From Sphaerochaetaceae bacterium (GTDB lineage: Bacteria; Spirochaetota; Spirochaetia; Sphaerochaetales; Sphaerochaetaceae): a stretch of DNA of 64,000 nt. The stretch is from NCBI GenBank assembly GCA_028532765.1, contig JAQQAR010000008.1:1-64000 (forward strand). The letters are read 5' to 3'. Position numbers and translations under genes: made by a program. Shown here piece after piece: positions 1 through 64,000 of the stretch; the first letter of the stretch is position 1, and every line of letters starts with the position of its first letter. Below the pieces are notes generated by a model that had not been told where the DNA came from, searched no databases, and saw nothing but the letters and a program-made list of their open reading frames with translations.

Positions 1-173
1 TATTTACATATACTTTTTTATGCATTTTATTATGACTGTTTTTTGTTTTTCGTATTTTACAAGATACCGGACAAAGCATTCTTCCTACCTGAAAGTCTGT
101 AATACACATCTATTACATCCTTCTTCATTACATGTTGATACCTAATTGAATATATTGCACTGAGGGATAAAGA

Positions 174-210
174 CAAATAAAAACCACCAGGAAGCTTGTT
201 CCTGATGGCT
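174..210 (-). terminator. Intrinsic terminator after smpB
   Basis: Read on the minus strand, a 10-bp stem (CCATCAGGAA paired with TTCCTGGTGG, one G-U pair) with a 5-nt loop is followed at once by a run of T. It lies about 20 nt beyond the smpB stop codon and fits a rho-independent terminator for the smpB transcript. The remaining bases 1-173 show no gene, tRNA or tmRNA that I can recognise. Confidence 0.85.
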
Positions 211-229
211 ATAGATGTAATGAGCTCAA

Positions 230-700
230 TTAATATTGTAGTTGTTTCAATTCACGCCGTGTATCACGGTTTAGATCTCTTTCCTTTACCACAGCACGCT
301 TGTCGTGCAACTGTTTACCTCTACATAGGGAGATCTGTACTTTTACGAGATTTCCTTTCAGGTAGATGGAGGTAGGGACCAAGGTGAACCCTTTCTCATC
401 GACTTTCCGCTTAAACTTCTTAATCTCTGCCTTATGGGCAAGAAGACGACGATTACGATTTGGTTCATGGTTGTTGATATTGCCATGGGTGTATGGTTGT
501 ATGGTAAGACCAACCAGGGTCAATCCTTGTTTATCAATTGTCACATAGCTGTCAGAAAAGCTGAAACGCCCATCTCTTATGGATTTCACCTCTGTACCTG
601 CAAGCGATATACCACACTCGAGATCTTCTATAACCTCATAGTTGAAGTAGGCCTTTTTGTTCTTCTGGAGAAGTTTGAATTTGTTTCTATCTTGTTTCAT
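230..700 (-). CDS. smpB: SsrA-binding protein SmpB
   Basis: SmpB binds tmRNA and delivers it to stalled ribosomes for trans-translation, which rescues the ribosome and tags the unfinished protein. The 156-residue product has the usual length. It opens with a short basic N-terminus and the NKKAYFNYEVIEDLECG block, continues with GTEVKSIRDGR, and has the typical HEPNRNRRLL and KRAVVKERD segments; the basic C-terminal tail (RDTRRELKQLQY) is the part that enters the decoding centre in characterised SmpB. The ATG directly abuts the stop of the upstream minus-strand gene, so the two are probably cotranscribed. No tmRNA gene is visible next to it. Confidence 0.97.
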   Translation of the reverse strand: MKQDRNKFKLLQKNKKAYFNYEVIEDLECGISLAGTEVKSIRDGRFSFSDSYVTIDKQGLTLVGLTIQPYTHGNINNHEPNRNRRLLAHKAEIKKFKRKVDEKGFTLVPTSIYLKGNLVKVQISLCRGKQLHDKRAVVKERDLNRDTRRELKQLQY

Positions 701-2152
701 CTATTCATACCAAGCAACACGGAATCCAATTTGGTCCCCACAAGCATCACTTTCAATAACACCGACCGTGTGTTCGGTGATTGTTTGGGGATCATTCAGG
801 TAACTGCCACCTTTCACAACTGGTTGCATCTGGAGAGAGAACGCTTCATGTAAGGCGAGGCTCTCCTGGTAACCGGTTATCCGGGAAAGGGGAATATAGG
901 GCGTCTGCGTAAGTTCCCAGACACCTCCCATAAGCGATACAGGACCGCCACTGATATCTGGAGAAGGGGAGAGAGACGTTGTGTAGTTTAAATCATTCTG
1001 TTGAAGGGCGGCAAGACTCCACATTGCCTCAGTGGGAAGGAAAACCTCTTTTCCTGTTTTTTCACTCAACCAAGTACAGAAAGCTTGTGCGGCATGATAA
1101 CTTACATTGAAAACAGGACGGCTTGTAACAAACACCGATGAGATGGTCATACCTTCCAGATATGAGTCATCCACCAATCCCTTGCTCATCAACTCATCCT
1201 TATTACTCTTTTCCCAATAGGGATTGTCTTCCAGGAATAACGCCCACTGGTACTGGCTGATCTCTGTTGCTCCAAGTACAAAGGAAGGAACATCCACAGA
1301 TACTCCTGCTTCATGTATCTCGGGATACTGGGAAGCAGTTTCCCTGCCCATGATAAAGGAAGTTTGAGGGTAGGCAAACCCTGCAAGTTGGAGATCTCCA
1401 AAAGAGAGTGATCGCTTTTCAGGGGTAATGGTAGGTACACTGGAAGCGAGGCCCAAGCGTGTACCTGCATTGTTGGTATTCACTACCTGTTCTGCAATAG
1501 CAAGTAGGTCACGCACTGAATCGCTTATCTCCACTGCCTCAAGCGCATCCTTTGCCTCGATGAGCATGGCCTCATTGCTGATAAAGCGAAGTGCTGTTTC
1601 AAGGGTTGCTTGCGTATATTTCTGATCAAAGCCAAGTGCCTCAAGGTCGTGGATCAGATTTGAGAAGAGTGGACGAATACGGGTAACCTCGTCATAACTG
1701 AGTATGGCACTTGCATCAGCAATTTCCTGAAGATTGAATCGATTGATAGCATTCTTGCTATCCTCATCCAAAGAGAGGGTAGGGATTGGAGCCTCCATCG
1801 TACGATGAAAAAGCCAGGTCAAAAAGACAGGATGGTCTACCTCTAATATATAGGAAGCATAGGGAATACCTCCCTTCATCAATGCTACCTCGTGGTTTCC
1901 ACTCTCAATAAAATACTGATAACCAGTCACCCCAACATATGAGCCATCAACAACTACTCCGCTCTCACTGAGTTGCCCACGAAATGTGACGTATCGTCCT
2001 CCCTTGTTGATTCCAGGGAAGAAGGCAATGAAGAAGATTGCCGCTGCCAGGATAATGATAAGGAGTATCAAAATAAGAACACCTGGCCTCAGGCCCAGAA
2101 CATGTGGCAGCTGAACCTGATCAACTTCAGGCAGTTCGATTCGTCGTTTCAT
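701..2152 (-). CDS. Membrane-anchored PEGA/SUMF1-like (FGE-sulfatase fold) protein
   Basis: A 483-residue protein, function unknown. The N-terminus is cytoplasmic and charged, followed by one strongly hydrophobic segment (about residues 25-47) that should anchor it in the inner membrane. Next comes a PEGA-like region (about 55-100: VVVDGSYVGVTG, then ESGNHEVALMKGG), a helical stretch, and from about residue 255 a SUMF1/FGE-sulfatase-like domain (SFIMGRETASQYPE, EISQYQWALFLEDNP, FNVSYHAAQAFCTWLSEKTG, IGFRVAWYE). The cysteine pair of true formylglycine-generating enzymes is not evident near the C-terminus, so it is more likely a binding or scaffold domain than a sulfatase activator. I prefer the ATG at 2152 to a TTG 36 nt upstream because it precedes a basic MKRR start. 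It is probably in an operon with smpB. Confidence 0.75.
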   Translation of the reverse strand: MKRRIELPEVDQVQLPHVLGLRPGVLILILLIIILAAAIFFIAFFPGINKGGRYVTFRGQLSESGVVVDGSYVGVTGYQYFIESGNHEVALMKGGIPYASYILEVDHPVFLTWLFHRTMEAPIPTLSLDEDSKNAINRFNLQEIADASAILSYDEVTRIRPLFSNLIHDLEALGFDQKYTQATLETALRFISNEAMLIEAKDALEAVEISDSVRDLLAIAEQVVNTNNAGTRLGLASSVPTITPEKRSLSFGDLQLAGFAYPQTSFIMGRETASQYPEIHEAGVSVDVPSFVLGATEISQYQWALFLEDNPYWEKSNKDELMSKGLVDDSYLEGMTISSVFVTSRPVFNVSYHAAQAFCTWLSEKTGKEVFLPTEAMWSLAALQQNDLNYTTSLSPSPDISGGPVSLMGGVWELTQTPYIPLSRITGYQESLALHEAFSLQMQPVVKGGSYLNDPQTITEHTVGVIESDACGDQIGFRVAWYE

Positions 2153-2181
2153 ACACGATAAGGTATCTTTCTGGTGTTCTC

Positions 2182-2210
2182 TTGTCAACTGAACTCTATT
2201 GTGATAGCTT
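2182..2210 (+). promoter_or_regulatory. Possible sigma70 promoter of lepB
   Basis: TTGTCA (2182-2187) and a weak TAGCTT (2205-2210) are separated by 17 nt. The expected transcript start falls at about 2217, immediately before the lepB ATG. The -10 match is poor, so this is tentative. Confidence 0.35.
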
Positions 2211-2217
2211 GCTTCCT

Positions 2218-3225
2218 ATGGAATCATTATTGGGTTTTCTTGAAAAACATACGATACGCATACTCACTCATCGCAAGGCAGTGAAAGCCTATGAGATGTC
2301 CCAGAAGACTAAACGCACCTTTATTGGTGAAGTAAAAGGCTGGGTCGATGCCCTGGTATTTGCGGTATTTGCGGTATTACTCATCAACCAATATATCTTC
2401 CAACTCTTCGTCATACCATCACCCTCCATGGTGTCAACACTCAATATTGGGGACAGGGTGTTTGTAAGCAAAACCATTTATGGCATTGAAGTGTACCCTG
2501 GTGGTCCGAAGATCTTTTCGGCAAACAGACAAGTACAACGTGATGATATCATTACCTTCTACAATCCTGAGTATGATTCAAAAGGACCATTTTTTGATGT
2601 ACTCTCCCAGATCATCTATATGGGTACCTTTTCATTGGTGAATATCGATAAGAATGAGGATGGATCCATCGCTGAAAGGCTCTATGTCAAAAGGGCAATT
2701 GGATTTCCCTCTGAGACGATTCGCTTTGTGAATGGTAATGTACAGGTTCGCCCTGCAGGTTTTTCATCGTATATTGATGAAGATTCGTTCAGATCTGATC
2801 TCTCTTTGGTAGAGGGTCCACATAGAAGTCTTGATGCCTCTTCCTACGAAGGAATTCGAGCATGGGGTAGTCTGTTTGGATACCAGGAAGCTGGTCTGGA
2901 CCTGTCAGCAAGCCCTGCCTACCTGAAGAGCCAATATGCAAGCGTACAAGGGGACTCCTATCCCGACGATATGTACGCATTCGAGACTGCCGCAAAGCGA
3001 ACCAAACACCTTATAAACCCAGCGGATATGCAATCGAGAAGCGATAGCGCGAAGTATCAAAGCGGAATCTATGTTCCGCAGGACTCCATCCTTCCTCTTG
3101 GGGACAATCGTGACAACAGCCGTGACGGCAGGTATTTCGGCCCTGTGACCCAGAAAAAAATCAATGGTTCGGTTCGGTTTCGTTTCTGGCCCTTCACAAG
3201 CATGAAATATCTGGGGGATGCATAG
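2218..3225 (+). CDS. lepB: Signal peptidase I
   Basis: Type I leader peptidase, an inner-membrane serine protease with a Ser/Lys dyad that removes signal peptides from secreted proteins. From the chosen ATG the protein has 335 residues. A hydrophobic anchor spans about 42-66, then the box B motif IPSPSM gives catalytic Ser70, LYVKRAIGFP gives catalytic Lys158, and GDNRDNSRDGRYFG (about 295-308) is box E. The stretch of about 135 residues between Lys158 and box E resembles the long extracytoplasmic region of Gram-negative enzymes. An in-frame ATG at 2293 (MSQKTKRT) is an alternative start. Neither start has a clear SD. The stop overlaps the hemW start, so lepB and hemW are translationally coupled. 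Confidence 0.93.
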   Translation: MESLLGFLEKHTIRILTHRKAVKAYEMSQKTKRTFIGEVKGWVDALVFAVFAVLLINQYIFQLFVIPSPSMVSTLNIGDRVFVSKTIYGIEVYPGGPKIFSANRQVQRDDIITFYNPEYDSKGPFFDVLSQIIYMGTFSLVNIDKNEDGSIAERLYVKRAIGFPSETIRFVNGNVQVRPAGFSSYIDEDSFRSDLSLVEGPHRSLDASSYEGIRAWGSLFGYQEAGLDLSASPAYLKSQYASVQGDSYPDDMYAFETAAKRTKHLINPADMQSRSDSAKYQSGIYVPQDSILPLGDNRDNSRDGRYFGPVTQKKINGSVRFRFWPFTSMKYLGDA

Positions 3226-4406
3226 TGCTCACATTAGGTGCAAGCAACCCAAAAGCCCTGTATCTCCATATCCCTTTTTGTACCACTCGTTGCTCATATT
3301 GTGCGTTTTACAGTGAACCAGAGTCCTCTTGGAGAGGATTCCAGGAAGCCTATGTTTCACGTCTTGAACAAGAGATCACTATAGTTGTCGAGTATACCGG
3401 TGGATTTGAAACCATTTTCATTGGTGGAGGAAACCCTGGATCCCTTACCTGTGAACAGCTATCCCGCTTGCTTGTTGCAGCAAAGAGTCCCCAGTGCAGT
3501 GAAGTTACCGTTGAGATGAATCCTGAGACGTTTTCTGAATCTTACTTTCCTCTATTCGAAAATAAACTCGTCACCCGTGTAAGTATGGGCATCCAGAGCA
3601 TGGATGATTCAGTGCTTCGTCAACTGGGTAGGAATGCAACGGTAAAAGACAACTTGAGGGCGATTGCCCTCGCCAAGAAAGCCCATGGTCTCTACGGTAT
3701 TGATCTTTCCTTTGATCTGATGGCAGCACTTCCCGGTCAAAGCATCCAGATGGCACTACAGGATATTGATACCATAGTATCGCTCGGTGATCCGGGGCAT
3801 ATCAGTCTCTACTGCCTGACCGTAGAGGAGGGCACAGAGCTTGCAAGAAGAGTCTCAGAGCGAGAGCTGAAAGTGTGGGATGATGATGGCCAGATGGAAT
3901 TACTGGGAAGATTGTGGGACCGACTTGGCCAGTTGGGGTATGAGCACTATGAAGTATCGAACTTTGCAAGAAATGGACGATATTGCAAACACAACCTTGT
4001 GTATTGGAACCTGGATCCCTATCTAGGATTGGGAAGCAGCGCTGCTTCATTCCTGCAATCTGAAAGCCATTCATGGCATTACAGCCAGAAGGAAGACCTT
4101 CAAACATTTGCTGAAGAAACGCTGTTCAGTGGGTATGAGAAAGAAAAACTTGGCAGTGACCAACTGGTTGAAGAATACCTGATGATGGCACTCCGCACAA
4201 ACCGTGGGATTGAAAAAAACCTTTTCAAAGCACGCTTTTCCCTTGATTTTGATTCACTATTTTCAAAAACCATTGCAAATCTCGATCTTCTCTGGTATAG
4301 AGATACCCCACATTTATTTGTATTATCTAAAGTTGGATGGATGGTTCTTGATGAGATTATCCTAAGGCTTGCTCTCCAAATTCCGCAACCCCTTGACCGC
4401 CACTAG
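3225..4406 (+). CDS. hemW: HemW-like radical SAM protein (haem chaperone family)
   Basis: A 393-residue member of the HemN/HemW radical SAM family. Close to the N-terminus, HIPFCTTRCSYCAFY contains the CxxxCxxC cluster that binds the 4Fe-4S/SAM centre; FIGGGNPGSLT and VEMNPETF follow as in HemW, and NLVYWNLDPYLGLGSSAAS is the later family signature. HemW proteins bind haem and are thought to insert it into respiratory enzymes; they lack the features needed for coproporphyrinogen oxidation, although databases often name them that way. Translation starts at a GTG overlapping the lepB stop by one base. No haem biosynthesis gene is nearby, so the substrate is not supported by context. Confidence 0.88.
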   Translation: MLTLGASNPKALYLHIPFCTTRCSYCAFYSEPESSWRGFQEAYVSRLEQEITIVVEYTGGFETIFIGGGNPGSLTCEQLSRLLVAAKSPQCSEVTVEMNPETFSESYFPLFENKLVTRVSMGIQSMDDSVLRQLGRNATVKDNLRAIALAKKAHGLYGIDLSFDLMAALPGQSIQMALQDIDTIVSLGDPGHISLYCLTVEEGTELARRVSERELKVWDDDGQMELLGRLWDRLGQLGYEHYEVSNFARNGRYCKHNLVYWNLDPYLGLGSSAASFLQSESHSWHYSQKEDLQTFAEETLFSGYEKEKLGSDQLVEEYLMMALRTNRGIEKNLFKARFSLDFDSLFSKTIANLDLLWYRDTPHLFVLSKVGWMVLDEIILRLALQIPQPLDRH

Positions 4407-4469
4407 CGCATATGATAGGTTAAATGGGCTATAGATTTCATGATATTTTACTAAATAAGAGGTTCAATT

Positions 4470-5219
4470 ATGTCCGGCCATAGTAAATGGGCTACCATTA
4501 AACACAAGAAGGGTGCTGCTGACGCTAAACGCGGCCAGAAGTTCACGAAGCTGATCAAAGAAATTTCCGTTGCTGCCAAGATGGGTGGCGCTGACCCCGA
4601 CTCCAATGCACGGCTTCGTACTGCTATTCTCAAGGCTCGTGCAGAGAATATGCCCAAGGACAATATTGACAGGGCAATCAAGAAAGGTTCAGGTGAGTTG
4701 GAAAATTCCACCTACTATGAACTGACCTATGAAGGATATGCAGTTGGTGGTGTAGCTCTTATTATCGACACCCTTACCGACAATAAGAACCGCACAGCAA
4801 GTGATGTTCGTTCCACGCTTACCAAGAACGGCGGAACACTGGGCAATAGCGGTTGTGTATCGTACATGTTCCAGACCAAGGGGATCATAACCTACGATTC
4901 ATCCAAGTACACTGAAGAACAGATTTTCGAAGTGGCATTGGAGAATGGTGCTGATGATGTAACGACTTCTGATGAAGTAATTGAAGTAATAACTACTCCA
5001 AGTGACTTTGCAAACGTCCTGGAAGCCATGCAGGCTGCTGGATTTGAGCAAGAAAGCGCCGAGGTAGAGAAAGTTGCAGACCAGACGGTCACTCTTGACA
5101 CCGAGAAAGCCCGCAAAGTACTCAAGATCATCGATAAGCTTGAAGAGTTGGATGATGTCCAGCAAGTCTCTTCCAATTTGGAATTGCCCGATGATTTTGA
5201 GGATAGCGACGAAGAATAA
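4470..5219 (+). CDS. yebC: YebC/PmpR family protein
   Basis: A 249-residue YebC-family protein of normal length, starting MSGHSKWATIKHKKGAADAKRGQ, which is nearly invariant in the family. In bacteria these proteins have been described as DNA-binding transcription regulators and, more recently, as ribosome-associated factors helping with difficult proline stretches. The three-domain pattern is visible: helical N-domain (1-75), central alpha/beta domain (TYELTYEGYAVGGVALIIDTL), and an acidic C-domain. An AGAGG SD lies 6 nt before the ATG. It is followed after 3 nt by ruvC, the standard yebC-ruvC-ruvA-ruvB order, and so belongs to the recombination operon. Confidence 0.96.
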   Translation: MSGHSKWATIKHKKGAADAKRGQKFTKLIKEISVAAKMGGADPDSNARLRTAILKARAENMPKDNIDRAIKKGSGELENSTYYELTYEGYAVGGVALIIDTLTDNKNRTASDVRSTLTKNGGTLGNSGCVSYMFQTKGIITYDSSKYTEEQIFEVALENGADDVTTSDEVIEVITTPSDFANVLEAMQAAGFEQESAEVEKVADQTVTLDTEKARKVLKIIDKLEELDDVQQVSSNLELPDDFEDSDEE

Positions 5220-5222
5220 GGC

Positions 5223-5711
5223 ATGCGAATCCTAGGAATTGATCCAGGATATGCACAGACAGGTTGGGGTGTTGTCGAATCAGATGGGCAGCATAACCGG
5301 CCTGTTTCTTTTGGTGTCATCAAAACCAGTACTTCACAACCAGACAGCCAAAGGATACACTTTATAGCGAAATCGGTTGGGCAGTTGGCTGAAGACCACC
5401 ATGTGGATGTTTGTGCCATGGAAGACATTTTTTTTACCAAGAATGTCAGTTCCGCCATCCCGGTTGCGAAGGTGATCGGAGCCTGTATACATCAGATGGG
5501 ATTGCAAGAGCTCCCGGTCAAGTTGTACAGCCCTCCCACCATCAAGAGTGTTGTAACAGGTTTTGGTGGTGCAGAAAAGCACCAGGTCCAGGAGATGGTT
5601 CGTATCTTGCTGGGTTTTGAGACCATTCCCCGTCCTGATCACGCTGCAGATGCCTTAGCTGTTGCAATCTGCTTTGCTGTTTATGATTTTTCGAGAATAA
5701 GGATGAAATAG
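5223..5711 (+). CDS. ruvC: Holliday junction endonuclease RuvC
   Basis: The resolvase of the RuvABC complex: a metal-dependent dimer that cuts Holliday junctions symmetrically. The 162-residue length is typical. The catalytic acidic set is visible: Asp7 in LGIDPG, Glu67 in CAMEDIFF, and His140/Asp143 in PDHAADALA. The His in the third position follows the Thermus-type active site, not the Asp of E. coli. It begins 3 nt after yebC and ends 2 nt before ruvA. Confidence 0.96.
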   Translation: MRILGIDPGYAQTGWGVVESDGQHNRPVSFGVIKTSTSQPDSQRIHFIAKSVGQLAEDHHVDVCAMEDIFFTKNVSSAIPVAKVIGACIHQMGLQELPVKLYSPPTIKSVVTGFGGAEKHQVQEMVRILLGFETIPRPDHAADALAVAICFAVYDFSRIRMK

Positions 5712-5713
5712 CC

Positions 5714-6346
5714 ATGATCAACGCACTGATTGGAGACATCGTATCCATCGAAGAAGGAACCCTTTTTTTACGGTGTGGCCATATCGAGTATACACTTTCG
5801 GTTTCCAGCCAGACTGCCAACACATTCAGTAATCTCTCGCTTGAATCTCGTAGGGGAGTGAGAGTCATGACCGTTCTTGTTCATCGAGAGGACAGCATGT
5901 CACTTTTCGGTTTCTCTGATGCAGATGAGCGGGAAGCTTTTCTTCAGTTACAGACAGTATCGGGAATCGGGTCAAAACAGGCACTGAAGATCCTCAGTGG
6001 TATCAACGTTCGAAACCTTGCAGAGGCATTGGATAGTGGGAACCTGAAATTGCTTTCATCCATTCCTGGGATTGGTCCGAAAACCGGACAGAAGATGATC
6101 CTTGCCCTGAGAAATGTACTGGTATTGGATGAGGATAAAGGAAGAAGCCAGAGTGGAACGAGAAAACAGGCACATCACCCATACAGCGATATTATCAATG
6201 CACTTGTAGATATGGGGTATGATCGTCGTCTTGTCGAGGAAACCGTGGACAAGGTCACTGAGAACCAGGCTTCTGAGCTCGAGAAGATGAGTCACCATGA
6301 TGCCGAGGAACATTTGTTCCGTTTAAGCATCAAGTTGCTCGGATGA
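5714..6346 (+). CDS. ruvA: Holliday junction DNA helicase subunit RuvA
   Basis: RuvA forms the tetramer that holds the four-way junction and recruits the RuvB motors. The 210-residue protein has an N-terminal OB-fold (1-65, including the [21 protein letters not shown] region), two helix-hairpin-helix motifs ([13 protein letters not shown] about 80-92 and [14 protein letters not shown] about 116-129) that contact DNA backbone, and a C-terminal RuvB-binding domain (about 155-210). The order and spacing with ruvC and ruvB indicate one transcript. Confidence 0.96.
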
Positions 6347-6356
6347 CAGGGATACA

Positions 6357-7424
6357 ATGTATATGGAAACCAATCAACCGGATTTACACGAACTGATACA
6401 AAACTCCGTGACCTCTTCTTCCTTTCAGGAAGAGGGGGACAGACAGGAAAATATTCTTCGCCCAAAATTGTTGAAGGATTTTCAGGGACAACAAAGGCTC
6501 AAGGATAATCTTGCAGTCTTTGTGCAAGCAGCACGGGAGAGAAAGGAGTCATTGGATCATACGTTCCTTATCGGCCCCCCTGGACTGGGGAAGACCACCC
6601 TGGCAAGTATCATCGCAAACGAGATGGAAGCAGAGATCCGGATGACCAGCGCACCTGCCTTGGAGAAACCCAAGGATCTTGCAGGGATTCTTACCAATGT
6701 CACCGAGGGATCTGTTTTCTTTATCGATGAAATTCATCGACTCAAACCTGCTCTTGAAGAGATGTTGTATATTGCTATGGAAGATTTTGAGATCGATTGG
6801 GTCATCGGACAAGGGCCTGCAGCCCGTACGATGAGAATTCCCCTTCCAAAATTCACCTTGGTAGGTGCTACCACCAAAGCAGGTTCTGTATCCAGCCCTC
6901 TCTCCTCACGATTCGGTATTACCTGTCATATTGAGTTCTACAATGAGAAGGAACTGGCAAATATCATCAGGCGGTCTGCCCAGATCATGAATGTACACAT
7001 TGAGGAGGAGGCAATCATTCTCCTTGCACGCTGCAGTAGGGGAACACCCCGTATAGCCAATCGTCTCTTGAGAAGATTGCGGGATTTTGCTGCAGTTATG
7101 GGTGATGGTATTGTCACCACTGCTGTGGTTGACCATGGTATGGAACGGCTCGGGATCGATACCAACGGACTTGAGATGCAGGACCGCAATATACTGCGGA
7201 CCATCATCGAGTTCTATGATGGGGGGCCTGTAGGCGCCGAAACCTTAAGTATCAGTGTTGGAGAGGCAATAGAATCCCTTGAGGATTTCTATGAACCATA
7301 TCTGATCCAGAAAGGATATCTGAAACGAACACCACGTGGCCGTATGACCACTAAACTTGCCTATGAATTGCTGGGTATACCCTGCAAAAGGAATATGGAT
7401 GACAATCAAGGAATTCTCTTTTGA
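6357..7424 (+). CDS. ruvB: Holliday junction branch migration ATPase RuvB
   Basis: A hexameric AAA+ motor that drives branch migration with RuvA. In the 355-residue product the Walker A is GPPGLGKTT, Walker B is FFIDEIHR, sensor I lies in [10 protein letters not shown], and the arginine finger region is SSRFGI. A C-terminal winged helix (about 280-345) binds DNA. The start is ATG 6357; a second ATG two codons on is equally possible. The 3' end overlaps queA by 26 bp, so queA translation is probably coupled. Confidence 0.97.
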
Positions 7425-8439
7425 CCTGCCTCCGCACCTGATCGCACAAACACCTGCTGACAAAAGAGGGGAGGACCGGCTTCTGGTACTGAACCGCAGT
7501 GATGGCAGTGTTGTTGATGAACAGATGCATCATTTTGCCTCCTACCTTGAGGAAGGTAGCGTTGTTGTGGTGAATAACAGCAAAGTCAGGAAAGCACGGG
7601 TATATGCTACCAGTGATACTGGTAGTACCGTTGAATTTCTCTTTTTGGAAGAAAACCTTGACAACACTTGGCAGTGCATGGTCACCAAGGCAAAGCGTCA
7701 GAAAGTAGGAAAGCACTATACATTCTGCAACGAAGAGGGAAACTACAGCCGTAAGGCCTGGATTACCGAAATTGGTGATGATGGGACCAGGACTGTTGCC
7801 TTTGATTCCCCGCTTGATGAGGATTTTTTTCGTGTACTTGGACACGTACCACTTCCTCCTTATATCAAAAGGGATGATTCTTTTGCTGATGAGAAACGCT
7901 ATCAGACCATCTACGCAGAAACGGAAGGATCGGTTGCAGCACCCACTGCAGGACTTCACTTCACTGAGGATATTCTCTCTTCAATACGGAAAAAGGGTTG
8001 CTTGATAGTCCCCATAACGCTGCATGTTGGACCGGGTACATTCCTTCCTGTCAGAACAGAGCATCTGGATGACCATAAGATGCACTATGAACGGTATGAG
8101 ATCAGTGAGGAAGCTGCAAACATCATCTCCCAAGCTCATAGGGATGGCAGAAAGATTGTAGCTACAGGGACAACCAGTGTAAGAACCCTTGAGAGCGCCT
8201 TCAACAGCGCTGAGCAACGCCTTGAGCGTGGAGAAGGGCGGACAAATCTCTTTATCCGCCCCCCCTACCAATGGAAAGTGGTTGACCAGCTCCTGACCAA
8301 CTTCCACACCCCCGAGTCAACATTGCTGGTACTCGTCTCTACCTTTGCAGGAAAACACCTCATCGATAGCGCTTACCAGCATGCCGTGGAAAAGGAGTAT
8401 CGCTTTTTCAGCTATGGGGATGCAATGTTCATCCGCTAG
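7399..8439 (+). CDS. queA: S-adenosylmethionine:tRNA ribosyltransferase-isomerase
   Basis: QueA transfers and isomerises the ribosyl moiety of SAM to 7-aminomethyl-7-deazaguanine in tRNA, giving epoxyqueuosine. The 346-residue protein starts at the ATG within the ruvB 3' end ([17 protein letters not shown]), and shows the family blocks [28 protein letters not shown] and [11 protein letters not shown] second queuosine gene, tgt, lies at about 32 kb in the same window, so the two halves of the pathway are both chromosomal here but not adjacent. Its stop codon overlaps that of convergent tmk in the four-base palindrome CTAG. Confidence 0.96.
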
Positions 8440-9041
8440 AAGAGAATCTCCTGGATGTTCCTTGCAATCTCCTCCTTAGGGAGAAGCCCATCAAGTCTCA
8501 CCAGCGTTACTTCCTTGGAAAGAGTATCAAAGATGCGCTCATAGTTTTCTTTCACTTTTTCGAGAAACTCATGACGCTCAAACAGCTCCTCTTGATCTCC
8601 TCTTCCCTTGATCCTTCTCAGGCATTCATCAACCGGAGTATCGATGAAGAATAAATACTGGGGGGAAGGGAAGGCATTGAGCCTCTGTATCGTCTCGAAA
8701 TCGCTGTCAACACTCTGGTATGCCAGGGAAGAGTAGAGATAGCGGTCACAGATGACCATCTTTCCCTCATCCAAGTCCCGCATAAGACCATTTACAGGAT
8801 TATTGAGATGGTCTTCTCGGTCAGCTGCATAGAGCATTGCCAGTGATAAAGGCGTGGTGACAATTTGCTTTCTCAGCACGGAACGGACAAGCCGCCCGAT
8901 TGGTTTATCGGTAGGTTCAAAGGTTGCACGGCAGGGGCGGTCATTCTGGTCACAATATTCTGCAAGCAACTGCATCTGGGTAGTGGTACCCGCTCCATCC
9001 AATCCCTCGAAAACAACAAAATTCTGCAATACTGAAGGCAT
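8436..9041 (-). CDS. tmk: Thymidylate kinase
   Basis: Phosphorylates dTMP to dTDP for DNA synthesis. The 201-residue product has the P-loop FEGLDGAGTTTQ, the DRYLYSSLAYQ substrate motif and the lid region RIKGRGDQEELFE. Several in-frame starts exist; the ATG at 9041 is chosen because an AGGAG lies 8 nt upstream, whereas for the ATG at 9047 it is only 2 nt away. It is convergent with queA, sharing the CTAG stop overlap, and divergent from tamB. The tmk-tamB-bamA neighbourhood is as I recall it in Borrelia. Confidence 0.93.
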   Translation of the reverse strand: MPSVLQNFVVFEGLDGAGTTTQMQLLAEYCDQNDRPCRATFEPTDKPIGRLVRSVLRKQIVTTPLSLAMLYAADREDHLNNPVNGLMRDLDEGKMVICDRYLYSSLAYQSVDSDFETIQRLNAFPSPQYLFFIDTPVDECLRRIKGRGDQEELFERHEFLEKVKENYERIFDTLSKEVTLVRLDGLLPKEEIARNIQEILF

Positions 9042-9190
9042 ATCCATATCTCCTATCGTATCTCTATGGTACGGTAAATACACCACAAGGTAAATCAGTT
9101 TTTTCACGCATTAATGAGAGATAATCTGGAAAAGGGAGGTGCCCAAGCCATGCACTATCGGCTATACTTGTACAGAAAGGTGTAAGAGGC

Positions 9191-12100
9191 GTGCGATATC
9201 ATACAACATTGAAGGACATAGCCATCTCGGTACTCGTGCTTGTCAGTTGTGCCATTCTCACCCTATGGGGGATGGTATATCTTGATATGCGCAATCCAAG
9301 CCGATATCTTTCCGATTACTTGATTTCCTCCCTCAAACAGAGCAGCTCAATTACCTTCTCCGCCACCGGTATAGAACGTACATATCTCAGGGACTTGACC
9401 ATTCTCAACCCTTCCTTGCAGAAAGATGACAAGGTCCTCGCCTCTGCAGAGGAGGGAACCATCAAGGGAGGGATACCCTTGCTTGTCCAATCTGTCATTC
9501 AAGGAAACAAACGTGTGTCTCTTGAATTGGAGGAAGTACAGGTGCAACTCGATGATTCATCTTTCCTCTCACAGAGTGGAAATGAATCATCAGATCTTAT
9601 CAGTCGTTGGTTGCAGGAAAACACCTTCCAAGTCAACACAGACTCTTTGGAAGGTACCTTCAGTGCTTCAGCATTCACCGCTGATGTACAACAAGCTGCC
9701 TTCAATTTTGAGATGCAGAGAGGAGAGGCCCTTCCTACACTGCAGGCAAGAGCCGGAGGTATGTCGCTATATAATGACAATTCAGATATTGCTCTAGAGG
9801 GGACAATTCTCAACCTTAACAAAGAAGGTACGGTTTCCTTCACATCATCTCTCTTGAATCTTGCTACACAACAAGGGTATGGCAGCATGGAAAACCTTAT
9901 AGCACAAGGATCCATCACAGGTTTCAATCTTCCAACAGATGTAGGATTACTATCCCTCTCTGCGGCAAATGTCGATGCACAACTACCAAACCTATCGTTT
10001 TCAATACCAGAGTTCAGTGGTACGGTTTCACTGGAACAAGGTAGGCCACAACTTGCTACACTCTCATTTGACGAAATGATCATGCGCAGCAATCAGATGG
10101 AACTGTATGCTCCAACAACCACATTGCAGGGAAGCTGGAGTGAAGGACAGCTCTCCCTTGGTGCTGCTACGAAGGAGGGAGAGCCGCTTACCTTCATTGT
10201 GCAGGATACACTCTCCCTAGACAGTAACAATCTGATTCTTAATGCCCGATACCAGAGCGAGAGTGAGAATATCGAAGCATCGGTATTACTTAATCAGATA
10301 ACCTACCAACGAGAAGATCTTACAGCTCGCCTGGATTCCGTATCCATAAGCGGGGAAGCACAACTGAAAGATGCTGTTTTTGAGAATGCCTCAGCAAGCA
10401 TGACCTCCCGCAGTACGTTCTCTCTGCTTTCAGAGGGGATAGAAGCTGCTTCCCCTCTCACCTCAACAATTCGTTATGAGAAAGATCGATCCTCATTGAG
10501 TGCCTCCCTTACTTTTGAAGAGCTGATATCTTCATTCACCGATGGGCCCCTTTATACCCGTCTCTCATACCAAGGAAATGTGCAGGGAAGACAGTTACAG
10601 GGTGAATTATCTCTTGATGAGCGGTTTAACCTGCTTTCAGTATATAATCTCCCTGACGAGGAAGTCGGGTCTCTTCATATCAGCTCACGTATGGATGAAT
10701 TCCCTCTCTCGTTCCTTTCTCCCACAATCACTCGCTATGCGCCATTCTTGCAACCGTATTACGACGAGGTGACAAACCTTACAGGGAACATTTCATTCCA
10801 GTCAGAAACAGGGCAGGGGACTGTCATGCCATTTGACGGCACCCTCGCCATTGATCTTGCGCTTCGTCAAATGAAAATTGGAAAAGTTGAACTCGATGCA
10901 GGATTCATTTTCCAAGGGTATGTAAAGAAGGATGTGCTCGATGTAGAGGCATTGACCATCGCTACCAGTGGATACAGACTGGTGTACACAGGAAAAACTG
11001 ACTTGTATGACTGGCTTCCCAGTGGCCAATTGGATCTTTTCAGGAGCTTTGACGGACAACTGCTTGGAAGTATCAATTTCTTCGATGAACCTCCAAAGCA
11101 GTATCGGTTCAAGATGACCACTCCATTTGAACAGTCCCTCTTCATTGAAGGAATAGTAAGTTCATCTCCGCAAAATATTCTGATCGGAGATGCCCAGCTT
11201 GGAATCTTCGAAACGCTCTATCCTTTCTCGTTCCTGTTGCAGACCAGCACATTACAGCTTTCCATCAAGCAAGAAGATGCATTTTCTCTAACCACGAATC
11301 TTGCTCCACCTATTGTTGCGGATGTCACCAGCAATGGGCTGACACTCCCCAATCGTGGATTCTTTGCAAATGCCGAGATTTCAGGTGAGACGCAACTGGC
11401 ATTCAACAATGCTCGCAGCTGGAGTATTGAAAGTGATCTCCTTACTATAGGGAAAGTGGTCTTCCAAGGTCATATCTATACACTACAGACACCAGTATCA
11501 ATAACGCAGGAGAGCATCACCCTGTCTGAAATCTTACTGACTGATGAACAGGAAACAGAACTAAAGAGTGCACTCTCCTACAGGGGGACTGATTTCCTAA
11601 CCTTGGCTACACAATCCTTCCTCGCTCCATTCGATGCTTCGTTTACCTTGGAATCCAATGATGAGAGGAAAATTGCCATCTCTCTGATGGGTGAAGATGA
11701 ACGTATCAGTACGGTGGTCAGACTTTCAGAACTGCCACTCGATAGATTCTCTATCTTTGGTGATGGTGTGGTGGTCAATTTGGATATCCTTGGCTATACC
11801 GATCTCAAGCAAACCATCAGTGCCGATGGGTTGCTGCAGGTAAGAAAAGGAGAGGGTACATTCTTTACCAAGATTGAAGCAAGTGACTCAACATTCAACC
11901 TATTTGACTCACAATTCTCACAAGGAGATCTTTCTTATGCAGGCAATCTATTGCTGATCAATGGGAATAAAGCCTTGAGTGAAGGAGTATTCTCCCATAT
12001 CCGCCATCTCACCTACAAAGATCAACAGAGCAAAGCCAACTATACCCTGGCACTCGATCTTGGGAAGATGGAAACACTCTTTGATCTTCCTTCAGCACTC

Positions 12101-13834
12101 TCTCCGATCATGGAAGGAAGGGCGAAGGCTGTGCTTTCCCTCTCGGACATCCTGTTATATGGCGAGGGAGGAATTGCTGACGGTGTATATGCACTCTCAC
12201 TCGACAATCCAAAACTTTCCATTGAAAGCGATCTCCTCTCATTCAACTATGACTTGACAACACAACACATCATGGGTGCTGCAGATCCAGCATTTGGAAT
12301 TGGACTATCAGCCCAGGGTTCTCTTGCTGAGGAAGACTTCGGTCTTCTCATTGAAGACATTCATTTTCCTTTGAATCTGCTCAACCGCACATTCCTCAAA
12401 CCAGTGTTCGGTTTCCTGGACGGCATTGCAGAAGGGGAAGTTTTCGTGGGAGGCAGCAAAGAGTCACCACGTCTCTATGGACAGGTTTCTGTCAATTCAT
12501 CGAGGATGGAGCTATTCTGGCTGCCTGAAGACATCATTACCATGAAAAATATTACGGCCACGTTGGACGGGACACGAGCGATCACCCCAAATACGCCATT
12601 CTTCTCAACCAACAAGATTACTGGAAAAACCGTTGAAGGCTACGGCAACCTTGGAGCAAATTTTGATGGCTTGCGTCTGCTTAACTACGAAATACATGCT
12701 GACAGTGGCAACGAGATGCTCTATGTATGGATCCCCATGCAGGGCTTTGATGTTGATATCCGCACCTATGCCGGAGGTACTTTCAACCTATTTGGTGTGG
12801 GTTTTGAGACATGGCTCGATGGAGAGGTGACCATCCAGGACACGACTATCAGCTTGGGAATCAAGGATCTTCCATACTGGTATGTGGCAAACAACCTCAC
12901 GACTACTGATTTCTCGGTGGTTACCGGAAGAAATGTCTCCTTCTTCTATCCTAATACGCCTAATCCATTCATCCAGGCAACCATCACGGAAAACCAGAAC
13001 ATCAATTTCACCTTCGATCATATTACCGACGAATTTGTGATCGATGGTAACTTATCGTTCAGGAGTGGAGAGTTCTACTACTTCCAGAAAAACTTCTTTA
13101 TTACTGAAGGATCACTTTCGCTTCACACCGATGCTCTCTCTGGGCAGAACACCATCCAGCCAACCATCAATCTAAGAGCAAAGTTGACAGATTTTGATGC
13201 ACAGGGGAACAGGGTGGATATCTTCCTGGTACTCCGTGAGTCAAGCCTCACCAACCTTAACCCACAATTCGAGTCGACACCACCAAAGGATGTGAACGAA
13301 ATACTCGAGATTCTTGGTCAGTCAATTCTTCCTACTGGAGCGTATGGACAGGTCAACCTCTACAGTGTTGCAAGTCTTGCAGCAGCAGCCACTGACGTTG
13401 CAGAACGGCTGGGATATTTGCAGACCAGTCAATCAACCTTGCTTACCGATTCAATCCGCATCTCTTTAGGCCTTGATATGTTCTCCATCCGAAGTAATAT
13501 CCTGCAGAATATCCTCATCGATGCTCTTCCTGGAGGAAGCTTGGCCAACCTCAGTCCACTTGCACGATACCTGAACAATACCACCATATTCATGGGTAAG
13601 TACGTAGGTGAGCAGTTCTTCCTGCAGGCACTGGTCCACCTTACTGCCACCGATGGAACAAAAGCCACCCGAACGTTCATTTCCCCCGATCTTTCCCTTG
13701 ATTTAGAGCTGTCACTTGACTGGCAGAATCCTATAGGGACATTCTCCTTCTTTACCCAACCTAATGAGTTGTCGTTTGTCAATATTTTAGATACCATTGG
13801 TTTTAGTGTAACCAGAAGGTTTGTTCTGCGTTAA
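9191..13834 (+). CDS. tamB: TamB-like translocation/assembly protein (AsmA-like superfamily)
   Basis: A very large (1547 residues) inner-membrane-anchored periplasmic protein. One hydrophobic segment at about 9-31 is followed by a long stretch of repeating beta-strand pattern, as expected for the hydrophobic groove of AsmA-like bridge proteins that span the periplasm. The C-terminal 350 residues carry the TamB (DUF490) domain, including VEGYGNLGANFDG, FNFTFDHITDEFVIDGNLSF-like strands and the VNEILEILGQSILPTG segment. It directly precedes bamA, and no tamA is seen; in Borrelia the equivalent protein has been reported to associate with BamA. The GTG start has AAAGG 10 nt upstream. A weak promoter with TATACT near 9166 may serve it. 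Role: outer-membrane protein insertion and/or lipid transport. Confidence 0.88.
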   Translation: MRYHTTLKDIAISVLVLVSCAILTLWGMVYLDMRNPSRYLSDYLISSLKQSSSITFSATGIERTYLRDLTILNPSLQKDDKVLASAEEGTIKGGIPLLVQSVIQGNKRVSLELEEVQVQLDDSSFLSQSGNESSDLISRWLQENTFQVNTDSLEGTFSASAFTADVQQAAFNFEMQRGEALPTLQARAGGMSLYNDNSDIALEGTILNLNKEGTVSFTSSLLNLATQQGYGSMENLIAQGSITGFNLPTDVGLLSLSAANVDAQLPNLSFSIPEFSGTVSLEQGRPQLATLSFDEMIMRSNQMELYAPTTTLQGSWSEGQLSLGAATKEGEPLTFIVQDTLSLDSNNLILNARYQSESENIEASVLLNQITYQREDLTARLDSVSISGEAQLKDAVFENASASMTSRSTFSLLSEGIEAASPLTSTIRYEKDRSSLSASLTFEELISSFTDGPLYTRLSYQGNVQGRQLQGELSLDERFNLLSVYNLPDEEVGSLHISSRMDEFPLSFLSPTITRYAPFLQPYYDEVTNLTGNISFQSETGQGTVMPFDGTLAIDLALRQMKIGKVELDAGFIFQGYVKKDVLDVEALTIATSGYRLVYTGKTDLYDWLPSGQLDLFRSFDGQLLGSINFFDEPPKQYRFKMTTPFEQSLFIEGIVSSSPQNILIGDAQLGIFETLYPFSFLLQTSTLQLSIKQEDAFSLTTNLAPPIVADVTSNGLTLPNRGFFANAEISGETQLAFNNARSWSIESDLLTIGKVVFQGHIYTLQTPVSITQESITLSEILLTDEQETELKSALSYRGTDFLTLATQSFLAPFDASFTLESNDERKIAISLMGEDERISTVVRLSELPLDRFSIFGDGVVVNLDILGYTDLKQTISADGLLQVRKGEGTFFTKIEASDSTFNLFDSQFSQGDLSYAGNLLLINGNKALSEGVFSHIRHLTYKDQQSKANYTLALDLGKMETLFDLPSALSPIMEGRAKAVLSLSDILLYGEGGIADGVYALSLDNPKLSIESDLLSFNYDLTTQHIMGAADPAFGIGLSAQGSLAEEDFGLLIEDIHFPLNLLNRTFLKPVFGFLDGIAEGEVFVGGSKESPRLYGQVSVNSSRMELFWLPEDIITMKNITATLDGTRAITPNTPFFSTNKITGKTVEGYGNLGANFDGLRLLNYEIHADSGNEMLYVWIPMQGFDVDIRTYAGGTFNLFGVGFETWLDGEVTIQDTTISLGIKDLPYWYVANNLTTTDFSVVTGRNVSFFYPNTPNPFIQATITENQNINFTFDHITDEFVIDGNLSFRSGEFYYFQKNFFITEGSLSLHTDALSGQNTIQPTINLRAKLTDFDAQGNRVDIFLVLRESSLTNLNPQFESTPPKDVNEILEILGQSILPTGAYGQVNLYSVASLAAAATDVAERLGYLQTSQSTLLTDSIRISLGLDMFSIRSNILQNILIDALPGGSLANLSPLARYLNNTTIFMGKYVGEQFFLQALVHLTATDGTKATRTFISPDLSLDLELSLDWQNPIGTFSFFTQPNELSFVNILDTIGFSVTRRFVLR

Positions 13835-13857
13835 ACAAGCATATACGAGGAGCTATC

Positions 13858-16431
13858 ATGAACATGCGGAAATCGCGCCGTTTCTTTTGCGCAATCCTTA
13901 TCATTATTTTTTCCCTTTCCCTGTTGAGTGCCGTTGAAGAGGCCCCATGGTACATAGGCAAAAGAATTGCATCCTTCTCCAATACAGGCTTGCAGAATGT
14001 CCCTGAAAGCACGATCTTGGATATTCAATATGCATATCTGGATGAACCTTTTACTGATGAGTTGTTCAATGAATTGCAAGGAGAGCTTTATGCCCTCGAT
14101 TATTTCTTGTATTTCCTTGCTGAAGCACAACGAACAGGGGAGGGCAACAACGAACTTGAAATAGTCATGGAATTTTATGAATTGCCCTATATCAACCAAG
14201 TTACGATTGAAGGTAATGCAGGAATAAAGACGAAGAATATCGAGGAAGTTCTCCTCAGCGGGGAGGGCACATTCCTCCAGGAGCAGAATATTGAACTTTC
14301 AAAGGATGAGATCAGAAAGCTTTATGAAGAGAAAGGCTATGCCGATACGGAAATTTCGTCTTCTTATGAGATTGATGAAACTACCAATACAGTGAGCCTG
14401 GTATTCACCATTGAAGAGAACAAGCAGAAAAGAATCGGCGAGATTACCTTTGAGGGCAATACATCACTTGCTAGTGACCAGCTTGAGAAACAGCTTTCCT
14501 CAAAAACCATCAGTTACTTCAATAGCGGCTACTATAATCCATCAACCATTGAGACTGACAAACAGAACCTTATCACCTTCTACCAGAGTAATGGTTTTGT
14601 CGATGCAGCCATCTCAGATGTGAGAACAGAAGATATCAGCAGAGAGGACGATGAATATACACGACTAAGGGTCATCTACCAGATTGAGGAAGGGGAACAG
14701 TGGAAATTTGGTGGTATTCAAGTCGAAGGGAATACAGTCTTTAGTGATGAACAATTCCAGGACCTTATCAGCATGAGAGAAGGTGCTGTCCTCGATATCA
14801 GCCGAGTCCAGAAAGAGATTGAGGCAGTGACTGACCTGTACTGGAACAATGGGTACATTTTCAATCTTATTTCCAGTGATATGGTACGTGATGAAGAAAA
14901 CAAGGTTATCACCTTCATCCTCACTGTACAGGAAAACCAACAGGCCATCGTGGAAGATATCCGTATCGAGGGGCTTACCAAGACAAAACCGTATGTGTTT
15001 GAACGAGAATTGACCTTCAGTCGTGGTGATGTGTTCAGCAAGGAAGCCTTGATCCGCAGCGCACAAAACATCTACAACACACTTATTGTCACCGATGTCC
15101 AGTTTGACATTATCAATGGTAGTGAAGAAGGGACTGTCGTACCTGTCTACACCGTCGTTGAAGGGAACCAGATGGATATCCAGTTCGGAGCCACCTTTGG
15201 TGGAAATGTTGACGGATTCCCAGTTTCAGGATTCCTCCAATGGTCTGACAAGAACCTGGGAGGAACCGGCCGAGACCTTGCAATCACCACCAACTTGAGT
15301 CCTGACACCCAGAATTTCTCCATCTCATTCACTGATGGATGGTTCAAGGATTATCGTTGGTCGAATGGATTGAGTTTTAACTTTGAGAGAAGCAAGAAGG
15401 AAAGCGTTCTGCAACGGGGACTTGGTAGTGAATACTATACTGGTCATGATGTTGCCATATTGGAGGATAATGCCTATCCACTTGGATATGACAGTTATCT
15501 CAGCTATCTGGCAGCAGACAAGGCTCTTCCCGCTAACTCTGATCTGATGAATTATCTGTACTACCGAATTTCACTTGGGTATAACACCGGTTATACCTTC
15601 ATGTTCCGTCCTGGTTCCCTCACCGTAGGAGGAGGGCTTTCCATAGGGCTTAACTATGCTGACTATAACCATTCTGTCTACGACCCTTATGAACGCTTGA
15701 TCAAGTTATATGGTGATAGCTGGAAGTTTAGTAATCGACTCAGCCTTTCCTTTGCATGGGATGGCCGTGACCGGATCGAGAATACCAGCAAGGGATACTA
15801 CCTCAGCCAAAATTTCACGTATGCCGGTGGTATTCTTGGTGGTCTTTCCAACTACATCAAAACTTCCTCATCTGCAAGTGGATATGTGAAGCTCTTCTCA
15901 TTTGAGCTTGCAGAGAAGGATGCCAATGTTGTGTTGGGAGCTACCACCACTGTCAGCGCTATGCTACCCCAGTACTATGACTATAATAGTAGATTTGATA
16001 CTGGTGAAACTCAGAAATGGGATTGGTACGATGCAAAACAAGGTGCCACCCGCTATGAAATGCTCTATATCGATGGCATGAATACCGGTCGTGGATTCTC
16101 GGTTATCTTTGACCAGGCATATCTTTGGGACAACCAAGTTTCTATCAGCTGGCCTCTTGCCCATAATGTACTCTCAGCAGAGATCTATGGTAGCGCCACT
16201 GGGGTGAGTACCGATTTACAGAACATTGCACCATCCTCACTTGCTTGGTACTACTCCATGGGAGCAGGAATTAAGTTGAAGGTACCTGGATTCCCACTGG
16301 GATTGTATCTGGTGAAAAACGCAAGCTTTATTGACAATACCTTTGCATGGGATGGAGGAACCATCTTCAGGGGCAGCAGTGAAGACAGTGGCTTGAAACT
16401 GGTTCTTGCGATCACCACAACGCTGTATTGA
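13858..16431 (+). CDS. bamA: Outer membrane assembly protein BamA (Omp85)
   Basis: The central outer-membrane beta-barrel insertase. The 857-residue precursor has a signal peptide (about 1-24, basic MNMRKSRRFF then a hydrophobic core ending LLSA). POTRA repeats fill roughly 25-430; segments such as INQVTIEGN, IGEITFEGN, FGGIQVEGN and VEDIRIEGL mark successive repeats, consistent with five POTRA domains. The C-terminal half is a 16-strand type barrel with long tyrosine-rich loops, ending in LAITTTLY, an aromatic terminal residue as in outer-membrane barrels. GAGGAGC lies just before the ATG. It is 23 nt downstream of tamB and abuts mutS, so one mRNA probably covers all three. Confidence 0.95.
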   Translation: MNMRKSRRFFCAILIIIFSLSLLSAVEEAPWYIGKRIASFSNTGLQNVPESTILDIQYAYLDEPFTDELFNELQGELYALDYFLYFLAEAQRTGEGNNELEIVMEFYELPYINQVTIEGNAGIKTKNIEEVLLSGEGTFLQEQNIELSKDEIRKLYEEKGYADTEISSSYEIDETTNTVSLVFTIEENKQKRIGEITFEGNTSLASDQLEKQLSSKTISYFNSGYYNPSTIETDKQNLITFYQSNGFVDAAISDVRTEDISREDDEYTRLRVIYQIEEGEQWKFGGIQVEGNTVFSDEQFQDLISMREGAVLDISRVQKEIEAVTDLYWNNGYIFNLISSDMVRDEENKVITFILTVQENQQAIVEDIRIEGLTKTKPYVFERELTFSRGDVFSKEALIRSAQNIYNTLIVTDVQFDIINGSEEGTVVPVYTVVEGNQMDIQFGATFGGNVDGFPVSGFLQWSDKNLGGTGRDLAITTNLSPDTQNFSISFTDGWFKDYRWSNGLSFNFERSKKESVLQRGLGSEYYTGHDVAILEDNAYPLGYDSYLSYLAADKALPANSDLMNYLYYRISLGYNTGYTFMFRPGSLTVGGGLSIGLNYADYNHSVYDPYERLIKLYGDSWKFSNRLSLSFAWDGRDRIENTSKGYYLSQNFTYAGGILGGLSNYIKTSSSASGYVKLFSFELAEKDANVVLGATTTVSAMLPQYYDYNSRFDTGETQKWDWYDAKQGATRYEMLYIDGMNTGRGFSVIFDQAYLWDNQVSISWPLAHNVLSAEIYGSATGVSTDLQNIAPSSLAWYYSMGAGIKLKVPGFPLGLYLVKNASFIDNTFAWDGGTIFRGSSEDSGLKLVLAITTTLY

Positions 16432-16433
16432 GT

Positions 16434-19034
16434 ATGAGCGCGAAAGAGACTTTGACACCCATGATGGTCCAGTACCATCAGATCAAAGAGCAACACCAAG
16501 GGGAAGTACTGTTCTTCCGCCTTGGTGATTTCTATGAGATGTTTGAGGATGATGCCCGGGAAGTCTCCCGCCTCCTCAACCTAACTCTCACCAAGCGCAA
16601 TGGTCAGCCAATGTGCGGCATTCCGTATCATGCGGCAAAAACCTATATCAAACGATTGTTGGAAGCAGGGAAGAAGATTGCAATCTGTGAGCAGACCAGC
16701 CTCAACCAGGAAGGCGGGAAAAAGCTGGCAACCCGTGAAGTGGTGCAGGTTATCACACCTGCTACAGTCATTGAAGATGACTATCTTAATGCAGAACAAT
16801 CCAGCTATGTCTTGAGCATCTCATTCCAGAAACAGGGTATTTCTGTCAGCTATGCAGACATCACCACAGGTGAGTTCTCATTGAGGACGCTAGGAAAAGA
16901 TCATCACTATGGTTCACTGCTTGCTGTATTGGAACAAGTGCGGCCCAGGGAACTCTTGGTAAATGAGGACGATTATTTTCTCTACCAGGACTACCAGGAT
17001 TTACTAGCCTCTCAGCAAGCAATGGTAAGCAAGCTTCCGCCTTGGAGATTTTCCATTGCTGATGGATACAGTTTGCTCTGCAGCCATATACGAAGTACGA
17101 GCCTGAAGGCCTTTTCCCTGGAGGAAAAGGACCATCGGCTTTCCAGTGCAGGGGCTCTGCTCTGGTATTTGAAAGAGACAGCAAAGACAAGCCTGAACCA
17201 GATTGACTCATATACGGTGGTTGAAGAGACTCAATTTCTGCATATCGATGAGGCAAGCAGAAAAAGTCTTGAGCTGGTAAGCAATACCAATGATGGAAGT
17301 GAGAAATTCACGCTTTTCTCGGCGATCAATGCCACCCTCACCAGTATGGGTACCCGTCAGTTGAAAAACTGGATCACTCAAGCCTTGACTGATATCGAGC
17401 AAATTCTCTTTCGCCAAAGATGGGTTGAGATGCTTTTCCTGGACCGTGATGAACTGGGCAGGGTCAGGTCGATCCTGAAACAAGTATTGGATATCCAGCG
17501 CCTGACTAGCCGCATTGCCATGAATAGGCAGGTTCCCAGGGACCTGACAGGGATTGCCCAGACCATTTCAGCCTTTTTCCAATTGGTTGATCAACGATAC
17601 CAAGATCTCCTTCCCTCCAAGCTGGATGAAACGCAGCTTAACATGTTGCTCCAGCTTGCAAGTGAAATTCAGGAAGCCATCAATGACCAGTGGCAAGGTC
17701 CATTTGAGGAAGGAAAGGTAATCCGTAAAGGTTTTGATGCACAACTTGATGCACTCAGAGGTACCAAATCTGGTGGTAAGGAGCTGTTGGACGCCTATCT
17801 CAAGCAACTGAAGGAAGAGACGGGAATTCCTACCATAAAGCTCTCTTCCAACAAGATCCTTGGTCATTATATTGAGGTTACCAAAACCCATGCCTCTAAG
17901 GTTCCCTCTACCTTCTACCGCAAACAAACACTGGTGAATGCCGAAAGGTTCACCAGTGATGAATTGATCAAACTGGAACAACAAATCCTTGAGAGTGCCG
18001 CTTTGGCTGAAGAGAGGGAGAAGGAAGTCTACGAAACATTGGTATCCAAGACCAGGGACTTACAACAGATTCTACTTTCCATCAGTGGATTCCTCAGTGA
18101 CCTGGATTGTTTGCAGAGCTTTGCAAGTACGGCAATCACACACCAATATACCAAGCCGAGCTTTACAGACGAGGATGTGCTTATCCTGGAAGGGGCAAGA
18201 CATCCAGTGGTAGAACAACATCTCACCCCTGGTGGTTTTGTTGCCAATGACCTGACGATAAGAAGTACCGGGAAACGGTTCTGTTTGATTACAGGACCGA
18301 ATATGGCAGGCAAGTCAACTTTCCTCAGGCAGAGCGCATTGCTGGTTCTCCTTGCGCAAATTGGCAGTTTCGTCCCTGCAACGAAAGCAAGGCTTGGCAT
18401 CGTCGATCGTCTCTACTGCAGGGTAGGGGCGAGTGACAATCTTGCCCGTGGAGAGTCCACCTTCCTTGTAGAGATGCAGGAAGCTGCCCACATTCTCAGA
18501 ACAGCTACAAGGCATTCTCTTGTAATCGTAGATGAACTGGGCAGGGGTACCAGTACCCAGGATGGAATGTCGATTGCCTATGCCATGATGCAGAAACTCC
18601 TGTCCATGGATTGCAAGACACTGTTTGCAACCCACTACCATGAACTTGCCCGAATTGATACCAGCGCCATCCAACTCTTGACGTTGCAGGTAAGCGAGAT
18701 GGGAGGGGAAGTAAAGTTCCTGAGGAGAGTCATTGAGGGAATTGCAAACAGTTCCTATGGGTTGAATGTTGCAAGAATGGCAGGGGTTGGCCGTGATATC
18801 ATCCGCCAAGCCCGTCAATTCCAGAAACAACATTTTACTGAGTATGACCTAGCTGCCATGCAACCTGATCTGTTCAGTGCTGCCTCTGAACAGGAAGAGC
18901 TTCCCTATAGTAATCTTGATGCAAATGAAAGAGAAGTCATCGATGCATTGGAGTCATTCAGCATAGACCAGTCATCTCCCTTGGAGGCGCTCCTGTTATT
19001 GAAAGATTTACAGGAGAAATTGCAAGCAAGGTAG
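16434..19034 (+). CDS. mutS: DNA mismatch repair protein MutS
   Basis: Recognises mispaired bases and starts mismatch repair with MutL, which is not in this window. The 866-residue protein has the mismatch-binding Phe-x-Glu in LGDFYEMFEDDA (about residue 35), connector and lever domains, the clamp, and a C-terminal ABC-type ATPase with Walker A GPNMAGKST (about 620-628), Walker B VIVDELGRGTST and the ATHYHELA motif. A TTG four bases before the bamA stop is in frame, but the ATG at 16434 fits MutS N-termini better. The bamA-mutS gap is 2 nt. Confidence 0.97.
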   Translation: MSAKETLTPMMVQYHQIKEQHQGEVLFFRLGDFYEMFEDDAREVSRLLNLTLTKRNGQPMCGIPYHAAKTYIKRLLEAGKKIAICEQTSLNQEGGKKLATREVVQVITPATVIEDDYLNAEQSSYVLSISFQKQGISVSYADITTGEFSLRTLGKDHHYGSLLAVLEQVRPRELLVNEDDYFLYQDYQDLLASQQAMVSKLPPWRFSIADGYSLLCSHIRSTSLKAFSLEEKDHRLSSAGALLWYLKETAKTSLNQIDSYTVVEETQFLHIDEASRKSLELVSNTNDGSEKFTLFSAINATLTSMGTRQLKNWITQALTDIEQILFRQRWVEMLFLDRDELGRVRSILKQVLDIQRLTSRIAMNRQVPRDLTGIAQTISAFFQLVDQRYQDLLPSKLDETQLNMLLQLASEIQEAINDQWQGPFEEGKVIRKGFDAQLDALRGTKSGGKELLDAYLKQLKEETGIPTIKLSSNKILGHYIEVTKTHASKVPSTFYRKQTLVNAERFTSDELIKLEQQILESAALAEEREKEVYETLVSKTRDLQQILLSISGFLSDLDCLQSFASTAITHQYTKPSFTDEDVLILEGARHPVVEQHLTPGGFVANDLTIRSTGKRFCLITGPNMAGKSTFLRQSALLVLLAQIGSFVPATKARLGIVDRLYCRVGASDNLARGESTFLVEMQEAAHILRTATRHSLVIVDELGRGTSTQDGMSIAYAMMQKLLSMDCKTLFATHYHELARIDTSAIQLLTLQVSEMGGEVKFLRRVIEGIANSSYGLNVARMAGVGRDIIRQARQFQKQHFTEYDLAAMQPDLFSAASEQEELPYSNLDANEREVIDALESFSIDQSSPLEALLLLKDLQEKLQAR

Positions 19035-19056
19035 CCACAGATCCTTCTTAAGGGGT

Positions 19057-19713
19057 ATGTGGTGTCATCTATGCAAGAAACTTTCTGATACAACACTCTG
19101 TCCAACATGTAAGGAAGCCATTCGGAGGGCTGGGTATGATTTTCTGTTCACGCATCGCTGTCCAGTCTGTGGACAACCGGTGCTTGATGCTACTTATGCC
19201 TGTCCATTCTGCAGCAAGGGAGTACTCTCCTATGGCCCATACGGAAAAACACTCGCATCTTTGATCAAATGCTATAAATTTGGGGGAGAACGGTCTCTGA
19301 CACCTCTCCTCTCTGGGTTATATCTACCTCTACTGAAAAGAGTGACCTCTCCGATCATTATTCCCATACCCTGTTCCAGGGAAGGGTACAAGAGAAGGGG
19401 TTTTGACCAGAGTGAGGTTATTGCCTCCTATCTTGCAAGAAAAGAGGGCTATGCCTATCTTTCTCTTTTCAACAGACATAAGGGAATACAACACAAATAT
19501 CTTTCCAAGGAGCAACGCTTGGGTGAACAAGCAATGCAATTGACACATTCCAAGAAAAAACACCACCAATTTGTACATTTTCTGTCAGCAGGGTATACCG
19601 CCACACTCCTTGATGATGTTAAGACCACAGGAGCTACTTCTCGACGGGCAAGTGAACTGCTGGAGTCATATTTTGGCTGTAAAGCAACGATAATGGTACT
19701 TGCTGATGTCTAG
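19057..19713 (+). CDS. comF: ComF family phosphoribosyltransferase-like protein
   Basis: ComF-family proteins are PRPP-binding-fold proteins needed for DNA uptake in competent bacteria; in non-competent ones the role is unclear. The 218-residue protein has an N-terminal zinc-ribbon region with four CxxC pairs (CHLC, CPTC, CPVC, CPFC), then the family blocks CYKFGGE and IPCSREGYKRRGFDQSE, and the PRPP loop LLDDVKTTGATS. AAGGGG precedes the ATG. It ends the mutS-comF run; a new promoter follows directly. Confidence 0.93.
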   Translation: MWCHLCKKLSDTTLCPTCKEAIRRAGYDFLFTHRCPVCGQPVLDATYACPFCSKGVLSYGPYGKTLASLIKCYKFGGERSLTPLLSGLYLPLLKRVTSPIIIPIPCSREGYKRRGFDQSEVIASYLARKEGYAYLSLFNRHKGIQHKYLSKEQRLGEQAMQLTHSKKKHHQFVHFLSAGYTATLLDDVKTTGATSRRASELLESYFGCKATIMVLADV

Positions 19714-19727
19714 GCATACATGCATCG

Positions 19728-19756
19728 TTGACAAAGATCCTCGTTATCGATACTAT
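19728..19756 (+). promoter_or_regulatory. Strong sigma70 promoter of the rimP-nusA-infB operon
   Basis: A perfect TTGACA (19728-19733) and TACTAT (19751-19756) with 17-nt spacing, 75 nt upstream of rimP. Transcription should start at about 19763, giving a leader of about 69 nt. Confidence 0.8.
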
Positions 19757-19780
19757 TTTAGCAGGATTAGTTGTTTATTG

Positions 19781-19809
19781 GGGATCGCCAACCGGCGCAT
19801 CCCTTTTTT
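19781..19809 (+). terminator. Terminator-like hairpin in the rimP-nusA leader (possible attenuator)
   Basis: GGGAT-CGCC pairs with GGCG-ATCCC (one bulged C), 4-nt loop, followed directly by six T. Because a strong promoter lies just upstream, this hairpin falls inside the rimP leader, about 18-46 nt after the predicted start. It could attenuate the operon, or simply end transcripts that come from comF. Confidence 0.75.
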
Positions 19810-19831
19810 ATGAACTTTTTTCAGGAGCAGT

Positions 19832-20332
19832 ATGATACAGAAAGGAATAGAAGAAACACCTTTGTTTCGTGAATACGAACCTCTGCTGAGTGCAATGGGC
19901 ATTACATTGGTGGACATCAATGAGATTGACCGCGGAAGCAGTGTCCTGGTTACCATTGTAATCTTGGCAAAGGAAGAAGAAGTAAATGTCGACCACTGTG
20001 CGAAGGTATACCGATTGGTATATCCAAGAATGGAACTGATATTGGGGGAGCGTGATCTGCAACTCGAGGTAACCACTCCAGGCCTACAGCGCACAATCAA
20101 GGATAGCTATGAGTTCAGCTTGTTTACCGGCAAGCGTGTACGGGTTTATGATACAAGTAAGAAGGCATGGGTAAGTGGCATCATCAAAACATGTGATGAC
20201 CATTCGCTTACGCTTGACGAGGTATTTATTGAGGATGAAAAAGAGATGATTGCAACAATGGTTGTGGAGCTGGCTTCTATCCAGAAGGCTAAACTCGACT
20301 ATAGATGGGAGGACAATTCACATGGCAACTGA
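19832..20332 (+). CDS. rimP: Ribosome maturation factor RimP
   Basis: RimP binds the maturing 30S subunit and helps S12/S19 assembly. The 166-residue protein has the two-domain RimP plan: N-terminal alpha/beta domain (1-95, with VDINEIDRGSSVLVTIVI and the DHCAKVYRLVYP segment, ending LEVTTPGLQRTIK, the family's most conserved block) and a C-terminal SH3-like domain (VRVYDTSKKAWVSGIIKTCDD). AGGAG lies 5 nt before the ATG. The nusA start lies inside its 3' end. Confidence 0.95.
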   Translation: MIQKGIEETPLFREYEPLLSAMGITLVDINEIDRGSSVLVTIVILAKEEEVNVDHCAKVYRLVYPRMELILGERDLQLEVTTPGLQRTIKDSYEFSLFTGKRVRVYDTSKKAWVSGIIKTCDDHSLTLDEVFIEDEKEMIATMVVELASIQKAKLDYRWEDNSHGN

Positions 20333-21824
20333 AATTGGTGACGCTATTAGAAGTATGGTAGCGGAAAAGAGCATTTCCGAGGAGCTGGTTATCAGCACCA
20401 TTGAGGACATACTCCGTGCTGCGTACAAACGTAAATTCGGTACCGATGAGAATGCCGTCATAGAGTTCAGTGAAGATTATACCAGCGTTGAGCTCGCGAG
20501 CAGACGCCAGATTGTCGATGATGACGAATGGTACAATGAGGTAACTGAGATTCCTCTCAGTGAAGCAAAAGAAATCCACGAGGAGTGTGAGATTGGTGAT
20601 GAGTTGCTCATCCCCGTCGACCTCAAGGAATTCGACCGTATCAGTGTACAGAGTGCAAAACAACGCGCCCATCAGAGCTTTCGAGATATCCAGAAGGATA
20701 CGCTGTATAGTGAATTCAAGGCAAAAGAAGGTCAGTTGATCATCGGTTATTACAGGAGACAAGCTCCAACCGGCGATATCTATGTCGATATCGGCAGCAC
20801 TGAAGGCCTTCTTCCCAGGAGAAACCAGTCCAGCAGGGAAAGCTACCAGAGCAATGACAAGATCAAATGCTATGTTGAGAGCGTAGAAAAAGCTGAACGC
20901 GGGGTTCGGGTTATCCTTTCAAGAACAAGTAGTGAATTGATTCGCAAGCTCTTTGAGGTTGAAGTACCGGAAATTGCTCAGAACCAGATTGATATCATCA
21001 AGATTGTTCGTGAAGCCGGATACCGCACAAAGGTTGCCGTTGCATCACGTAATGACGATATTGACCCTGTCGGAGCCTGTGTTGGGTTGAAGGGAAATCG
21101 AATTCAGACTATCATGAGTGAGATAGAGGGTGAGAAGATTGATATTCTTCGCTACGATCCCAACCCAATCAACTATATCCGCAATGCACTCTCCCCAGCG
21201 CAGGTAAAGGATGTAGTGGTTCTTGACAAGAATATCTATCATGCAGTTGCCATTGTTGAAGACAGCCAACTCTCATTGGCCATTGGTAAACAGGGCTTGA
21301 ATGTCCGACTCGCCAACAAGTTGGTAGACTGGATGATTGATGTGAAGACCCAGGCTCAGTTTGATGAGATGGATATTGCCAAGGAAGCCCGTTCAAGGGC
21401 TGAAAGCATCTTCCTTGATGAGCAAGAGTACTATGGTGAAGAACTCGTTGCCCAGAATGATGAGGAAGTGTTTATTGGACAGGAAGGCGAGGTTGTTCCT
21501 GAGGAGAGCTTCGTTGATGAGGATGAGATTGCCCTCTCTGAACTTCCTTTGGATGAGATGTTGCTGAAGAAACTCCATTTCCACGATGTATATAGTGTTG
21601 AAGAGTTCATCAATCTCAGCGAAGAGGATCTCGCGAGCTTCAGTGATTTGAGCGAGGAAGAGATTATTGCAATCAAGGATACCATCAATGAGTACGTTGA
21701 TATCGTTGAAGATGAAGAGGAAGCTGAGACTGAGTATGTCTGTCCCAATTGTGGTTCCTCCATCACAGAGGATATGAATGTGTGCCCAAACTGTGGTACA
21801 GGTCTGGTATTTGAGGTAGAGTAA
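20322..21824 (+). CDS. nusA: Transcription termination/antitermination factor NusA with C-terminal zinc ribbon
   Basis: NusA binds RNA polymerase and controls pausing, termination and antitermination. The 500-residue product has the N-terminal polymerase-binding domain (1-130), an S1 domain (about 135-200, QAPTGDIYVDIGSTEGLLPR), two KH domains (about 205-345, with VGACVGLKGNRIQTI and LAIGKQGLNVRLA), an acidic linker, and a helix-hairpin-helix-like segment (about 400-455). It then ends in a compact CPNC-x10-CPNC zinc ribbon (Cys474, 477, 488, 491), which is not part of classical NusA. The ATG at 20322 is chosen because GGGAGG lies 8 nt upstream and MATEIGDAIRSM matches the family; it overlaps rimP by 11 bp. 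Confidence 0.95.
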   Translation: MATEIGDAIRSMVAEKSISEELVISTIEDILRAAYKRKFGTDENAVIEFSEDYTSVELASRRQIVDDDEWYNEVTEIPLSEAKEIHEECEIGDELLIPVDLKEFDRISVQSAKQRAHQSFRDIQKDTLYSEFKAKEGQLIIGYYRRQAPTGDIYVDIGSTEGLLPRRNQSSRESYQSNDKIKCYVESVEKAERGVRVILSRTSSELIRKLFEVEVPEIAQNQIDIIKIVREAGYRTKVAVASRNDDIDPVGACVGLKGNRIQTIMSEIEGEKIDILRYDPNPINYIRNALSPAQVKDVVVLDKNIYHAVAIVEDSQLSLAIGKQGLNVRLANKLVDWMIDVKTQAQFDEMDIAKEARSRAESIFLDEQEYYGEELVAQNDEEVFIGQEGEVVPEESFVDEDEIALSELPLDEMLLKKLHFHDVYSVEEFINLSEEDLASFSDLSEEEIIAIKDTINEYVDIVEDEEEAETEYVCPNCGSSITEDMNVCPNCGTGLVFEVE

Positions 21825-21839
21825 ATTATAGAGGAAATA

Positions 21840-24614
21840 ATGTCGGAAGAGAATAACAAGCCAAAAGCAACGTTGATCAAACATGTTGTGAATCCTACGG
21901 AACACAACAAAGAGCAGAAGAGTCCCGCCAAAGAACCTGAGTCCAAGCCAAAAGCTCCCGCTGAAAAGCGTAGGGTGGTTGTGGTAAAGAAGAAGGTAGT
22001 CGTGGTGAAGCCTCAGGCTCGCAAGGAGGCTGAAAAGCCCGAGAATGAGAAGCAGGAAGGCAAGAAGACCTCCAAGGATGAAGGCAGTAAGGAAGCATCT
22101 GAAAAGAAGAAGACAGCTTCTGAGGGCCGCACAAGCAGTGTAGTTCGAAAGGCCCATCGTCACAGTGGTTCAGAGAACCTATCCTCTTCTCCCTTGCATA
22201 ACGGTCCGGTCGTCATCAGACCGACCAATCTGCCACCGGTCCCCAACCAGGGATTGACGGTCAAGGATCATAAGGAGTTGCAGGATAAAAATCCTGGTGG
22301 CATCTCTTCCAAAGAGAGTCCAGTCCCCAGTGCTGGCCCACGTGTAGCCGGTATGGTTGGTGGACGTCCAGCTCCTGGGACCAGACCACAATACCGCCCC
22401 AACAACAACAGGGGTGGGTATCAGGGTCAGGATAACCGTGGACCTGGAAGACCTGCCGGAAATGGCGGATATCAGGGCCAGGATAATCGTGGCCCAGCTA
22501 GACCTGCTGGAACCGGTGGGTATCAGGGTGGACCTGGTAGACCTGGTGGATACAGACCTAATCCGAACGGTCCTGCAAGGGGTGGTGCTCCATTCCAGCG
22601 CAATGGCGGTGGTGGTGGGTTTAGAGGACCTGGTGGTCCCCGTCCTCCCTTTGGTGGATCTCAAGGGGGTGGTGGAAATCGACCTCCTATGCAGGATATG
22701 GCTCCTGTTAACCAGCGTACCAACAAGAAAAGCTTCAAAAAGAAGAACAACGCTACCTATAAGAAACGGAATGCCGAAGAAGAGAAGGAATTCCAGATCC
22801 AGAGACGCAAGCAACAGGCAGCAGCCAAACTTGCAGCAGTACCCAAGTCCATTGATATGATGGAGGTCATTACCGTAAGTGACCTTGCCAAGAAAATGAA
22901 CTTGAAAGCTGGAGAGATTATCGCGAAGCTTCTCAAGATGGGCATGATGGTTACCATCAACCAACAGATTGATCACGAAACAGCTGAAATCATCTGTAGC
23001 GAATATAACTGTCAGGTAAATCTGGTCTCTCTCTACGATGAAACTTTGATCGTAAGTGATCCGGACAAGGATGAGGACCTGATTGATCGTGCACCAATCG
23101 TGACGGTCATGGGACACGTTGACCATGGTAAGACCAAGTTGCTTGATGCAATTCGTTCCACCAAGGTTGCTGAAGGTGAGTATGGTGGGATTACCCAGCA
23201 TATCGGAGCCTACAAGGTCGATCTTCCTGGAAAGGGTGAGGTTGTCTTCCTCGATACTCCTGGACACGCCGCATTCTCCATGATGCGTGCCCGTGGAGCG
23301 CAGGTTACTGACATTGTCATCCTGGTGGTTGCAGCCAATGATGGTGTAATGCCGCAAACTCGTGAAGCTATCGACCACGCTCGTGCAGCCAATGTTCCCA
23401 TCATTGTAGCGATCAACAAGTGTGACCTACCTGAGGCAAAGCCTGAGCGTGTCATGCAACAGCTCTCTGACCTTGGCCTGATGCCTGAGGCATGGGGCGG
23501 ACAGACACTGTATTGTGAGATATCTGCACTGAAGAAGATTGGTATTGACGAATTGCTTGATACCATCCTGCTTGAAGCTGAAATGCTTGAGCTGAAAGTC
23601 AATGCAAACTGCAGGGCTGAAGGAAAGGTTATTGAAAGTAGAATCGACCAGGGTAGGGGTATTGTTGCCTCCATCTTGATTGAACGTGGTACCCTGAGAC
23701 AGGGAGATCACTATGTTGCAGGTATTTACCCAGGCCGTGTGAGAGCCATGTTTGATGACAAGGGAAACAAGATTGAGGAAGCTGGTCCTTCCACTCCTGT
23801 TGAGATCATCGGTCTCTCGGATATCCCGGGAGCAGGCGATCCGTTCCAGGTCACCGAAGATGAGAGACAGGCTCGTCAGGTTGGTAACAAACGACAGGAG
23901 CTCGAGAGAATCGGGGATAGCCGTAATGTGAAGAAGGTTACCTTGGATAATCTCTACACCAAGATCAAGGAAGGTACCATCCAGGAATTCAATGTCATCA
24001 TCAAGGGTGATGTACAGGGTTCTGTTGAAGCATTGCAAGGCGCGTTGCAGAAACTCTCCAATGATGAGATCCATCTCAATGTAATCCGTGCAAGTGCCGG
24101 TGCAATCATTGAAAGTGATGTCACCTTGGCCAGTGCATCTGAGGCATTGGTAATCGGGTTCAACGTACGCCCAACTCCAAGAGCCCAGGTACTTGCTGAC
24201 CAGGAAAAGATCGAGATCCGTAAATACAACATCATCTATGATGTGGTAGACGATATCAGAAGTGCTATGGAAGGTATGCTCAGTCCTGAGGTACGTGAGG
24301 TTGAGATTGGAACCGTTGAGGTCCGTGATACCTTTAAGGTACCCAGAATTGGAACAATTGCCGGATGTATGGTTACTAGTGGAAAGGTCAAGAGAAATGC
24401 CTATGCAAGGGTCTTCCGCGAAGATATCCAGCTCACTTCCGACAAGGTCAAGATTTCGAGCTTGAAGCGATTCAAGGATGATGCGAGGGAAGTTGCAGAA
24501 GGCTTTGAATGTGGTATTGGACTTGAAAATTTCAACGACTTGCATGTCGGAGATATCCTTGAGATCATTGAGACCGAGGAAATCGCCCGCAAGTTGGTAA
24601 CAAAAAGTGAATAA
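21840..24614 (+). CDS. infB: Translation initiation factor IF-2
   Basis: The GTPase that brings initiator tRNA to the 30S subunit and promotes subunit joining. The 924-residue protein has a long low-complexity N-terminus: Lys/Glu-rich (1-120), then Gly/Arg/Pro/Gln-rich (about 165-285) with 17-residue tandem repeats. After a conserved IF2-N helix domain (about 340-395), the G domain carries MGHVDHGKT (about 424), DTPGHAAF and NKCD, followed by domains II-IV. The SD is AGAGGAA before the ATG, 15 nt after nusA. Confidence 0.97.
22413..22545 (+). repeat. 51-bp tandem repeat inside infB
   Basis: Units begin at 22413, 22464 and 22515 (the last partial) with an exact 51-bp period. Each encodes a 17-residue unit starting [10 protein letters not shown] and ending in a Pro-Ala-Gly stretch. 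Third-position differences between copies show some age. The frame stays open whatever the copy number. Confidence 0.85.
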
Positions 24615-24619
24615 CAACC

Positions 24620-24982
24620 ATGAGTGAATATAGCCAGAAGCGAATAGAAGCAAAACTCTCTGAGGCGATCAGCATGCTGATCGTCAAAGGGGAGGTGAAA
24701 AATCCTCTGGTCAGCACCCTTTGCTCTGTAAGCAAAGTGGAGCTCTCCCAGGACAATGCCTATGCGACCGTATTCATCTCCTCGGTTCTTGATGACAAGA
24801 GCCTTGAGGAGAGTGTTGCCGGGTTGCAGAAAGCAAGTGGATTCATTCAGAAACGTGTAGGAGCATTCTTGAAAACCCGGAATACTCCTGTACTGAGATT
24901 CAAGGCAGACATCTCTCTGAAAGAAGGACAAAAGATCAATGCCTTGATAGACTCATTGGTGGAAGATGGGAAAGAACGCTAG
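24620..24982 (+). CDS. rbfA: Ribosome-binding factor A
   Basis: A KH-type protein that helps 16S rRNA 5' end maturation and 30S assembly. The 120-residue length is typical; SQKRIEAKLSEAISMLI at the N-terminus, VSKVELSQDNAYATVFIS in the centre and RNTPVLRFKADISLKEG near the end are the family blocks. It starts 5 nt after infB and overlaps truB by 17 bp. Confidence 0.94.
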   Translation: MSEYSQKRIEAKLSEAISMLIVKGEVKNPLVSTLCSVSKVELSQDNAYATVFISSVLDDKSLEESVAGLQKASGFIQKRVGAFLKTRNTPVLRFKADISLKEGQKINALIDSLVEDGKER

Positions 24983-25868
24983 TATCCTCCTCATCAACAA
25001 GAAACGGGGACTAACAAGTTTTTCGAGTCTTAATGATATCAAGCGTACCATAGACCCAAAAGTAGGGCATGCTGGTACGCTTGATAAGTTTGCAGAGGGA
25101 CTCTTGATTGTGTTGACAGGCAGTATGACCAAACTGAACATCCTGTTTTCCCAGATGGACAAGCAGTATCGTGCACATATCCAGTTTGGAAGTGAGACTG
25201 ACACCCTTGACCCGGAAGGGGAAGTGATAGCAGAATCGGCTATTCCTTCCTATGAAACCATTTTGCAAGTCATTCCTTCGTTTGTAGGGGAAGGAGAGCA
25301 GGAACCCCCTGCTTATAGTGCCCTGCACATCAATGGGAAACGGGCAAGTAAGCTAGTCAGACAGGGCAAGCAGGTGGTCATGCCAAAACGACCAATCACC
25401 ATTTATGCATTCACCCCAATCAGTTATGAAGCTGGTGTCCTTATTGCAGATATCCATGTATCAAAAGGCACCTATATACGAAGTATTGCCAGAGATTTGG
25501 GAAAAGCGTGTGGAAGTAGGGCTCACCTTACCGCTTTGACAAGAACCAGCATTGGGCCGTTTTCCCTTGATGAAGCGGTAGATGCAAAACAAACAGAAGA
25601 CCTTGTATCCTCCATGCAGTATACTGATGCGTATCTGAAAAGACTGGATACCATCAGTATATTTGAAATACCCGATTCTGAATTGTTTCGTGTAGCCAAT
25701 GGGGGCTATCCCCATAGGATGACGTGCATTAAGGAGGGTAGGGATGCAGTCTTTGGTGCCTTGTATAGCAAGGATGGTATCCTACGGGCAGTATCCAATA
25801 TTGAAGAAAATCGTCTGATTGCTCAGATACACCCGTTTTCAGGGGGAAAACAGTATGAAACGGTATGA
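24966..25868 (+). CDS. truB: tRNA pseudouridine(55) synthase TruB
   Basis: Makes pseudouridine 55 in the T-loop of tRNAs. The 300-residue protein has the motif HAGTLDKFAEGLLIVLTG, where the Asp is the catalytic nucleophile, and the QMDKQYRA, PPAYSALHINGKRA and VSKGTYIRSIARDLG blocks. It begins inside rbfA (GGAAGATGGG context) and overlaps ribF by 14 bp, so the rbfA-truB-ribF-rpsO group is translationally coupled. Confidence 0.96.
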   Translation: MGKNASILLINKKRGLTSFSSLNDIKRTIDPKVGHAGTLDKFAEGLLIVLTGSMTKLNILFSQMDKQYRAHIQFGSETDTLDPEGEVIAESAIPSYETILQVIPSFVGEGEQEPPAYSALHINGKRASKLVRQGKQVVMPKRPITIYAFTPISYEAGVLIADIHVSKGTYIRSIARDLGKACGSRAHLTALTRTSIGPFSLDEAVDAKQTEDLVSSMQYTDAYLKRLDTISIFEIPDSELFRVANGGYPHRMTCIKEGRDAVFGALYSKDGILRAVSNIEENRLIAQIHPFSGGKQYETV

Positions 25869-26691
25869 TTTCATGCATCTTTCGGCGCATCCTGTCCTCT
25901 GGCAGGTACCCATGGTTGTCTCCATCGGTGTATTCGATGGTCTTCACCGTGGCCACTTGACCATTCTGGACCGTACAATCTCTCTAGCCAAGGAAAATGA
26001 GTGGGAGAGTATGGTGATTACCTTCGACAAAAATCCCAAGATGGCAACGAAAAGCCAACCATACCATTCCAAGCTCACCACTGAAGGCCAAATGCAGGAA
26101 ATCCTTGCCAATCTTGGTGTTAACCATATGGTAGTCATTGACTTTTCTGCTGATTTCAGTAAACTCACAGCTGAGGAGTTCCTAACTTTGGTTTGTGCTT
26201 TTTGCCAAGTCAAGGCGATGGTTGTCGGAGAAGATTTCCGCTGCGGTGCCCCGGCGTCAAGTGCCGGACCTGTTCAGCTGCAGGAATATCTGAACCGATT
26301 GTCACCAGGGGCATTTGTGGAAGTTCCTCCTTTTGTCCAGACCGATAAAAGTGAGGTTGTTTCAAGTACTTTGGTGCGTAAAAAACTTCTTAAGGGCGCT
26401 TTGGAAGAAATCCAAAGTATGCTCGGCAGACCGTATGAATTAGATTTGGTGGCTCACCCCTCCAAGTTTACAGAAGACGGGCTGCTGTACCGTACGGCTT
26501 CCTTCATGCAATTGCTGCCGCTGGCTGGCGTGTATGATGCCTACCTTACACTTTCGGATGATACGAAGGTTCCCGTGAAAACAATCATAGGGGATGAAGA
26601 CCTTCTGATTATTCCAAAAGAGGTAATGTGGGATATGAAACTGTTACGTACAAAAAGACTTAGCTTAATTGCTAAGGGGAGTAGTTCATGA
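25855..26691 (+). CDS. ribF: RibF-like FAD synthetase with degenerate riboflavin kinase half
   Basis: RibF normally has an N-terminal FMN adenylyltransferase and a C-terminal riboflavin kinase. Here the adenylyltransferase is clear: [16 protein letters not shown] (nucleotide-binding motif), [24 protein letters not shown] and SSTLVRKKL. After [11 protein letters not shown], where the kinase motif (a GRxxGFPTAN-type sequence) should follow, the protein reads [10 protein letters not shown], and the whole C-terminal part is only about 85 residues instead of 120-130. Total length is 278 residues against about 305-315. It may therefore convert FMN to FAD only. AGGGGG lies 8 nt before the chosen ATG at 25855. 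The stop overlaps rpsO (ATGA). Confidence 0.87.
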
Positions 26692-26954
26692 TCTCGAAAG
26701 AACAGAAACAAGAAATCATCGCAAAGTATGGTGGTGATGAGAAGAACACTGGATCAACCCAGGCACAGATTGCTTTGTTGACCGCCAGAATCAACGACCT
26801 GCAGATTCACTTCAAGGCAAATCCCAAGGATCATGCTGGAACAAGAGGGTTGTTGCAGATGGTTGGACAACGCAGACGTCTTCTGAAGTATCTGCGCAAC
26901 AACGACATCGACGCCTACCGTGCGCTGATCGCAGACCTCGGTCTGAGAAAATAA
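26688..26954 (+). CDS. rpsO: 30S ribosomal protein S15
   Basis: Primary 16S rRNA-binding protein of the small-subunit platform. 88 residues, the standard length, with [37 protein letters not shown] and the C-terminal [11 protein letters not shown] all matching S15. It overlaps ribF by 4 bp and precedes pnp, the usual rpsO-pnp order. Confidence 0.97.
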
Positions 26955-26986
26955 CGGTGGTGTTTTCACGGTAATTTTGTGTGAAT

Positions 26987-27018
26987 GGCTCCGATGGCTT
27001 TTCAGGCTGTTGGAGCTA
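26987..27018 (+). other. rpsO-pnp intergenic hairpin
   Basis: TGGCTCC pairs with GGAGCTA (one G-U) around an 18-nt loop, in the 117-nt gap between rpsO and pnp. There is no proper T run, so it is more likely an RNA processing or pnp autoregulation site than a terminator; in E. coli the equivalent spacer is cut by RNase III. The assignment rests on position and pairing only. Confidence 0.4.
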
Positions 27019-27071
27019 TTTATATGATATAGTAAAGAAGAACAAAAAGAACGAAGAAAGGAAAAAGTAAA

Positions 27072-29180
27072 ATGGAAGTTAAGAAAGTATCTATACGGAT
27101 TGGTAATTCCGACCTGGTTTTCGAAACCGGAAAAATTGCCAAACAAGCCAATGGCTCCGTCTATGCCCATTATGAAGGGAGTGCGGTTATCGCAACGGTC
27201 TGCTGTGGCAAACAACCCAATGAAGGCCTGGATTATGTACCACTCAGTGTTGAGTATAATGAAAAATATTATGCTGCAGGAAAGATCCCCGGTGGATTCC
27301 TTAAGAGGGAAGCCCGCCCTAAGGACAAGGAAATCCTCGTCAGCCGATTGATCGACCGCCCAATGCGCCCCTTGTTCAACAAGGCCTTTGGTAGGGAAAT
27401 TCAGATTGTCCCCACTGCAGTCTCTTCAGACATGAACAATACCCCTGACATCATTGCCATGAATGCAGCAAGTGCTGCTGTCACCATTAGTGATATCCCA
27501 TTCGGTGGCCCTATTGCTGCTGTACGCATTTCACTCCTTGATGGCAAGTATATTGTCAACCCAACCTTCAGTGAAATTGAAAAGAGTGAGCTCGATATTG
27601 TAGTTGCTGGTACCCGTGATGGAATTACCATGGTTGAAGGTGGTGCAAAAGAGGTGAGTGAAGAAGTGATGCTCGAGGCAATCGCAACTGCCCAGCCTTT
27701 CATCACAAAACTCTGTGATGCACAGCTTGAACTGCGCGAACTTGCAGGAAAAGAAAAACTCCCCATCATCGAGAGCACTGTTGACCTATCCTGGCTTGAG
27801 CCTGTGAAAGCGTTTGCATATCCCCTGATCAAGGAAGCTTCCTTCGTCAAGGGAAAGATGGAGCGCTATGCTGCTCTTGCTGAAGTGCATGAACAGGTGA
27901 AGGAAAAGTTTGCTGACCTGATTGCCGAAGACGAGAATCGCCCAGGCCAGCTTGGCGGGCTCTTCGAAGATCTTGAGTATGAGATTCTTCGCGCCTCCAT
28001 CCTCAACGAAGGTGTTCGTACCGATGGTAGAAAGGTAGATGAAATTAGACCGATCACCTGTGAGGTTGGACTCCTGTCCAGGACCCATGGTTCAGCGCTC
28101 TTCACCCGCGGAGAGACCCAGGCCTTGGCAGTCACCACGCTTGGTACCTCCAGTGATGAGCAGATGTTTGATACCATTGATGGTGAGAAATCCTTCAGTT
28201 CCTTCATGCTGCATTACAACTTCCCTCCCTACAGTGTTGGTGAGACCGGAAGGCTCTCCACCGGTAGAAGAGAGATCGGGCATGGTCACCTTGCCCAGAG
28301 AGCTCTGGAGGCTATCATCCCATCCAAGGATGTATTCCCCTATACCATTCGTGTTGTCAGTGAGATCATGGAGTCCAACGGCTCCTCATCCATGGCATCT
28401 GTGTGTGGTGGTTGTCTCTCATTGATGGATGCTGGTGTTCCTGTAAAGACTCCGGTAGCCGGTATCGCCATGGGCTTGATCACCGAAGGTGCTGATTACT
28501 CCAAGTATGTGGTACTTAGTGACATTCTTGGTGAAGAGGACCACCTCGGCGACATGGACTTCAAGGTAACTGGATCACGTGAAGGTATTACTGCTTTCCA
28601 GATGGATATCAAGATTGCCGGTGTCACCCCTGAGATCATGAAGAAGGCGCTTGAGCAGGCTAAGAAGGGAAGAATCCATATCCTGAATATCATGGAAGAC
28701 ACCTTGAAGACTCCTCGTGAGGAGATCAACGAGTACGCTCCCAAGATCCTGACCATGAAGGTTGACCTTGAGAAGATCGGTGCTGTCATCGGAACCGGTG
28801 GTAAGACGATCAAGGCAATTGCAAGCCAGAGTGGTGCAGAAGTAAATATTGCTGATGACGGGACCATTACCATCTTCGGTAGGAATGCTGCTGCGGCTAA
28901 GCTGGCCAAGGAATTAGTACAGTCCATCGTTGAGGAACCCGAAGTAGGAAGAATCTACCAGGGAACCGTAAAGAGGATCATGGACTTTGGTGCCTTCATT
29001 GAAATCCTACCAGGTAAGGAAGGGCTCTGCCATATCTCCAAGCTTGCCAAGACTCGTGTCCAGAACGTCGAAGATGTACTCACTGTTGGTCAGTCCGTAC
29101 CGGTGAAACTTATCGAGATCGACCGTCAGGGTCGTTTGAACCTGAGTTACATCGATGCAATCGAAGGCAATGCCAAATAA
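27072..29180 (+). CDS. pnp: Polyribonucleotide nucleotidyltransferase (PNPase)
   Basis: Phosphorolytic 3'-5' exoribonuclease central to mRNA decay. The 702-residue product has two RNase PH domains (1-225 and about 315-545; [37 protein letters not shown] and GRREIGHG are the catalytic-core motifs), then a KH domain (about 555-610, [10 protein letters not shown]) and an S1 domain (about 620-690, [15 protein letters not shown]). The ATG is preceded by AAAGGAAAAAG. dut follows after one base. Confidence 0.97.
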
Positions 29181-29181
29181 C

Positions 29182-29631
29182 ATGGAGAGCCACTCGATTC
29201 CGGTAAAGGTCAAGAAGCTCAATGAGCACGCTCTCCTTCCCGTATATGGGACGGAGAGAAGTGCAGGTGCTGATCTTTCAGCCTGCCTGGAGGAGGATTT
29301 ACTCCTGAAGGCAGGTACCTATGCAAAGATTCACACCGGATTGAGTATTCAGGTTCCTCCTGGATATGAGGCACAGGTCAGGCCAAGAAGTGGGCTTGCT
29401 GCCAAACATGGGATCACCGTTCTCAACAGCCCTGGTACCATCGATAGTGATTATCGAGGAGAAGTGGCTGTCCTCTTGGTCAACCATGGGGAGAAGGACG
29501 TGGTCATCCATACAGGAGACCGTATCGCACAGATGGTTATCGCACGGTGTGAACAAGCCTCCTTTTTGCCGACTATGGAGCTTGATGCTACAGAAAGGGG
29601 AAGTGGAGGTTTTGGTTCAACGGGAGTATAA
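29182..29631 (+). CDS. dut: dUTP diphosphatase
   Basis: Hydrolyses dUTP to dUMP, keeping uracil out of DNA and supplying thymidylate synthesis. The 149-residue trimeric-type dUTPase shows the five family motifs: SAGADLSA, VRPRSGLAAKHGI, LNSPGTIDSDYRGEV, GDRIAQMVI and ERGSGGFGSTGV. The ATG at 29182 is one base after the pnp stop; an ATG at 29170 overlapping pnp is possible. GAAGG at 29163 is far for either. Confidence 0.95.
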   Translation: MESHSIPVKVKKLNEHALLPVYGTERSAGADLSACLEEDLLLKAGTYAKIHTGLSIQVPPGYEAQVRPRSGLAAKHGITVLNSPGTIDSDYRGEVAVLLVNHGEKDVVIHTGDRIAQMVIARCEQASFLPTMELDATERGSGGFGSTGV

Positions 29632-29633
29632 CG

Positions 29634-30884
29634 TTGACGCAAGGTGCACGATTCAGCTTAGTATATCGCCACATAGGAAGGGAGTACCTCCTTTCCTTTA
29701 TTGTGGCGTTCTTTTTTTTCTTTTTCATTTTTTTTATCAACCAGATTCTTCTTATTGCCCAGAGGATACTCCTCAAGCAGGTAGATTATCTCTCGGTATT
29801 CCAGCTGGTAATGCTCTCAATCCCACAGTTTTTACTTTACACATTCCCGTTCTCCAGCCTCACTGCTTCAAGTATGGTTATCGGTGACCTCTCTGGAAAC
29901 AACGAGATCCTCGCAATCCGTAGTAGTGGGATATCATTGAAACATGTGTTTCTACCCATCATTCTCATCTCCCTGGTCTTTTCATTCATGACATTCCTTA
30001 CAGCTGACAAGGCGCTCCCTTGGAGTACCAAGAAGTATCGTGAACTCTACAGCGGTCTTATGAGAGAGCTTCCTACCTTGGAACTTGCCAGCAACTCCAC
30101 GAATACGATAGGTAACAAGGTCTTGGTCAACAAGGAAGTGGTTGGAAACACCGTTCACGATATCGTTTTGTTTGAAACTTCCAATGACCGAACCGGCCAG
30201 ATTCTTAGTGCCCCAACGGCTGAAGTAACACTCTATGATCTGAATGCATTCATATACCAACTTGAAATGGTAAATCCCTTGATGCTCAGAAATGATGTGG
30301 AAGGTGGATGGGCTCTCTCAAAAGCGGATAGTGCGAGGTTCTTTCTCAATTTCTCAGGACAGATAGCCAGTCTTGCCTCAGCACTCCCTTCTCAGTTGTC
30401 AGTAAGGGAACTACAGGAAAACATCGCCATTCATCGCTCTGCCCTTGAAGAGGAAACAGTGCGCCATGAAGAAAAGCTTCAAAAGGCTCGGTTGCAACTT
30501 GCCACACTGATGCAACAAGAATCGGTTTCCCCTGAGAGAATTGAGGAAGCTGAACAGGAAGTAAGAACACTTGAGGAGAAAACTCCGATTAATTTCTACT
30601 ACCAGTACTACAGGGCTGAACTCCATAAGAAATTTGCACTCAGTGCTGCTTGCTTCATGTTGGTTTTTCTTACCTTTTCGCTCTCATTCTTCAAGGTAAA
30701 GCATGGCCGGCTTATTGGATTTGGTATGTCAATGCTGGTAGCAGTACTTTACTGGTATCTTCTTTTCTTCTCACAAATGCAGATTTTCAAATTCCCCATA
30801 AACCCAGGATTCCTGATCTGGATACCCAACGTATTGATGTTTTTTACCGGCATCCTGATCATGCTGTTTGCGAGGCGTCTATGA
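29634..30884 (+). CDS. lptF: LptF/LptG-family permease (YjgP/YjgQ), first copy
   Basis: Inner-membrane partner of the LptB ATPase that extracts lipopolysaccharide or a related lipid and passes it to the periplasmic bridge. The 416-residue protein has three N-terminal membrane helices (about 16-42, 55-85, 100-125), a periplasmic beta-jellyroll region with a long coiled-coil insert (about 265-325), and three C-terminal helices (about 335-415). The first helix is almost pure Phe/Ile, encoded by runs of T. Translation starts at TTG with GGGAG 8 nt upstream. The stop overlaps the next gene (ATGA). Confidence 0.88.
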   Translation: MTQGARFSLVYRHIGREYLLSFIVAFFFFFFIFFINQILLIAQRILLKQVDYLSVFQLVMLSIPQFLLYTFPFSSLTASSMVIGDLSGNNEILAIRSSGISLKHVFLPIILISLVFSFMTFLTADKALPWSTKKYRELYSGLMRELPTLELASNSTNTIGNKVLVNKEVVGNTVHDIVLFETSNDRTGQILSAPTAEVTLYDLNAFIYQLEMVNPLMLRNDVEGGWALSKADSARFFLNFSGQIASLASALPSQLSVRELQENIAIHRSALEEETVRHEEKLQKARLQLATLMQQESVSPERIEEAEQEVRTLEEKTPINFYYQYYRAELHKKFALSAACFMLVFLTFSLSFFKVKHGRLIGFGMSMLVAVLYWYLLFFSQMQIFKFPINPGFLIWIPNVLMFFTGILIMLFARRL

Positions 30885-31966
30885 AGCTGCATGACCGCTA
30901 TGTTGCCCGTTCAGTCACTATCGTGGCAACTCTCGCCTTGGTGTTATGTACCCTTATGCTACTCAGTGTTGACTTATTCAGCAATCTTGATGGGTACCTT
31001 ACGAATGAGGTAAAACCATTTACCATCCTGACTTTAACCTTGTTGTATACTCCCCAGGCTGTACTCTTTGCACTTGGTCCATCACTCTTGTTCTCTGCCA
31101 CATATTTCCTCTCACAATTGCAAGCCAATAATGAGTATATCTGCTTGCTGGGAAGCGGGCTGAGTTATCGTAGGATTATCACCCCCATCCTCGTACTTGG
31201 AGTTCTGTTCAGCCTTCTGGAATTTGGTTTTGGAGAGTATGTCTTCATACCAGCTGAAAGAACCCGTGAAATGAAACAGGATGAGCTGTTTGGATTACGC
31301 AGTACCTATGACAATAGAAATATTACCCTGCGTGACCCAGATGGCAATTATGTAGTGCATGCAAAACAGTACAGTGATGAACAGAAAAGATTGGCACAGG
31401 TACTTCTGGTCCTGCTTGATGATGAAGGGGCAATGAAGGCAAGGGTTGATGCAGCCTGGGCATTTTGGGAAGAGGAGAGTGAAACGTGGAGGATGGAGCG
31501 AGTCAGATTCCAACAGATTGATGGCGCTGGCTTGGTCGTTGACTCAAGTGAAGTAGGGGAATTGAGACTTAATGAGTTCACTCTTGCTCCTTCCTATTTC
31601 AGGAATCTGAGCAATGATATCACCACCATGGAGCTTACAACAGCTGTCGATTACCTGAGGCGTATGCAAGTGCTCGATCCCTCGAGATATCCTGAGCTTG
31701 CCACTGATTTCACCAAGCGTTTGCTTGAGCACCTCAATCCTCTTATCCTGTTGTTCATTGCCTGCACCATCAGCTACAGGTACAAGAAAAACATACTGCT
31801 TTTCAGCATCATTACCAGTCTCTCCATTGCCGTGATATACTTCGTGGTACAGATGGTCACCATCATCATGGCAAAACAGGGTGTTATCGCTCCCATTTGG
31901 GGTATGGCAATCCCGATGATTGTGATAGTATGCATAGCACTGGCAGAAAGAGCCGTATTACGTTAG
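30881..31966 (+). CDS. lptG: LptF/LptG-family permease (YjgP/YjgQ), second copy
   Basis: Second subunit of the presumed LptB2FG transporter. The 361-residue protein has the same 3 + periplasmic domain + 3 helix plan as its neighbour: helices at about 10-35, 48-75, 95-120, then VFIPAERTREMKQDELFGL and the beta-domain, then C-terminal helices at about 280-360. The ATG at 30881 overlaps the lptF stop. Which of the two equals LptF or LptG cannot be settled by eye. Neither lptB nor other lpt genes are in the window. Confidence 0.85.
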   Translation: MKLHDRYVARSVTIVATLALVLCTLMLLSVDLFSNLDGYLTNEVKPFTILTLTLLYTPQAVLFALGPSLLFSATYFLSQLQANNEYICLLGSGLSYRRIITPILVLGVLFSLLEFGFGEYVFIPAERTREMKQDELFGLRSTYDNRNITLRDPDGNYVVHAKQYSDEQKRLAQVLLVLLDDEGAMKARVDAAWAFWEEESETWRMERVRFQQIDGAGLVVDSSEVGELRLNEFTLAPSYFRNLSNDITTMELTTAVDYLRRMQVLDPSRYPELATDFTKRLLEHLNPLILLFIACTISYRYKKNILLFSIITSLSIAVIYFVVQMVTIIMAKQGVIAPIWGMAIPMIVIVCIALAERAVLR

Positions 31967-31976
31967 GGGTATTTGT

Positions 31977-33098
31977 ATGGCAATATTTCGTACTATCCAT
32001 CAGGATACCAGCAGCAATGCTCGCCTGGGTATCCTTTCACTTGGCCACGGAGAAGTGGAGACACCGGTATTCATGCCTGTAGGCACCAAGGGAACAGTGA
32101 AAGCAATGTTCCACGAGGATGTCAAGAAAATCGGATACAAGCTTATCCTTGGCAATACCTACCATCTCTATCTCAAACCAGGGCTTGAGGTGCTTTCCCA
32201 GTTTGGTGGACTGCATAATTTCTCACACTGGGATGGGAATTTGCTCACCGATAGTGGTGGTTTCCAGGTATTCAGTCTCTCAGGGCTCAGGAAAATTGGA
32301 GACAAGGGAGTGACCTTCCAAAGCCATATAGACGGTTCAAAACATATCTTCACACCAGAGAACGTAGTGGATACACAGAAAGTAATCGGCAGTGATATTG
32401 CCATGTGCCTTGATGTATGCACCCCTCCAGATATCAACCACCGTGCGGCCACTGAGGCGATGAATATCACCCATGCTTGGGCTAAACGTGCTATTGAACA
32501 TCGTCAGAAGCTGGGAGATGCGTTCAAGGGTAACCTATTTGGCATAGTCCAGGGCAACTTCTATGAGGACCTTCGCAAGCAAAGTGCTGAATTCTTCAAT
32601 GAGATGAATTTTCCTGGGATTGCCATCGGGGGGCTCTCGGTAGGAGAGAGTAGAGAACAGTTCTCCCACTATCTTGGGTATACTGCTGAATTGGTAACCA
32701 AGGAAAAACCAAGGTACGTCATGGGTATTGGCAGCCCAGACTATATCCTGGAAGCAGTGGAAAACGGTATTGATATGTTCGATTGCGTCCTTGCAACCCG
32801 TATGGCACGGAATGGTGGCATTTTTACCGATGACGGTGTTATCACGCTTAAGAAAGCAATCCATAAATTCGATCATGGCCCACTTGAAGAGGGCTGTACC
32901 TGCAGGGCATGTACACAGTATAGCCGAGCGTACATGCATCATCTTATCAAGACCGGCGAGATGCTTGGAGGTATGCTGGCTACGGAACACAACCTGACCT
33001 ACTTCTACCGACTGATGGAACGTGTCCGCCAGGCTATCAGGGAAAATCGATTTGCTTCCTTTAAAAGGGAATACCTTGCAAGATTCTACGCAAAGTAG
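31977..33098 (+). CDS. tgt: tRNA-guanine(34) transglycosylase
   Basis: Exchanges G34 of GUN-anticodon tRNAs for the queuosine precursor preQ1, upstream of QueA. The 373-residue TIM-barrel protein shows TPVFMPVGTKGTVKAM, LLTDSGGFQVFSL, FGIVQGNFYEDLR, GIGSPDYILEAVENGIDMFDCVLATRMARNG (catalytic Asp region) and the zinc site CTCRACxxYSRAYMHHL. AGGGG precedes the ATG. It overlaps murJ by 23 bp. The tRNA-Tyr of this window is one of its expected substrates. Confidence 0.97.
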   Translation: MAIFRTIHQDTSSNARLGILSLGHGEVETPVFMPVGTKGTVKAMFHEDVKKIGYKLILGNTYHLYLKPGLEVLSQFGGLHNFSHWDGNLLTDSGGFQVFSLSGLRKIGDKGVTFQSHIDGSKHIFTPENVVDTQKVIGSDIAMCLDVCTPPDINHRAATEAMNITHAWAKRAIEHRQKLGDAFKGNLFGIVQGNFYEDLRKQSAEFFNEMNFPGIAIGGLSVGESREQFSHYLGYTAELVTKEKPRYVMGIGSPDYILEAVENGIDMFDCVLATRMARNGGIFTDDGVITLKKAIHKFDHGPLEEGCTCRACTQYSRAYMHHLIKTGEMLGGMLATEHNLTYFYRLMERVRQAIRENRFASFKREYLARFYAK

Positions 33099-34638
33099 CA
33101 AGACAGCTAAAAGCAGTTTTGCCATCATGCTCTGCACGATTGCAAGCAGGCTGCTCGGGATTGTGAAAGCTCGTGTACTCTCCTCGGTCTTTGGAGCGAG
33201 TGGGGTGGCAGATGTGATTAACTTCACATTCAACATCCCCAATAATTTCCGAAAACTCTTTGCTGAAGGGGCCGTCAACTCAGCACTCATTCCTGCTTTC
33301 TCCAGCCTCCTTGGATTAGGGAAGAAGCGGAGCTCTCTTCATCTCTTCAGTTTGCTTTGCACCTACCAGATCATTCTTCTTATACCCTTGGTATTGCTCT
33401 CCTATTTCTTTGGTGAAGAGTTCATATCCCTTATCAGTGACTTTGACAGTGCCCAGGTTGCCTTGGGCGCAAAACTACTTCCTTTCTTCATGGTCTATCT
33501 GGCAGCCATCAGCATGGGTGCAATTTTCAATGGGGTATTGCAATCTCATCACAACTTTCTCCATGCCTATCTTTCCCCGTTGCTTTTCTCAATTTCTGTT
33601 ATTTTTGGGGTACAGTATCTCACTCCTTACCTTGGTGCAATGAGTATGGCTTGGGCTACTCTGGTTGGAGGACTGCTGCAAGGTTCCTACTCCTACCTTA
33701 TGCTTAGACGCTACGGCTATCGGCTGAAACCAGCAATAAGACAGGCAGATACACCGCTGAAACCTGTCATTGGGGCATGGTCCTTGGTTGTGCTCGGCAT
33801 GGGAATGCAGGTTGTCACACAGTTGGTGACCTATCACTTTGCATCCACCTTGAGCGAAGGAAGTGTAACAGCCTTCGCAAATGCAACGATCTTTTACCAG
33901 ACGCCTTACGGAGTCTTTTTCAACGCAATCAGTGCAGTAAGCCTGCCCTTGCTCAGTCGCTCCTATGCCCTTGGCCAGATGCAAGAGATGCAAAAACATA
34001 CCCGTCTGAGCATTGTTCAACTAACCAGTCTCCTGCTTCCCAGTGGAATTATTCTCTTCTTCCTTAGCCAGGAGAGTGTCAGCGTGGTATTGCAGACCGG
34101 TAATTACACGCTTGCCGATGCCCAACTGACCGCATTGGCCCTTCGACCCTTCCTGTTGTTCATGGTAACCACCAGTTGGTATGCCATGCTGCTTCGTCTT
34201 GGCTATAGTGCAAACCGCTATGCCCTGATGACCAAGGTCACCTTCTTACAGAACTTTGTGGATATCATTTTGATGTGGATCTTCATCTCGCTGGGGTGGG
34301 GAATCATATCACTTGCTCTTGCCAATGGAATAAGCTATGTAGTGCTACTGGGATTCTTGTCATTCAAATTGAGAGATCTCTACAATCCGATAAAGGATAC
34401 ACAACTGAGACGAGGATTGTTGCGTACTGTAGCCGCAAATATTCCGATTATCGGGTACTGCTTGATTTATGCTTCCTTCGGCATGACTTGGTATCAGAGT
34501 GGATCCAACTTGAGAAACTTCTTGATCCTTTCTCTGGTAGCCCTTGGATCACTTGTGGTATGGCTCCTCTCCTATGCATTGCTGAAGGTGGAGCTACTCT
34601 CGCTCTTCCGTTCCAAGAAGCAAGGCAGCAACCTGTAA
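33076..34638 (+). CDS. murJ: MurJ/MviN family lipid II flippase
   Basis: Polytopic inner-membrane protein that flips lipid II for peptidoglycan synthesis. About 14 hydrophobic segments are visible in 520 residues, with the family signature ASRLLGIVKARVLSSVFGAS near the start and NFRKLFAEGAVNSALIPAF next. I choose the TTG at 33076 because AAGGGA lies 5 nt upstream and the N-terminus then fits MurJ; the longer frame from 33022 is embedded in tgt. If the host is Sphaerochaeta, a group described as lacking penicillin-binding proteins, the need for a flippase is of interest. The 3' end overlaps the convergent glycoside hydrolase by 45 bp. Confidence 0.92.
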   Translation: MQDSTQSSKTAKSSFAIMLCTIASRLLGIVKARVLSSVFGASGVADVINFTFNIPNNFRKLFAEGAVNSALIPAFSSLLGLGKKRSSLHLFSLLCTYQIILLIPLVLLSYFFGEEFISLISDFDSAQVALGAKLLPFFMVYLAAISMGAIFNGVLQSHHNFLHAYLSPLLFSISVIFGVQYLTPYLGAMSMAWATLVGGLLQGSYSYLMLRRYGYRLKPAIRQADTPLKPVIGAWSLVVLGMGMQVVTQLVTYHFASTLSEGSVTAFANATIFYQTPYGVFFNAISAVSLPLLSRSYALGQMQEMQKHTRLSIVQLTSLLLPSGIILFFLSQESVSVVLQTGNYTLADAQLTALALRPFLLFMVTTSWYAMLLRLGYSANRYALMTKVTFLQNFVDIILMWIFISLGWGIISLALANGISYVVLLGFLSFKLRDLYNPIKDTQLRRGLLRTVAANIPIIGYCLIYASFGMTWYQSGSNLRNFLILSLVALGSLVVWLLSYALLKVELLSLFRSKKQGSNL

Positions 34639-36309
34639 GGCAACCACCTCATCCAGCTTTACCACCATTCGGTCGAAGGTAACCAATCCATTGAGTTCCT
34701 GCTGTACATCAGTCAATTGAGTATAGACGGAAGCTGCGAGCCCTTTTTGTTTGGCAGGATATACTTCTTCCTCGTAGAGCCTGAAGAAGGCATCATTGAA
34801 TGCTGTACGATCATGCAGATGCTTATACCCAAAGGGTTTTTCTCCTTCATCGTCATGTCCTTCAACACGATACAGATACCCTCCAAATTCTGAGAGAATT
34901 ATTGCTCTGCCGAGTTTGTCTGGTTGGTGGCGGTACCGTTTGAAATACACATGGCGGGAAGAGAATTCACCAATACCCTGGTCATACCAGCCACTGGTAC
35001 AATCGATGGTTCTTGTTGAATCGAGAGCTTTAACGAGGGAGTACATCTCTTTCGCATCGAATTGTCCCCAACCCTCATTGAAGATGACCCACATGGCAAT
35101 ACTGACACAGTTATAGAGTGTTTCTATCATCTGTGTAAGCTCAGTGGCAAACATCTCTCGGTATTTTGCATCCCGACTGCCCAGCAGTCGATAGTGATGG
35201 TCTTTCACCTTAAAACCAGACACAAAGAGTGGGGCAGACATAATGGGTTGAACAGGAGGCCTTCCCCCACTTACCATATCCTGCCAAACCAAAAGACCTA
35301 GATGGTCACAATGATAATACCATCTTCGGCTCTCTACTTTTGCATGCTTTCGAACCATATTGAAGCCCAACTTTTTCACCATGACCAAATCGTCAATGAT
35401 TGCTTGGTCACTTGGAGCAGTATAGAGGCTTTGAGGCCAGTATCCTTGGTCCAGAATTCCATGTTGGTAATAGGGTTTCCCATTGAGCAACAATCTTCCA
35501 TCCTGCACCTCAAAGCTCCGCAATCCAACATAACTTGTTACGATATCATTTCCCATCTGTATGGTGAGGGGGTAGAGATATGGATCTTCAGGACTCCAAG
35601 GATGCACCTTCTCCACCTGACAACAAAGACGTTGGTTACTCATTCCCTTGCACTGTTTATGCCCATCCAGGTATGAGATGGTAACCTCATGTATCCCATC
35701 ATTGGGAATAACCTGGACATACCAGCAGTGCTGTGCAAGGTCAGGGGTGATGATGAGGTTCTTGATATAGAACCGGGGGACTTCCTCAATCCAGACAGTC
35801 TGGTGAATGCCACTTTGCCCCTGATAGAATATTCCCGACGCTTTGGATGCCTGTTTACCTCTTATGATCGGCTCACTGTCTCCAGGGTCAACAACCTTGA
35901 CCAACAAGTCGTTCTCTTCCTTCAGTAGATCTGTGATATCGAAAGAGAAGGGGAGGTATCCTCCCTGATGCGATCCAACCTCAATACCATTCAGGAAGAC
36001 AACACATGAATGATCAACAGCCTCAAAATGAAGCAGGAGTCGTGAATCGGGAGAGAGGGCAGTATATGTTAATGTACGATGGTACCAAAGTCTCAGATTT
36101 GGGGTAATCTTAGTTTGCAATCCACTGAGTTTTGTTTCCGGTGAGAAGGGTACAAGAATGCTAAGGGGGAAATATTGTGGCCTGGTCTCTTCGTTGCTTA
36201 TTGCAAAATCCCACCAACCATTGAGATTCTCGTAGGAGTCTCGGACCAGCTGTGGTCGTGGGTATTCTACCAAGACAGTATGTTCATTGACGGTGTACCT
36301 TTCCTGCAT
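34594..36309 (-). CDS. Glycoside hydrolase family 2 enzyme (beta-galactosidase/glucuronidase-like)
   Basis: A 571-residue retaining glycosidase without signal peptide, hence probably cytoplasmic. It has the N-terminal sugar-binding jellyroll (about 20-175, with EYPRPQLVRDSYENLNGWWDF-type opening and FEAVDHSCVVFLNGIEVGSHQGGY), an immunoglobulin-like domain (about 180-265) and a TIM barrel from 270. The acid/base is Glu412 in IFNEGWG and the nucleophile Glu474 in LSEFGGY. Substrate cannot be told from sequence; the family includes beta-galactosidase, beta-glucuronidase and beta-mannosidase. No transporter or other sugar gene adjoins it, and it stands alone between housekeeping genes. Confidence 0.88.
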   Translation of the reverse strand: MQERYTVNEHTVLVEYPRPQLVRDSYENLNGWWDFAISNEETRPQYFPLSILVPFSPETKLSGLQTKITPNLRLWYHRTLTYTALSPDSRLLLHFEAVDHSCVVFLNGIEVGSHQGGYLPFSFDITDLLKEENDLLVKVVDPGDSEPIIRGKQASKASGIFYQGQSGIHQTVWIEEVPRFYIKNLIITPDLAQHCWYVQVIPNDGIHEVTISYLDGHKQCKGMSNQRLCCQVEKVHPWSPEDPYLYPLTIQMGNDIVTSYVGLRSFEVQDGRLLLNGKPYYQHGILDQGYWPQSLYTAPSDQAIIDDLVMVKKLGFNMVRKHAKVESRRWYYHCDHLGLLVWQDMVSGGRPPVQPIMSAPLFVSGFKVKDHHYRLLGSRDAKYREMFATELTQMIETLYNCVSIAMWVIFNEGWGQFDAKEMYSLVKALDSTRTIDCTSGWYDQGIGEFSSRHVYFKRYRHQPDKLGRAIILSEFGGYLYRVEGHDDEGEKPFGYKHLHDRTAFNDAFFRLYEEEVYPAKQKGLAASVYTQLTDVQQELNGLVTFDRMVVKLDEVVALQVAALLLGTEERE

Positions 36310-36315
36310 GTACCC

Positions 36316-36324
36316 ATACTACCA
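36316..36324 (-). promoter_or_regulatory. Extended -10 element ahead of the glycoside hydrolase gene
   Basis: On the minus strand TGG-TAGTAT forms an extended -10 (TGn plus TAGTAT), ending 6 nt before the ATG. A TTGCTG lies 20 nt further upstream, too far for a canonical -35. No SD precedes the ATG, so transcription may start at the start codon. Confidence 0.35.
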
Positions 36325-36331
36325 CAGAGTG

Positions 36332-36364
36332 AAAAAGCCCTCAGCAATTATCTTGCCGAGGGCT
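36332..36364 (-). terminator. Intrinsic terminator after the Gre-domain gene
   Basis: On minus, AGCCCTCGGCA pairs with TGCTGAGGGCT (one G-U) around a 7-nt loop, followed by five T. It sits 9 nt beyond the Gre-domain gene stop and separates that gene from the glycoside hydrolase gene. Confidence 0.9.
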
Positions 36365-36372
36365 TGGTATTT

Positions 36373-39093
36373 CTAGAAATCAACGACTGAAATTGATTTG
36401 ACCGTAAAGTCATAGTTCTGGTCGTTGAGGGTGAAGGTAAATCGCTCCCCAACCTCATGATTGAGCAAGGCTCTACCGAATGGGGCCAGAAGGTTGATGA
36501 TATTCTCATTGGGATTGGATTCCCATGGTCCCATGATGGTAAACACCACTTCTTCAGCATGGATATTGTCCATCATAACCACCTTGGTGCCAAACCCAAT
36601 TTTAGAAGAGTCTACCTTGTCCTTGGTGATGACTGTAGCACGATCGACCTCTTCGGCAAGTCTGCGCAAAGTATTGTTCAGGAGACTCTGTTTCTCCTTG
36701 CCATACTTGTATTCGCTGTTCTCTCGAAGATCTCCCAACTCCCTGGCTTCACCAATTTCCTTGGCAACCTCTGGCAGTTCCACATGCTGGATATGATCAA
36801 TCTCCTTCTTCTTGGCAGCAAGACTGCTTGGAGTACAGAACAGGCCGGTGGGAACAACGCTCTGCTTGTTGATCGGCTCCACTTCATCAAAAAACTTGAA
36901 TGAGGGGAACTGCTCACTGATTGCATGCTTGATCTCAATTTTCTTTCCACCGGGAAGATTGAATACATTTGCCACAAGGCTGTAGATCTTCTGAGCTCTC
37001 TCTTCATTGCCTTCAGCCACAAAATTCAGGACTGCCCGCTCATCAAAGAGGAAACCCATAAGCGTCTTTGCATTCTTGCGGTTTTCCTGTACATCCTTTC
37101 TGTTGTCGATACAGCGGTTGGTAAAGTCGAGCAATTGCAACTCAGTGTAGAGCAGCTGTTCAGCAGTAATACCGGCTTTCTCCCAATATTTCTTCTCACC
37201 ATTCTTGAGCAGGTAGATCAGGGTATTTCCTTTTTCCTTGAAGTTTTCCACCGCATCGCGGTAAATGCCTGCAAGAGCACTGTACTTTTTCTTCTGCTTG
37301 TAGATATCGGGGATGTATCCAGTGAGGTACGAGTCAAACAGAACTGCAAGGATTTTCTCCCAGCCAGGAATTTCCTCAACAACATGGTCAATGAAGGCTT
37401 TCTTTAGCTCGGGATCCTTGATTGCAGCAAAGGTTGCCTCAACATTATCACAGCGCTCATAGAGCATAGCGAAGGTCAGCGCATCAGGATAGCTGATAAA
37501 GTTCATATTCTGATGTTTCACCAAATCTTCAAGCAGCAAATAACAACTGAATGTAATGTCATTCGCCACCACGATCGGCTTGAAGGCACCATTTTCCTCG
37601 AAGAAAAGATCACTGAAGTATCTCACCATCTCAAAGAAGAAGTCGCTCTCGACGTCTCCCTTTGCAGCAATAAAGTCCTTCAGGCTCTTGATCTTGTCAT
37701 AGATATTCTTCTCATTCCTGAAAACCTGGAGCTGTTTCTCTTCATAGCTTACAGGGGTGGAACGGAGAAGGTATGTATCCACATCATTGCTGGAAAGATC
37801 AAAGAGTGGGTTGGTCATCAACTCCTTCTTGGCCTGATTGAGCCAAGGAGTCCACTCCTTGACATCAAGGATGGAGGGAACCAATTCACTCTTGATCTCT
37901 TTCAGGTTGATCCTTCCCTCATTGCTGGCCATCAAGGTCTTCAGTGTCCAAGGAATATCCTCCTGCACTTTCTTGCTGAGTTTCTCTCTTGGCAATGCGC
38001 TCTTGAGCACCCAGATATGACTCTTAGGAAGTGCCTGCAAGCTCTTGAAAGCCATTGAGGTAGACATCCTGCTGCCTTCCTTGCTTGACTGTCCAGCAAA
38101 ATCCACGATGACATCACTTTCATCAATTGACCGTATTCTACCGATTCGGTTTGTACTGTTCTGGAAGACGAATGTACCCTTGTCGAAGGCAATATTTGTT
38201 TCGAAATCCTCGATACTGTGGAGAATGTCACGATTGATATTGCTTGTCAGTGCACTGGACTCAAGACAGCTCTTGAGCCTGGAATGGGTCTTGTATTTCG
38301 TCTTGTAACTCTTGATCAGGTTTTCCCTGGCAAAGGTATCTTCGCGGTCAAGGGCAAGCATCTGTTTCTGGCATTCGATCTGATGGTCAATGTCATCCTT
38401 GCTTGCATTCTCAAGATCGCGCAACAACGCAACTGCAGTACTCTTGCTCACAGCAGACACCTGATCTGCTACAGAGATGAAGTAACCGAAGTTGTCTTCT
38501 TCCAATTCAAGAAGGGCAGTGAACATTGCTCTTACTGAGGAGACATCTTTTCTCTTGATAAGCCTGTGGATACCTTTCTTATAGAAGGAGATGGCTTTAT
38601 CTTTGTTTCCCTTCTGCTTTGCATGTGAGGCAAGTTGGCGGACGATCTCGACTTCTTCGTAGTCCACCTTCACCAAACGTTCCCAAAGCTGGAATTTCTC
38701 TTCTTCCTTTCCCATCTGTTCATATGAATCAGCAAGCAAGCGAAGCGCATGCTTGTTCTCATTGCGACTGAGAATTTTCTGTGAGAGATATTCAACAATA
38801 TTCCATTTCTTGGCTTCCATGAACATCTCAATGAGGCTGAGCAGCTGCAGATAATCATCCGCTCCTCTGCGTTCCAATTGGATGGACCCACTGATGTACA
38901 TGGCAATGATGCTGTTTCGCTCCTTCTCACTGAGGTGCGTGTCGCACAAGCTCTTTGCTTCAGTTTTCTGTTCTTCGTCCATCTCCTTGATGTTCTTGTC
39001 CAGTTCCTGGAAGCTGCTTGTTGTATAGGTAGTTACGGTGCTTCTCGTCCATTGCTCTTCTTTCAGCAAGTTCTCAATCTCTTGGAATCCCAT
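36373..39093 (-). CDS. greA: Giant GreA/GreB-domain transcript cleavage factor fusion
   Basis: A 906-residue protein whose last 160 residues are a complete Gre factor: N-terminal coiled coil (about 750-825) with tip GDLRENSEYKYGKEKQ, keeping the Asp and Glu that position the catalytic metal in RNA polymerase's secondary channel, then the FKBP-like C-domain (FGRALLNHEVGERFTF). The 740 residues before it are mostly helical with TPR-like spacing and match nothing I know outside spirochaetes; Borrelia has a similarly long GreA. Ordinary Gre factors have about 160 residues. GGAGG lies 5 nt before the chosen ATG. It has its own promoter, a leader hairpin and a terminator, so it is monocistronic. 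Confidence 0.88.
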   Translation of the reverse strand: MGFQEIENLLKEEQWTRSTVTTYTTSSFQELDKNIKEMDEEQKTEAKSLCDTHLSEKERNSIIAMYISGSIQLERRGADDYLQLLSLIEMFMEAKKWNIVEYLSQKILSRNENKHALRLLADSYEQMGKEEEKFQLWERLVKVDYEEVEIVRQLASHAKQKGNKDKAISFYKKGIHRLIKRKDVSSVRAMFTALLELEEDNFGYFISVADQVSAVSKSTAVALLRDLENASKDDIDHQIECQKQMLALDREDTFARENLIKSYKTKYKTHSRLKSCLESSALTSNINRDILHSIEDFETNIAFDKGTFVFQNSTNRIGRIRSIDESDVIVDFAGQSSKEGSRMSTSMAFKSLQALPKSHIWVLKSALPREKLSKKVQEDIPWTLKTLMASNEGRINLKEIKSELVPSILDVKEWTPWLNQAKKELMTNPLFDLSSNDVDTYLLRSTPVSYEEKQLQVFRNEKNIYDKIKSLKDFIAAKGDVESDFFFEMVRYFSDLFFEENGAFKPIVVANDITFSCYLLLEDLVKHQNMNFISYPDALTFAMLYERCDNVEATFAAIKDPELKKAFIDHVVEEIPGWEKILAVLFDSYLTGYIPDIYKQKKKYSALAGIYRDAVENFKEKGNTLIYLLKNGEKKYWEKAGITAEQLLYTELQLLDFTNRCIDNRKDVQENRKNAKTLMGFLFDERAVLNFVAEGNEERAQKIYSLVANVFNLPGGKKIEIKHAISEQFPSFKFFDEVEPINKQSVVPTGLFCTPSSLAAKKKEIDHIQHVELPEVAKEIGEARELGDLRENSEYKYGKEKQSLLNNTLRRLAEEVDRATVITKDKVDSSKIGFGTKVVMMDNIHAEEVVFTIMGPWESNPNENIINLLAPFGRALLNHEVGERFTFTLNDQNYDFTVKSISVVDF

Positions 39094-39130
39094 GGTTTCC
39101 TCCAAACATATTTGTCCAATTCTAAGACGT

Positions 39131-39172
39131 AAATAAAACCGGGCAGACCGGGACATAGCCTGCTCGGGTTTT
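39131..39172 (-). terminator. Terminator-like hairpin in the leader of the Gre-domain gene
   Basis: On the minus strand arms AACC(C)GAGCAG and CTGCCCGGTT pair with one bulge and one mismatch, followed by TTTTATTT. It lies between the promoter (39195-39223) and the SD of the Gre gene, so read-through is needed for expression. The stem is imperfect. Confidence 0.5.
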
Positions 39173-39194
39173 GCATTCATAGTTGCTTTTCTAT

Positions 39195-39223
39195 AATATA
39201 GCACGATTTGGAAAAACTAGCAA
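39195..39223 (-). promoter_or_regulatory. Sigma70 promoter of the Gre-domain gene
   Basis: On minus, TTGCTA (39223-39218) and TATATT (39200-39195) are 17 nt apart. Predicted start is near 39188, giving a leader of about 95 nt. Confidence 0.65.
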
Positions 39224-39285
39224 TTGATTTAAGGAAAGTGCATAAAACATATTAACAAATATATAGTATTTCCTAATAGCAGTCG

Positions 39286-39314
39286 TTGCAAAACCTCTCT
39301 CTACCTGTTATAAA
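39286..39314 (+). promoter_or_regulatory. Sigma70 promoter of rpe
   Basis: TTGCAA (39286-39291) and TATAAA (39309-39314), 17-nt spacer. The -10 ends 6 nt before the rpe ATG, so the transcript would begin at or within 1-2 nt of the start codon. Confidence 0.7.
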
Positions 39315-39320
39315 TGGAGT

Positions 39321-39989
39321 ATGGAAACAGCTTCACTAAGAATCGCACCAAGTATGTTGTCTGCTGACTTCTCATGCACCGCAGAGGAAGTACAGAGCAT
39401 CAACGAGAGCAAAGCAGATTGGGTACATCTGGATGTCATGGACGGTATGTTCGTCCCGAACATCACCTTCGGTCCCAAGTTCATCCAAGATCTCAGACCT
39501 CACTCAGACTTGGTCTTTGATGTGCACCTTATGATTGATAAACCAGAGCGGTATATTTCACTGTTCGCTGAGAGCGGAAGTGATTATATCACGGTACATG
39601 GGGAAGCATCACTGCATCTTCATCGTACCTTGCAGATGATAAAGGCTAGTGGTTGCAAGGCTGGAGTATCACTCATTCCTTCCACACCTGTTAGCATGAT
39701 TGAACCTATCCTTGATATGGTCGATTTGATACTTGTCATGACGGTGAATCCTGGTTTTGGCGGTCAGAGCCTCATCCCTTCCACACTGCAGAAGATTGAA
39801 CGGCTTGCTGAACTGAGGGAACAACATGGATATGACTACCTTATCAGTGTAGATGGGGGAGTGAATCTGGAAACAGTAGGTGAGATCGCACAGCGAAAAG
39901 CAGATATAGCTGTATGTGGAAGCGCCTTCTTTGGTGCTCCAGACAGAGCTGCATTCATACAGGCGATGAAGGAACGGGCACAGGCATGA
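39321..39989 (+). CDS. rpe: Ribulose-phosphate 3-epimerase
   Basis: Interconverts ribulose 5-phosphate and xylulose 5-phosphate in the pentose phosphate pathway. The 222-residue TIM-barrel protein has RIAPSMLSADF, VHLDVMDGMFVPNITFGP (metal-binding His/Asp), DVHLMIDKPERY, VMTVNPGFGGQ and SVDGGVNLET, all standard. The only GGAG before the ATG is 1 nt away and unusable, while a good promoter ends 6 nt upstream; the mRNA is probably leaderless. It overlaps dtd by 4 bp (ATGA). Confidence 0.96.
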   Translation: METASLRIAPSMLSADFSCTAEEVQSINESKADWVHLDVMDGMFVPNITFGPKFIQDLRPHSDLVFDVHLMIDKPERYISLFAESGSDYITVHGEASLHLHRTLQMIKASGCKAGVSLIPSTPVSMIEPILDMVDLILVMTVNPGFGGQSLIPSTLQKIERLAELREQHGYDYLISVDGGVNLETVGEIAQRKADIAVCGSAFFGAPDRAAFIQAMKERAQA

Positions 39990-40426
39990 AGGCGGTCATC
40001 CAACGTGTCCAGGATGCAAGTGTTTCCGTTGAGGGAACTATCACGGGTCAGATCGATCATGGCCTTCTTGTCTATCTGGGTATAGGACACGACGATACAG
40101 AAGCTCAACTTGCATGGTTATGCGAAAAAATTGTGAAGCTACGTATTTTTACCGATGATCAGGGCAAAATGAACAAGAGCCTTTCTGACGTACAGGGGTC
40201 CATACTGGTCGTCAGCCAGTTCACGTTGCTGGCAAATCTACGAAAGGGAAATCGCCCATCCTACAACGATGCTGCACCACCACAAAAAGCTGAGGCTTTG
40301 TATGAACAATCCCTCAAGTTGTTTGCTCAGTTGGGGTTTCCTGTCTCTTCAGGTGAGTTTGGAGCACATATGAAGGTGTCCTATACCAATGACGGCCCGG
40401 TCACCCTCATGCTTGAAGCAGATTAA
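39986..40426 (+). CDS. dtd: D-aminoacyl-tRNA deacylase
   Basis: Removes D-amino acids (and glycine) wrongly attached to tRNA. The 146-residue protein begins MKAVIQRVQDASVSVEG and has the active-site motifs SQFTLLANLRKGNRPSY and NDGPVT, the latter being the Gly-cisPro loop. It is translationally coupled to rpe; the longer frame upstream lies within rpe and is not used. recA follows after 50 nt. Confidence 0.95.
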   Translation: MKAVIQRVQDASVSVEGTITGQIDHGLLVYLGIGHDDTEAQLAWLCEKIVKLRIFTDDQGKMNKSLSDVQGSILVVSQFTLLANLRKGNRPSYNDAAPPQKAEALYEQSLKLFAQLGFPVSSGEFGAHMKVSYTNDGPVTLMLEAD

Positions 40427-40476
40427 GAAGTATTGAACTTATAGTGTAAGGTTACAGAGTATTCGAGGAGCATATC

Positions 40477-41550
40477 ATGGCAAAGAACAGTAAAGATACG
40501 ACATTCCCCACTGACCAGAAGCAGAAGCGGGAAGCATTGGAAGCAGCAAGGGTCCAGATTGACAAGCAGTTTGGAAAAGGGTCCTTGATGAAGTTCGGTG
40601 ACAACAAGGAAAACCGAAACATTGAAAGCATCTCTTCCGGGTCCTTGCTTCTTGATGAAGCACTTGGCATCGGAGGATACCCAAAGGGTAGGGTCATTGA
40701 GATCTACGGTCCTGAAAGCAGTGGTAAGACCACACTTGCTCTTCATGCTATTGCAGAGAGTCAGAAAGCTGGGGGAATTGCCGCATTCATTGATGCTGAG
40801 CATGCTATGGATCCAAGTTATGCAAAAAAACTGGGTGTAAACATTGAAGAGCTCTGGATAAGCCAGCCGGACAGTGGAGAACAGGCCCTGGAGATTGCAG
40901 AATCCCTGGTACGGAGTGGGGCAGTGGATATCATTGTCGTGGACTCTGTTGCTGCCCTTACCCCACAAGCAGAAATCGATGGGGATATGGGTGATAGCCA
41001 CATGGGACTCCAGGCTCGGCTGATGAGCCAAGCACTGCGCAAGCTTACCGGTCTGCTTTCAAAGAGCCACACTACCATCATTTTCATCAACCAGATTAGA
41101 ATGAAGATCGGCATCATGTTCGGTAACCCAGAGACAACCACAGGGGGAAATGCCCTGAAGTTCTACTCTTCAGTCCGCCTCGAGGTTCGCAAGATTGAGT
41201 CCATCAGTAAAAGTGCTGATGATATCGTTGGAAACCGAGTACGAATCAAGATAGTGAAGAACAAGGTTTCGCCTCCATTCAAGAAAGTTGAACTGGATCT
41301 TCTCTTCGGTGAAGGTATCAGCTATATTGCAAGCATCCTTGATGCAGCGCTCAAGTACGAAATGCTGGAGAAAAGTGGCTCCTGGTACTCCTATAACGGA
41401 GAGAAGATTGGACAGGGAAGAGAGCGGACATTGGACTTCCTCAAGGATAACCCGGATATCGCCACTGACCTTGACAATCGCCTCAGGGCAAAGATGTTCC
41501 CCAAAGCCGATGCTGTCGAGGCAGTGGAAACTGCTTCAGAAGGCAAGTAA
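40477..41550 (+). CDS. recA: Recombinase RecA
   Basis: Strand-exchange ATPase and coprotease of the SOS response. The 357-residue protein shows [10 protein letters not shown] (Walker A), [28 protein letters not shown] and [28 protein letters not shown], essentially invariant in RecA. GAGGAGC lies 6 nt before the ATG. I see no clear LexA-type palindrome in the 50 nt upstream; GAAC at 40434 lacks a good partner. Confidence 0.98.
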
Positions 41551-41569
41551 TTCCCAACAAGTACTGCTG

Positions 41570-41601
41570 AACACGGAGGTGGAACAATCCACCTCTGTGT
41601 T
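41570..41601 (+). other. Long hairpin between recA and scpA
   Basis: A 13-bp stem (AACACGGAGGTGG with CCACCTCTGTGTT, one G-U) and 6-nt loop, 20 nt after the recA stop. No T tract follows, so it may be a weak terminator or a 3' stabilising structure that makes recA levels exceed scpA levels. Confidence 0.7.
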
Positions 41602-41648
41602 GTCAATACAGCAGGTGTTCGGTATACTCCGGGTGAGAGGGGACTGCT

Positions 41649-42596
41649 GTGCAAGAACAAACAGTACAAGAAGAACAAGTGCCAAAGGGGGCGACTTTCC
41701 ATACCCCTACTTTCGATGGTCCATTGGACTTGTTGCTGTTCCTCATCCAAAAATCAGAAGTCAATATCTATGACATTCCTATTTCGCTTATCACTGAACA
41801 GTTCTTGGGATATCTCAAGGAAGAGAAGGTGACTGAGCTTGGTGACCTGACGCAATTTTACAAGATGGCTGCAGACCTGCTGTATATCAAGAGCAGGATG
41901 CTGCTCCCTGTTGAACTGGAATTCGATGAAGAATACCAGGACCCCAGACAAGAACTGGTGGACCGTCTGCTGGAGTACCAGAAGTTCAGGAAATATACTG
42001 AGTTGCTTACTGGAACCAATACCAGTGCCGAATTGTTCATTACCCGGAAAAGCAGCCAGTTTCGTCTTCCATTCGGAGATGAGGAACTGTTTGGTGAGGT
42101 TTCATTGCAGGATTTGCTCAAGACGTTTTCACGGCTTATGACCACCATAACCCCAAACAAGGTGTTCAACGTCTACGAATCGGTAACGGTCAATGAAAAA
42201 ATCGCCTTGATGCAGGAATTGTTTGAGACTCAAGATTATATCACCTTGGAACAACTGATCGTCCATGCTGACCAACTGCTCCATATTATCTGCAGTTTCA
42301 TGGCAATTCTTGATGCATGCAAACTCAGGATGATCTCCCTCGTCCAGAGTGAACCGTTCGGTCCAATTCTCATCCGCAAGGTCGATGAAGCCTTTGAACA
42401 GGATTTTGAACACATGTACGATGATGATTTCGAGGAAATTGAGGAAGAAATCATCACCGCACCTATCTCAGAAGGTGAAGAAGAGAGGTTTTTTGAGGAA
42501 GATGCAGATAATCTCCGCACAACTACTGACGATGGTCGCGTTTTTCTGTATGATGATGAGAGTGAGGATGAGCAGATCATTCTCGACGATGAGTGA
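41649..42596 (+). CDS. scpA: Segregation and condensation protein A
   Basis: The kleisin subunit that joins SMC heads in the bacterial condensin complex. The 315-residue protein starts at GTG (AGGGGA upstream) and contains FDGPLDLLLFLIQKSEVNIYDIPI, the SMC-neck binding region, and AADLLYIKSRMLLP. The C-terminal 60 residues are a strongly acidic extension beyond the usual length of about 250. The stop overlaps the earliest possible scpB start. smc is not in the window. Confidence 0.94.
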   Translation: MQEQTVQEEQVPKGATFHTPTFDGPLDLLLFLIQKSEVNIYDIPISLITEQFLGYLKEEKVTELGDLTQFYKMAADLLYIKSRMLLPVELEFDEEYQDPRQELVDRLLEYQKFRKYTELLTGTNTSAELFITRKSSQFRLPFGDEELFGEVSLQDLLKTFSRLMTTITPNKVFNVYESVTVNEKIALMQELFETQDYITLEQLIVHADQLLHIICSFMAILDACKLRMISLVQSEPFGPILIRKVDEAFEQDFEHMYDDDFEEIEEEIITAPISEGEEERFFEEDADNLRTTTDDGRVFLYDDESEDEQIILDDE

Positions 42597-42607
42597 TAGG
42601 AGCGTTA

Positions 42608-43216
42608 GTGGTGGATAGGAAGAGGCAAGTGGGCAACGCTGGGATACAGCAAAGCCCCCTCTTGAGTACCGAGGCCCGGTTGGTCGAAGTCATTCTCTTT
42701 TTGGAGAACGAACCGGTTAGTTTGGAACGATTGAGCAAGATGACCTCCCTTTCGGAGGAGACAACAAGAAAAGCCATTACAGAACTGCAGGAACATTACC
42801 GTGAATACCTGCATGGACTGGACCTTGCTGAGAGCCAGGGTGCCTTCCAATTCCTACCTTCCTCAGATCTACACGACAAGCTTCGCTCCTGCTACGGCAA
42901 ACGGGTCGACAGACGCCTGAGTCGTGCAGCCTTGGAAACACTGTCCATTGTGGCATACAGCCAACCGATTACCCGTAGGGAGATAGACAACATCCGTGGG
43001 GTCAGCAGTGACACCATTATCCGTTTGTTGCGAGACCGTGAATATATCAAGGTGATCGGAAGGAAGGATGTCCCTGGGCATCCCTGTCTCTACGGCACCT
43101 CGAGGAAATTCCTTTTCGAATTCAACCTAGCAAGTATCAGCGCACTACCCAAGCTCTCCGATATCGACCGACTGCGATTTGAAGCAGAACCAACACAGGA
43201 GAAAGAAGAAGCATGA
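42608..43216 (+). CDS. scpB: Segregation and condensation protein B
   Basis: Winged-helix dimer that binds ScpA in condensin. About 202 residues, with VILFLENEPVSLERLSKMT, the second winged helix SRAALETLSIVAYSQPITRREIDNIRGV and VIGRKDVPGHPCLYGTSRKFL, all typical. AGGAG at 42598-42602 favours GTG 42608 or 42611; GTG 42593, overlapping the scpA stop, is less likely. It overlaps rluB by 4 bp (ATGA). Confidence 0.94.
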   Translation: MVDRKRQVGNAGIQQSPLLSTEARLVEVILFLENEPVSLERLSKMTSLSEETTRKAITELQEHYREYLHGLDLAESQGAFQFLPSSDLHDKLRSCYGKRVDRRLSRAALETLSIVAYSQPITRREIDNIRGVSSDTIIRLLRDREYIKVIGRKDVPGHPCLYGTSRKFLFEFNLASISALPKLSDIDRLRFEAEPTQEKEEA

Positions 43217-43968
43217 AATTATCATATCCGCTTAGATTACAGGTCTATTTGGCAAAGAGTGGTTGCGGGTCCCGCAGATCCTGCGAAACACTGATCACCA
43301 GTGGGCGGGTAACCGTGAATACGAAACGGGTAACAGAACTGGGAACCAAGGTCGATGAAGAAGATGTCGTCATGGTAGATGACCAGATGGTGGAACCAAG
43401 TGAGAAAACCTACTACTACGCATTGCACAAGCCCAAGGGGTTTGTTTGCACGAACTGGGATCCAAACGAGAAAAACTATGCACGTGATCTGATTGATATT
43501 CCAGACAAGAATCTTCTCTTTCATATTGGTCGTCTGGACAAGGATTCCAGTGGCTTGATTCTCTTCACCAACGATGGGGATGTAGCACAGAAGATCATGC
43601 ATCCCTCCGAGGAGATTGAAAAGGAGTACCTGGTAAGCTGTACTACCGGCGTACGCAGGGAAGACCTGGATGAGGCCCGTAAGGGAGTCCTCATAGACAT
43701 GCCGCAACCTTATACAATCAAACGTTTTGAAATCATCAGCAAGAAATGGGTACGAATCATCCTAACTGAAGGAAAGAACCGTGAAATCAGAAAGATTCTC
43801 AGCCACTATGGGTATGAGGTGAAGCAGCTGGTCAGGATGAGAATTGGTTGCATTGAACTGGGTGACCTCAAACCAGGACAGTACCGTAGTGTCACTTCTT
43901 CCGAGATCAAGGCGCTTTTGAGGGGAGAAAATGATATTCTAAGAAAGAGTTCAGGGAGAGGATGGTAA
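43213..43968 (+). CDS. rluB: Pseudouridine synthase of the RsuA/RluB family
   Basis: Makes pseudouridine in rRNA. The 251-residue protein has an N-terminal S4-like RNA-binding domain (RLQVYLAKSGCGSRRSCETLI, about 8-55) and a catalytic domain with GRLDKDSSGLILFTNDGD carrying the nucleophilic Asp. Next to scpB it is usually annotated as RluB (23S rRNA position 2605), but RsuA or RluF specificity cannot be excluded from sequence alone. Its stop shares a base with the cmk start. Confidence 0.9.
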   Translation: MKLSYPLRLQVYLAKSGCGSRRSCETLITSGRVTVNTKRVTELGTKVDEEDVVMVDDQMVEPSEKTYYYALHKPKGFVCTNWDPNEKNYARDLIDIPDKNLLFHIGRLDKDSSGLILFTNDGDVAQKIMHPSEEIEKEYLVSCTTGVRREDLDEARKGVLIDMPQPYTIKRFEIISKKWVRIILTEGKNREIRKILSHYGYEVKQLVRMRIGCIELGDLKPGQYRSVTSSEIKALLRGENDILRKSSGRGW

Positions 43969-44621
43969 TGGTTGTAGCCATAGACGGACCGGCTGGAGTT
44001 GGGAAAAGCTCCATTGCCCAGATGATTGCAAAGACTTGTAATTTCTACTATCTCAATTCCGGTTCATTCTACAGGGCCTACACCTACCTGCATGTACAGG
44101 AAGGGAAGGACCCTATGGATTACCCAGCAGTCCTGGAAACGGCAAAGCACTATATGCTCTCTATTGAAGATGACCGCATCTGTGTCAACGGCACTGATAT
44201 TGAGGATAAGCTGCATACCCCTGAGGTTGACGCAGTAGTAGCGCAAGTATCAACATATCCTCCGCTTAGAAGCTATGTGAATGAACAGCTGAGAAGGATT
44301 GCAAAGGATATGGATGTGGTCATTGAAGGGAGAGATATTACGACCGTGGTCTTCCCAGATGCCGACTTAAAATGTTACTTTGATGCAAAGGCTGAAGTTC
44401 GTGCTGAACGTCGTCTCAAGCAGCATCCAAACGGACAAGATTACGAGACTGTGTTGCGACAAATCAAGATGCGTGACGAAATTGATAAGGGCAAGGAAGT
44501 TGGTGCACTTCGTGTTGCAGAGGATGCTCTGTACATAGACACCTCGTACTTGACTATAGGACAAGTTTGTGAGAAAGTGTTATCTGCTATTTTTACGCTC
44601 AAGGGCGATGTAAATAGGTAA
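43968..44621 (+). CDS. cmk: Cytidylate kinase
   Basis: Phosphorylates CMP and dCMP. The 217-residue protein opens MVVAIDGPAGVGKSSIA (P-loop), followed by YLNSGSFYRAYTY, VVIEGRDITTVVFPDADLK and RAERRLKQ. Two ATGs are possible; AGAGG at 43957-43961 is 6 nt before the ATG at 43968, so this is preferred to 43962. cmk directly precedes rpsA, as in E. coli and Borrelia. Confidence 0.95.
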   Translation: MVVAIDGPAGVGKSSIAQMIAKTCNFYYLNSGSFYRAYTYLHVQEGKDPMDYPAVLETAKHYMLSIEDDRICVNGTDIEDKLHTPEVDAVVAQVSTYPPLRSYVNEQLRRIAKDMDVVIEGRDITTVVFPDADLKCYFDAKAEVRAERRLKQHPNGQDYETVLRQIKMRDEIDKGKEVGALRVAEDALYIDTSYLTIGQVCEKVLSAIFTLKGDVNR

Positions 44622-44643
44622 ATTTAGGATCAGGAGAAATCAA

Positions 44644-46365
44644 GTGGCTGAAGAACAAGAAATGGAAGAAAAGAAGACCAGAATGCAGGATTTGCTGCAG
44701 GAGGAGTATCTTAAATCTCTTGATGGAATCGAAGACGGTCAGCTCGTGGCCGGTACTGTTGTCCAGGTAAACAACGAGTATGTATTCGTGGATGTCGGTT
44801 ATAAGAGCGAGGGTCGTATCTCTCGTGACGAATTCGCATCGATTCCTGAAGTAGGTGATGAGGTAAAAGTCGTCATTATCACCAAGGAAGGGAAGGGCGG
44901 CCAGATCGTCGTTTCCAAGAAGCGTGCCGATTTCAAAGAACGTACAGATGAACTGAAGACTGCTTCTGAAAGCAGATCTCCTGTTTTGGGCAAGTTTGAA
45001 AAGGTAATCAAGGGTGGCTTTGAGGTTGACCTCGGAGGCGAGTACAAGGGTTTCTGTCCCCTCTCAAAGGCTGATGTCCAGAGAGTTGAGGATCCCGAGA
45101 CCATGATCGGTATCACTGATTACTTCATCATTGACAAGTTCCACGGTGGCACGAAACTTAAGAGCGTTGTGAACAGACGTGAGTATCTTGACCAGAAAAT
45201 CAAAGAGAATAAAGAGAAATTCTTTTCCACCGTCCAGATCGGCGATGTAGTTGAAGGTGTCGTGAAGTCATTCACCTCCTTTGGTGCATTCATCGACCTT
45301 GGTGGATTCGATGGACTCTTGCATATCAATGACATGAGCTGGGGCCATGTTACCCGTCCAAAGGACTTCGTGAAGAAGGGACAGGTGGTACAACTCAGAC
45401 TCATTAACATCGACCCGGAGACCCAGAAGATCAATTTGAGCTTGAAGCACATGCAGGAAGATCCATGGACCACCTTCGAGCAGAAATACAATGTCGGTGA
45501 TACCATCAAGGCTCCGGTAACCAAAATTACCACCTTTGGTGCTTTCATTGAGATTGAACCTGGAATCGAGGGCCTTGCACACATCAGTGAGTTGTCCTGG
45601 ACCAAGCGCATCAACAACCCCAAGGAAGTCCTTGATGTAGGCGATGTCGTAGAAGCAAAGATTCTTGGTTATGACCTCGACAAGAAGCGTGTCTCTCTCG
45701 GCCTCAAGCAGCTTGAGGAAAATCCTTGGGATACCATTTCTGATCGCTATCCGATCGGTATGACTCTTTCAAAGCCAGTTGTGAAGATCACCAACAGTGG
45801 TGCATTCGTCAACCTGGAAGAGGGTATTGATGGATTCCTCCATATTGATGACATTTCCTGGACCAAGAAAGTCAAGAACATGGCATCCTTCTGCAGTGAA
45901 GGTGATGTTATTGACGTTGTGGTCATTCGCGTTGAGCCGGACAATCGTCGTATCCGTCTTGGTGTCAAGCAGCTCGAGGGCAACCCTTGGCAGACCTTGC
46001 GTCACGACTATCCCAAGTTCAGCACGATCAGTGGTGTTATCACCAACGTCACAGACTTTGGCGTATTCGTGAAAGTCATGGGAGATATCGAGGGACTGAT
46101 CAGCAAGTACAACTTGGTTGGTCCGGATGAGGAATTCACTGATGAAGTACTGAAGAAGTACAATGTCGGTGATCCCATCACTGCAATGGTTGTAGAGTGC
46201 AATCCTTCGACCCAGAAGCTTTCACTCTCCGTAAAGGAGATGGTAAGACGCTCTCAGCAGTCGGAAATTGCAAAATATATCCACGAGGATAATGAGAACG
46301 ATACCTACTCCCTGGCAGAAATGATGCGTTACAAGGATGAGGACAAGGAGAAGGAAGACAACTAA
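44644..46365 (+). CDS. rpsA: 30S ribosomal protein S1
   Basis: S1 docks mRNA on the 30S subunit. The 573-residue protein contains six S1 repeats. The later ones are easy to see: GDVVEGVVKSFTSFGAFIDL, GDTIKAPVTKITTFGAFIEI, IGMTLSKPVVKITNSGAFVNL and FSTISGVITNVTDFGVFVKV; the first two repeats (about 30-180) are diverged, as in other S1 proteins where they bind the ribosome. The GTG start has AGGAG 8 nt upstream. The acidic tail ends at 46365. Confidence 0.95.
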   Translation: MAEEQEMEEKKTRMQDLLQEEYLKSLDGIEDGQLVAGTVVQVNNEYVFVDVGYKSEGRISRDEFASIPEVGDEVKVVIITKEGKGGQIVVSKKRADFKERTDELKTASESRSPVLGKFEKVIKGGFEVDLGGEYKGFCPLSKADVQRVEDPETMIGITDYFIIDKFHGGTKLKSVVNRREYLDQKIKENKEKFFSTVQIGDVVEGVVKSFTSFGAFIDLGGFDGLLHINDMSWGHVTRPKDFVKKGQVVQLRLINIDPETQKINLSLKHMQEDPWTTFEQKYNVGDTIKAPVTKITTFGAFIEIEPGIEGLAHISELSWTKRINNPKEVLDVGDVVEAKILGYDLDKKRVSLGLKQLEENPWDTISDRYPIGMTLSKPVVKITNSGAFVNLEEGIDGFLHIDDISWTKKVKNMASFCSEGDVIDVVVIRVEPDNRRIRLGVKQLEGNPWQTLRHDYPKFSTISGVITNVTDFGVFVKVMGDIEGLISKYNLVGPDEEFTDEVLKKYNVGDPITAMVVECNPSTQKLSLSVKEMVRRSQQSEIAKYIHEDNENDTYSLAEMMRYKDEDKEKEDN

Positions 46366-46380
46366 GGTTGTGTTCCAAAT

Positions 46381-46406
46381 CACAGGCGGCATACCTGCCG
46401 CCTGTG
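46381..46406 (+). other. Perfect hairpin after rpsA
   Basis: CACAGGCGGCA pairs perfectly with TGCCGCCTGTG around a 4-nt loop (11 bp), 15 nt past the rpsA stop. There is no T run, so full termination is doubtful; partial termination or protection of the rpsA 3' end is likely. Confidence 0.7.
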
Positions 46407-46435
46407 TCATATACCCTTGATAACGGAGATGAGCC

Positions 46436-47125
46436 ATGAGTAATAATTCTAAGGATACAGCTGAGTTGACCTTGGCTGAACGAATCGAAGGATTTTTGAA
46501 CCGCTTCCTTGGCAAGAACAAGAAGGCGTTGATCATCGTTGCAATTGTTGTGATTGTTGGACTGGCAACATTGGGCATTGTGCTTACAGTGAGCCAGAAG
46601 AACCTGCAGGCACAATTCAACGAGATTGATCAACTAGAAGCCTCATTTGTTGAGCTTCAGGCCATGGGAAGTGATGACGAAGCGTACCAGGAGACCTATG
46701 ACGAACTGGTTGCTGGTCTAACAGAGCTTGCAGGCAAGGGAAATGAATACCCAAGTCTAAAGGCAGAGTATCTGTTGGGCATGGTGGCATTCCAGGATGA
46801 GGAGTACCAGAAGGCAGCTGACAGCTTCCTTTCTGTCTACACTGAAGCAGAAGGTAACTATCTTGGCTCTCTGGCACTTGCCAATGCTGCAGCAGCAGCT
46901 GAAGAGCTCGGAAATGATTCTCTGGCACTCGAGTACTACACCAAGATTATTGATGAGTTCGGGTTTACCGCAGCTGAGTCAGCTAAGGCTCTTTTCGGGC
47001 AGGCTCGTCTGCAAGAGAAATCTGGTAACATTGAGCTTGCTAAGGCAACGTTCCAGCAGCTAGCTGACCAGTTCCCAACATCCGAGTATGCCAAGCTGGC
47101 AACCAACAGACTTGCACTCCTGTAA
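46436..47125 (+). CDS. Membrane-anchored TPR protein (YfgM-like plan)
   Basis: A 229-residue protein with a cytoplasmic basic N-terminus, one membrane helix (about 27-50) and a periplasmic region with tetratricopeptide-type helices: AEYLLGMVAFQDEEYQKAADSFLSVY, GNYLGSLALANAAAAAEEL and SAKALFGQARLQEKSGNIELAKATFQQLADQFP. The plan resembles YfgM, a periplasmic chaperone partner of SecYEG, but TPR proteins are hard to name by architecture. GGAG lies 9 nt before the ATG. It probably shares the rpsA transcript past the hairpin. Confidence 0.8.
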   Translation: MSNNSKDTAELTLAERIEGFLNRFLGKNKKALIIVAIVVIVGLATLGIVLTVSQKNLQAQFNEIDQLEASFVELQAMGSDDEAYQETYDELVAGLTELAGKGNEYPSLKAEYLLGMVAFQDEEYQKAADSFLSVYTEAEGNYLGSLALANAAAAAEELGNDSLALEYYTKIIDEFGFTAAESAKALFGQARLQEKSGNIELAKATFQQLADQFPTSEYAKLATNRLALL

Positions 47126-47175
47126 GCAAACGGGTTAGGGTAGGTTAGAAACCCACACCATAAGGAGGCAGATGC

Positions 47176-47901
47176 ATGAAGAGAAGAATACCCATTCTTT
47201 CTGCTGCGTCTGTCTTTTTTATTGTCCTGATCCTGCTTGTATCGTGTGGAATTGCAACCATATTCACTTTCGGTTCAGGTACGGTATTTACTGATGGAGA
47301 TACCAATGGAGATAAGGTTGGTTTAAGTCTCGATGTTGATGATAGCCTGGGTACTCTTAGCCTTATTGATTCAGGCTCTGGTCCATCTCTGATGCTATTC
47401 TATACCATCACTGACTCAGAAAACCCACAAAATTTCAAAACAGCATTCAATACCACATATAAGAGGGATTTTAATGGTGTGCAAATTACCTCTGATGCAG
47501 TGCTTTCGGTTAATGATATAACGCTGTATCGCTTTTCTGATATTCTTGGAAATACATTCCAAGGACCAGAATATATTGCCACTGCCAGTTCACCAACATC
47601 CCCTGATTTCAATTGTACGCTCACAAAAACAACAGTATCAGGAACAACAGTATCTATGGACTTGGTTTTCGATGTTGGCTCTTATACCATTCATAATTCA
47701 CCAAAGCTTTATAGATATAATGGGAAACCATTTGAGACAGCCAGTACTGAAATTAGAAATTCATCTTTTCCAGATTATTTTATTGGGGATACTGAAACCA
47801 ACATGTATCTTCACATCTATGGTGCAGTAAACGTCTCCAAGGGAAGTTTTAACAACATCTACTGGACTGACCTGGTACATCTCGGGTATATCACACTCTA
47901 A
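47176..47901 (+). CDS. Predicted orphan lipoprotein, unknown function
   Basis: A 241-residue protein I do not recognise. The N-terminus MKRRIPILSAASVFFIVLILLVSC is a lipoprotein signal with lipobox LVSC (Cys24), so the mature protein should be lipid-anchored at a membrane. The rest looks like beta-rich secreted sequence, with many Ser/Thr/Asp residues and only short hydrophobic stretches. AGGAGG lies 7 nt before the ATG, so it is surely translated. The second half is visibly more AT-rich (about 35-37% GC by counting two lines) than the surrounding genes, suggesting a lineage-specific or acquired gene. It faces the next gene convergently. Confidence 0.72.
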   Translation: MKRRIPILSAASVFFIVLILLVSCGIATIFTFGSGTVFTDGDTNGDKVGLSLDVDDSLGTLSLIDSGSGPSLMLFYTITDSENPQNFKTAFNTTYKRDFNGVQITSDAVLSVNDITLYRFSDILGNTFQGPEYIATASSPTSPDFNCTLTKTTVSGTTVSMDLVFDVGSYTIHNSPKLYRYNGKPFETASTEIRNSSFPDYFIGDTETNMYLHIYGAVNVSKGSFNNIYWTDLVHLGYITL

Positions 47902-48067
47902 ATCGAAATAAACCATAACAAAAAGGTAAGAGCGAAACCAAAAACGAAATTCATATATTTTCGTGAATAATATATATTCTGTTAACTAGTAACATTCCAA
48001 AGAAGATTCATTCCATATGCAGATACCTTTTCCATGTATTCTTCATCTTTGATTATGGGCAAAGAAT

Positions 48068-48099
48068 ATGCTACGGATATACTCACATACCCGTAGCAT
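48068..48099. terminator. Hairpin between convergent genes
   Basis: ATGCTACGG pairs perfectly with CCGTAGCAT around a 14-nt loop. It lies in the 229-nt space between the orphan lipoprotein and the convergent membrane protein gene; read on minus it is followed by ATTCTTT. It may serve as terminator for the minus-strand gene or both. The rest of 47902-48130 is AT-rich with no gene I can support; a smaller inverted repeat (ACGAAA/TTTCGT) lies at 47944-47964. Confidence 0.5.
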
Positions 48100-48130
48100 T
48101 CATATGAACTTGGTTTCAATTCAGTTGAAC

Positions 48131-49093
48131 CTACGCTGGTTCCTGTTTCTTCGGCATTACAAGACCAACAGCGAAGAAGACAACCCCGATAATGATCAGG
48201 ACAATGGCCGTCTTGTTCATCTGGGCAAACGTGTACCTCACAATGTTTTCTATGGTATCCGCTGGAACGGGAAGCGATCCAAAATCGATACCCGCAAGAC
48301 TTCCGATTCTATCCAGGCTTGAATACATCGATTTAATGATCAGGAACAATGCACCGCTGAGCGCTGTGGTGATCCCGAACCATTGCATTCCAGTGCTTCT
48401 CTGCAACAAGAGAATACAGAGAATCAGGAAAACCAGGAAAACGATTATCATTACAAGCAATCCCAGCCAGGTGCTCATGAGTGAAAGATATCCACGGACC
48501 ATAGTGATGGTTCCCGGAGCCATGTCGTTTACCAGATCTTCTATCACCAGGGTTTCCGGCAGACCAAGCTCGCCAACAATCTGTTCAGCGATCATTGGGA
48601 TATAGGCCTTTGGAGCCCCGAACATAGCCATCAATTCCATATCAGAGTACTGCTCCAACCCCTTGGCGATATTCTGTTCGATTTGTTCAAGCCTTGGGAC
48701 CATATCGATGACTGCTGTCAGTTTCCCGGTTTCACCAGTGAGGCTGTTCACTACATCGTCAGTGACCATAATTGCCTGATCTTCGATCCAGTCCACACCC
48801 AGGGCATCGATGATTGCACCGCTGAGCAAGTCCACCTGTGCATCAACTCCGGCTTTCTCTACAGGATCTGTGATGGTTTTCCCACCGGTCAGACCATCGA
48901 GGACAATATCAGGGATCATGTTGGAGATCTCACCATGCACCAATGCCGGTATCTCATTCTCACTGACAACCGTATGGTAGTATCCTTGGTTGAGCAAGGT
49001 ATTGTTCACACCGCGATACACCATGAATGCCATACCGTATACGATAACTACCACAGACAGTAGTACCAATACAATAATCTTCAGCGCTTTCAC
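48131..49093 (-). CDS. Membrane protein of unknown function with large extracytoplasmic domain
   Basis: A 320-residue protein I cannot name. It has one N-terminal membrane helix (about 3-25), then about 165 residues outside the cytoplasm, rich in amphipathic helices (EIPALVHGEISNMIPDIV, VDLLSGAIIDALGVDWIEDQ), and three C-terminal helices (about 200-225, 233-252, 292-312). AAGGAGG placed 8 nt before GTG 49093 fixes the start; a longer frame from a TTG lacks an SD. The plan suggests a small envelope or stress protein. It is separated from glmS by 130 nt and may be transcribed with it. Confidence 0.7.
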   Translation of the reverse strand: MKALKIIVLVLLSVVVIVYGMAFMVYRGVNNTLLNQGYYHTVVSENEIPALVHGEISNMIPDIVLDGLTGGKTITDPVEKAGVDAQVDLLSGAIIDALGVDWIEDQAIMVTDDVVNSLTGETGKLTAVIDMVPRLEQIEQNIAKGLEQYSDMELMAMFGAPKAYIPMIAEQIVGELGLPETLVIEDLVNDMAPGTITMVRGYLSLMSTWLGLLVMIIVFLVFLILCILLLQRSTGMQWFGITTALSGALFLIIKSMYSSLDRIGSLAGIDFGSLPVPADTIENIVRYTFAQMNKTAIVLIIIGVVFFAVGLVMPKKQEPA

Positions 49094-49222
49094 TTTCTCT
49101 GCCTCCTTACTGGAACAGTTCAATACTTATTCCAGTTCAAGTAATCCATTACATGGTGAGGCATGAAAAAGTACAAGTCAAGAAACGAGTAGATGAATAC
49201 GTAAAATCTCTGGAAATACCAG

Positions 49223-51025
49223 TTACTCTACGGTAACCGATTTTGCAAGGTTCCTCGGTTTGTCGGGATCATTTCCCTTCTGCACGGAACAGTAATAGGC
49301 ATACAGCTGACTTACCATCACCGAGAGAATGGGACTGAACAGAGGATGTGTCTGTGGAATACGGAATATCGTATCAGCCGTTTCATCGAAGGTGTGGACT
49401 TGCTCGAAGGTAATAACCAGAGCTGTTGCTCCCCTTGCCTTCACTTCCTTGATATTGGAATCCATTTTTGCAAACAATGAAAGCTGGGTACAGAGAGCCA
49501 CCACCAATGTGGATGTGTCGACGAGCGCAATAGGTCCATGCTTGAGCTCTCCTGCAGCAAACGCCTCACTGTGCGTATAGCTTATCTCCTTCAGTTTCAG
49601 GGCACTCTCCAGACTGATGGCATAATCGACCAACCTCCCCATAAAGAACACCTTGGTCTTGTTGAATTGGTTTGCCGCAAACCTCTGGATGTCCTCCTGT
49701 CGGTCGAGCAACCGCTGTGCTTGGCTGGGAAGCTCCTGCAGAGCTTCCAGTAAGACTGACTGTTCAGCTTTCGCCAACAAGGTTGCCAGGGAGAACAGAC
49801 TAAGTAACTGGGTTGTGAAAGCCTTGGTCGATGCAACGGCGATCTCAGGCCCGGCATTGGTATACAGTACCTTGTCCGCCTCACGGCTGAGTGTGCAACC
49901 AACCACGTTGGTTATCGCCAAAGTCGGTATGCCAAGATTCTTCAGCATCCTGAGTGCTGCGATTGTATCGGCAGTCTCCCCGCTTTGACTGATAAGGATA
50001 CATATTTCCCCTTCCTTTCGGATATGTCGCTTGTAACGAAGTTCACTAGCGATCACAACCTCAACAGGGATGGCTGCAACCTGTTCAATGACATAGGAAG
50101 CTACCATTGCAGCATGGTAAGCAGTACCACAACCGGTGATCAGGAGATGACTGGCATCCTTTATGAGTGATTCAATATCCGCCGGGAATGATAGTTTTTC
50201 CTGTTTGTCGAGCTTTGGCCTGAGCGTATCGCCAAGCGCCTTTGGTTGTTCACATATCTCCTTGAGCATGAAATGCTCGTAGCCGCACTTCTCAGCAGCC
50301 TCCATGTCCCAATCGATGGTCTCACACGGACGAGAGAGTTCTTCCCCCTCAAGATTATAGATATGCACTGAATCCTTGGAGAGAACGGCCACCTCCAGAT
50401 CGTTCAGGTACTGAACCTCCCTGGTATGGGAAAGCAATGGAGGGACATCGCTTGCGATCAGGGTTGCGCCTTCTGCCCTGCCTATCACCAGCGGGCTGTC
50501 CTTTCTTGCCACCACCAAAATATCCGGTTGGTCCGCACAGACCACGGCAATTGCATAGGAGCCCTCCAGACGCTCTACAGTCTCCCTGACTGCAAGCAAG
50601 AGGTCTCCGTTGTAATGGAAGTCGATCAGGTGTGCAATGACCTCACTGTCGGTCTGGCTGGAGAAAGAAACCTGATGCTTTTCAAGCCAGGTACGTAGCT
50701 GGCTGTGGTTTTCGATGATACCGTTATGCACCACAGCAATACTCTGGGAAACATCAGTGTGTGGATGGCTGTTCAAATCACTGGGTTCTCCGTGGGTTGC
50801 CCAACGGGTGTGTCCGATCCCACAGCTTCCTTCAACGGTATTCTGTTCGACCAGGAGTTCAAGATTGGATAACCTTCCCTTGATCTTCCTTACTTGCAGG
50901 TTTCGTTCCTTGGAAATGACTGCAATACCTGCAGAATCATAGCCCCTGTACTCCAGTCTTCTTAGAGCTTCAAGCAAGATTGATGAAGAACCCTCATTAC
51001 CGATATAACCGACTATTCCACACAT
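49223..51025 (-). CDS. glmS: Glutamine-fructose-6-phosphate aminotransferase (isomerizing)
   Basis: First step of UDP-GlcNAc synthesis: fructose 6-phosphate plus glutamine to glucosamine 6-phosphate. The 600-residue protein has the N-terminal glutaminase domain with nucleophile Cys2 (MCGIVGYIG), GHTRWATHGEPSDLNSHPH, and two SIS sugar-isomerase domains (GCGTAYHAAMVASYVIE and SQSGETADTIAALR; FMGRLVDYAISLESALKLKEISY), ending KPRNLAKSVTVE. AAAGGAAGG lies before the ATG. No glmS ribozyme is evident in the 60 nt upstream. Confidence 0.97.
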   Translation of the reverse strand: MCGIVGYIGNEGSSSILLEALRRLEYRGYDSAGIAVISKERNLQVRKIKGRLSNLELLVEQNTVEGSCGIGHTRWATHGEPSDLNSHPHTDVSQSIAVVHNGIIENHSQLRTWLEKHQVSFSSQTDSEVIAHLIDFHYNGDLLLAVRETVERLEGSYAIAVVCADQPDILVVARKDSPLVIGRAEGATLIASDVPPLLSHTREVQYLNDLEVAVLSKDSVHIYNLEGEELSRPCETIDWDMEAAEKCGYEHFMLKEICEQPKALGDTLRPKLDKQEKLSFPADIESLIKDASHLLITGCGTAYHAAMVASYVIEQVAAIPVEVVIASELRYKRHIRKEGEICILISQSGETADTIAALRMLKNLGIPTLAITNVVGCTLSREADKVLYTNAGPEIAVASTKAFTTQLLSLFSLATLLAKAEQSVLLEALQELPSQAQRLLDRQEDIQRFAANQFNKTKVFFMGRLVDYAISLESALKLKEISYTHSEAFAAGELKHGPIALVDTSTLVVALCTQLSLFAKMDSNIKEVKARGATALVITFEQVHTFDETADTIFRIPQTHPLFSPILSVMVSQLYAYYCSVQKGNDPDKPRNLAKSVTVE

Positions 51026-51085
51026 GGCAGCCTTCCTTTGTTTTGTAGTACCATATGTTGTCTTGTTTTTTCTACTATTTCATGG

Positions 51086-51709
51086 TCAAATTTCAATAAA
51101 TTCCTTTCGATTTATGATCCTGAGTGAAATAAAGTAACTAAGTATCAATAAGCCGAATACCAGTATTCCTGCGAATATGGTAACAGATGCATTATTCTGC
51201 GGGCCTGCTTTTGAAGCAACAGTGGTGAGTGCTGACCCAGCTCCCACGATGAGAAACGTAATCAAAATGTACCACACCCTGCTCTTCTCAAAACCGAATT
51301 TGAGAATAAGTGGATAGTTCAGGGAAATGAAGAATAGCCCAAGCAAAAGCTGAACAGTCAATGCATTGAGTAGTATTTCACCCTCAAAACCATTGAAAAT
51401 AACAGTGGAAACCAAAACCAACAGAATAGAAACGGCTACCGTGAGAAATCCAAACAAATATTTGCTCTGGACTACCGCCTTCCTGGATACAGGGAGTGCA
51501 GAGACATACGCTTCCCAACCATCACTCTGGTCGTAGGCAAACGTGGTAAGGGTGAGCATTACCATCATCATGGTACACATTGCCGTATAGAGGAATCCGC
51601 CCTGTAAACCTGCAAACACTGCAAAGAAAAGAATAATAAACAGTGTGGGCTCAGATTTTCTCTTCAACACATATATATCTTTCAACATCAATGTAATTAC
51701 TGTATTCAT
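51086..51709 (-). CDS. ABC-2 type transporter permease
   Basis: A 207-residue membrane protein with six hydrophobic segments and the pattern of the ABC-2 permease family found with YtrA-type regulators: an N-terminal MLKDIYVLKRK amphipathic stretch, then FAYDQSDGWEAYVSALPVSRKAVVQSKYL between the second and third helix, a family hallmark. It starts within the last 4 bp of the ATPase gene, so the two form one exporter. Substrate unknown; related systems respond to cell-wall antibiotics. Confidence 0.85.
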   Translation of the reverse strand: MNTVITLMLKDIYVLKRKSEPTLFIILFFAVFAGLQGGFLYTAMCTMMMVMLTLTTFAYDQSDGWEAYVSALPVSRKAVVQSKYLFGFLTVAVSILLVLVSTVIFNGFEGEILLNALTVQLLLGLFFISLNYPLILKFGFEKSRVWYILITFLIVGAGSALTTVASKAGPQNNASVTIFAGILVFGLLILSYFISLRIINRKEFIEI

Positions 51710-52557
51710 GACCAGTCCCCCCCAACCGAAAGCATGATGATGATTTGCTCCAAAGTGACACGACAGACCTCACCAAATTGAGGAACATCCTCACTTCTCA
51801 TCAGGAACTCACTCTGGAACTGTCCATCTCTCCTACCCTTTATCGCATTGGGTTCAATATCAGCAATCCTTGTGGAAGGGATCTGTACCAATCTATACCG
51901 TTCAAGCAGTTCATCTTTCTCACTGGATAAACGAATCTTCCCGTCTTCCAGAAATGTCACATAATCGCAGAGCTTCTCCAGATCACTGGTAATATGGCTG
52001 CTGATAAGAATCGTGTGATCCTCATCTTCACTGTAACGGGAGAGCAACGTTATGATCTCATCCCTGCTCACAGGATCCAGTCCGCTGGTTGGCTCATCGA
52101 GAATCAGGAGCTTTGAGCGATGACTCAGTGCAATTGCCAGTTGTACCTTTACTTTCATGCCCCTTGAACACTTCCTATAGGGTTTTTTTGGGTCAAGATG
52201 GAATTGTCTTAGGAGTTGTTGATAGTAAGAAGCATCCCAGTTTGCGTAGAGACCTTGAAACACCCTTCCTAGTTCATTCGGGTTAAGCATGCTTGGAATA
52301 CCAGCATCTTCCACCATGAAGCCTATGGAGTTCCTTGTCTGGTCATCCAATCCAATATTCGTACTGCCAAGAACCGTAACTTCCCCAGCATCCTGTCGCA
52401 ATAGCCCCAGCAGAAGCTTTAGGGTTGTGGTTTTTCCACTTCCATTTGCTCCTATGAGCCCATGCACCGTACCCTGTGCAACAGAGAATTCCTGGTAATC
52501 GAGGGTGAAATTTCCTAGTTGTTTTTTCAAATCCCTGCATATGATAGCCTGTTCCAT
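51706..52557 (-). CDS. ABC transporter ATP-binding protein
   Basis: The ATPase for the adjacent permease. The 283-residue protein has Walker A GANGSGKTT (residues 36-44), signature CSRGMKVKVQLAIAL in a slightly degenerate form (SRGMK), Walker B LLILDEPTSGLD and a HILISSH-type switch region. The C-terminal 60 residues form a non-ATPase extension. ATG 52557 is used because GGGGAG lies 9 nt upstream; an ATG at 52566 overlaps the SD and is unlikely. It begins 1 nt after the GntR gene. Confidence 0.9.
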   Translation of the reverse strand: MEQAIICRDLKKQLGNFTLDYQEFSVAQGTVHGLIGANGSGKTTTLKLLLGLLRQDAGEVTVLGSTNIGLDDQTRNSIGFMVEDAGIPSMLNPNELGRVFQGLYANWDASYYQQLLRQFHLDPKKPYRKCSRGMKVKVQLAIALSHRSKLLILDEPTSGLDPVSRDEIITLLSRYSEDEDHTILISSHITSDLEKLCDYVTFLEDGKIRLSSEKDELLERYRLVQIPSTRIADIEPNAIKGRRDGQFQSEFLMRSEDVPQFGEVCRVTLEQIIIMLSVGGDWS

Positions 52558-52558
52558 C

Positions 52559-52936
52559 TTAAGCATCTCCCCGCTTCAACAATGCATACATCATTCCAAG
52601 TTCATCTTCCCCGAGATCCAAGAAATCTGCGAGCAACATGATTGCCCTCATATGTTCCTCTATTTTTCTCAGGTACTCCTCCTTGATCTGCTCATGATTA
52701 CGGGAGGCTACATAGCTTCCCTTTGCAGCAATGGTCTGGATATATCCTTCCTTCTCCAATTCATCATACGCACGTTTTGTGGTGATGACGCTGATCCTCA
52801 GTTCCTTTGCCAACACCCTGATGGATGGAAGCAACGAACCCTCCTTCAAGACCCCGGAAACAATCTGTGAACGTATTTGTTCTGCAATTTGTGCATAGAT
52901 GGGATCGGGGTTTGCATTCGAAAGAATGATGTCCAA
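52559..52936 (-). CDS. GntR-family regulator, YtrA type
   Basis: A 125-residue winged-helix repressor: DPIYAQIAEQIRSQIVSGVLKEGSLLPSIR and VLAKELRISVITTKRAYDELEKEGYI form the GntR DNA-binding domain (about 8-76), followed by only about 45 residues of dimerisation helices and no effector domain, which is the YtrA plan. Such genes usually repress their own operon with an ABC transporter. AAAGGAG lies 9 nt upstream of a TTG at 52936, which then gives MDIILSNANPDPIY; an ATG at 52960 is in frame but overlaps the likely transcript start. Confidence 0.88.
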   Translation of the reverse strand: MDIILSNANPDPIYAQIAEQIRSQIVSGVLKEGSLLPSIRVLAKELRISVITTKRAYDELEKEGYIQTIAAKGSYVASRNHEQIKEEYLRKIEEHMRAIMLLADFLDLGEDELGMMYALLKRGDA

Positions 52937-52960
52937 GGCTGTTTTCTCCTTTCTGTTCAT

Positions 52961-52992
52961 ATACAGTATATACAGTATGCACTACATGTCAA
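52961..52992 (-). promoter_or_regulatory. Promoter and candidate operator of the GntR-ABC operon
   Basis: On minus, TTGACA (52992-52987) and TATACT (52970-52965) are 16 nt apart. The -10 lies inside two exact tandem copies of ATACAGTAT (plus strand, 52961-52978). Each copy is nearly its own complement, making a good binding site for the GntR dimer. Transcription should start near 52958. Confidence 0.7.
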
Positions 52993-53009
52993 CCACTTTG
53001 GTCTATCGG

Positions 53010-53038
53010 TTCTCAAGATTGTCCGGAATCGTTATACT
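53010..53038 (+). promoter_or_regulatory. Sigma70 promoter of mazG
   Basis: TTCTCA (53010-53015) and TATACT (53033-53038), 17-nt spacer. The -10 ends 7 nt before the ATG at 53046. It is divergent from the GntR promoter, about 20 nt away. Confidence 0.6.
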
Positions 53039-53045
53039 AATGTAT

Positions 53046-53870
53046 ATGATTGACTTCACCTTTGAAAAAAAAGACTTATTACCAGACGCTCTGATGCAGC
53101 TCCATGCCATCGTCACCCTGCTCAGGAGCGAAGAGGGATGTCCATGGGACAGGGAACAAACATCCAAGAGTGTTGCAGAGAACCTGCTTGATGAAACCTA
53201 TGAGTATATCGATGAGGTTAGCAAACAGGATCTCCCTGGACAGAAGGAAGAACTGGGTGATGTACTACTTAATGCAATGATGTTGCTGGAGATCCACGAG
53301 GAACAGGATGATTTTTCTGTTGTTCAGGCACTCAATGATGTCTGTGAAAAGCTCATAAGAAGACACCCCCATGTATTCTCCACTGCTGAAGTCAGTTCCT
53401 CCGGTGAAGTCATTGACCTCTGGAACGCCATCAAGACCAATGTTGAAGGCAAACAGAGCAAGGATGATGATTTTTTCAGCAGGGTGCCCTCCTCCCTACC
53501 CCCTCTCGAAATGGCTAATGAGATCCAGAAGAAAATCCGGAAAGTTGGGTTTGATTGGCCTCATGTAGATGGGGTGGTAGAAAAGGTAGAAGAAGAACTC
53601 AGCGAAGTACTACAGGCAAAAGACCATCAGGATAATGCGGATGAAGACTTGGAAATGGAGCTGGGAGATCTGCTGTTTGCCACCGTCAACCTAACCCGGT
53701 TCCTGGGCTACAATCCCTCAGTTGCCTTGCATCGTTCAAACCAGAAGATGCGTGGTCGTTTCAATGCGCTCTATCAACTGGCAAAGCAAAAAAACGTACC
53801 ATTGGATCAGGAACATCTTGATGAGATGGATCAACTTTGGAAGGAGGTCAAGAGCGAGGAAACCCGCTAG
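53046..53870 (+). CDS. mazG: MazG nucleoside triphosphate pyrophosphohydrolase
   Basis: Hydrolyses NTPs/dNTPs to the monophosphate and pyrophosphate; linked to removal of abnormal nucleotides and, in E. coli, to ppGpp levels. The 274-residue protein has two MazG domains: CPWDREQTSKSVAENLLDETYEYIDEV with EELGDVLLNAMM (first), and KIRKVGFDWPHVDGVVEKVEEELSEV with MELGDLLFATVN (second); both carry the acidic ExxE/ExxD metal ligands. ATG 53046 or 53040; neither has an SD, and the promoter position suggests a leaderless mRNA. mazG and the next gene are 12 nt apart. Confidence 0.93.
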   Translation: MIDFTFEKKDLLPDALMQLHAIVTLLRSEEGCPWDREQTSKSVAENLLDETYEYIDEVSKQDLPGQKEELGDVLLNAMMLLEIHEEQDDFSVVQALNDVCEKLIRRHPHVFSTAEVSSSGEVIDLWNAIKTNVEGKQSKDDDFFSRVPSSLPPLEMANEIQKKIRKVGFDWPHVDGVVEKVEEELSEVLQAKDHQDNADEDLEMELGDLLFATVNLTRFLGYNPSVALHRSNQKMRGRFNALYQLAKQKNVPLDQEHLDEMDQLWKEVKSEETR

Positions 53871-53882
53871 AAGGAATGGCGT

Positions 53883-54539
53883 ATGGATAATACAGCAGAT
53901 AAGAACACTCGTGCAAAGAGAGAACGAAAAAAAGAAGGCGGAGCCATCTACGAGCGAATCGCCTATGATATTGCGAAGAGAATCGCCAATAATGAGATCG
54001 ATGAAGGGACTCGGCTCTCTGGACGTTCACTCATGTCCAGTGAATACGGAGTATCCCCTGAGACCATCAGAAGAGCCTTCGCCCTCCTGGAGGAGCTCGA
54101 GGTGGTTCATGTCATGCACAACAGCGGTGTTCGTGTACTCAGCACAGAGAAAGCAAAGACCTATATCAAGAAACATCACAAGCATGATGAAGGACGATCC
54201 CTGTTGCAAAGAATGAGGGAAATCCTGAACGAGCAGGAGTCCCTGAACCGTGAGCTGTATTCCACCGCAAAACAGCTTTTTACTATGAACAACCGATTCC
54301 GGGAATCCAATCCATTCCCACTCTATGAATACACCATAGCTGAGGAGAGCAAGGCTATCGGGAAAAACCTGGGGGAGCTGCGTTTCTGGCAGGAAACCGG
54401 TGCCACCATCGTAGCCATCCGCAGGGATGGGGTGATCAACCTATCCCCGGGACCGCTTGAACGAATGGTCGCCGGAGATATCCTGATGATGGTGGGGCCA
54501 CACGATTGCCTGAGAAGAACCGAACAACTATTGGATTGA
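53883..54539 (+). CDS. GntR-HTH plus RCK_C (TrkA-C) regulator, BusR-like
   Basis: A 218-residue transcription factor with three parts: a GntR winged helix (about 21-87, IYERIAYDIAKRIANNEIDEG, then MSSEYGVSPETIRRAFALLEE), a coiled coil (about 103-140), and an RCK_C/TrkA-C domain (about 146-218, YTIAEESKAIGKNLGELRFWQETGATIVAIRRDG and VAGDILMMVGPHDCL). This is the architecture of BusR of Streptococcus/Lactococcus, which binds cyclic di-AMP through RCK_C and represses osmolyte uptake. By analogy it may respond to c-di-AMP or another nucleotide. AAGGA precedes the ATG; it probably shares the mazG transcript. The 3' end overlaps the convergent gene by 12 bp. Confidence 0.85.
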   Translation: MDNTADKNTRAKRERKKEGGAIYERIAYDIAKRIANNEIDEGTRLSGRSLMSSEYGVSPETIRRAFALLEELEVVHVMHNSGVRVLSTEKAKTYIKKHHKHDEGRSLLQRMREILNEQESLNRELYSTAKQLFTMNNRFRESNPFPLYEYTIAEESKAIGKNLGELRFWQETGATIVAIRRDGVINLSPGPLERMVAGDILMMVGPHDCLRRTEQLLD

Positions 54540-56993
54540 GCGTAAATACTCTACATATCCAGTGTCCCAAGATCCTGCAAAGAGCTTCTCTCGCTTGATC
54601 GTAAGCTTGCTTGCAATCAGAAACTTGTCAACATCAGAACCGAAGAGCAATTTGATCAGGTTACGTTCCCCAGTAATACGAACCATGTAATGGTGAGGTG
54701 TATCTCCCTTGGTTACTTCCAGGGAGGTATCAGATGCTTGCAAACGTTTCTCCAAAATCTCTGTGTACGGTTCCTCACCTTTGGTGTCGATGCTGAACAG
54801 GCTTCCTTTCAGGTGCTTGGCAAGCGTCTGCTTTTTCGGTCCCCTCAGGAATAATACATCCAGGATTGCGTATCCTTCGTTAAGGGTTTGTTGCAACTCT
54901 CCTCTCACCTTTTCCTCATCCAGCGTTCCGTCGTCCACCAATTCTGCGAGCATTACCTCTTCTTCACCAGCGATTCCAATGGAAAGGGGGTTCACAAACT
55001 CAAGCTTAGGCTTGGGATTGAATCCTTGGGTGAACTGCACATCAAGCGCTGAGCGCTGGAATGCCATCTCAAAGTTTCTCATCGCATTGATATGGCTTAC
55101 ATAGAGCGCAGAGCCATGTCTGGAATAGCGAATCACCGTCTGTACCGTGTCGGCTTGAACTGGATGAGACAGGTTAGTTTCTACAGGTTTCACATCTTTC
55201 TTTTGCTCAAGAATGGGATCCTTGTGGATTACATCCACTACCTGATGGGCAGTGGAGCATGCTCCACACTGATGTTCACAGACATCGTAGCAACGATCGG
55301 TTAAGAGTAAATTCTTCGCCCTATCCCACTCTTCCTTGAGAAATTTCTTTCCGACACGCAAGGAAACAGAATCCCAGGGCAACTCCTCATCAACATCATA
55401 GTCCTTGAAAATAGCTTCCTCTGGATTGTAGGGAGCTTCAGCAATAGCCTCTTTCCAAAGATCATACTGGAGGTACTCATTCCATGCATCCAGGCGGCAC
55501 CCCTTCTGGTAAGCATCCTCAATCACATCTGCATACCGAGCATCGCCCCTGCTGATCAGACCCTCAAGATAACTAACGCTCGGTTCGTGGTAACTTACCT
55601 TGCATCCCTTGATCCGCTCATTGATCATTTTCTTCAACTGGCTCAGCTGTTGGTAGCTCTGTTCAGGGGTGAGCTGTCCACACCACTGGAATGGGGTATG
55701 CGGCTTGGGGATGAATGTGCCGACGTTGATATTCATCCGTATATGGGTCTCATCCCAGATTGCCCCAAGGTAGTCCACAATTGCTTGGTTCTCTTCCTCT
55801 CGGTCTACTACAGGAAGGCCAATCATGAAGTAGAATTTTGCCAGTTTCCACCCTCTGCTCTTCGCCTCCTTGGCAATGCCAATAACCTGTTCCAAGGGGA
55901 CAGGCTTGTTCATGGCAAGCTGCCATGACTCTTTGGGTGTCTCGATGGCAAAGGTCAGCCCACTCTTACGTACCTCACTCAACTGCTCGAGGATTCCCAA
56001 GGAGAAGGAGTTGACCTTCAAGCTGGGCAGGGCAAAGGAGACATGCTTGGAAGCAAACTCTGCATTCAGTGTCTCGATCATCTCCTTGATATAGGGATGG
56101 TCCCCACTGGAGAGAGAACTAAGGGTTACCTCCCGGTATCCCAACGTATCGACATACTGACTCACCTCTTCCTTGATGGTTTCATAGAGCTTCTGCCTGT
56201 ATGGTTTGTAGTACTGTCCTGCATGACAGAAACGACAGCCGTTGGGACATCCTCTCATGATCTCCACAACCCCATTATCCTGGGCTACCTTGAAGGAAGG
56301 AACCACATAGTGCTGGTATCGGGCATCACGCTTAAGCCCGAAGGAGTCATCAATGAATCGCAAGGATCGCTTCTTCTCTGGTGACCAGAGGAACGGGAAC
56401 TCCTGGAGCATCTTGAGTGTTTCCACTCTTCCATTGCCTTGCTCCCTGGCTTTTCTCATGGCCTGGACCACTTGTTCCAAGCCACCCTCAGCCTCACCAA
56501 TGAAAACAAAATCCACAAACGGGGAGAATGGCAGGGGATTGGTTACCGCAGGGCCTCCAAGAATGACAATAGGATGCTCATCCCCGCGGTCCTTGCTCCT
56601 GAGAGGTATTTGCCCAAGTTCCAATACCTGGAGTACATTGGTTGCACATAATTCATACCCGATGGATATACCCAACAAATCCAACTCATACAATGGCTTA
56701 TGCAGATCCAAGGTATAAAGGGGAAGCTGTTTCTTTCTCAGCAATTCCTCAAAGTCAGGGGCAACGGAAAAAACCCGGTCACAATGCACATGTTCCATCC
56801 GGTTCAGAAGATCGTAGAGGATTCTCACGGCATTGTTGCTCATCCCTATCTCATAGAGATCAGGGAAACAGATTGCTGCATGGAAATCCACAGCACCCAT
56901 GTTCTTCTTACCATAGTGGAATTCTCCACCAGTATATCGGCTTGGTTGTGCAACCATTACCAGATCGTCGGCTAATGCCTCAAGTATATTCAT
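54528..56993 (-). CDS. B12-binding-type radical SAM protein fused to DUF2344
   Basis: An 821-residue protein of the TIGR03960-type radical SAM family with a C-terminal TIGR03936/DUF2344 domain. The first 200 residues resemble a cobalamin-binding fold (AICFPDLYEIGMSNNAVRIL). MRGCPNGCRFCHAGQYY (about 250) is the CxxxCxxC cluster. CYDVCEHQCGACS (about 575) is a second Cys cluster, and from about 620 the DUF2344 part reads YSRHGSALYVSHINAMRNFEMAF and QGFNPKPKLEFVNPLSIGIAG. The reaction is not established; the family is often next to RNase G and ribosomal genes, hinting at RNA modification. AAAGGA lies 6 nt before ATG 56993; a TTG two codons earlier is ignored. Confidence 0.87.
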   Translation of the reverse strand: MNILEALADDLVMVAQPSRYTGGEFHYGKKNMGAVDFHAAICFPDLYEIGMSNNAVRILYDLLNRMEHVHCDRVFSVAPDFEELLRKKQLPLYTLDLHKPLYELDLLGISIGYELCATNVLQVLELGQIPLRSKDRGDEHPIVILGGPAVTNPLPFSPFVDFVFIGEAEGGLEQVVQAMRKAREQGNGRVETLKMLQEFPFLWSPEKKRSLRFIDDSFGLKRDARYQHYVVPSFKVAQDNGVVEIMRGCPNGCRFCHAGQYYKPYRQKLYETIKEEVSQYVDTLGYREVTLSSLSSGDHPYIKEMIETLNAEFASKHVSFALPSLKVNSFSLGILEQLSEVRKSGLTFAIETPKESWQLAMNKPVPLEQVIGIAKEAKSRGWKLAKFYFMIGLPVVDREEENQAIVDYLGAIWDETHIRMNINVGTFIPKPHTPFQWCGQLTPEQSYQQLSQLKKMINERIKGCKVSYHEPSVSYLEGLISRGDARYADVIEDAYQKGCRLDAWNEYLQYDLWKEAIAEAPYNPEEAIFKDYDVDEELPWDSVSLRVGKKFLKEEWDRAKNLLLTDRCYDVCEHQCGACSTAHQVVDVIHKDPILEQKKDVKPVETNLSHPVQADTVQTVIRYSRHGSALYVSHINAMRNFEMAFQRSALDVQFTQGFNPKPKLEFVNPLSIGIAGEEEVMLAELVDDGTLDEEKVRGELQQTLNEGYAILDVLFLRGPKKQTLAKHLKGSLFSIDTKGEEPYTEILEKRLQASDTSLEVTKGDTPHHYMVRITGERNLIKLLFGSDVDKFLIASKLTIKREKLFAGSWDTGYVEYLRSIQ

Positions 56994-57015
56994 TCTCAAT
57001 CCTTTCTCTATATAT

Positions 57016-57783
57016 TCATTCCATTGACAAGGTCTGGTATTTATTGGCCAGAACCCTGAAATCTGCTTGTGTACAAAGTGTAGCTAAAGATGCATACAGC
57101 ATCTGTCTCTCCTGCGTGGTCAGGTCTGCCTGCTCATACTCCTGAGCAAGGGGGACCAGCGTCTGTGCCCATGCCTTTGATGGTAGCTGAGAAGCAATAG
57201 TAGCAAGCAGAGACACTGCTTCTCCATTTTCCAGATCCCCAAGTGCATCTCGTATCTGTCCAAGGGGTGCTTCTGCCTCGAGCAGCAAAAGTGCATACTC
57301 CCTGTCATCCAACTGCTGCCTGAGGTAGGTGGCAAATACCATGGCTGCCTCCTGAGAGCGACCAAGGGCCATCAGTGCCTGATAGTAGGCTCTCGCTCCC
57401 TGAGTCCCCAGGGCACCAGCCTCATCAAGGAACGCGGCTTGCCCAACAACGAGCTCTGCATAGCCTTCACGGTCAGCGAGAATAAGCATCAGGTTCCGGG
57501 CCGCCATACTGGCTCCTTCTTCTCCTGTTATCTCCTGATACAAATCAAGGCTCTGCAATGCCGATTTGTTATCACCACGCTCAGCCTGCGCAAGTGCAAG
57601 ATAGTAAAGGCTACCGCTTCTGTAGGTTTCCCTGAAATCCTTTTTTGCTGCACGGTATAAGGCATCCCATTCCCCTCGCTGTGCAAGCTCCTGCAAGGAG
57701 GAAGCATCTTTTGCACAGGAAGAAAACAGCAAAACAAGAAAAAAGGAGAACAGAAGGAGCTTCCACAATCGTGTTTTCTTCAT
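57016..57783 (-). CDS. TPR-containing lipoprotein
   Basis: A 255-residue protein with a lipoprotein signal peptide (basic MKKTRLWK, hydrophobic core, lipobox LFSSC with Cys23) and helical repeats of TPR type (LYYLALAQAERGDNKSALQSL, ARAYYQALMALGRSQEAAMVFATYL). Likely a periplasm-facing envelope lipoprotein, function unknown. The ATG has AGGAG upstream and lies only 26 nt after the end of the RNase P RNA; the radical SAM gene follows after 22 nt, so the three may share a transcript. Confidence 0.8.
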   Translation of the reverse strand: MKKTRLWKLLLFSFFLVLLFSSCAKDASSLQELAQRGEWDALYRAAKKDFRETYRSGSLYYLALAQAERGDNKSALQSLDLYQEITGEEGASMAARNLMLILADREGYAELVVGQAAFLDEAGALGTQGARAYYQALMALGRSQEAAMVFATYLRQQLDDREYALLLLEAEAPLGQIRDALGDLENGEAVSLLATIASQLPSKAWAQTLVPLAQEYEQADLTTQERQMLYASLATLCTQADFRVLANKYQTLSME

Positions 57784-57809
57784 CCTCTGTTCTCCTGTCT
57801 ATCATAAAA

Positions 57810-58144
57810 CAAGGCAAGCAATAAGCCGGGTTCTGTTTGTGATGATCATCTATCCAAGAACCTTGTTGCCAAGGCTCTTTAGCAACCGACCCGCAGGTTC
57901 AGGGCGGACAACCCACCTGCTGCTTGGTTTTGCTCCTGACGAGGCTTACCCTGCCACCCCTGTTGCCAGTGGTGCGGTGGGCTCTTACCCCACCATTTCA
58001 CCCTTACCGGAAAACCGGCGGTATTTTTTCTGTGGTGCTCTCTATAGCGTTACCGCTCCCGGGTGTTACCCGGCGTCATGTCCTATGGAGCCCGGACTTT
58101 CCTCAAGAGGCTGGTAGCCGCCCGCGATCATCTAGCCTACCTTG
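57810..58144 (-). ncRNA. rnpB: RNase P RNA (bacterial type A)
   Basis: Catalytic RNA that trims tRNA 5' leaders. On the minus strand the conserved 5' block (GGCGGCTACC..., GAGGAAAGTCCGGGCTCC, then ATAGG) and the 3' block (CCCTGAACCTGCGGGTCGG; AGATGATCATCACAAACAGA; ACCCGGCTTA) are present, with the expected P1 pairing of both ends (CAAGGTAGGC with GCTTGCCTTG) that sets the boundaries. It starts 8 nt after the zinc-ribbon gene stop and is followed by TTTTAT, so the P1 helix plus T run may act as terminator. Ends are accurate to a few bases. Confidence 0.95.
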
Positions 58145-58152
58145 AAAAAAAC

Positions 58153-58971
58153 CTAGAGCAAATCGTCGAATTCACTGCTATCGACAAAGTCGGAAAGCCC
58201 GCCTTCCTCAATATCCACATCTTCAACATGCTTGCGGAACTTCTCTTCTGCACCTTCAGCTTCCTCATAAAAGAGAATACGACTGCAGTACGGGCAGAAT
58301 TCAATTTCCTTTGCTTCCCTGACCTCATTGACGAACTGGTTTGGAAGAACGATATGACAGCCCTGGCATACCAATCCATGGATGGGAACAATCCCTTTTC
58401 CTTTCTTGTTCTTCACAATATTGCAGAACTTGTTGTACAGGTCTTCATCAATGTCACCACCAATGTAACTAAGGCACTTTTTCTCAAGTGCTTCAAGTTC
58501 CTTCCGTTTCTCATCAAGCAGGGATTCAATCTTGCTTGCCTCGCTGTCAACTTCCTGTTTCTGGAGTGACATCAACTGCTCTTTTTCAGTAAGGCGTTCA
58601 CTATACTCGTTGACCTGCTTCTCTTTCACATGCAACTGCTTGAGCAGACTCTGTTCCTTTGCTGCAGCATCCTTGATCTCTTTCTCCAACGCCTCAAATT
58701 CACGCTGGGTACTGATCAACTCCATCTGCTTCTCAGAGTTTTCACGAGCCAATACTGCATCATCATACTGGATGTGAAGGCTTTTCAGATCATCCTTGGC
58801 TGCTTCACTTCTCGTATGTTCCTCAATATATTCAAGGTTAATCTTGTCGAGCAGCTCCTGCTTGACCTTCAAATCCCTTGGCAACTTGACAATCTCATCC
58901 TCAAGCGCAAAACGGTCACTAAGGTCTTCCTGCAGCTGGTTGAGTCGTGCAAATACTTCTGCTTCTTCCAT
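58153..58971 (-). CDS. C4-type zinc ribbon, coiled-coil protein (CdsZ/CT398-like)
   Basis: A 272-residue protein: a long coiled-coil hairpin (about 1-175, heptad-rich, e.g. EFEALEKEIKDAAAKEQSL) followed by a four-Cys zinc ribbon (HGLVCQGCHIVL ... EFCPYCSRILFYEE, about 200-238) and an acidic tail. This matches the bacterial zf-RING_7/CdsZ family, which in Chlamydia interacts with sigma54 and secretion components; in spirochaetes the gene is found beside rpoD. The second of two adjacent ATGs is chosen because GGGAG is then 6 nt upstream. It is the third gene of the dnaG-rpoD operon. Confidence 0.88.
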   Translation of the reverse strand: MEEAEVFARLNQLQEDLSDRFALEDEIVKLPRDLKVKQELLDKINLEYIEEHTRSEAAKDDLKSLHIQYDDAVLARENSEKQMELISTQREFEALEKEIKDAAAKEQSLLKQLHVKEKQVNEYSERLTEKEQLMSLQKQEVDSEASKIESLLDEKRKELEALEKKCLSYIGGDIDEDLYNKFCNIVKNKKGKGIVPIHGLVCQGCHIVLPNQFVNEVREAKEIEFCPYCSRILFYEEAEGAEEKFRKHVEDVDIEEGGLSDFVDSSEFDDLL

Positions 58972-58990
58972 CATCTTCTCCCTGTATCTC

Positions 58991-61045
58991 TCAAATGAAA
59001 TCCTTCAATTTCCTACTTCGCTTGGGATGTCTGAGCCTTCTCAAAGCTTTTGCTTCAATCTGGCGGATACGTTCCCTTGTTACCTCAAAATACAACCCAA
59101 CTTCCTCGAGTGTCAATGAATACCCATCATCGAGTCCGAATCGCATTTTCAGTACTTCCTGCTCTCTTGCAGGAAGTGTAGCCAAAACGTCCTTCAGCTG
59201 TTCCTGCAGCAGTGCATATGCTGTCTGTGTGGCTGGATTCTCGACTTCCTTGTCCTCAATGAAATCACTGAGCAAGGAGTCTTCCTCTTCACCAACAGGA
59301 GTCTCAAGGCTGATTGGCTCACGGGCAACATTCTTGACTGCCTTGACCTTGATCTCGGTCCAGCCCAGCTTCTCAGCCACTTCCTCATCGGTGGGTTCAC
59401 GACCCAAGGATTGCATAAGCATCCTTGACTCCCGTACCACCTTGTTGATCTGTTCGATCATGTGTACGGGAACCCTGATGGTTCTTGCCTGATCACTGAT
59501 CGAACGGGTAATTGCCTGGCGGATCCACCACGTGGCATAGGTAGAGAACTTGAAACCCTTGCGGTATTCAAACTTCTCGACTGCCTTGATCAATCCAATA
59601 TTGCCTTCCTGAACCAAGTCAAAGAAGTGCAAGCCACGGTTGGTATATTTCTTAGCGATGGAGACAACCAGACGCAAGTTTGCCCTGATCAACCTATCCT
59701 TCGCATCCTTCATCATCTTCTGACCATACTTGATCTTGGTGGAATGAATCAGGATATTCTCACAGGTATCCTCAAACTGATATTCTATCTGTTTCAGGTC
59801 CTTCTCCGTGAGCTGCAAGTCCCTGATCAGGTCCTTGATCGTATCACTGCTTAGATGAAGCTCTTCCTCAATGATGGCACTCTTGCCTTGGGTTGCAAGG
59901 TCACGGCCAAGTTGACGTAGCTCCTTGGGGTTGGTTATATGCAACTTGTTTTCCAGTTGCTGCTTCTTCTCTTTGTATGAACGAATCCTGTTCTCTGCAT
60001 CAATGAAGTCATGGGTGAAGGAGGTAATTTCCTCAGGCTGCAGATCAAACTTTCCGAGCTTCTTGAGCAAGGTCTTCCTCGATTTCAGGAGTCCCTCTTC
60101 ACGCAAGACATCCTCGCCTGTGCTGATCATCTGCTCTTTCTTGCCCATATAGTTCTTAAGCCCGGCCTGAACTTCCTTCAAAGGCTCCTTGTAGTACTGG
60201 TTGAATCGCTTCTGTACGGTAACAAGTTCCTTATAATCCTTCGCGTTGTACTCTTCTTCCTGTCCCTCGATCTTCAGGTTGAGTGTCTTGAAGATTTCAT
60301 AGAAGCGGGTAATCATGACACCGCTTTCCTGAATGACTTCCTTGATGATCAAGGCTCCATCTTCCATCTTCTTACTCAGCTCAACCTCTTGCTCAGCGGT
60401 CAGAAGGTTCTCCCTTCCAATCTCCCTGAGATACAAGCGTATAGGATCATCCCCACTGGTATCGCTCTTATCGGTACCGAGGATTGTATTGTGCCTGCTA
60501 TGATCGCTGTCCCCATCCCGCTCTTCCAGGCTGGAGATGTCAACAAACCGCTCACCGCCCCCTACCGAATCATCATCGGTACTTAAGGCGGTCCAGTCAC
60601 TCTTTATGGAATCATCTTCCTCTTCATCTTCATCAAGCGCATCATCGTCATCATCCGCATCGGGATCAGACCCATGTTTTGCTTTCTTCTTGGATTTTTC
60701 TTCATCATCCTTGATGTGTTCATCAGGAAAATGTTCAATCAAGTCATCAACCGTGATGCTCTCATCATCATCAAGAAGGTCATCCGGCTCATCATCAAGG
60801 TCATCTGTATCGATTTCATCGGGATTCGGACCATCTGGGAAAACACCAGCAACATGGGCATCCTCACTCTCTGTGACATCAATTTCCAGTTCACTGAGTG
60901 TTTGCATGATTTCATCGACAGCCTCATCCGTGGCATGTTTCGGCCCGAGAGCATTGCGTATCTCGTCCTTGGTCACCTGTCCGGTCTCTGCTGCGCGCGC
61001 TACCATGTCCTTGAGAATGGTCTGCGAAATAGTTTCATCAAGCAT
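58991..61045 (-). CDS. rpoD: RNA polymerase primary sigma factor RpoD
   Basis: The housekeeping sigma70. The 684-residue protein has region 1.1 (about 1-60), a long acidic insert (about 70-160, runs of Asp and Glu) absent from short primary sigmas, region 1.2 ([11 protein letters not shown], from 199), a non-conserved region, region 2 ([47 protein letters not shown] for -10 recognition), region 3 and region 4 ([21 protein letters not shown], -35 recognition). The TTGACA/TATAAT promoters seen in this window suit it. SD before the ATG is weak. Confidence 0.97.
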
Positions 61046-61067
61046 CTGTATTTCTTACCTACCCTGT

Positions 61068-62864
61068 TTACATCTCCTGTCCAAGAGTACGCTTAAGTTG
61101 TGCTATCTTAGCATCAATCTCAGTCTTCTCTCGAAGCAGTTCCTCGATCCCTTCATCCTCAGTTCCGTCCTGAAGACTAATATCCAAAAGTCGTTTATTG
61201 CTTAAACGACGCTTCTCATAATTACGCAGTTGAATTCGATTCACTGCTTCGTTGAGAACTTCAACTGGAGCCAGCCGAAATTCCTCCATAGCAAAGGACG
61301 ATGCTACGTCACTTCTCAGTTGCGGGTCTTCAATCATCTGCAAGATATATTCATCGTGCTTTCCGACATCTTCCCGTGCAGCCTCCTCCAATACATCATA
61401 GAGAGCCTCAGCCTCACTGTCCTCCAGATCCTCAACAGCTAATTTGTATCGAGTTTGCAAATACAAATCCCGGTTGTTGACCAAAGTCAGCATTGCATAC
61501 AAATCAACAGAAATGGTCGCTGGATTCAACGCCCGGATCTGTCTCTCCTCATTCCTGACAGCCGGTTTAACAACAACCCGCTCCTTACGTGAATAATCGT
61601 CAAGAATTGACGACTCGTCAACATTCAAGCGGGAAGCCAGGATTTTTATTAGATCCTGCTTCTCAATCGACGACTGTGTGACGTCCAAATATGGCCGAAC
61701 CGCATGAAATACAGAGGTTTTGCCTTTGGGCGTCAGTGTATCATACTGGTTTACCGCATTGTTTACAAGATAATGAAACCCTTGAACTGCATGTTGCAGC
61801 TCATTTTGCAGGGCTTCCTCCCCTTTCTCCTGCACCAACTCTGAGGCATCCTTTGCACTCTTGAGCATGAGCACAGAATTTTCCATGCCAAAATCCTGGG
61901 CAATGACCAATGCTTTCTGAGCTGCACTCTGCCCTGCCCTGTCGCTATCGAAGAGAATCTGTACCGAGGTACAATATCTTCTCAGCAATTTACCCTGGTC
62001 TTCAGTAAAGGAGGTGCCCAATGGAGCCATTGCATTGGTAAAACCACTCTGATGCAGGGCAACCACATCGAAATTTCCTTCACAGAGTATAGCCTTCTGG
62101 CTTTTCTTGATGGTTTCAAGTGATTCATACAAGCCGAACAGGTTGTGTTTCTTGCTGTAGATCATTGTCTCTGGGGTATTGATGTACTTTGCTTTCGAGG
62201 TATTTGAAAGGTCCCTCCCCCCGAAAGCTACTGTCTTTCCTTGCCAGTTACGGATGGGAAACATCAAACGGTCACGAAACAGCGGGAAACGGGGATTGTT
62301 CTGGCTGAAGAGACCACTCTGCTTGAGGAGTTCATCACTGTAGTGGTGTTTGCGGAGGAATGAATACAGCCATTGCCCATCTGAAGGGGCATACCCAAGG
62401 TTGAATCGCTCCCACATCTCCTCGCTGACATTACGATCTTTCAGATACGCCCTTGCTTGTTCTGCTTGTCTGGAATGTACCAGAAGGTAGTGAAACGATC
62501 CGGCAATCTTGTCATAAAGCTCAAACAAGGTCTCTTTCAGGTCACGCTTACTCTTATCCTCTTCAGTCTCATCTGCAAGTTCAATGTTTGCCCTTCTTGC
62601 CAGCATCTTGACTGACTCGACAAAACTCACCTTCTCCATCTCCATGAGGAAGTCGAACATCGAGCCGCCTTTCTTGCAACTGAAACAGTAATAGAAACCT
62701 TGTTCATCAACTACGGAAAAGGACGGAGTTTTCTCTTCATGGAAAGGGCAGAGGCCCCAAAGCCTTCCACCCCTGGCACTCAAGGTGACATAATCAGAGA
62801 CTACCTCACTGAGTGGGATTCGTGCCTTGATCTGTTCAAGTACCGATTCCGAAATCTTTGCCAT
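61068..62864 (-). CDS. dnaG: DNA primase DnaG
   Basis: Makes RNA primers at the replication fork. The 598-residue protein has the CHC2 zinc finger (LCPFHEEKTPSF ... YYCFSCKKGG, about 38-65), the RNA polymerase core with LNRFNLGYAP-like EEMWERFNLGYAP and MFPIRNWQGKTVAFGGR, and the TOPRIM domain (AILCEGNFDVVALHQSG; ILFDSDRAGQSAA), then a divergent helicase-binding C-terminus. rpoD follows after 22 nt: the dnaG-rpoD macromolecular synthesis arrangement. Confidence 0.96.
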   Translation of the reverse strand: MAKISESVLEQIKARIPLSEVVSDYVTLSARGGRLWGLCPFHEEKTPSFSVVDEQGFYYCFSCKKGGSMFDFLMEMEKVSFVESVKMLARRANIELADETEEDKSKRDLKETLFELYDKIAGSFHYLLVHSRQAEQARAYLKDRNVSEEMWERFNLGYAPSDGQWLYSFLRKHHYSDELLKQSGLFSQNNPRFPLFRDRLMFPIRNWQGKTVAFGGRDLSNTSKAKYINTPETMIYSKKHNLFGLYESLETIKKSQKAILCEGNFDVVALHQSGFTNAMAPLGTSFTEDQGKLLRRYCTSVQILFDSDRAGQSAAQKALVIAQDFGMENSVLMLKSAKDASELVQEKGEEALQNELQHAVQGFHYLVNNAVNQYDTLTPKGKTSVFHAVRPYLDVTQSSIEKQDLIKILASRLNVDESSILDDYSRKERVVVKPAVRNEERQIRALNPATISVDLYAMLTLVNNRDLYLQTRYKLAVEDLEDSEAEALYDVLEEAAREDVGKHDEYILQMIEDPQLRSDVASSFAMEEFRLAPVEVLNEAVNRIQLRNYEKRRLSNKRLLDISLQDGTEDEGIEELLREKTEIDAKIAQLKRTLGQEM

Positions 62865-62872
62865 CGCTTTAC

Positions 62873-63313
62873 CTAATCCCGTATGATCGGACTTTGCTGA
62901 AGATCTATCCTCAAGAGATCATCGATCTCTTCTTTAGAATAGAGTCTCCCCCCTCCGATTCCCGGACATGACTTCTTCTCTTCTTCCCAATGTTCCTCGC
63001 TCTCCAGTATACTCATCCAGAACGGATAGGTCCTACACTGCCTGGGTCGTCCTTCATATACCGAGCAACCCTTTTCGTTCAGGAACACACAGTCATAATT
63101 CTGTTTTTCCTTCAAACTGATCATGGAAAATGCACCCATATCAACTATCCGGCAATAGGTTTTTATGAATGCTTGCTCATCCATACCGGTATGGGCACAA
63201 AGTCGATCAAGATCTGGTTGCGAGAGAAATACATACCCCGGTTCACAGCTGCAACAATAGCGGCAACCCTCTATACAAGAAAACCGTAAGCCATCCTCAT
63301 AGAAGCAACTCAT
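62873..63313 (-). CDS. YkgJ-type cysteine cluster protein
   Basis: A 146-residue protein of the YkgJ/CxxCxxCC (putative zinc- or iron-chelating) family, function unknown. Near the N-terminus GCRYCCSCEPG gives a Cys-rich cluster; NYDCVFLNEKGCSVYEGRPRQCRTYPFW is the second half of the family signature (C-x7-C-x-V-Y-x3-P-x2-C-R-x-Y-P). ATG 63313 is preferred to an upstream GTG since AGGGG is well placed. dnaG starts 8 nt after its stop, so it is probably the first gene of the dnaG-rpoD operon. Confidence 0.85.
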   Translation of the reverse strand: MSCFYEDGLRFSCIEGCRYCCSCEPGYVFLSQPDLDRLCAHTGMDEQAFIKTYCRIVDMGAFSMISLKEKQNYDCVFLNEKGCSVYEGRPRQCRTYPFWMSILESEEHWEEEKKSCPGIGGGRLYSKEEIDDLLRIDLQQSPIIRD

Positions 63314-63341
63314 CAACACCCCTTTTTCACGATACAGACAG

Positions 63342-63373
63342 GAAAAAGGCCTTCCTCAAAGAAGAAGGCCTCC
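63342..63373 (-). terminator. Intrinsic terminator after tRNA-Tyr
   Basis: On minus, AGGCCTTCTT and AGGAAGGCCT pair around a short loop, followed by five T. It begins a few nt after the tRNA 3' end and separates the tRNA from the YkgJ-type gene. Confidence 0.88.
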
Positions 63374-63376
63374 AAG

Positions 63377-63458
63377 TGGAGAGAGAAGGATTCGAACCTT
63401 CGAAGGTATAACCAACAGATTTACAGTCTGCCCCCTTTGGCCACTCGGGAACCTCTCC
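63377..63458 (-). tRNA. tRNA-Tyr (anticodon GTA)
   Basis: An 82-nt class II tRNA with a long variable arm. The acceptor arm GGAGAGG pairs with TCTCTCC (last pair G-U), the D-arm contains CCGAGTGGCC, the anticodon loop is CTGTAAA (GTA), and the T-arm is GGTTCGAATCC. Discriminator A; CCA is not encoded. The GUN anticodon makes it a queuosine substrate. Confidence 0.96.
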
Positions 63459-63476
63459 ATGCCAAAAGACATTCGT

Positions 63477-63505
63477 ACATTACAAACTCTGCATTGTTTT
63501 GTCAA
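63477..63505 (-). promoter_or_regulatory. Promoter of tRNA-Tyr
   Basis: On minus, TTGACA (63505-63500) and TAATGT (63482-63477) with 17-nt spacing, starting transcription about 12 nt before the tRNA. Confidence 0.65.
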
Positions 63506-63561
63506 CCTGTCTCAGTAAAATTCTTGATTTCTCTCATTGCAAGGCGTTTTTCCCCAAGTTC

Positions 63562-63590
63562 TTGACAGATTTGCCCTCTGTCGATATAGT
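63562..63590 (+). promoter_or_regulatory. Promoter of tRNA-Thr
   Basis: TTGACA (63562-63567) and TATAGT (63585-63590) with 17-nt spacing: a near-consensus promoter, 13 nt before the tRNA. It diverges from the tRNA-Tyr promoter. Confidence 0.85.
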
Positions 63591-63603
63591 GCACAGAGTC
63601 AAA

Positions 63604-63675
63604 GCCGACTTAGCTCAGCGGTAGAGCACGTGACTTGTAATCTCGGGGTCGTCAGTTCAATCCTGACAGTCGGCT
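63604..63675 (+). tRNA. tRNA-Thr (anticodon TGT)
   Basis: A 72-nt class I tRNA: acceptor GCCGACT pairs with AGTCGGC, D-arm GCTCAGCGGTAGAGC, anticodon loop CTTGTAA (TGT), T-arm CAGTTCAATCCTG. Discriminator T; CCA not encoded. Confidence 0.96.
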
Positions 63676-63681
63676 CACATG

Positions 63682-63710
63682 GGGGCACACCACTATGGTG
63701 TGCCCCTTTT
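63682..63710 (+). terminator. Intrinsic terminator after tRNA-Thr
   Basis: An 11-bp perfect stem (GGGGCACACCA with TGGTGTGCCCC), 3-nt loop, followed by TTTT, 7 nt after the tRNA. Confidence 0.92.
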
Positions 63711-63730
63711 CATCTTTCCCGCACAGCTGT

Positions 63731-63770
63731 GCTCACAAATCAATCCAACTGCTCACAAATCAATCCAACT
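63731..63770. repeat. 20-bp tandem duplication
   Basis: Two exact adjacent copies of a 20-bp sequence (starting GCTCACAAAT), right after a GCACAGCTGTGC palindrome (63721-63732). It lies between the tRNA-Thr terminator and the rpsD promoter. Confidence 0.9.
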
Positions 63771-63784
63771 GCTCTGCTGATATC

Positions 63785-63813
63785 TTGCAATAAATAGAAA
63801 TACTTGTTATAGA
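63785..63813 (+). promoter_or_regulatory. Promoter of rpsD
   Basis: TTGCAA (63785-63790) and TATAGA (63808-63813), 17-nt spacer. Predicted start near 63820 gives a leader of about 50 nt. Confidence 0.7.
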
Positions 63814-63822
63814 TAGTGTTTG

Positions 63823-63836
63823 TTAGCCTTGGCTAA
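63823..63836 (+). promoter_or_regulatory. Small hairpin in the rpsD leader
   Basis: TTAGCC pairs with GGCTAA (effective loop CTTG after opening the last pair) at the very 5' end of the predicted rpsD mRNA. It may stabilise the 5' end or take part in S4 autoregulation; only position and pairing support this. Confidence 0.35.
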
Positions 63837-63869
63837 TAATTTAATACGATTAGGTGGTACTACTACACT

Positions 63870-64000
63870 ATGGCAATATCGAGAACTCCTGTTTTCAAGA
63901 GATGCAATTATTTGGGGATCGATCCCCTGGTATTGGGGTATGCCCACAAACCAAGCATCAGACGAACAAAGACTACAAATCGACGACGCAAGCAGAGTGT
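63870..64000 (+). CDS. rpsD: 30S ribosomal protein S4, N-terminal part (runs off window)
   Basis: The last 131 bases encode 43 residues without stop: MAISRTPVFKRCNYLGIDPLVLG, then a basic stretch (RRTKTTNRRRKQS). The KRCxxLGxDPxxLG pattern followed by a very basic segment fits the N-terminus of spirochaetal S4, a primary 16S rRNA-binding protein and, in other bacteria, a translational autoregulator. AGGTGG lies 12 nt before the ATG, rather far. It stands apart from the usual S13-S11-S4-rpoA cluster, as the gene just before it is tRNA-Thr. Identification is from a partial sequence. Confidence 0.8.
   Translation, partial: MAISRTPVFKRCNYLGIDPLVLGYAHKPSIRRTKTTNRRRKQS

Follow-up and report, generated by a model that had tools for sequence, protein, structure and literature searches.

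What does a BusR-type regulator control in a spirochaete when the gene stands beside mazG and not beside a transporter, and does it respond to c-di-AMP? The question is posed by a 218-codon open reading frame in the window, by which we mean the whole 64,000-nucleotide stretch of DNA that was analysed. The source genome is, on sequence grounds, Sphaerochaeta-like: by protein identity, S. halotolerans 4-11 (92%) is the closest named relative, followed by a Sphaerochaeta MAG (87%). The original prediction described a protein with BusR's order of HTH, coiled coil and RCK_C, proposed it as a candidate c-di-AMP sensor, and reasoned that its targets may differ because it lies next to mazG. The features of the locus are these:

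52962..53870, + strand: mazG (Pfam MazG, E 1.5e-28), with 12 bases between its end and the busR start
53883..54539, + strand: busR-like gene, 218 aa, stop included (open reading frame, phmmer match to BusR 7b5t, family orthologues)
53949..54137, + strand: GntR winged-helix domain (Pfam GntR; residue map)
54177..54296, + strand: long helix, residues 99-138, expected coiled-coil 'ruler' (low-confidence AlphaFold model; alignment position as in BusR)
54321..54533, + strand: RCK_C (TrkA_C) domain, residues 147-217, expected c-di-AMP-binding dimer domain (Pfam; structure matches)
54369..54410, + strand: pocket segment L163-I176 (LGELRFWQETGATI; residue map)
54447..54455, + strand: Pro189-Gly190-Pro191, the PGP of the BusR pocket (27/27 orthologues with RCK_C on the contig)

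The reading frame runs from its ATG at 53883 to 54536, with the stop codon at 54537-54539, and a Shine-Dalgarno-like GAAGGA box lies at 53870-53875, 7 nt upstream of the ATG; mazG and busR are probably co-transcribed. Two Pfam domains score above their curated cut-offs, GntR (PF00392) at residues 23-85 (E 1.3e-9) and TrkA_C/RCK_C (PF02080) at residues 147-217 (E 8.3e-13). Among solved structures, phmmer matches S. agalactiae BusR (7b5t) at full length (E 1.8e-33, residues 22-213) as well as a second GntR/RCK_C structure, 7wjg (E 2e-29), and each of the other matches spans one part of the protein only; the RCK_C region matches the BusR RCK_C with c-di-AMP (7b5u, E 2.3e-14) and S. aureus KtrA (4xtt, E 6.4e-5). 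The helix at 99-138 is predicted in an AlphaFold model of the spirochaete BusR made from a three-sequence input (mean pLDDT 62, pTM 0.39). The Pfam domains and the end-to-end alignment with 7b5t thus bear out the predicted domain order, and the identification of the neighbour as mazG was likewise correct. Of the 139 family genomes, 29 have an orthologue (E <= 8.2e-23), which in two cases is cut off by a contig end. The assignment of the window gene as encoding a spirochaete relative of BusR is supported by homology over the full length, by the order of the domains and by key residues.

Three other identities were weighed and dismissed: a KtrA/TrkA-type potassium subunit, because the protein carries both a GntR domain and the Trp of BusR; a chance pairing of domains, because there are 29 orthologues and the alignment with the BusR structure is end to end; and a trehalose or PhnF-type GntR repressor, because the NCBIfam matches fall far under cut-off and are confined to the HTH. 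We note that the window holds a second GntR regulator, unrelated to busR: a short repressor of 133 aa stands at the head of genes for an ABC ATPase and a membrane protein (51086-52960, - strand), which are divergent from mazG-busR.

The residues named for DNA contact, ligand pocket and autoinhibition in the available text of PMC8517857 were mapped onto the 29 genomes (in the residue table, rows L002 and L003 duplicate L009 and L010, L004 is the window, and RCK_C lies on the contig in 27). Arg48, Arg63, Arg64 and Gly82, which align with the S. agalactiae BusR DNA contacts R38, R53, K54 and G72, are kept in all 29 and Tyr23 in 28; S. agalactiae Lys36 is mostly Ser, and Gly70 mostly Asn, among the spirochaete orthologues. 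In the pocket segment of the window protein Trp169, Ala174, Thr175 and Ile176 are kept as in BusR, G164 and the PGP are also kept, and BusR I153 is L163. Among the 27 orthologues with RCK_C, Trp169 is found in 26, Ala174 in 25, and Thr175 and Ile or Val at 176 in every one. BusR Phe182, the partner of the autoinhibition Trp, is Leu192 in the window protein and varies among orthologues; RCK_C domains of similar structure, KtrA's among them, do not conserve the Trp itself (PMC8517857, available text).

The rim of the pocket differs: BusR V158 becomes Phe168 (Phe in 26/27), H160 becomes Gln170 (Gln in 25/27), and N157, a position that varies among orthologues, becomes Arg167. The two polar residues of the rim, which make hydrogen bonds to c-di-AMP in S. 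agalactiae BusR, are thereby both changed, the Phe-Trp-Gln combination recurs in three BusRs belonging to two other families of spirochaetes, and the BusR of L. lactis is responsive to ionic strength as well (PMC10243994, available text); these points favour the alternative that the BusR architecture and operator are correctly assigned but the RCK_C domain senses ionic strength or a ligand other than c-di-AMP. We consider this unlikely, given that the adenine-recognising core (the positions of BusR A164, T165 and I166, and the PGP) is kept in nearly all orthologues. Moreover, the S. aureus KtrA RCK_C (4xtt), a known c-di-AMP binder, has Ala at the His160 position, so that the fold class can do without this His. 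Binding of c-di-AMP by the window BusR is accordingly rated as no more than likely, the core being kept and the rim residues changed.

As the original prediction advised, the genome was searched for a diadenylate cyclase, and one DAC-domain protein (PF02457, ~275 aa) was found at G000:C40:11387-11737; this predicted cyclase gene supports the view that c-di-AMP would be made in the organism. DAC is present in 135 of the 139 family genomes, the four that lack it (G016, G018, G056 and G060) are all busR-negative, and its presence in all 29 busR-positive genomes also argues against a different ligand. The proposed sensor role is therefore sustained, as a prediction, by the base-recognising core and the cyclase, and not by the two polar rim residues. 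Besides TrkA and KtrA, c-di-AMP may also target a predicted potassium channel that carries TrkA_N and RCK_C (locus L113, G000:C76, 6670-7743).

The target is suggested by relatives of the window genome. Seventeen of the 29 busR neighbourhoods were examined by clustering their open reading frames with those of the window, and mazG adjoins busR in most of them as a conserved upstream neighbour. Directly downstream of busR and on the same strand, 11 of the 17 (G107, G111, G094, G027, G124, G122, G123, G021, G090, G089 and G106) carry an SBP_bac_5-type (Opp/Dpp-type) gene, with the operon's permease in the same stretch in all but G106, where the contig ends. The G094 copy of this operon comprises SBP_bac_5, two BPD permeases (one with OppC_N) and a double ATPase with oligo_HPY (Pfam). 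G101, G091 and G092 match the window in gene order, mazG-busR being followed there too by the convergent gene of the 823-aa type; the G088 contig breaks off behind busR; and two genomes have an OpuC-type betaine operon, ordered ATPase(CBS)-permease-OpuAC-busR in G080 and with busR followed by an OpuAC-permease fusion in G082. The suggestion that a place next to mazG could mean different targets was right in its outcome, and the mazG-busR pair is common to the opp-adjoining relatives as well. The idea that a missing transporter neighbour signals an unrelated function was dropped after the opp neighbourhoods and the operators in relatives had been seen.

An opp operon, called by a permease match at E <= 1e-90, is present in 22 of the 139 genomes. 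Both busR and opp are found in 20, busR only in nine (G080, G082, G091, G092, G097, G100, G101, G102 and G104), opp only in two (G108 and G022, fragmented assemblies in which no busR was found) and neither in 108, a co-occurrence with a Fisher p of 2.8e-15, uncorrected for shared ancestry.

The promoter of the operon carries a bipartite inverted repeat, GMC-N22/23-GTC, that overlaps the -35 and -10; upstream of the binding-protein gene, TTGACA is followed directly by AACYGMCA-N20/21-TGTCGGTT. This predicted operator is present at 21 of 21 examinable opp operon copies, including that of the window genome; in the remaining one of the 22, G022, the contig is cut inside the permease gene. The published BusR operator has the layout GAC-N22-GTC, and binding is lost when the spacing is changed by +5 or -10 bp (PMC8517857, available text); the spacer is mostly 23 in the Sphaerochaetaceae sites, as against 22 in all four experimentally known BusR sites. 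Conservation is about 0.9-1.6 bits per column in the arms and the -35, compared with 0.2-0.3 in the flanks.

A scan with the exact pattern finds the site in eight of the 139 family genomes, all of them busR-positive, with 0 matches to the reversed control. A half-site matrix built from 15 sites (30 half-sites) identifies, in 57 loci, 23 sites of at least 20 bits, all before opp or opu genes, and five weaker matches (14.0-19.2 bits) elsewhere; in a set of 60 loci (709,543 bases), 25 of 25 sites of at least 20 bits precede opp, opu or amino-acid ABC genes, whereas six dinucleotide shuffles of the set gave 0, 0, 0, 1, 0 and 0 such sites. Sites outside the matrix training are those of G080 (before opuCA, 26.8 bits, N22), G082 (before busR-opu, 21.0 bits, N23) and G476, together with the second site of G107. 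In G476 two sites (20.8 bits each, N23) overlap head to tail at 6981-7052 of locus L218, in the gap that separates busR from an SBP_bac_3 amino-acid-type operon; a pair of sites is likewise present at busAB in S. agalactiae. In G107 (locus L096, 1305-5063) two tandem SBP_bac_5-type genes stand behind busR, with a BusR-type site upstream of each.

When any spacing from 7 to 61 was allowed, using a matrix partly trained on the tested sites, the best pair had a spacing of 22 or 23 for 23 of the 26 promoters, compared with 3.8% in shuffles; G089 differs because its called start lies inside the site region, and G476 because its two 23-base sites overlap. Two further repeats fit less well: an intergenic AAC-N23-GTT repeat in G475 is a weak visual match only, and the G391 site (13.1 bits), a longer perfect palindrome with AAC in place of GAC, was left out of the counts.

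One could suppose that the inverted repeat is the operator of a different regulator and busR a bystander. Consistent with this, no convincing site was found in the opp-less busR-positive genomes G091, G092, G101 and G102 (three of the four being single-contig), where matches were fewer than with the reversed-pattern control, and G108 has opp and the site with no busR found. We nevertheless hold the bystander reading to be quite improbable: the same site recurs at unrelated transporter operons of OpuC and amino-acid ABC types whose common neighbour is busR, its layout fits the published BusR ruler, and the exact-pattern scan met no genome lacking busR.

In the window genome the opp operon lies at G000:C80:64747-70016, with SBP_bac_5 (64747-66249), two permeases (to 68041) and a fused double ATPase (to 70016), on a different contig from busR; its permease is 83% identical to the G094 copy. 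Hallmarks of an Opp/Dpp (PepT) ABC importer, namely SBP_bac_5, two BPD permeases and oligo_HPY ATPases, are present in both the G094 and window-genome copies. None of the NCBIfam binding-protein or permease models reaches its cut-off on the window genome's operon, and the nearest solved relatives of the binding protein are one named only 'ABC transporter substrate-binding protein' and YliB/GsiB, which is of peptide type. The target importer is predicted to be of Opp/Dpp type, with peptides as a possible substrate.

The predicted operator of the window genome is a 37-bp site at G000:C80:64580-64616, which counted from its GCC lies 163 bases before the start codon. At 20.7 bits it is weaker than most, and its arms have drifted (AAG/GAT) in this clade. 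In a genome-wide scan of the genus with two mismatches allowed, the site was one match against four control matches, so that its weight rests on position and on recurrence in the close genomes G110, G113, G114, G115, G093, G108 and G109. With a degenerate pattern, itself drawn from these sites and so no independent test, the opp site is the sole 0-mismatch match in each of five close genomes. No site of at least 20 bits was found at the window genome's OpuAC (L114, one such locus being covered), TrkA (L112), KtrA (L115), RCK channel (L113) or cyclase (L111) loci; L114 has one 15.3-bit match, with no counterpart of at least 14 bits in L116 of G113. A near-miss repeat (AAGTGACA...TGTCATAT) at G000:C10:57029-57065 is conserved in G113, G115 and G109 and may be coding.

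The separation of busR from opp, the drift of the operator arms and the retention in close relatives of nothing but the mazG-busR pair could be read to mean that busR, once parted from its target, has become a decaying remnant that regulates nothing in the window species. This strikes us as very improbable, for the reading frame is intact, it shares 87-92% identity with the two nearest named relatives and has all core residues, and the site is present in all eight close opp-positive genomes, G000 and the seven listed above. Nor is an unlinked target unusual in itself, since busR of S. agalactiae lies 655 kb from its target (PMC5919688, available text).

We therefore think it quite likely that the spirochaete BusR represses an Opp-type importer at high c-di-AMP. 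The support observed consists of homology, residue conservation, the presence of a cyclase, a conserved operator with BusR spacing that co-occurs with busR, and the recurrence of that operator where other spirochaete busR genes adjoin operons for betaine or amino-acid transporters. By homology, the protein would be a tetramer whose coiled coil connects two DNA-binding ends; c-di-AMP from the genome's cyclase would bind the RCK_C dimer and release the winged helices, allowing the tetramer to clamp onto a bipartite operator that spans three helical turns. With that operator over the opp promoter, high c-di-AMP (high turgor) would shut off substrate uptake, and low c-di-AMP would reopen the importer. 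Repression is the natural reading because the operator covers the -35 and -10; c-di-AMP binding, DNA binding, repression as opposed to activation, and an osmotic role are inferred. As far as sequence comparison can tell, the genomes of relatives point to a peptide-type importer as the BusR target, instead of or besides a salt-stress importer.

The resemblance to S. agalactiae BusR (7b5t/7b5u/7oz3; PMC8517857, available text) takes in the domain order, the full-length alignment, Trp159, the PGP, the DNA-contact arginines and, as a prediction here, a bipartite GAC-spacer-GTC operator over the -35 and -10. The two differ in target (the BusAB betaine importer there, an Opp-type operon predicted here), in spacer (22 there, mostly 23 in the spirochaete sites) and in residues (His160 to Gln, Asn157 to Arg, Val158 to Phe, Phe182 to Leu, Lys36 to Ser and Gly70 to Asn). 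BusR of L. lactis, the busA repressor, has the same architecture and lies beside its target as in many of the relatives, but it is not from a spirochaete and its targets are a betaine transporter and, by prediction, arsC, hom and thrB (PMC7051946, available text). Control of compatible-solute importers is a property of the BusRs studied and not a defining feature of the protein. KtrA and TrkA (e.g. 4xtt) share the RCK_C fold that binds c-di-AMP but are potassium-channel subunits with no DNA-binding domain and no Trp at the 159 position. DarR (TetR family) and DasR (GntR family) are transcription factors reported to bind c-di-AMP (PMC10636190, PMC11076491), although no RCK_C or coiled-coil ruler is expected in either.

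BusR itself is known; what would be new for this type of regulator is the predicted target class and the phylum. A literature search, with most subscription papers outside its reach and some sources open in part, returned nothing joining Sphaerochaeta with c-di-AMP, no description of a spirochaete BusR and no BusR on an Opp-type promoter. Mutants lacking c-di-AMP gain mutations in oligopeptide permeases in Listeria, S. agalactiae and Borrelia turicatae (PMC8316131, PMC5919688, PMC8549634), and the tie between c-di-AMP and Opp has been called a conserved relationship, with the choice between osmoregulation and amino-acid metabolism left open (PMC8316131), according to the available text of these papers. 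A BusR operator on an Opp-type promoter would, if true, make that link direct, molecular and testable, in free-living spirochaetes with complete genomes, and would offer a mechanism for the suppressor tie in Listeria, group B Streptococcus and Borrelia. It would also represent direct transcriptional control of a peptide-type transporter by c-di-AMP, and would extend BusR control past betaine import and past the Gram-positive groups studied so far.

More broadly, we lean towards viewing the spirochaete BusR as an interchangeable module, in which one operator-promoter cassette serves OpuC-type, amino-acid ABC and, in Sphaerochaetaceae, Opp-type importers. Across the phylum, at least 10 of 392 drawn genomes match a divergent BusR query at 1e-12, a query that is poor for distant members. 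In a genome of another spirochaete family, G391 (locus L216, 6402-12547, - strand), busR closes a run of transporter genes made up of an amino-acid-type ABC, a betaine SBP-permease fusion and a ProV-type ATPase, and a perfect palindrome, AAGTAACAACTT...AAGTTGTTACTT, precedes the first gene of the run. The OpuAC-permease fusions at L107 (6479-8167) and L216 (8266-10215) have the binding domain N-terminal, the reverse of the order in L. lactis BusAB.
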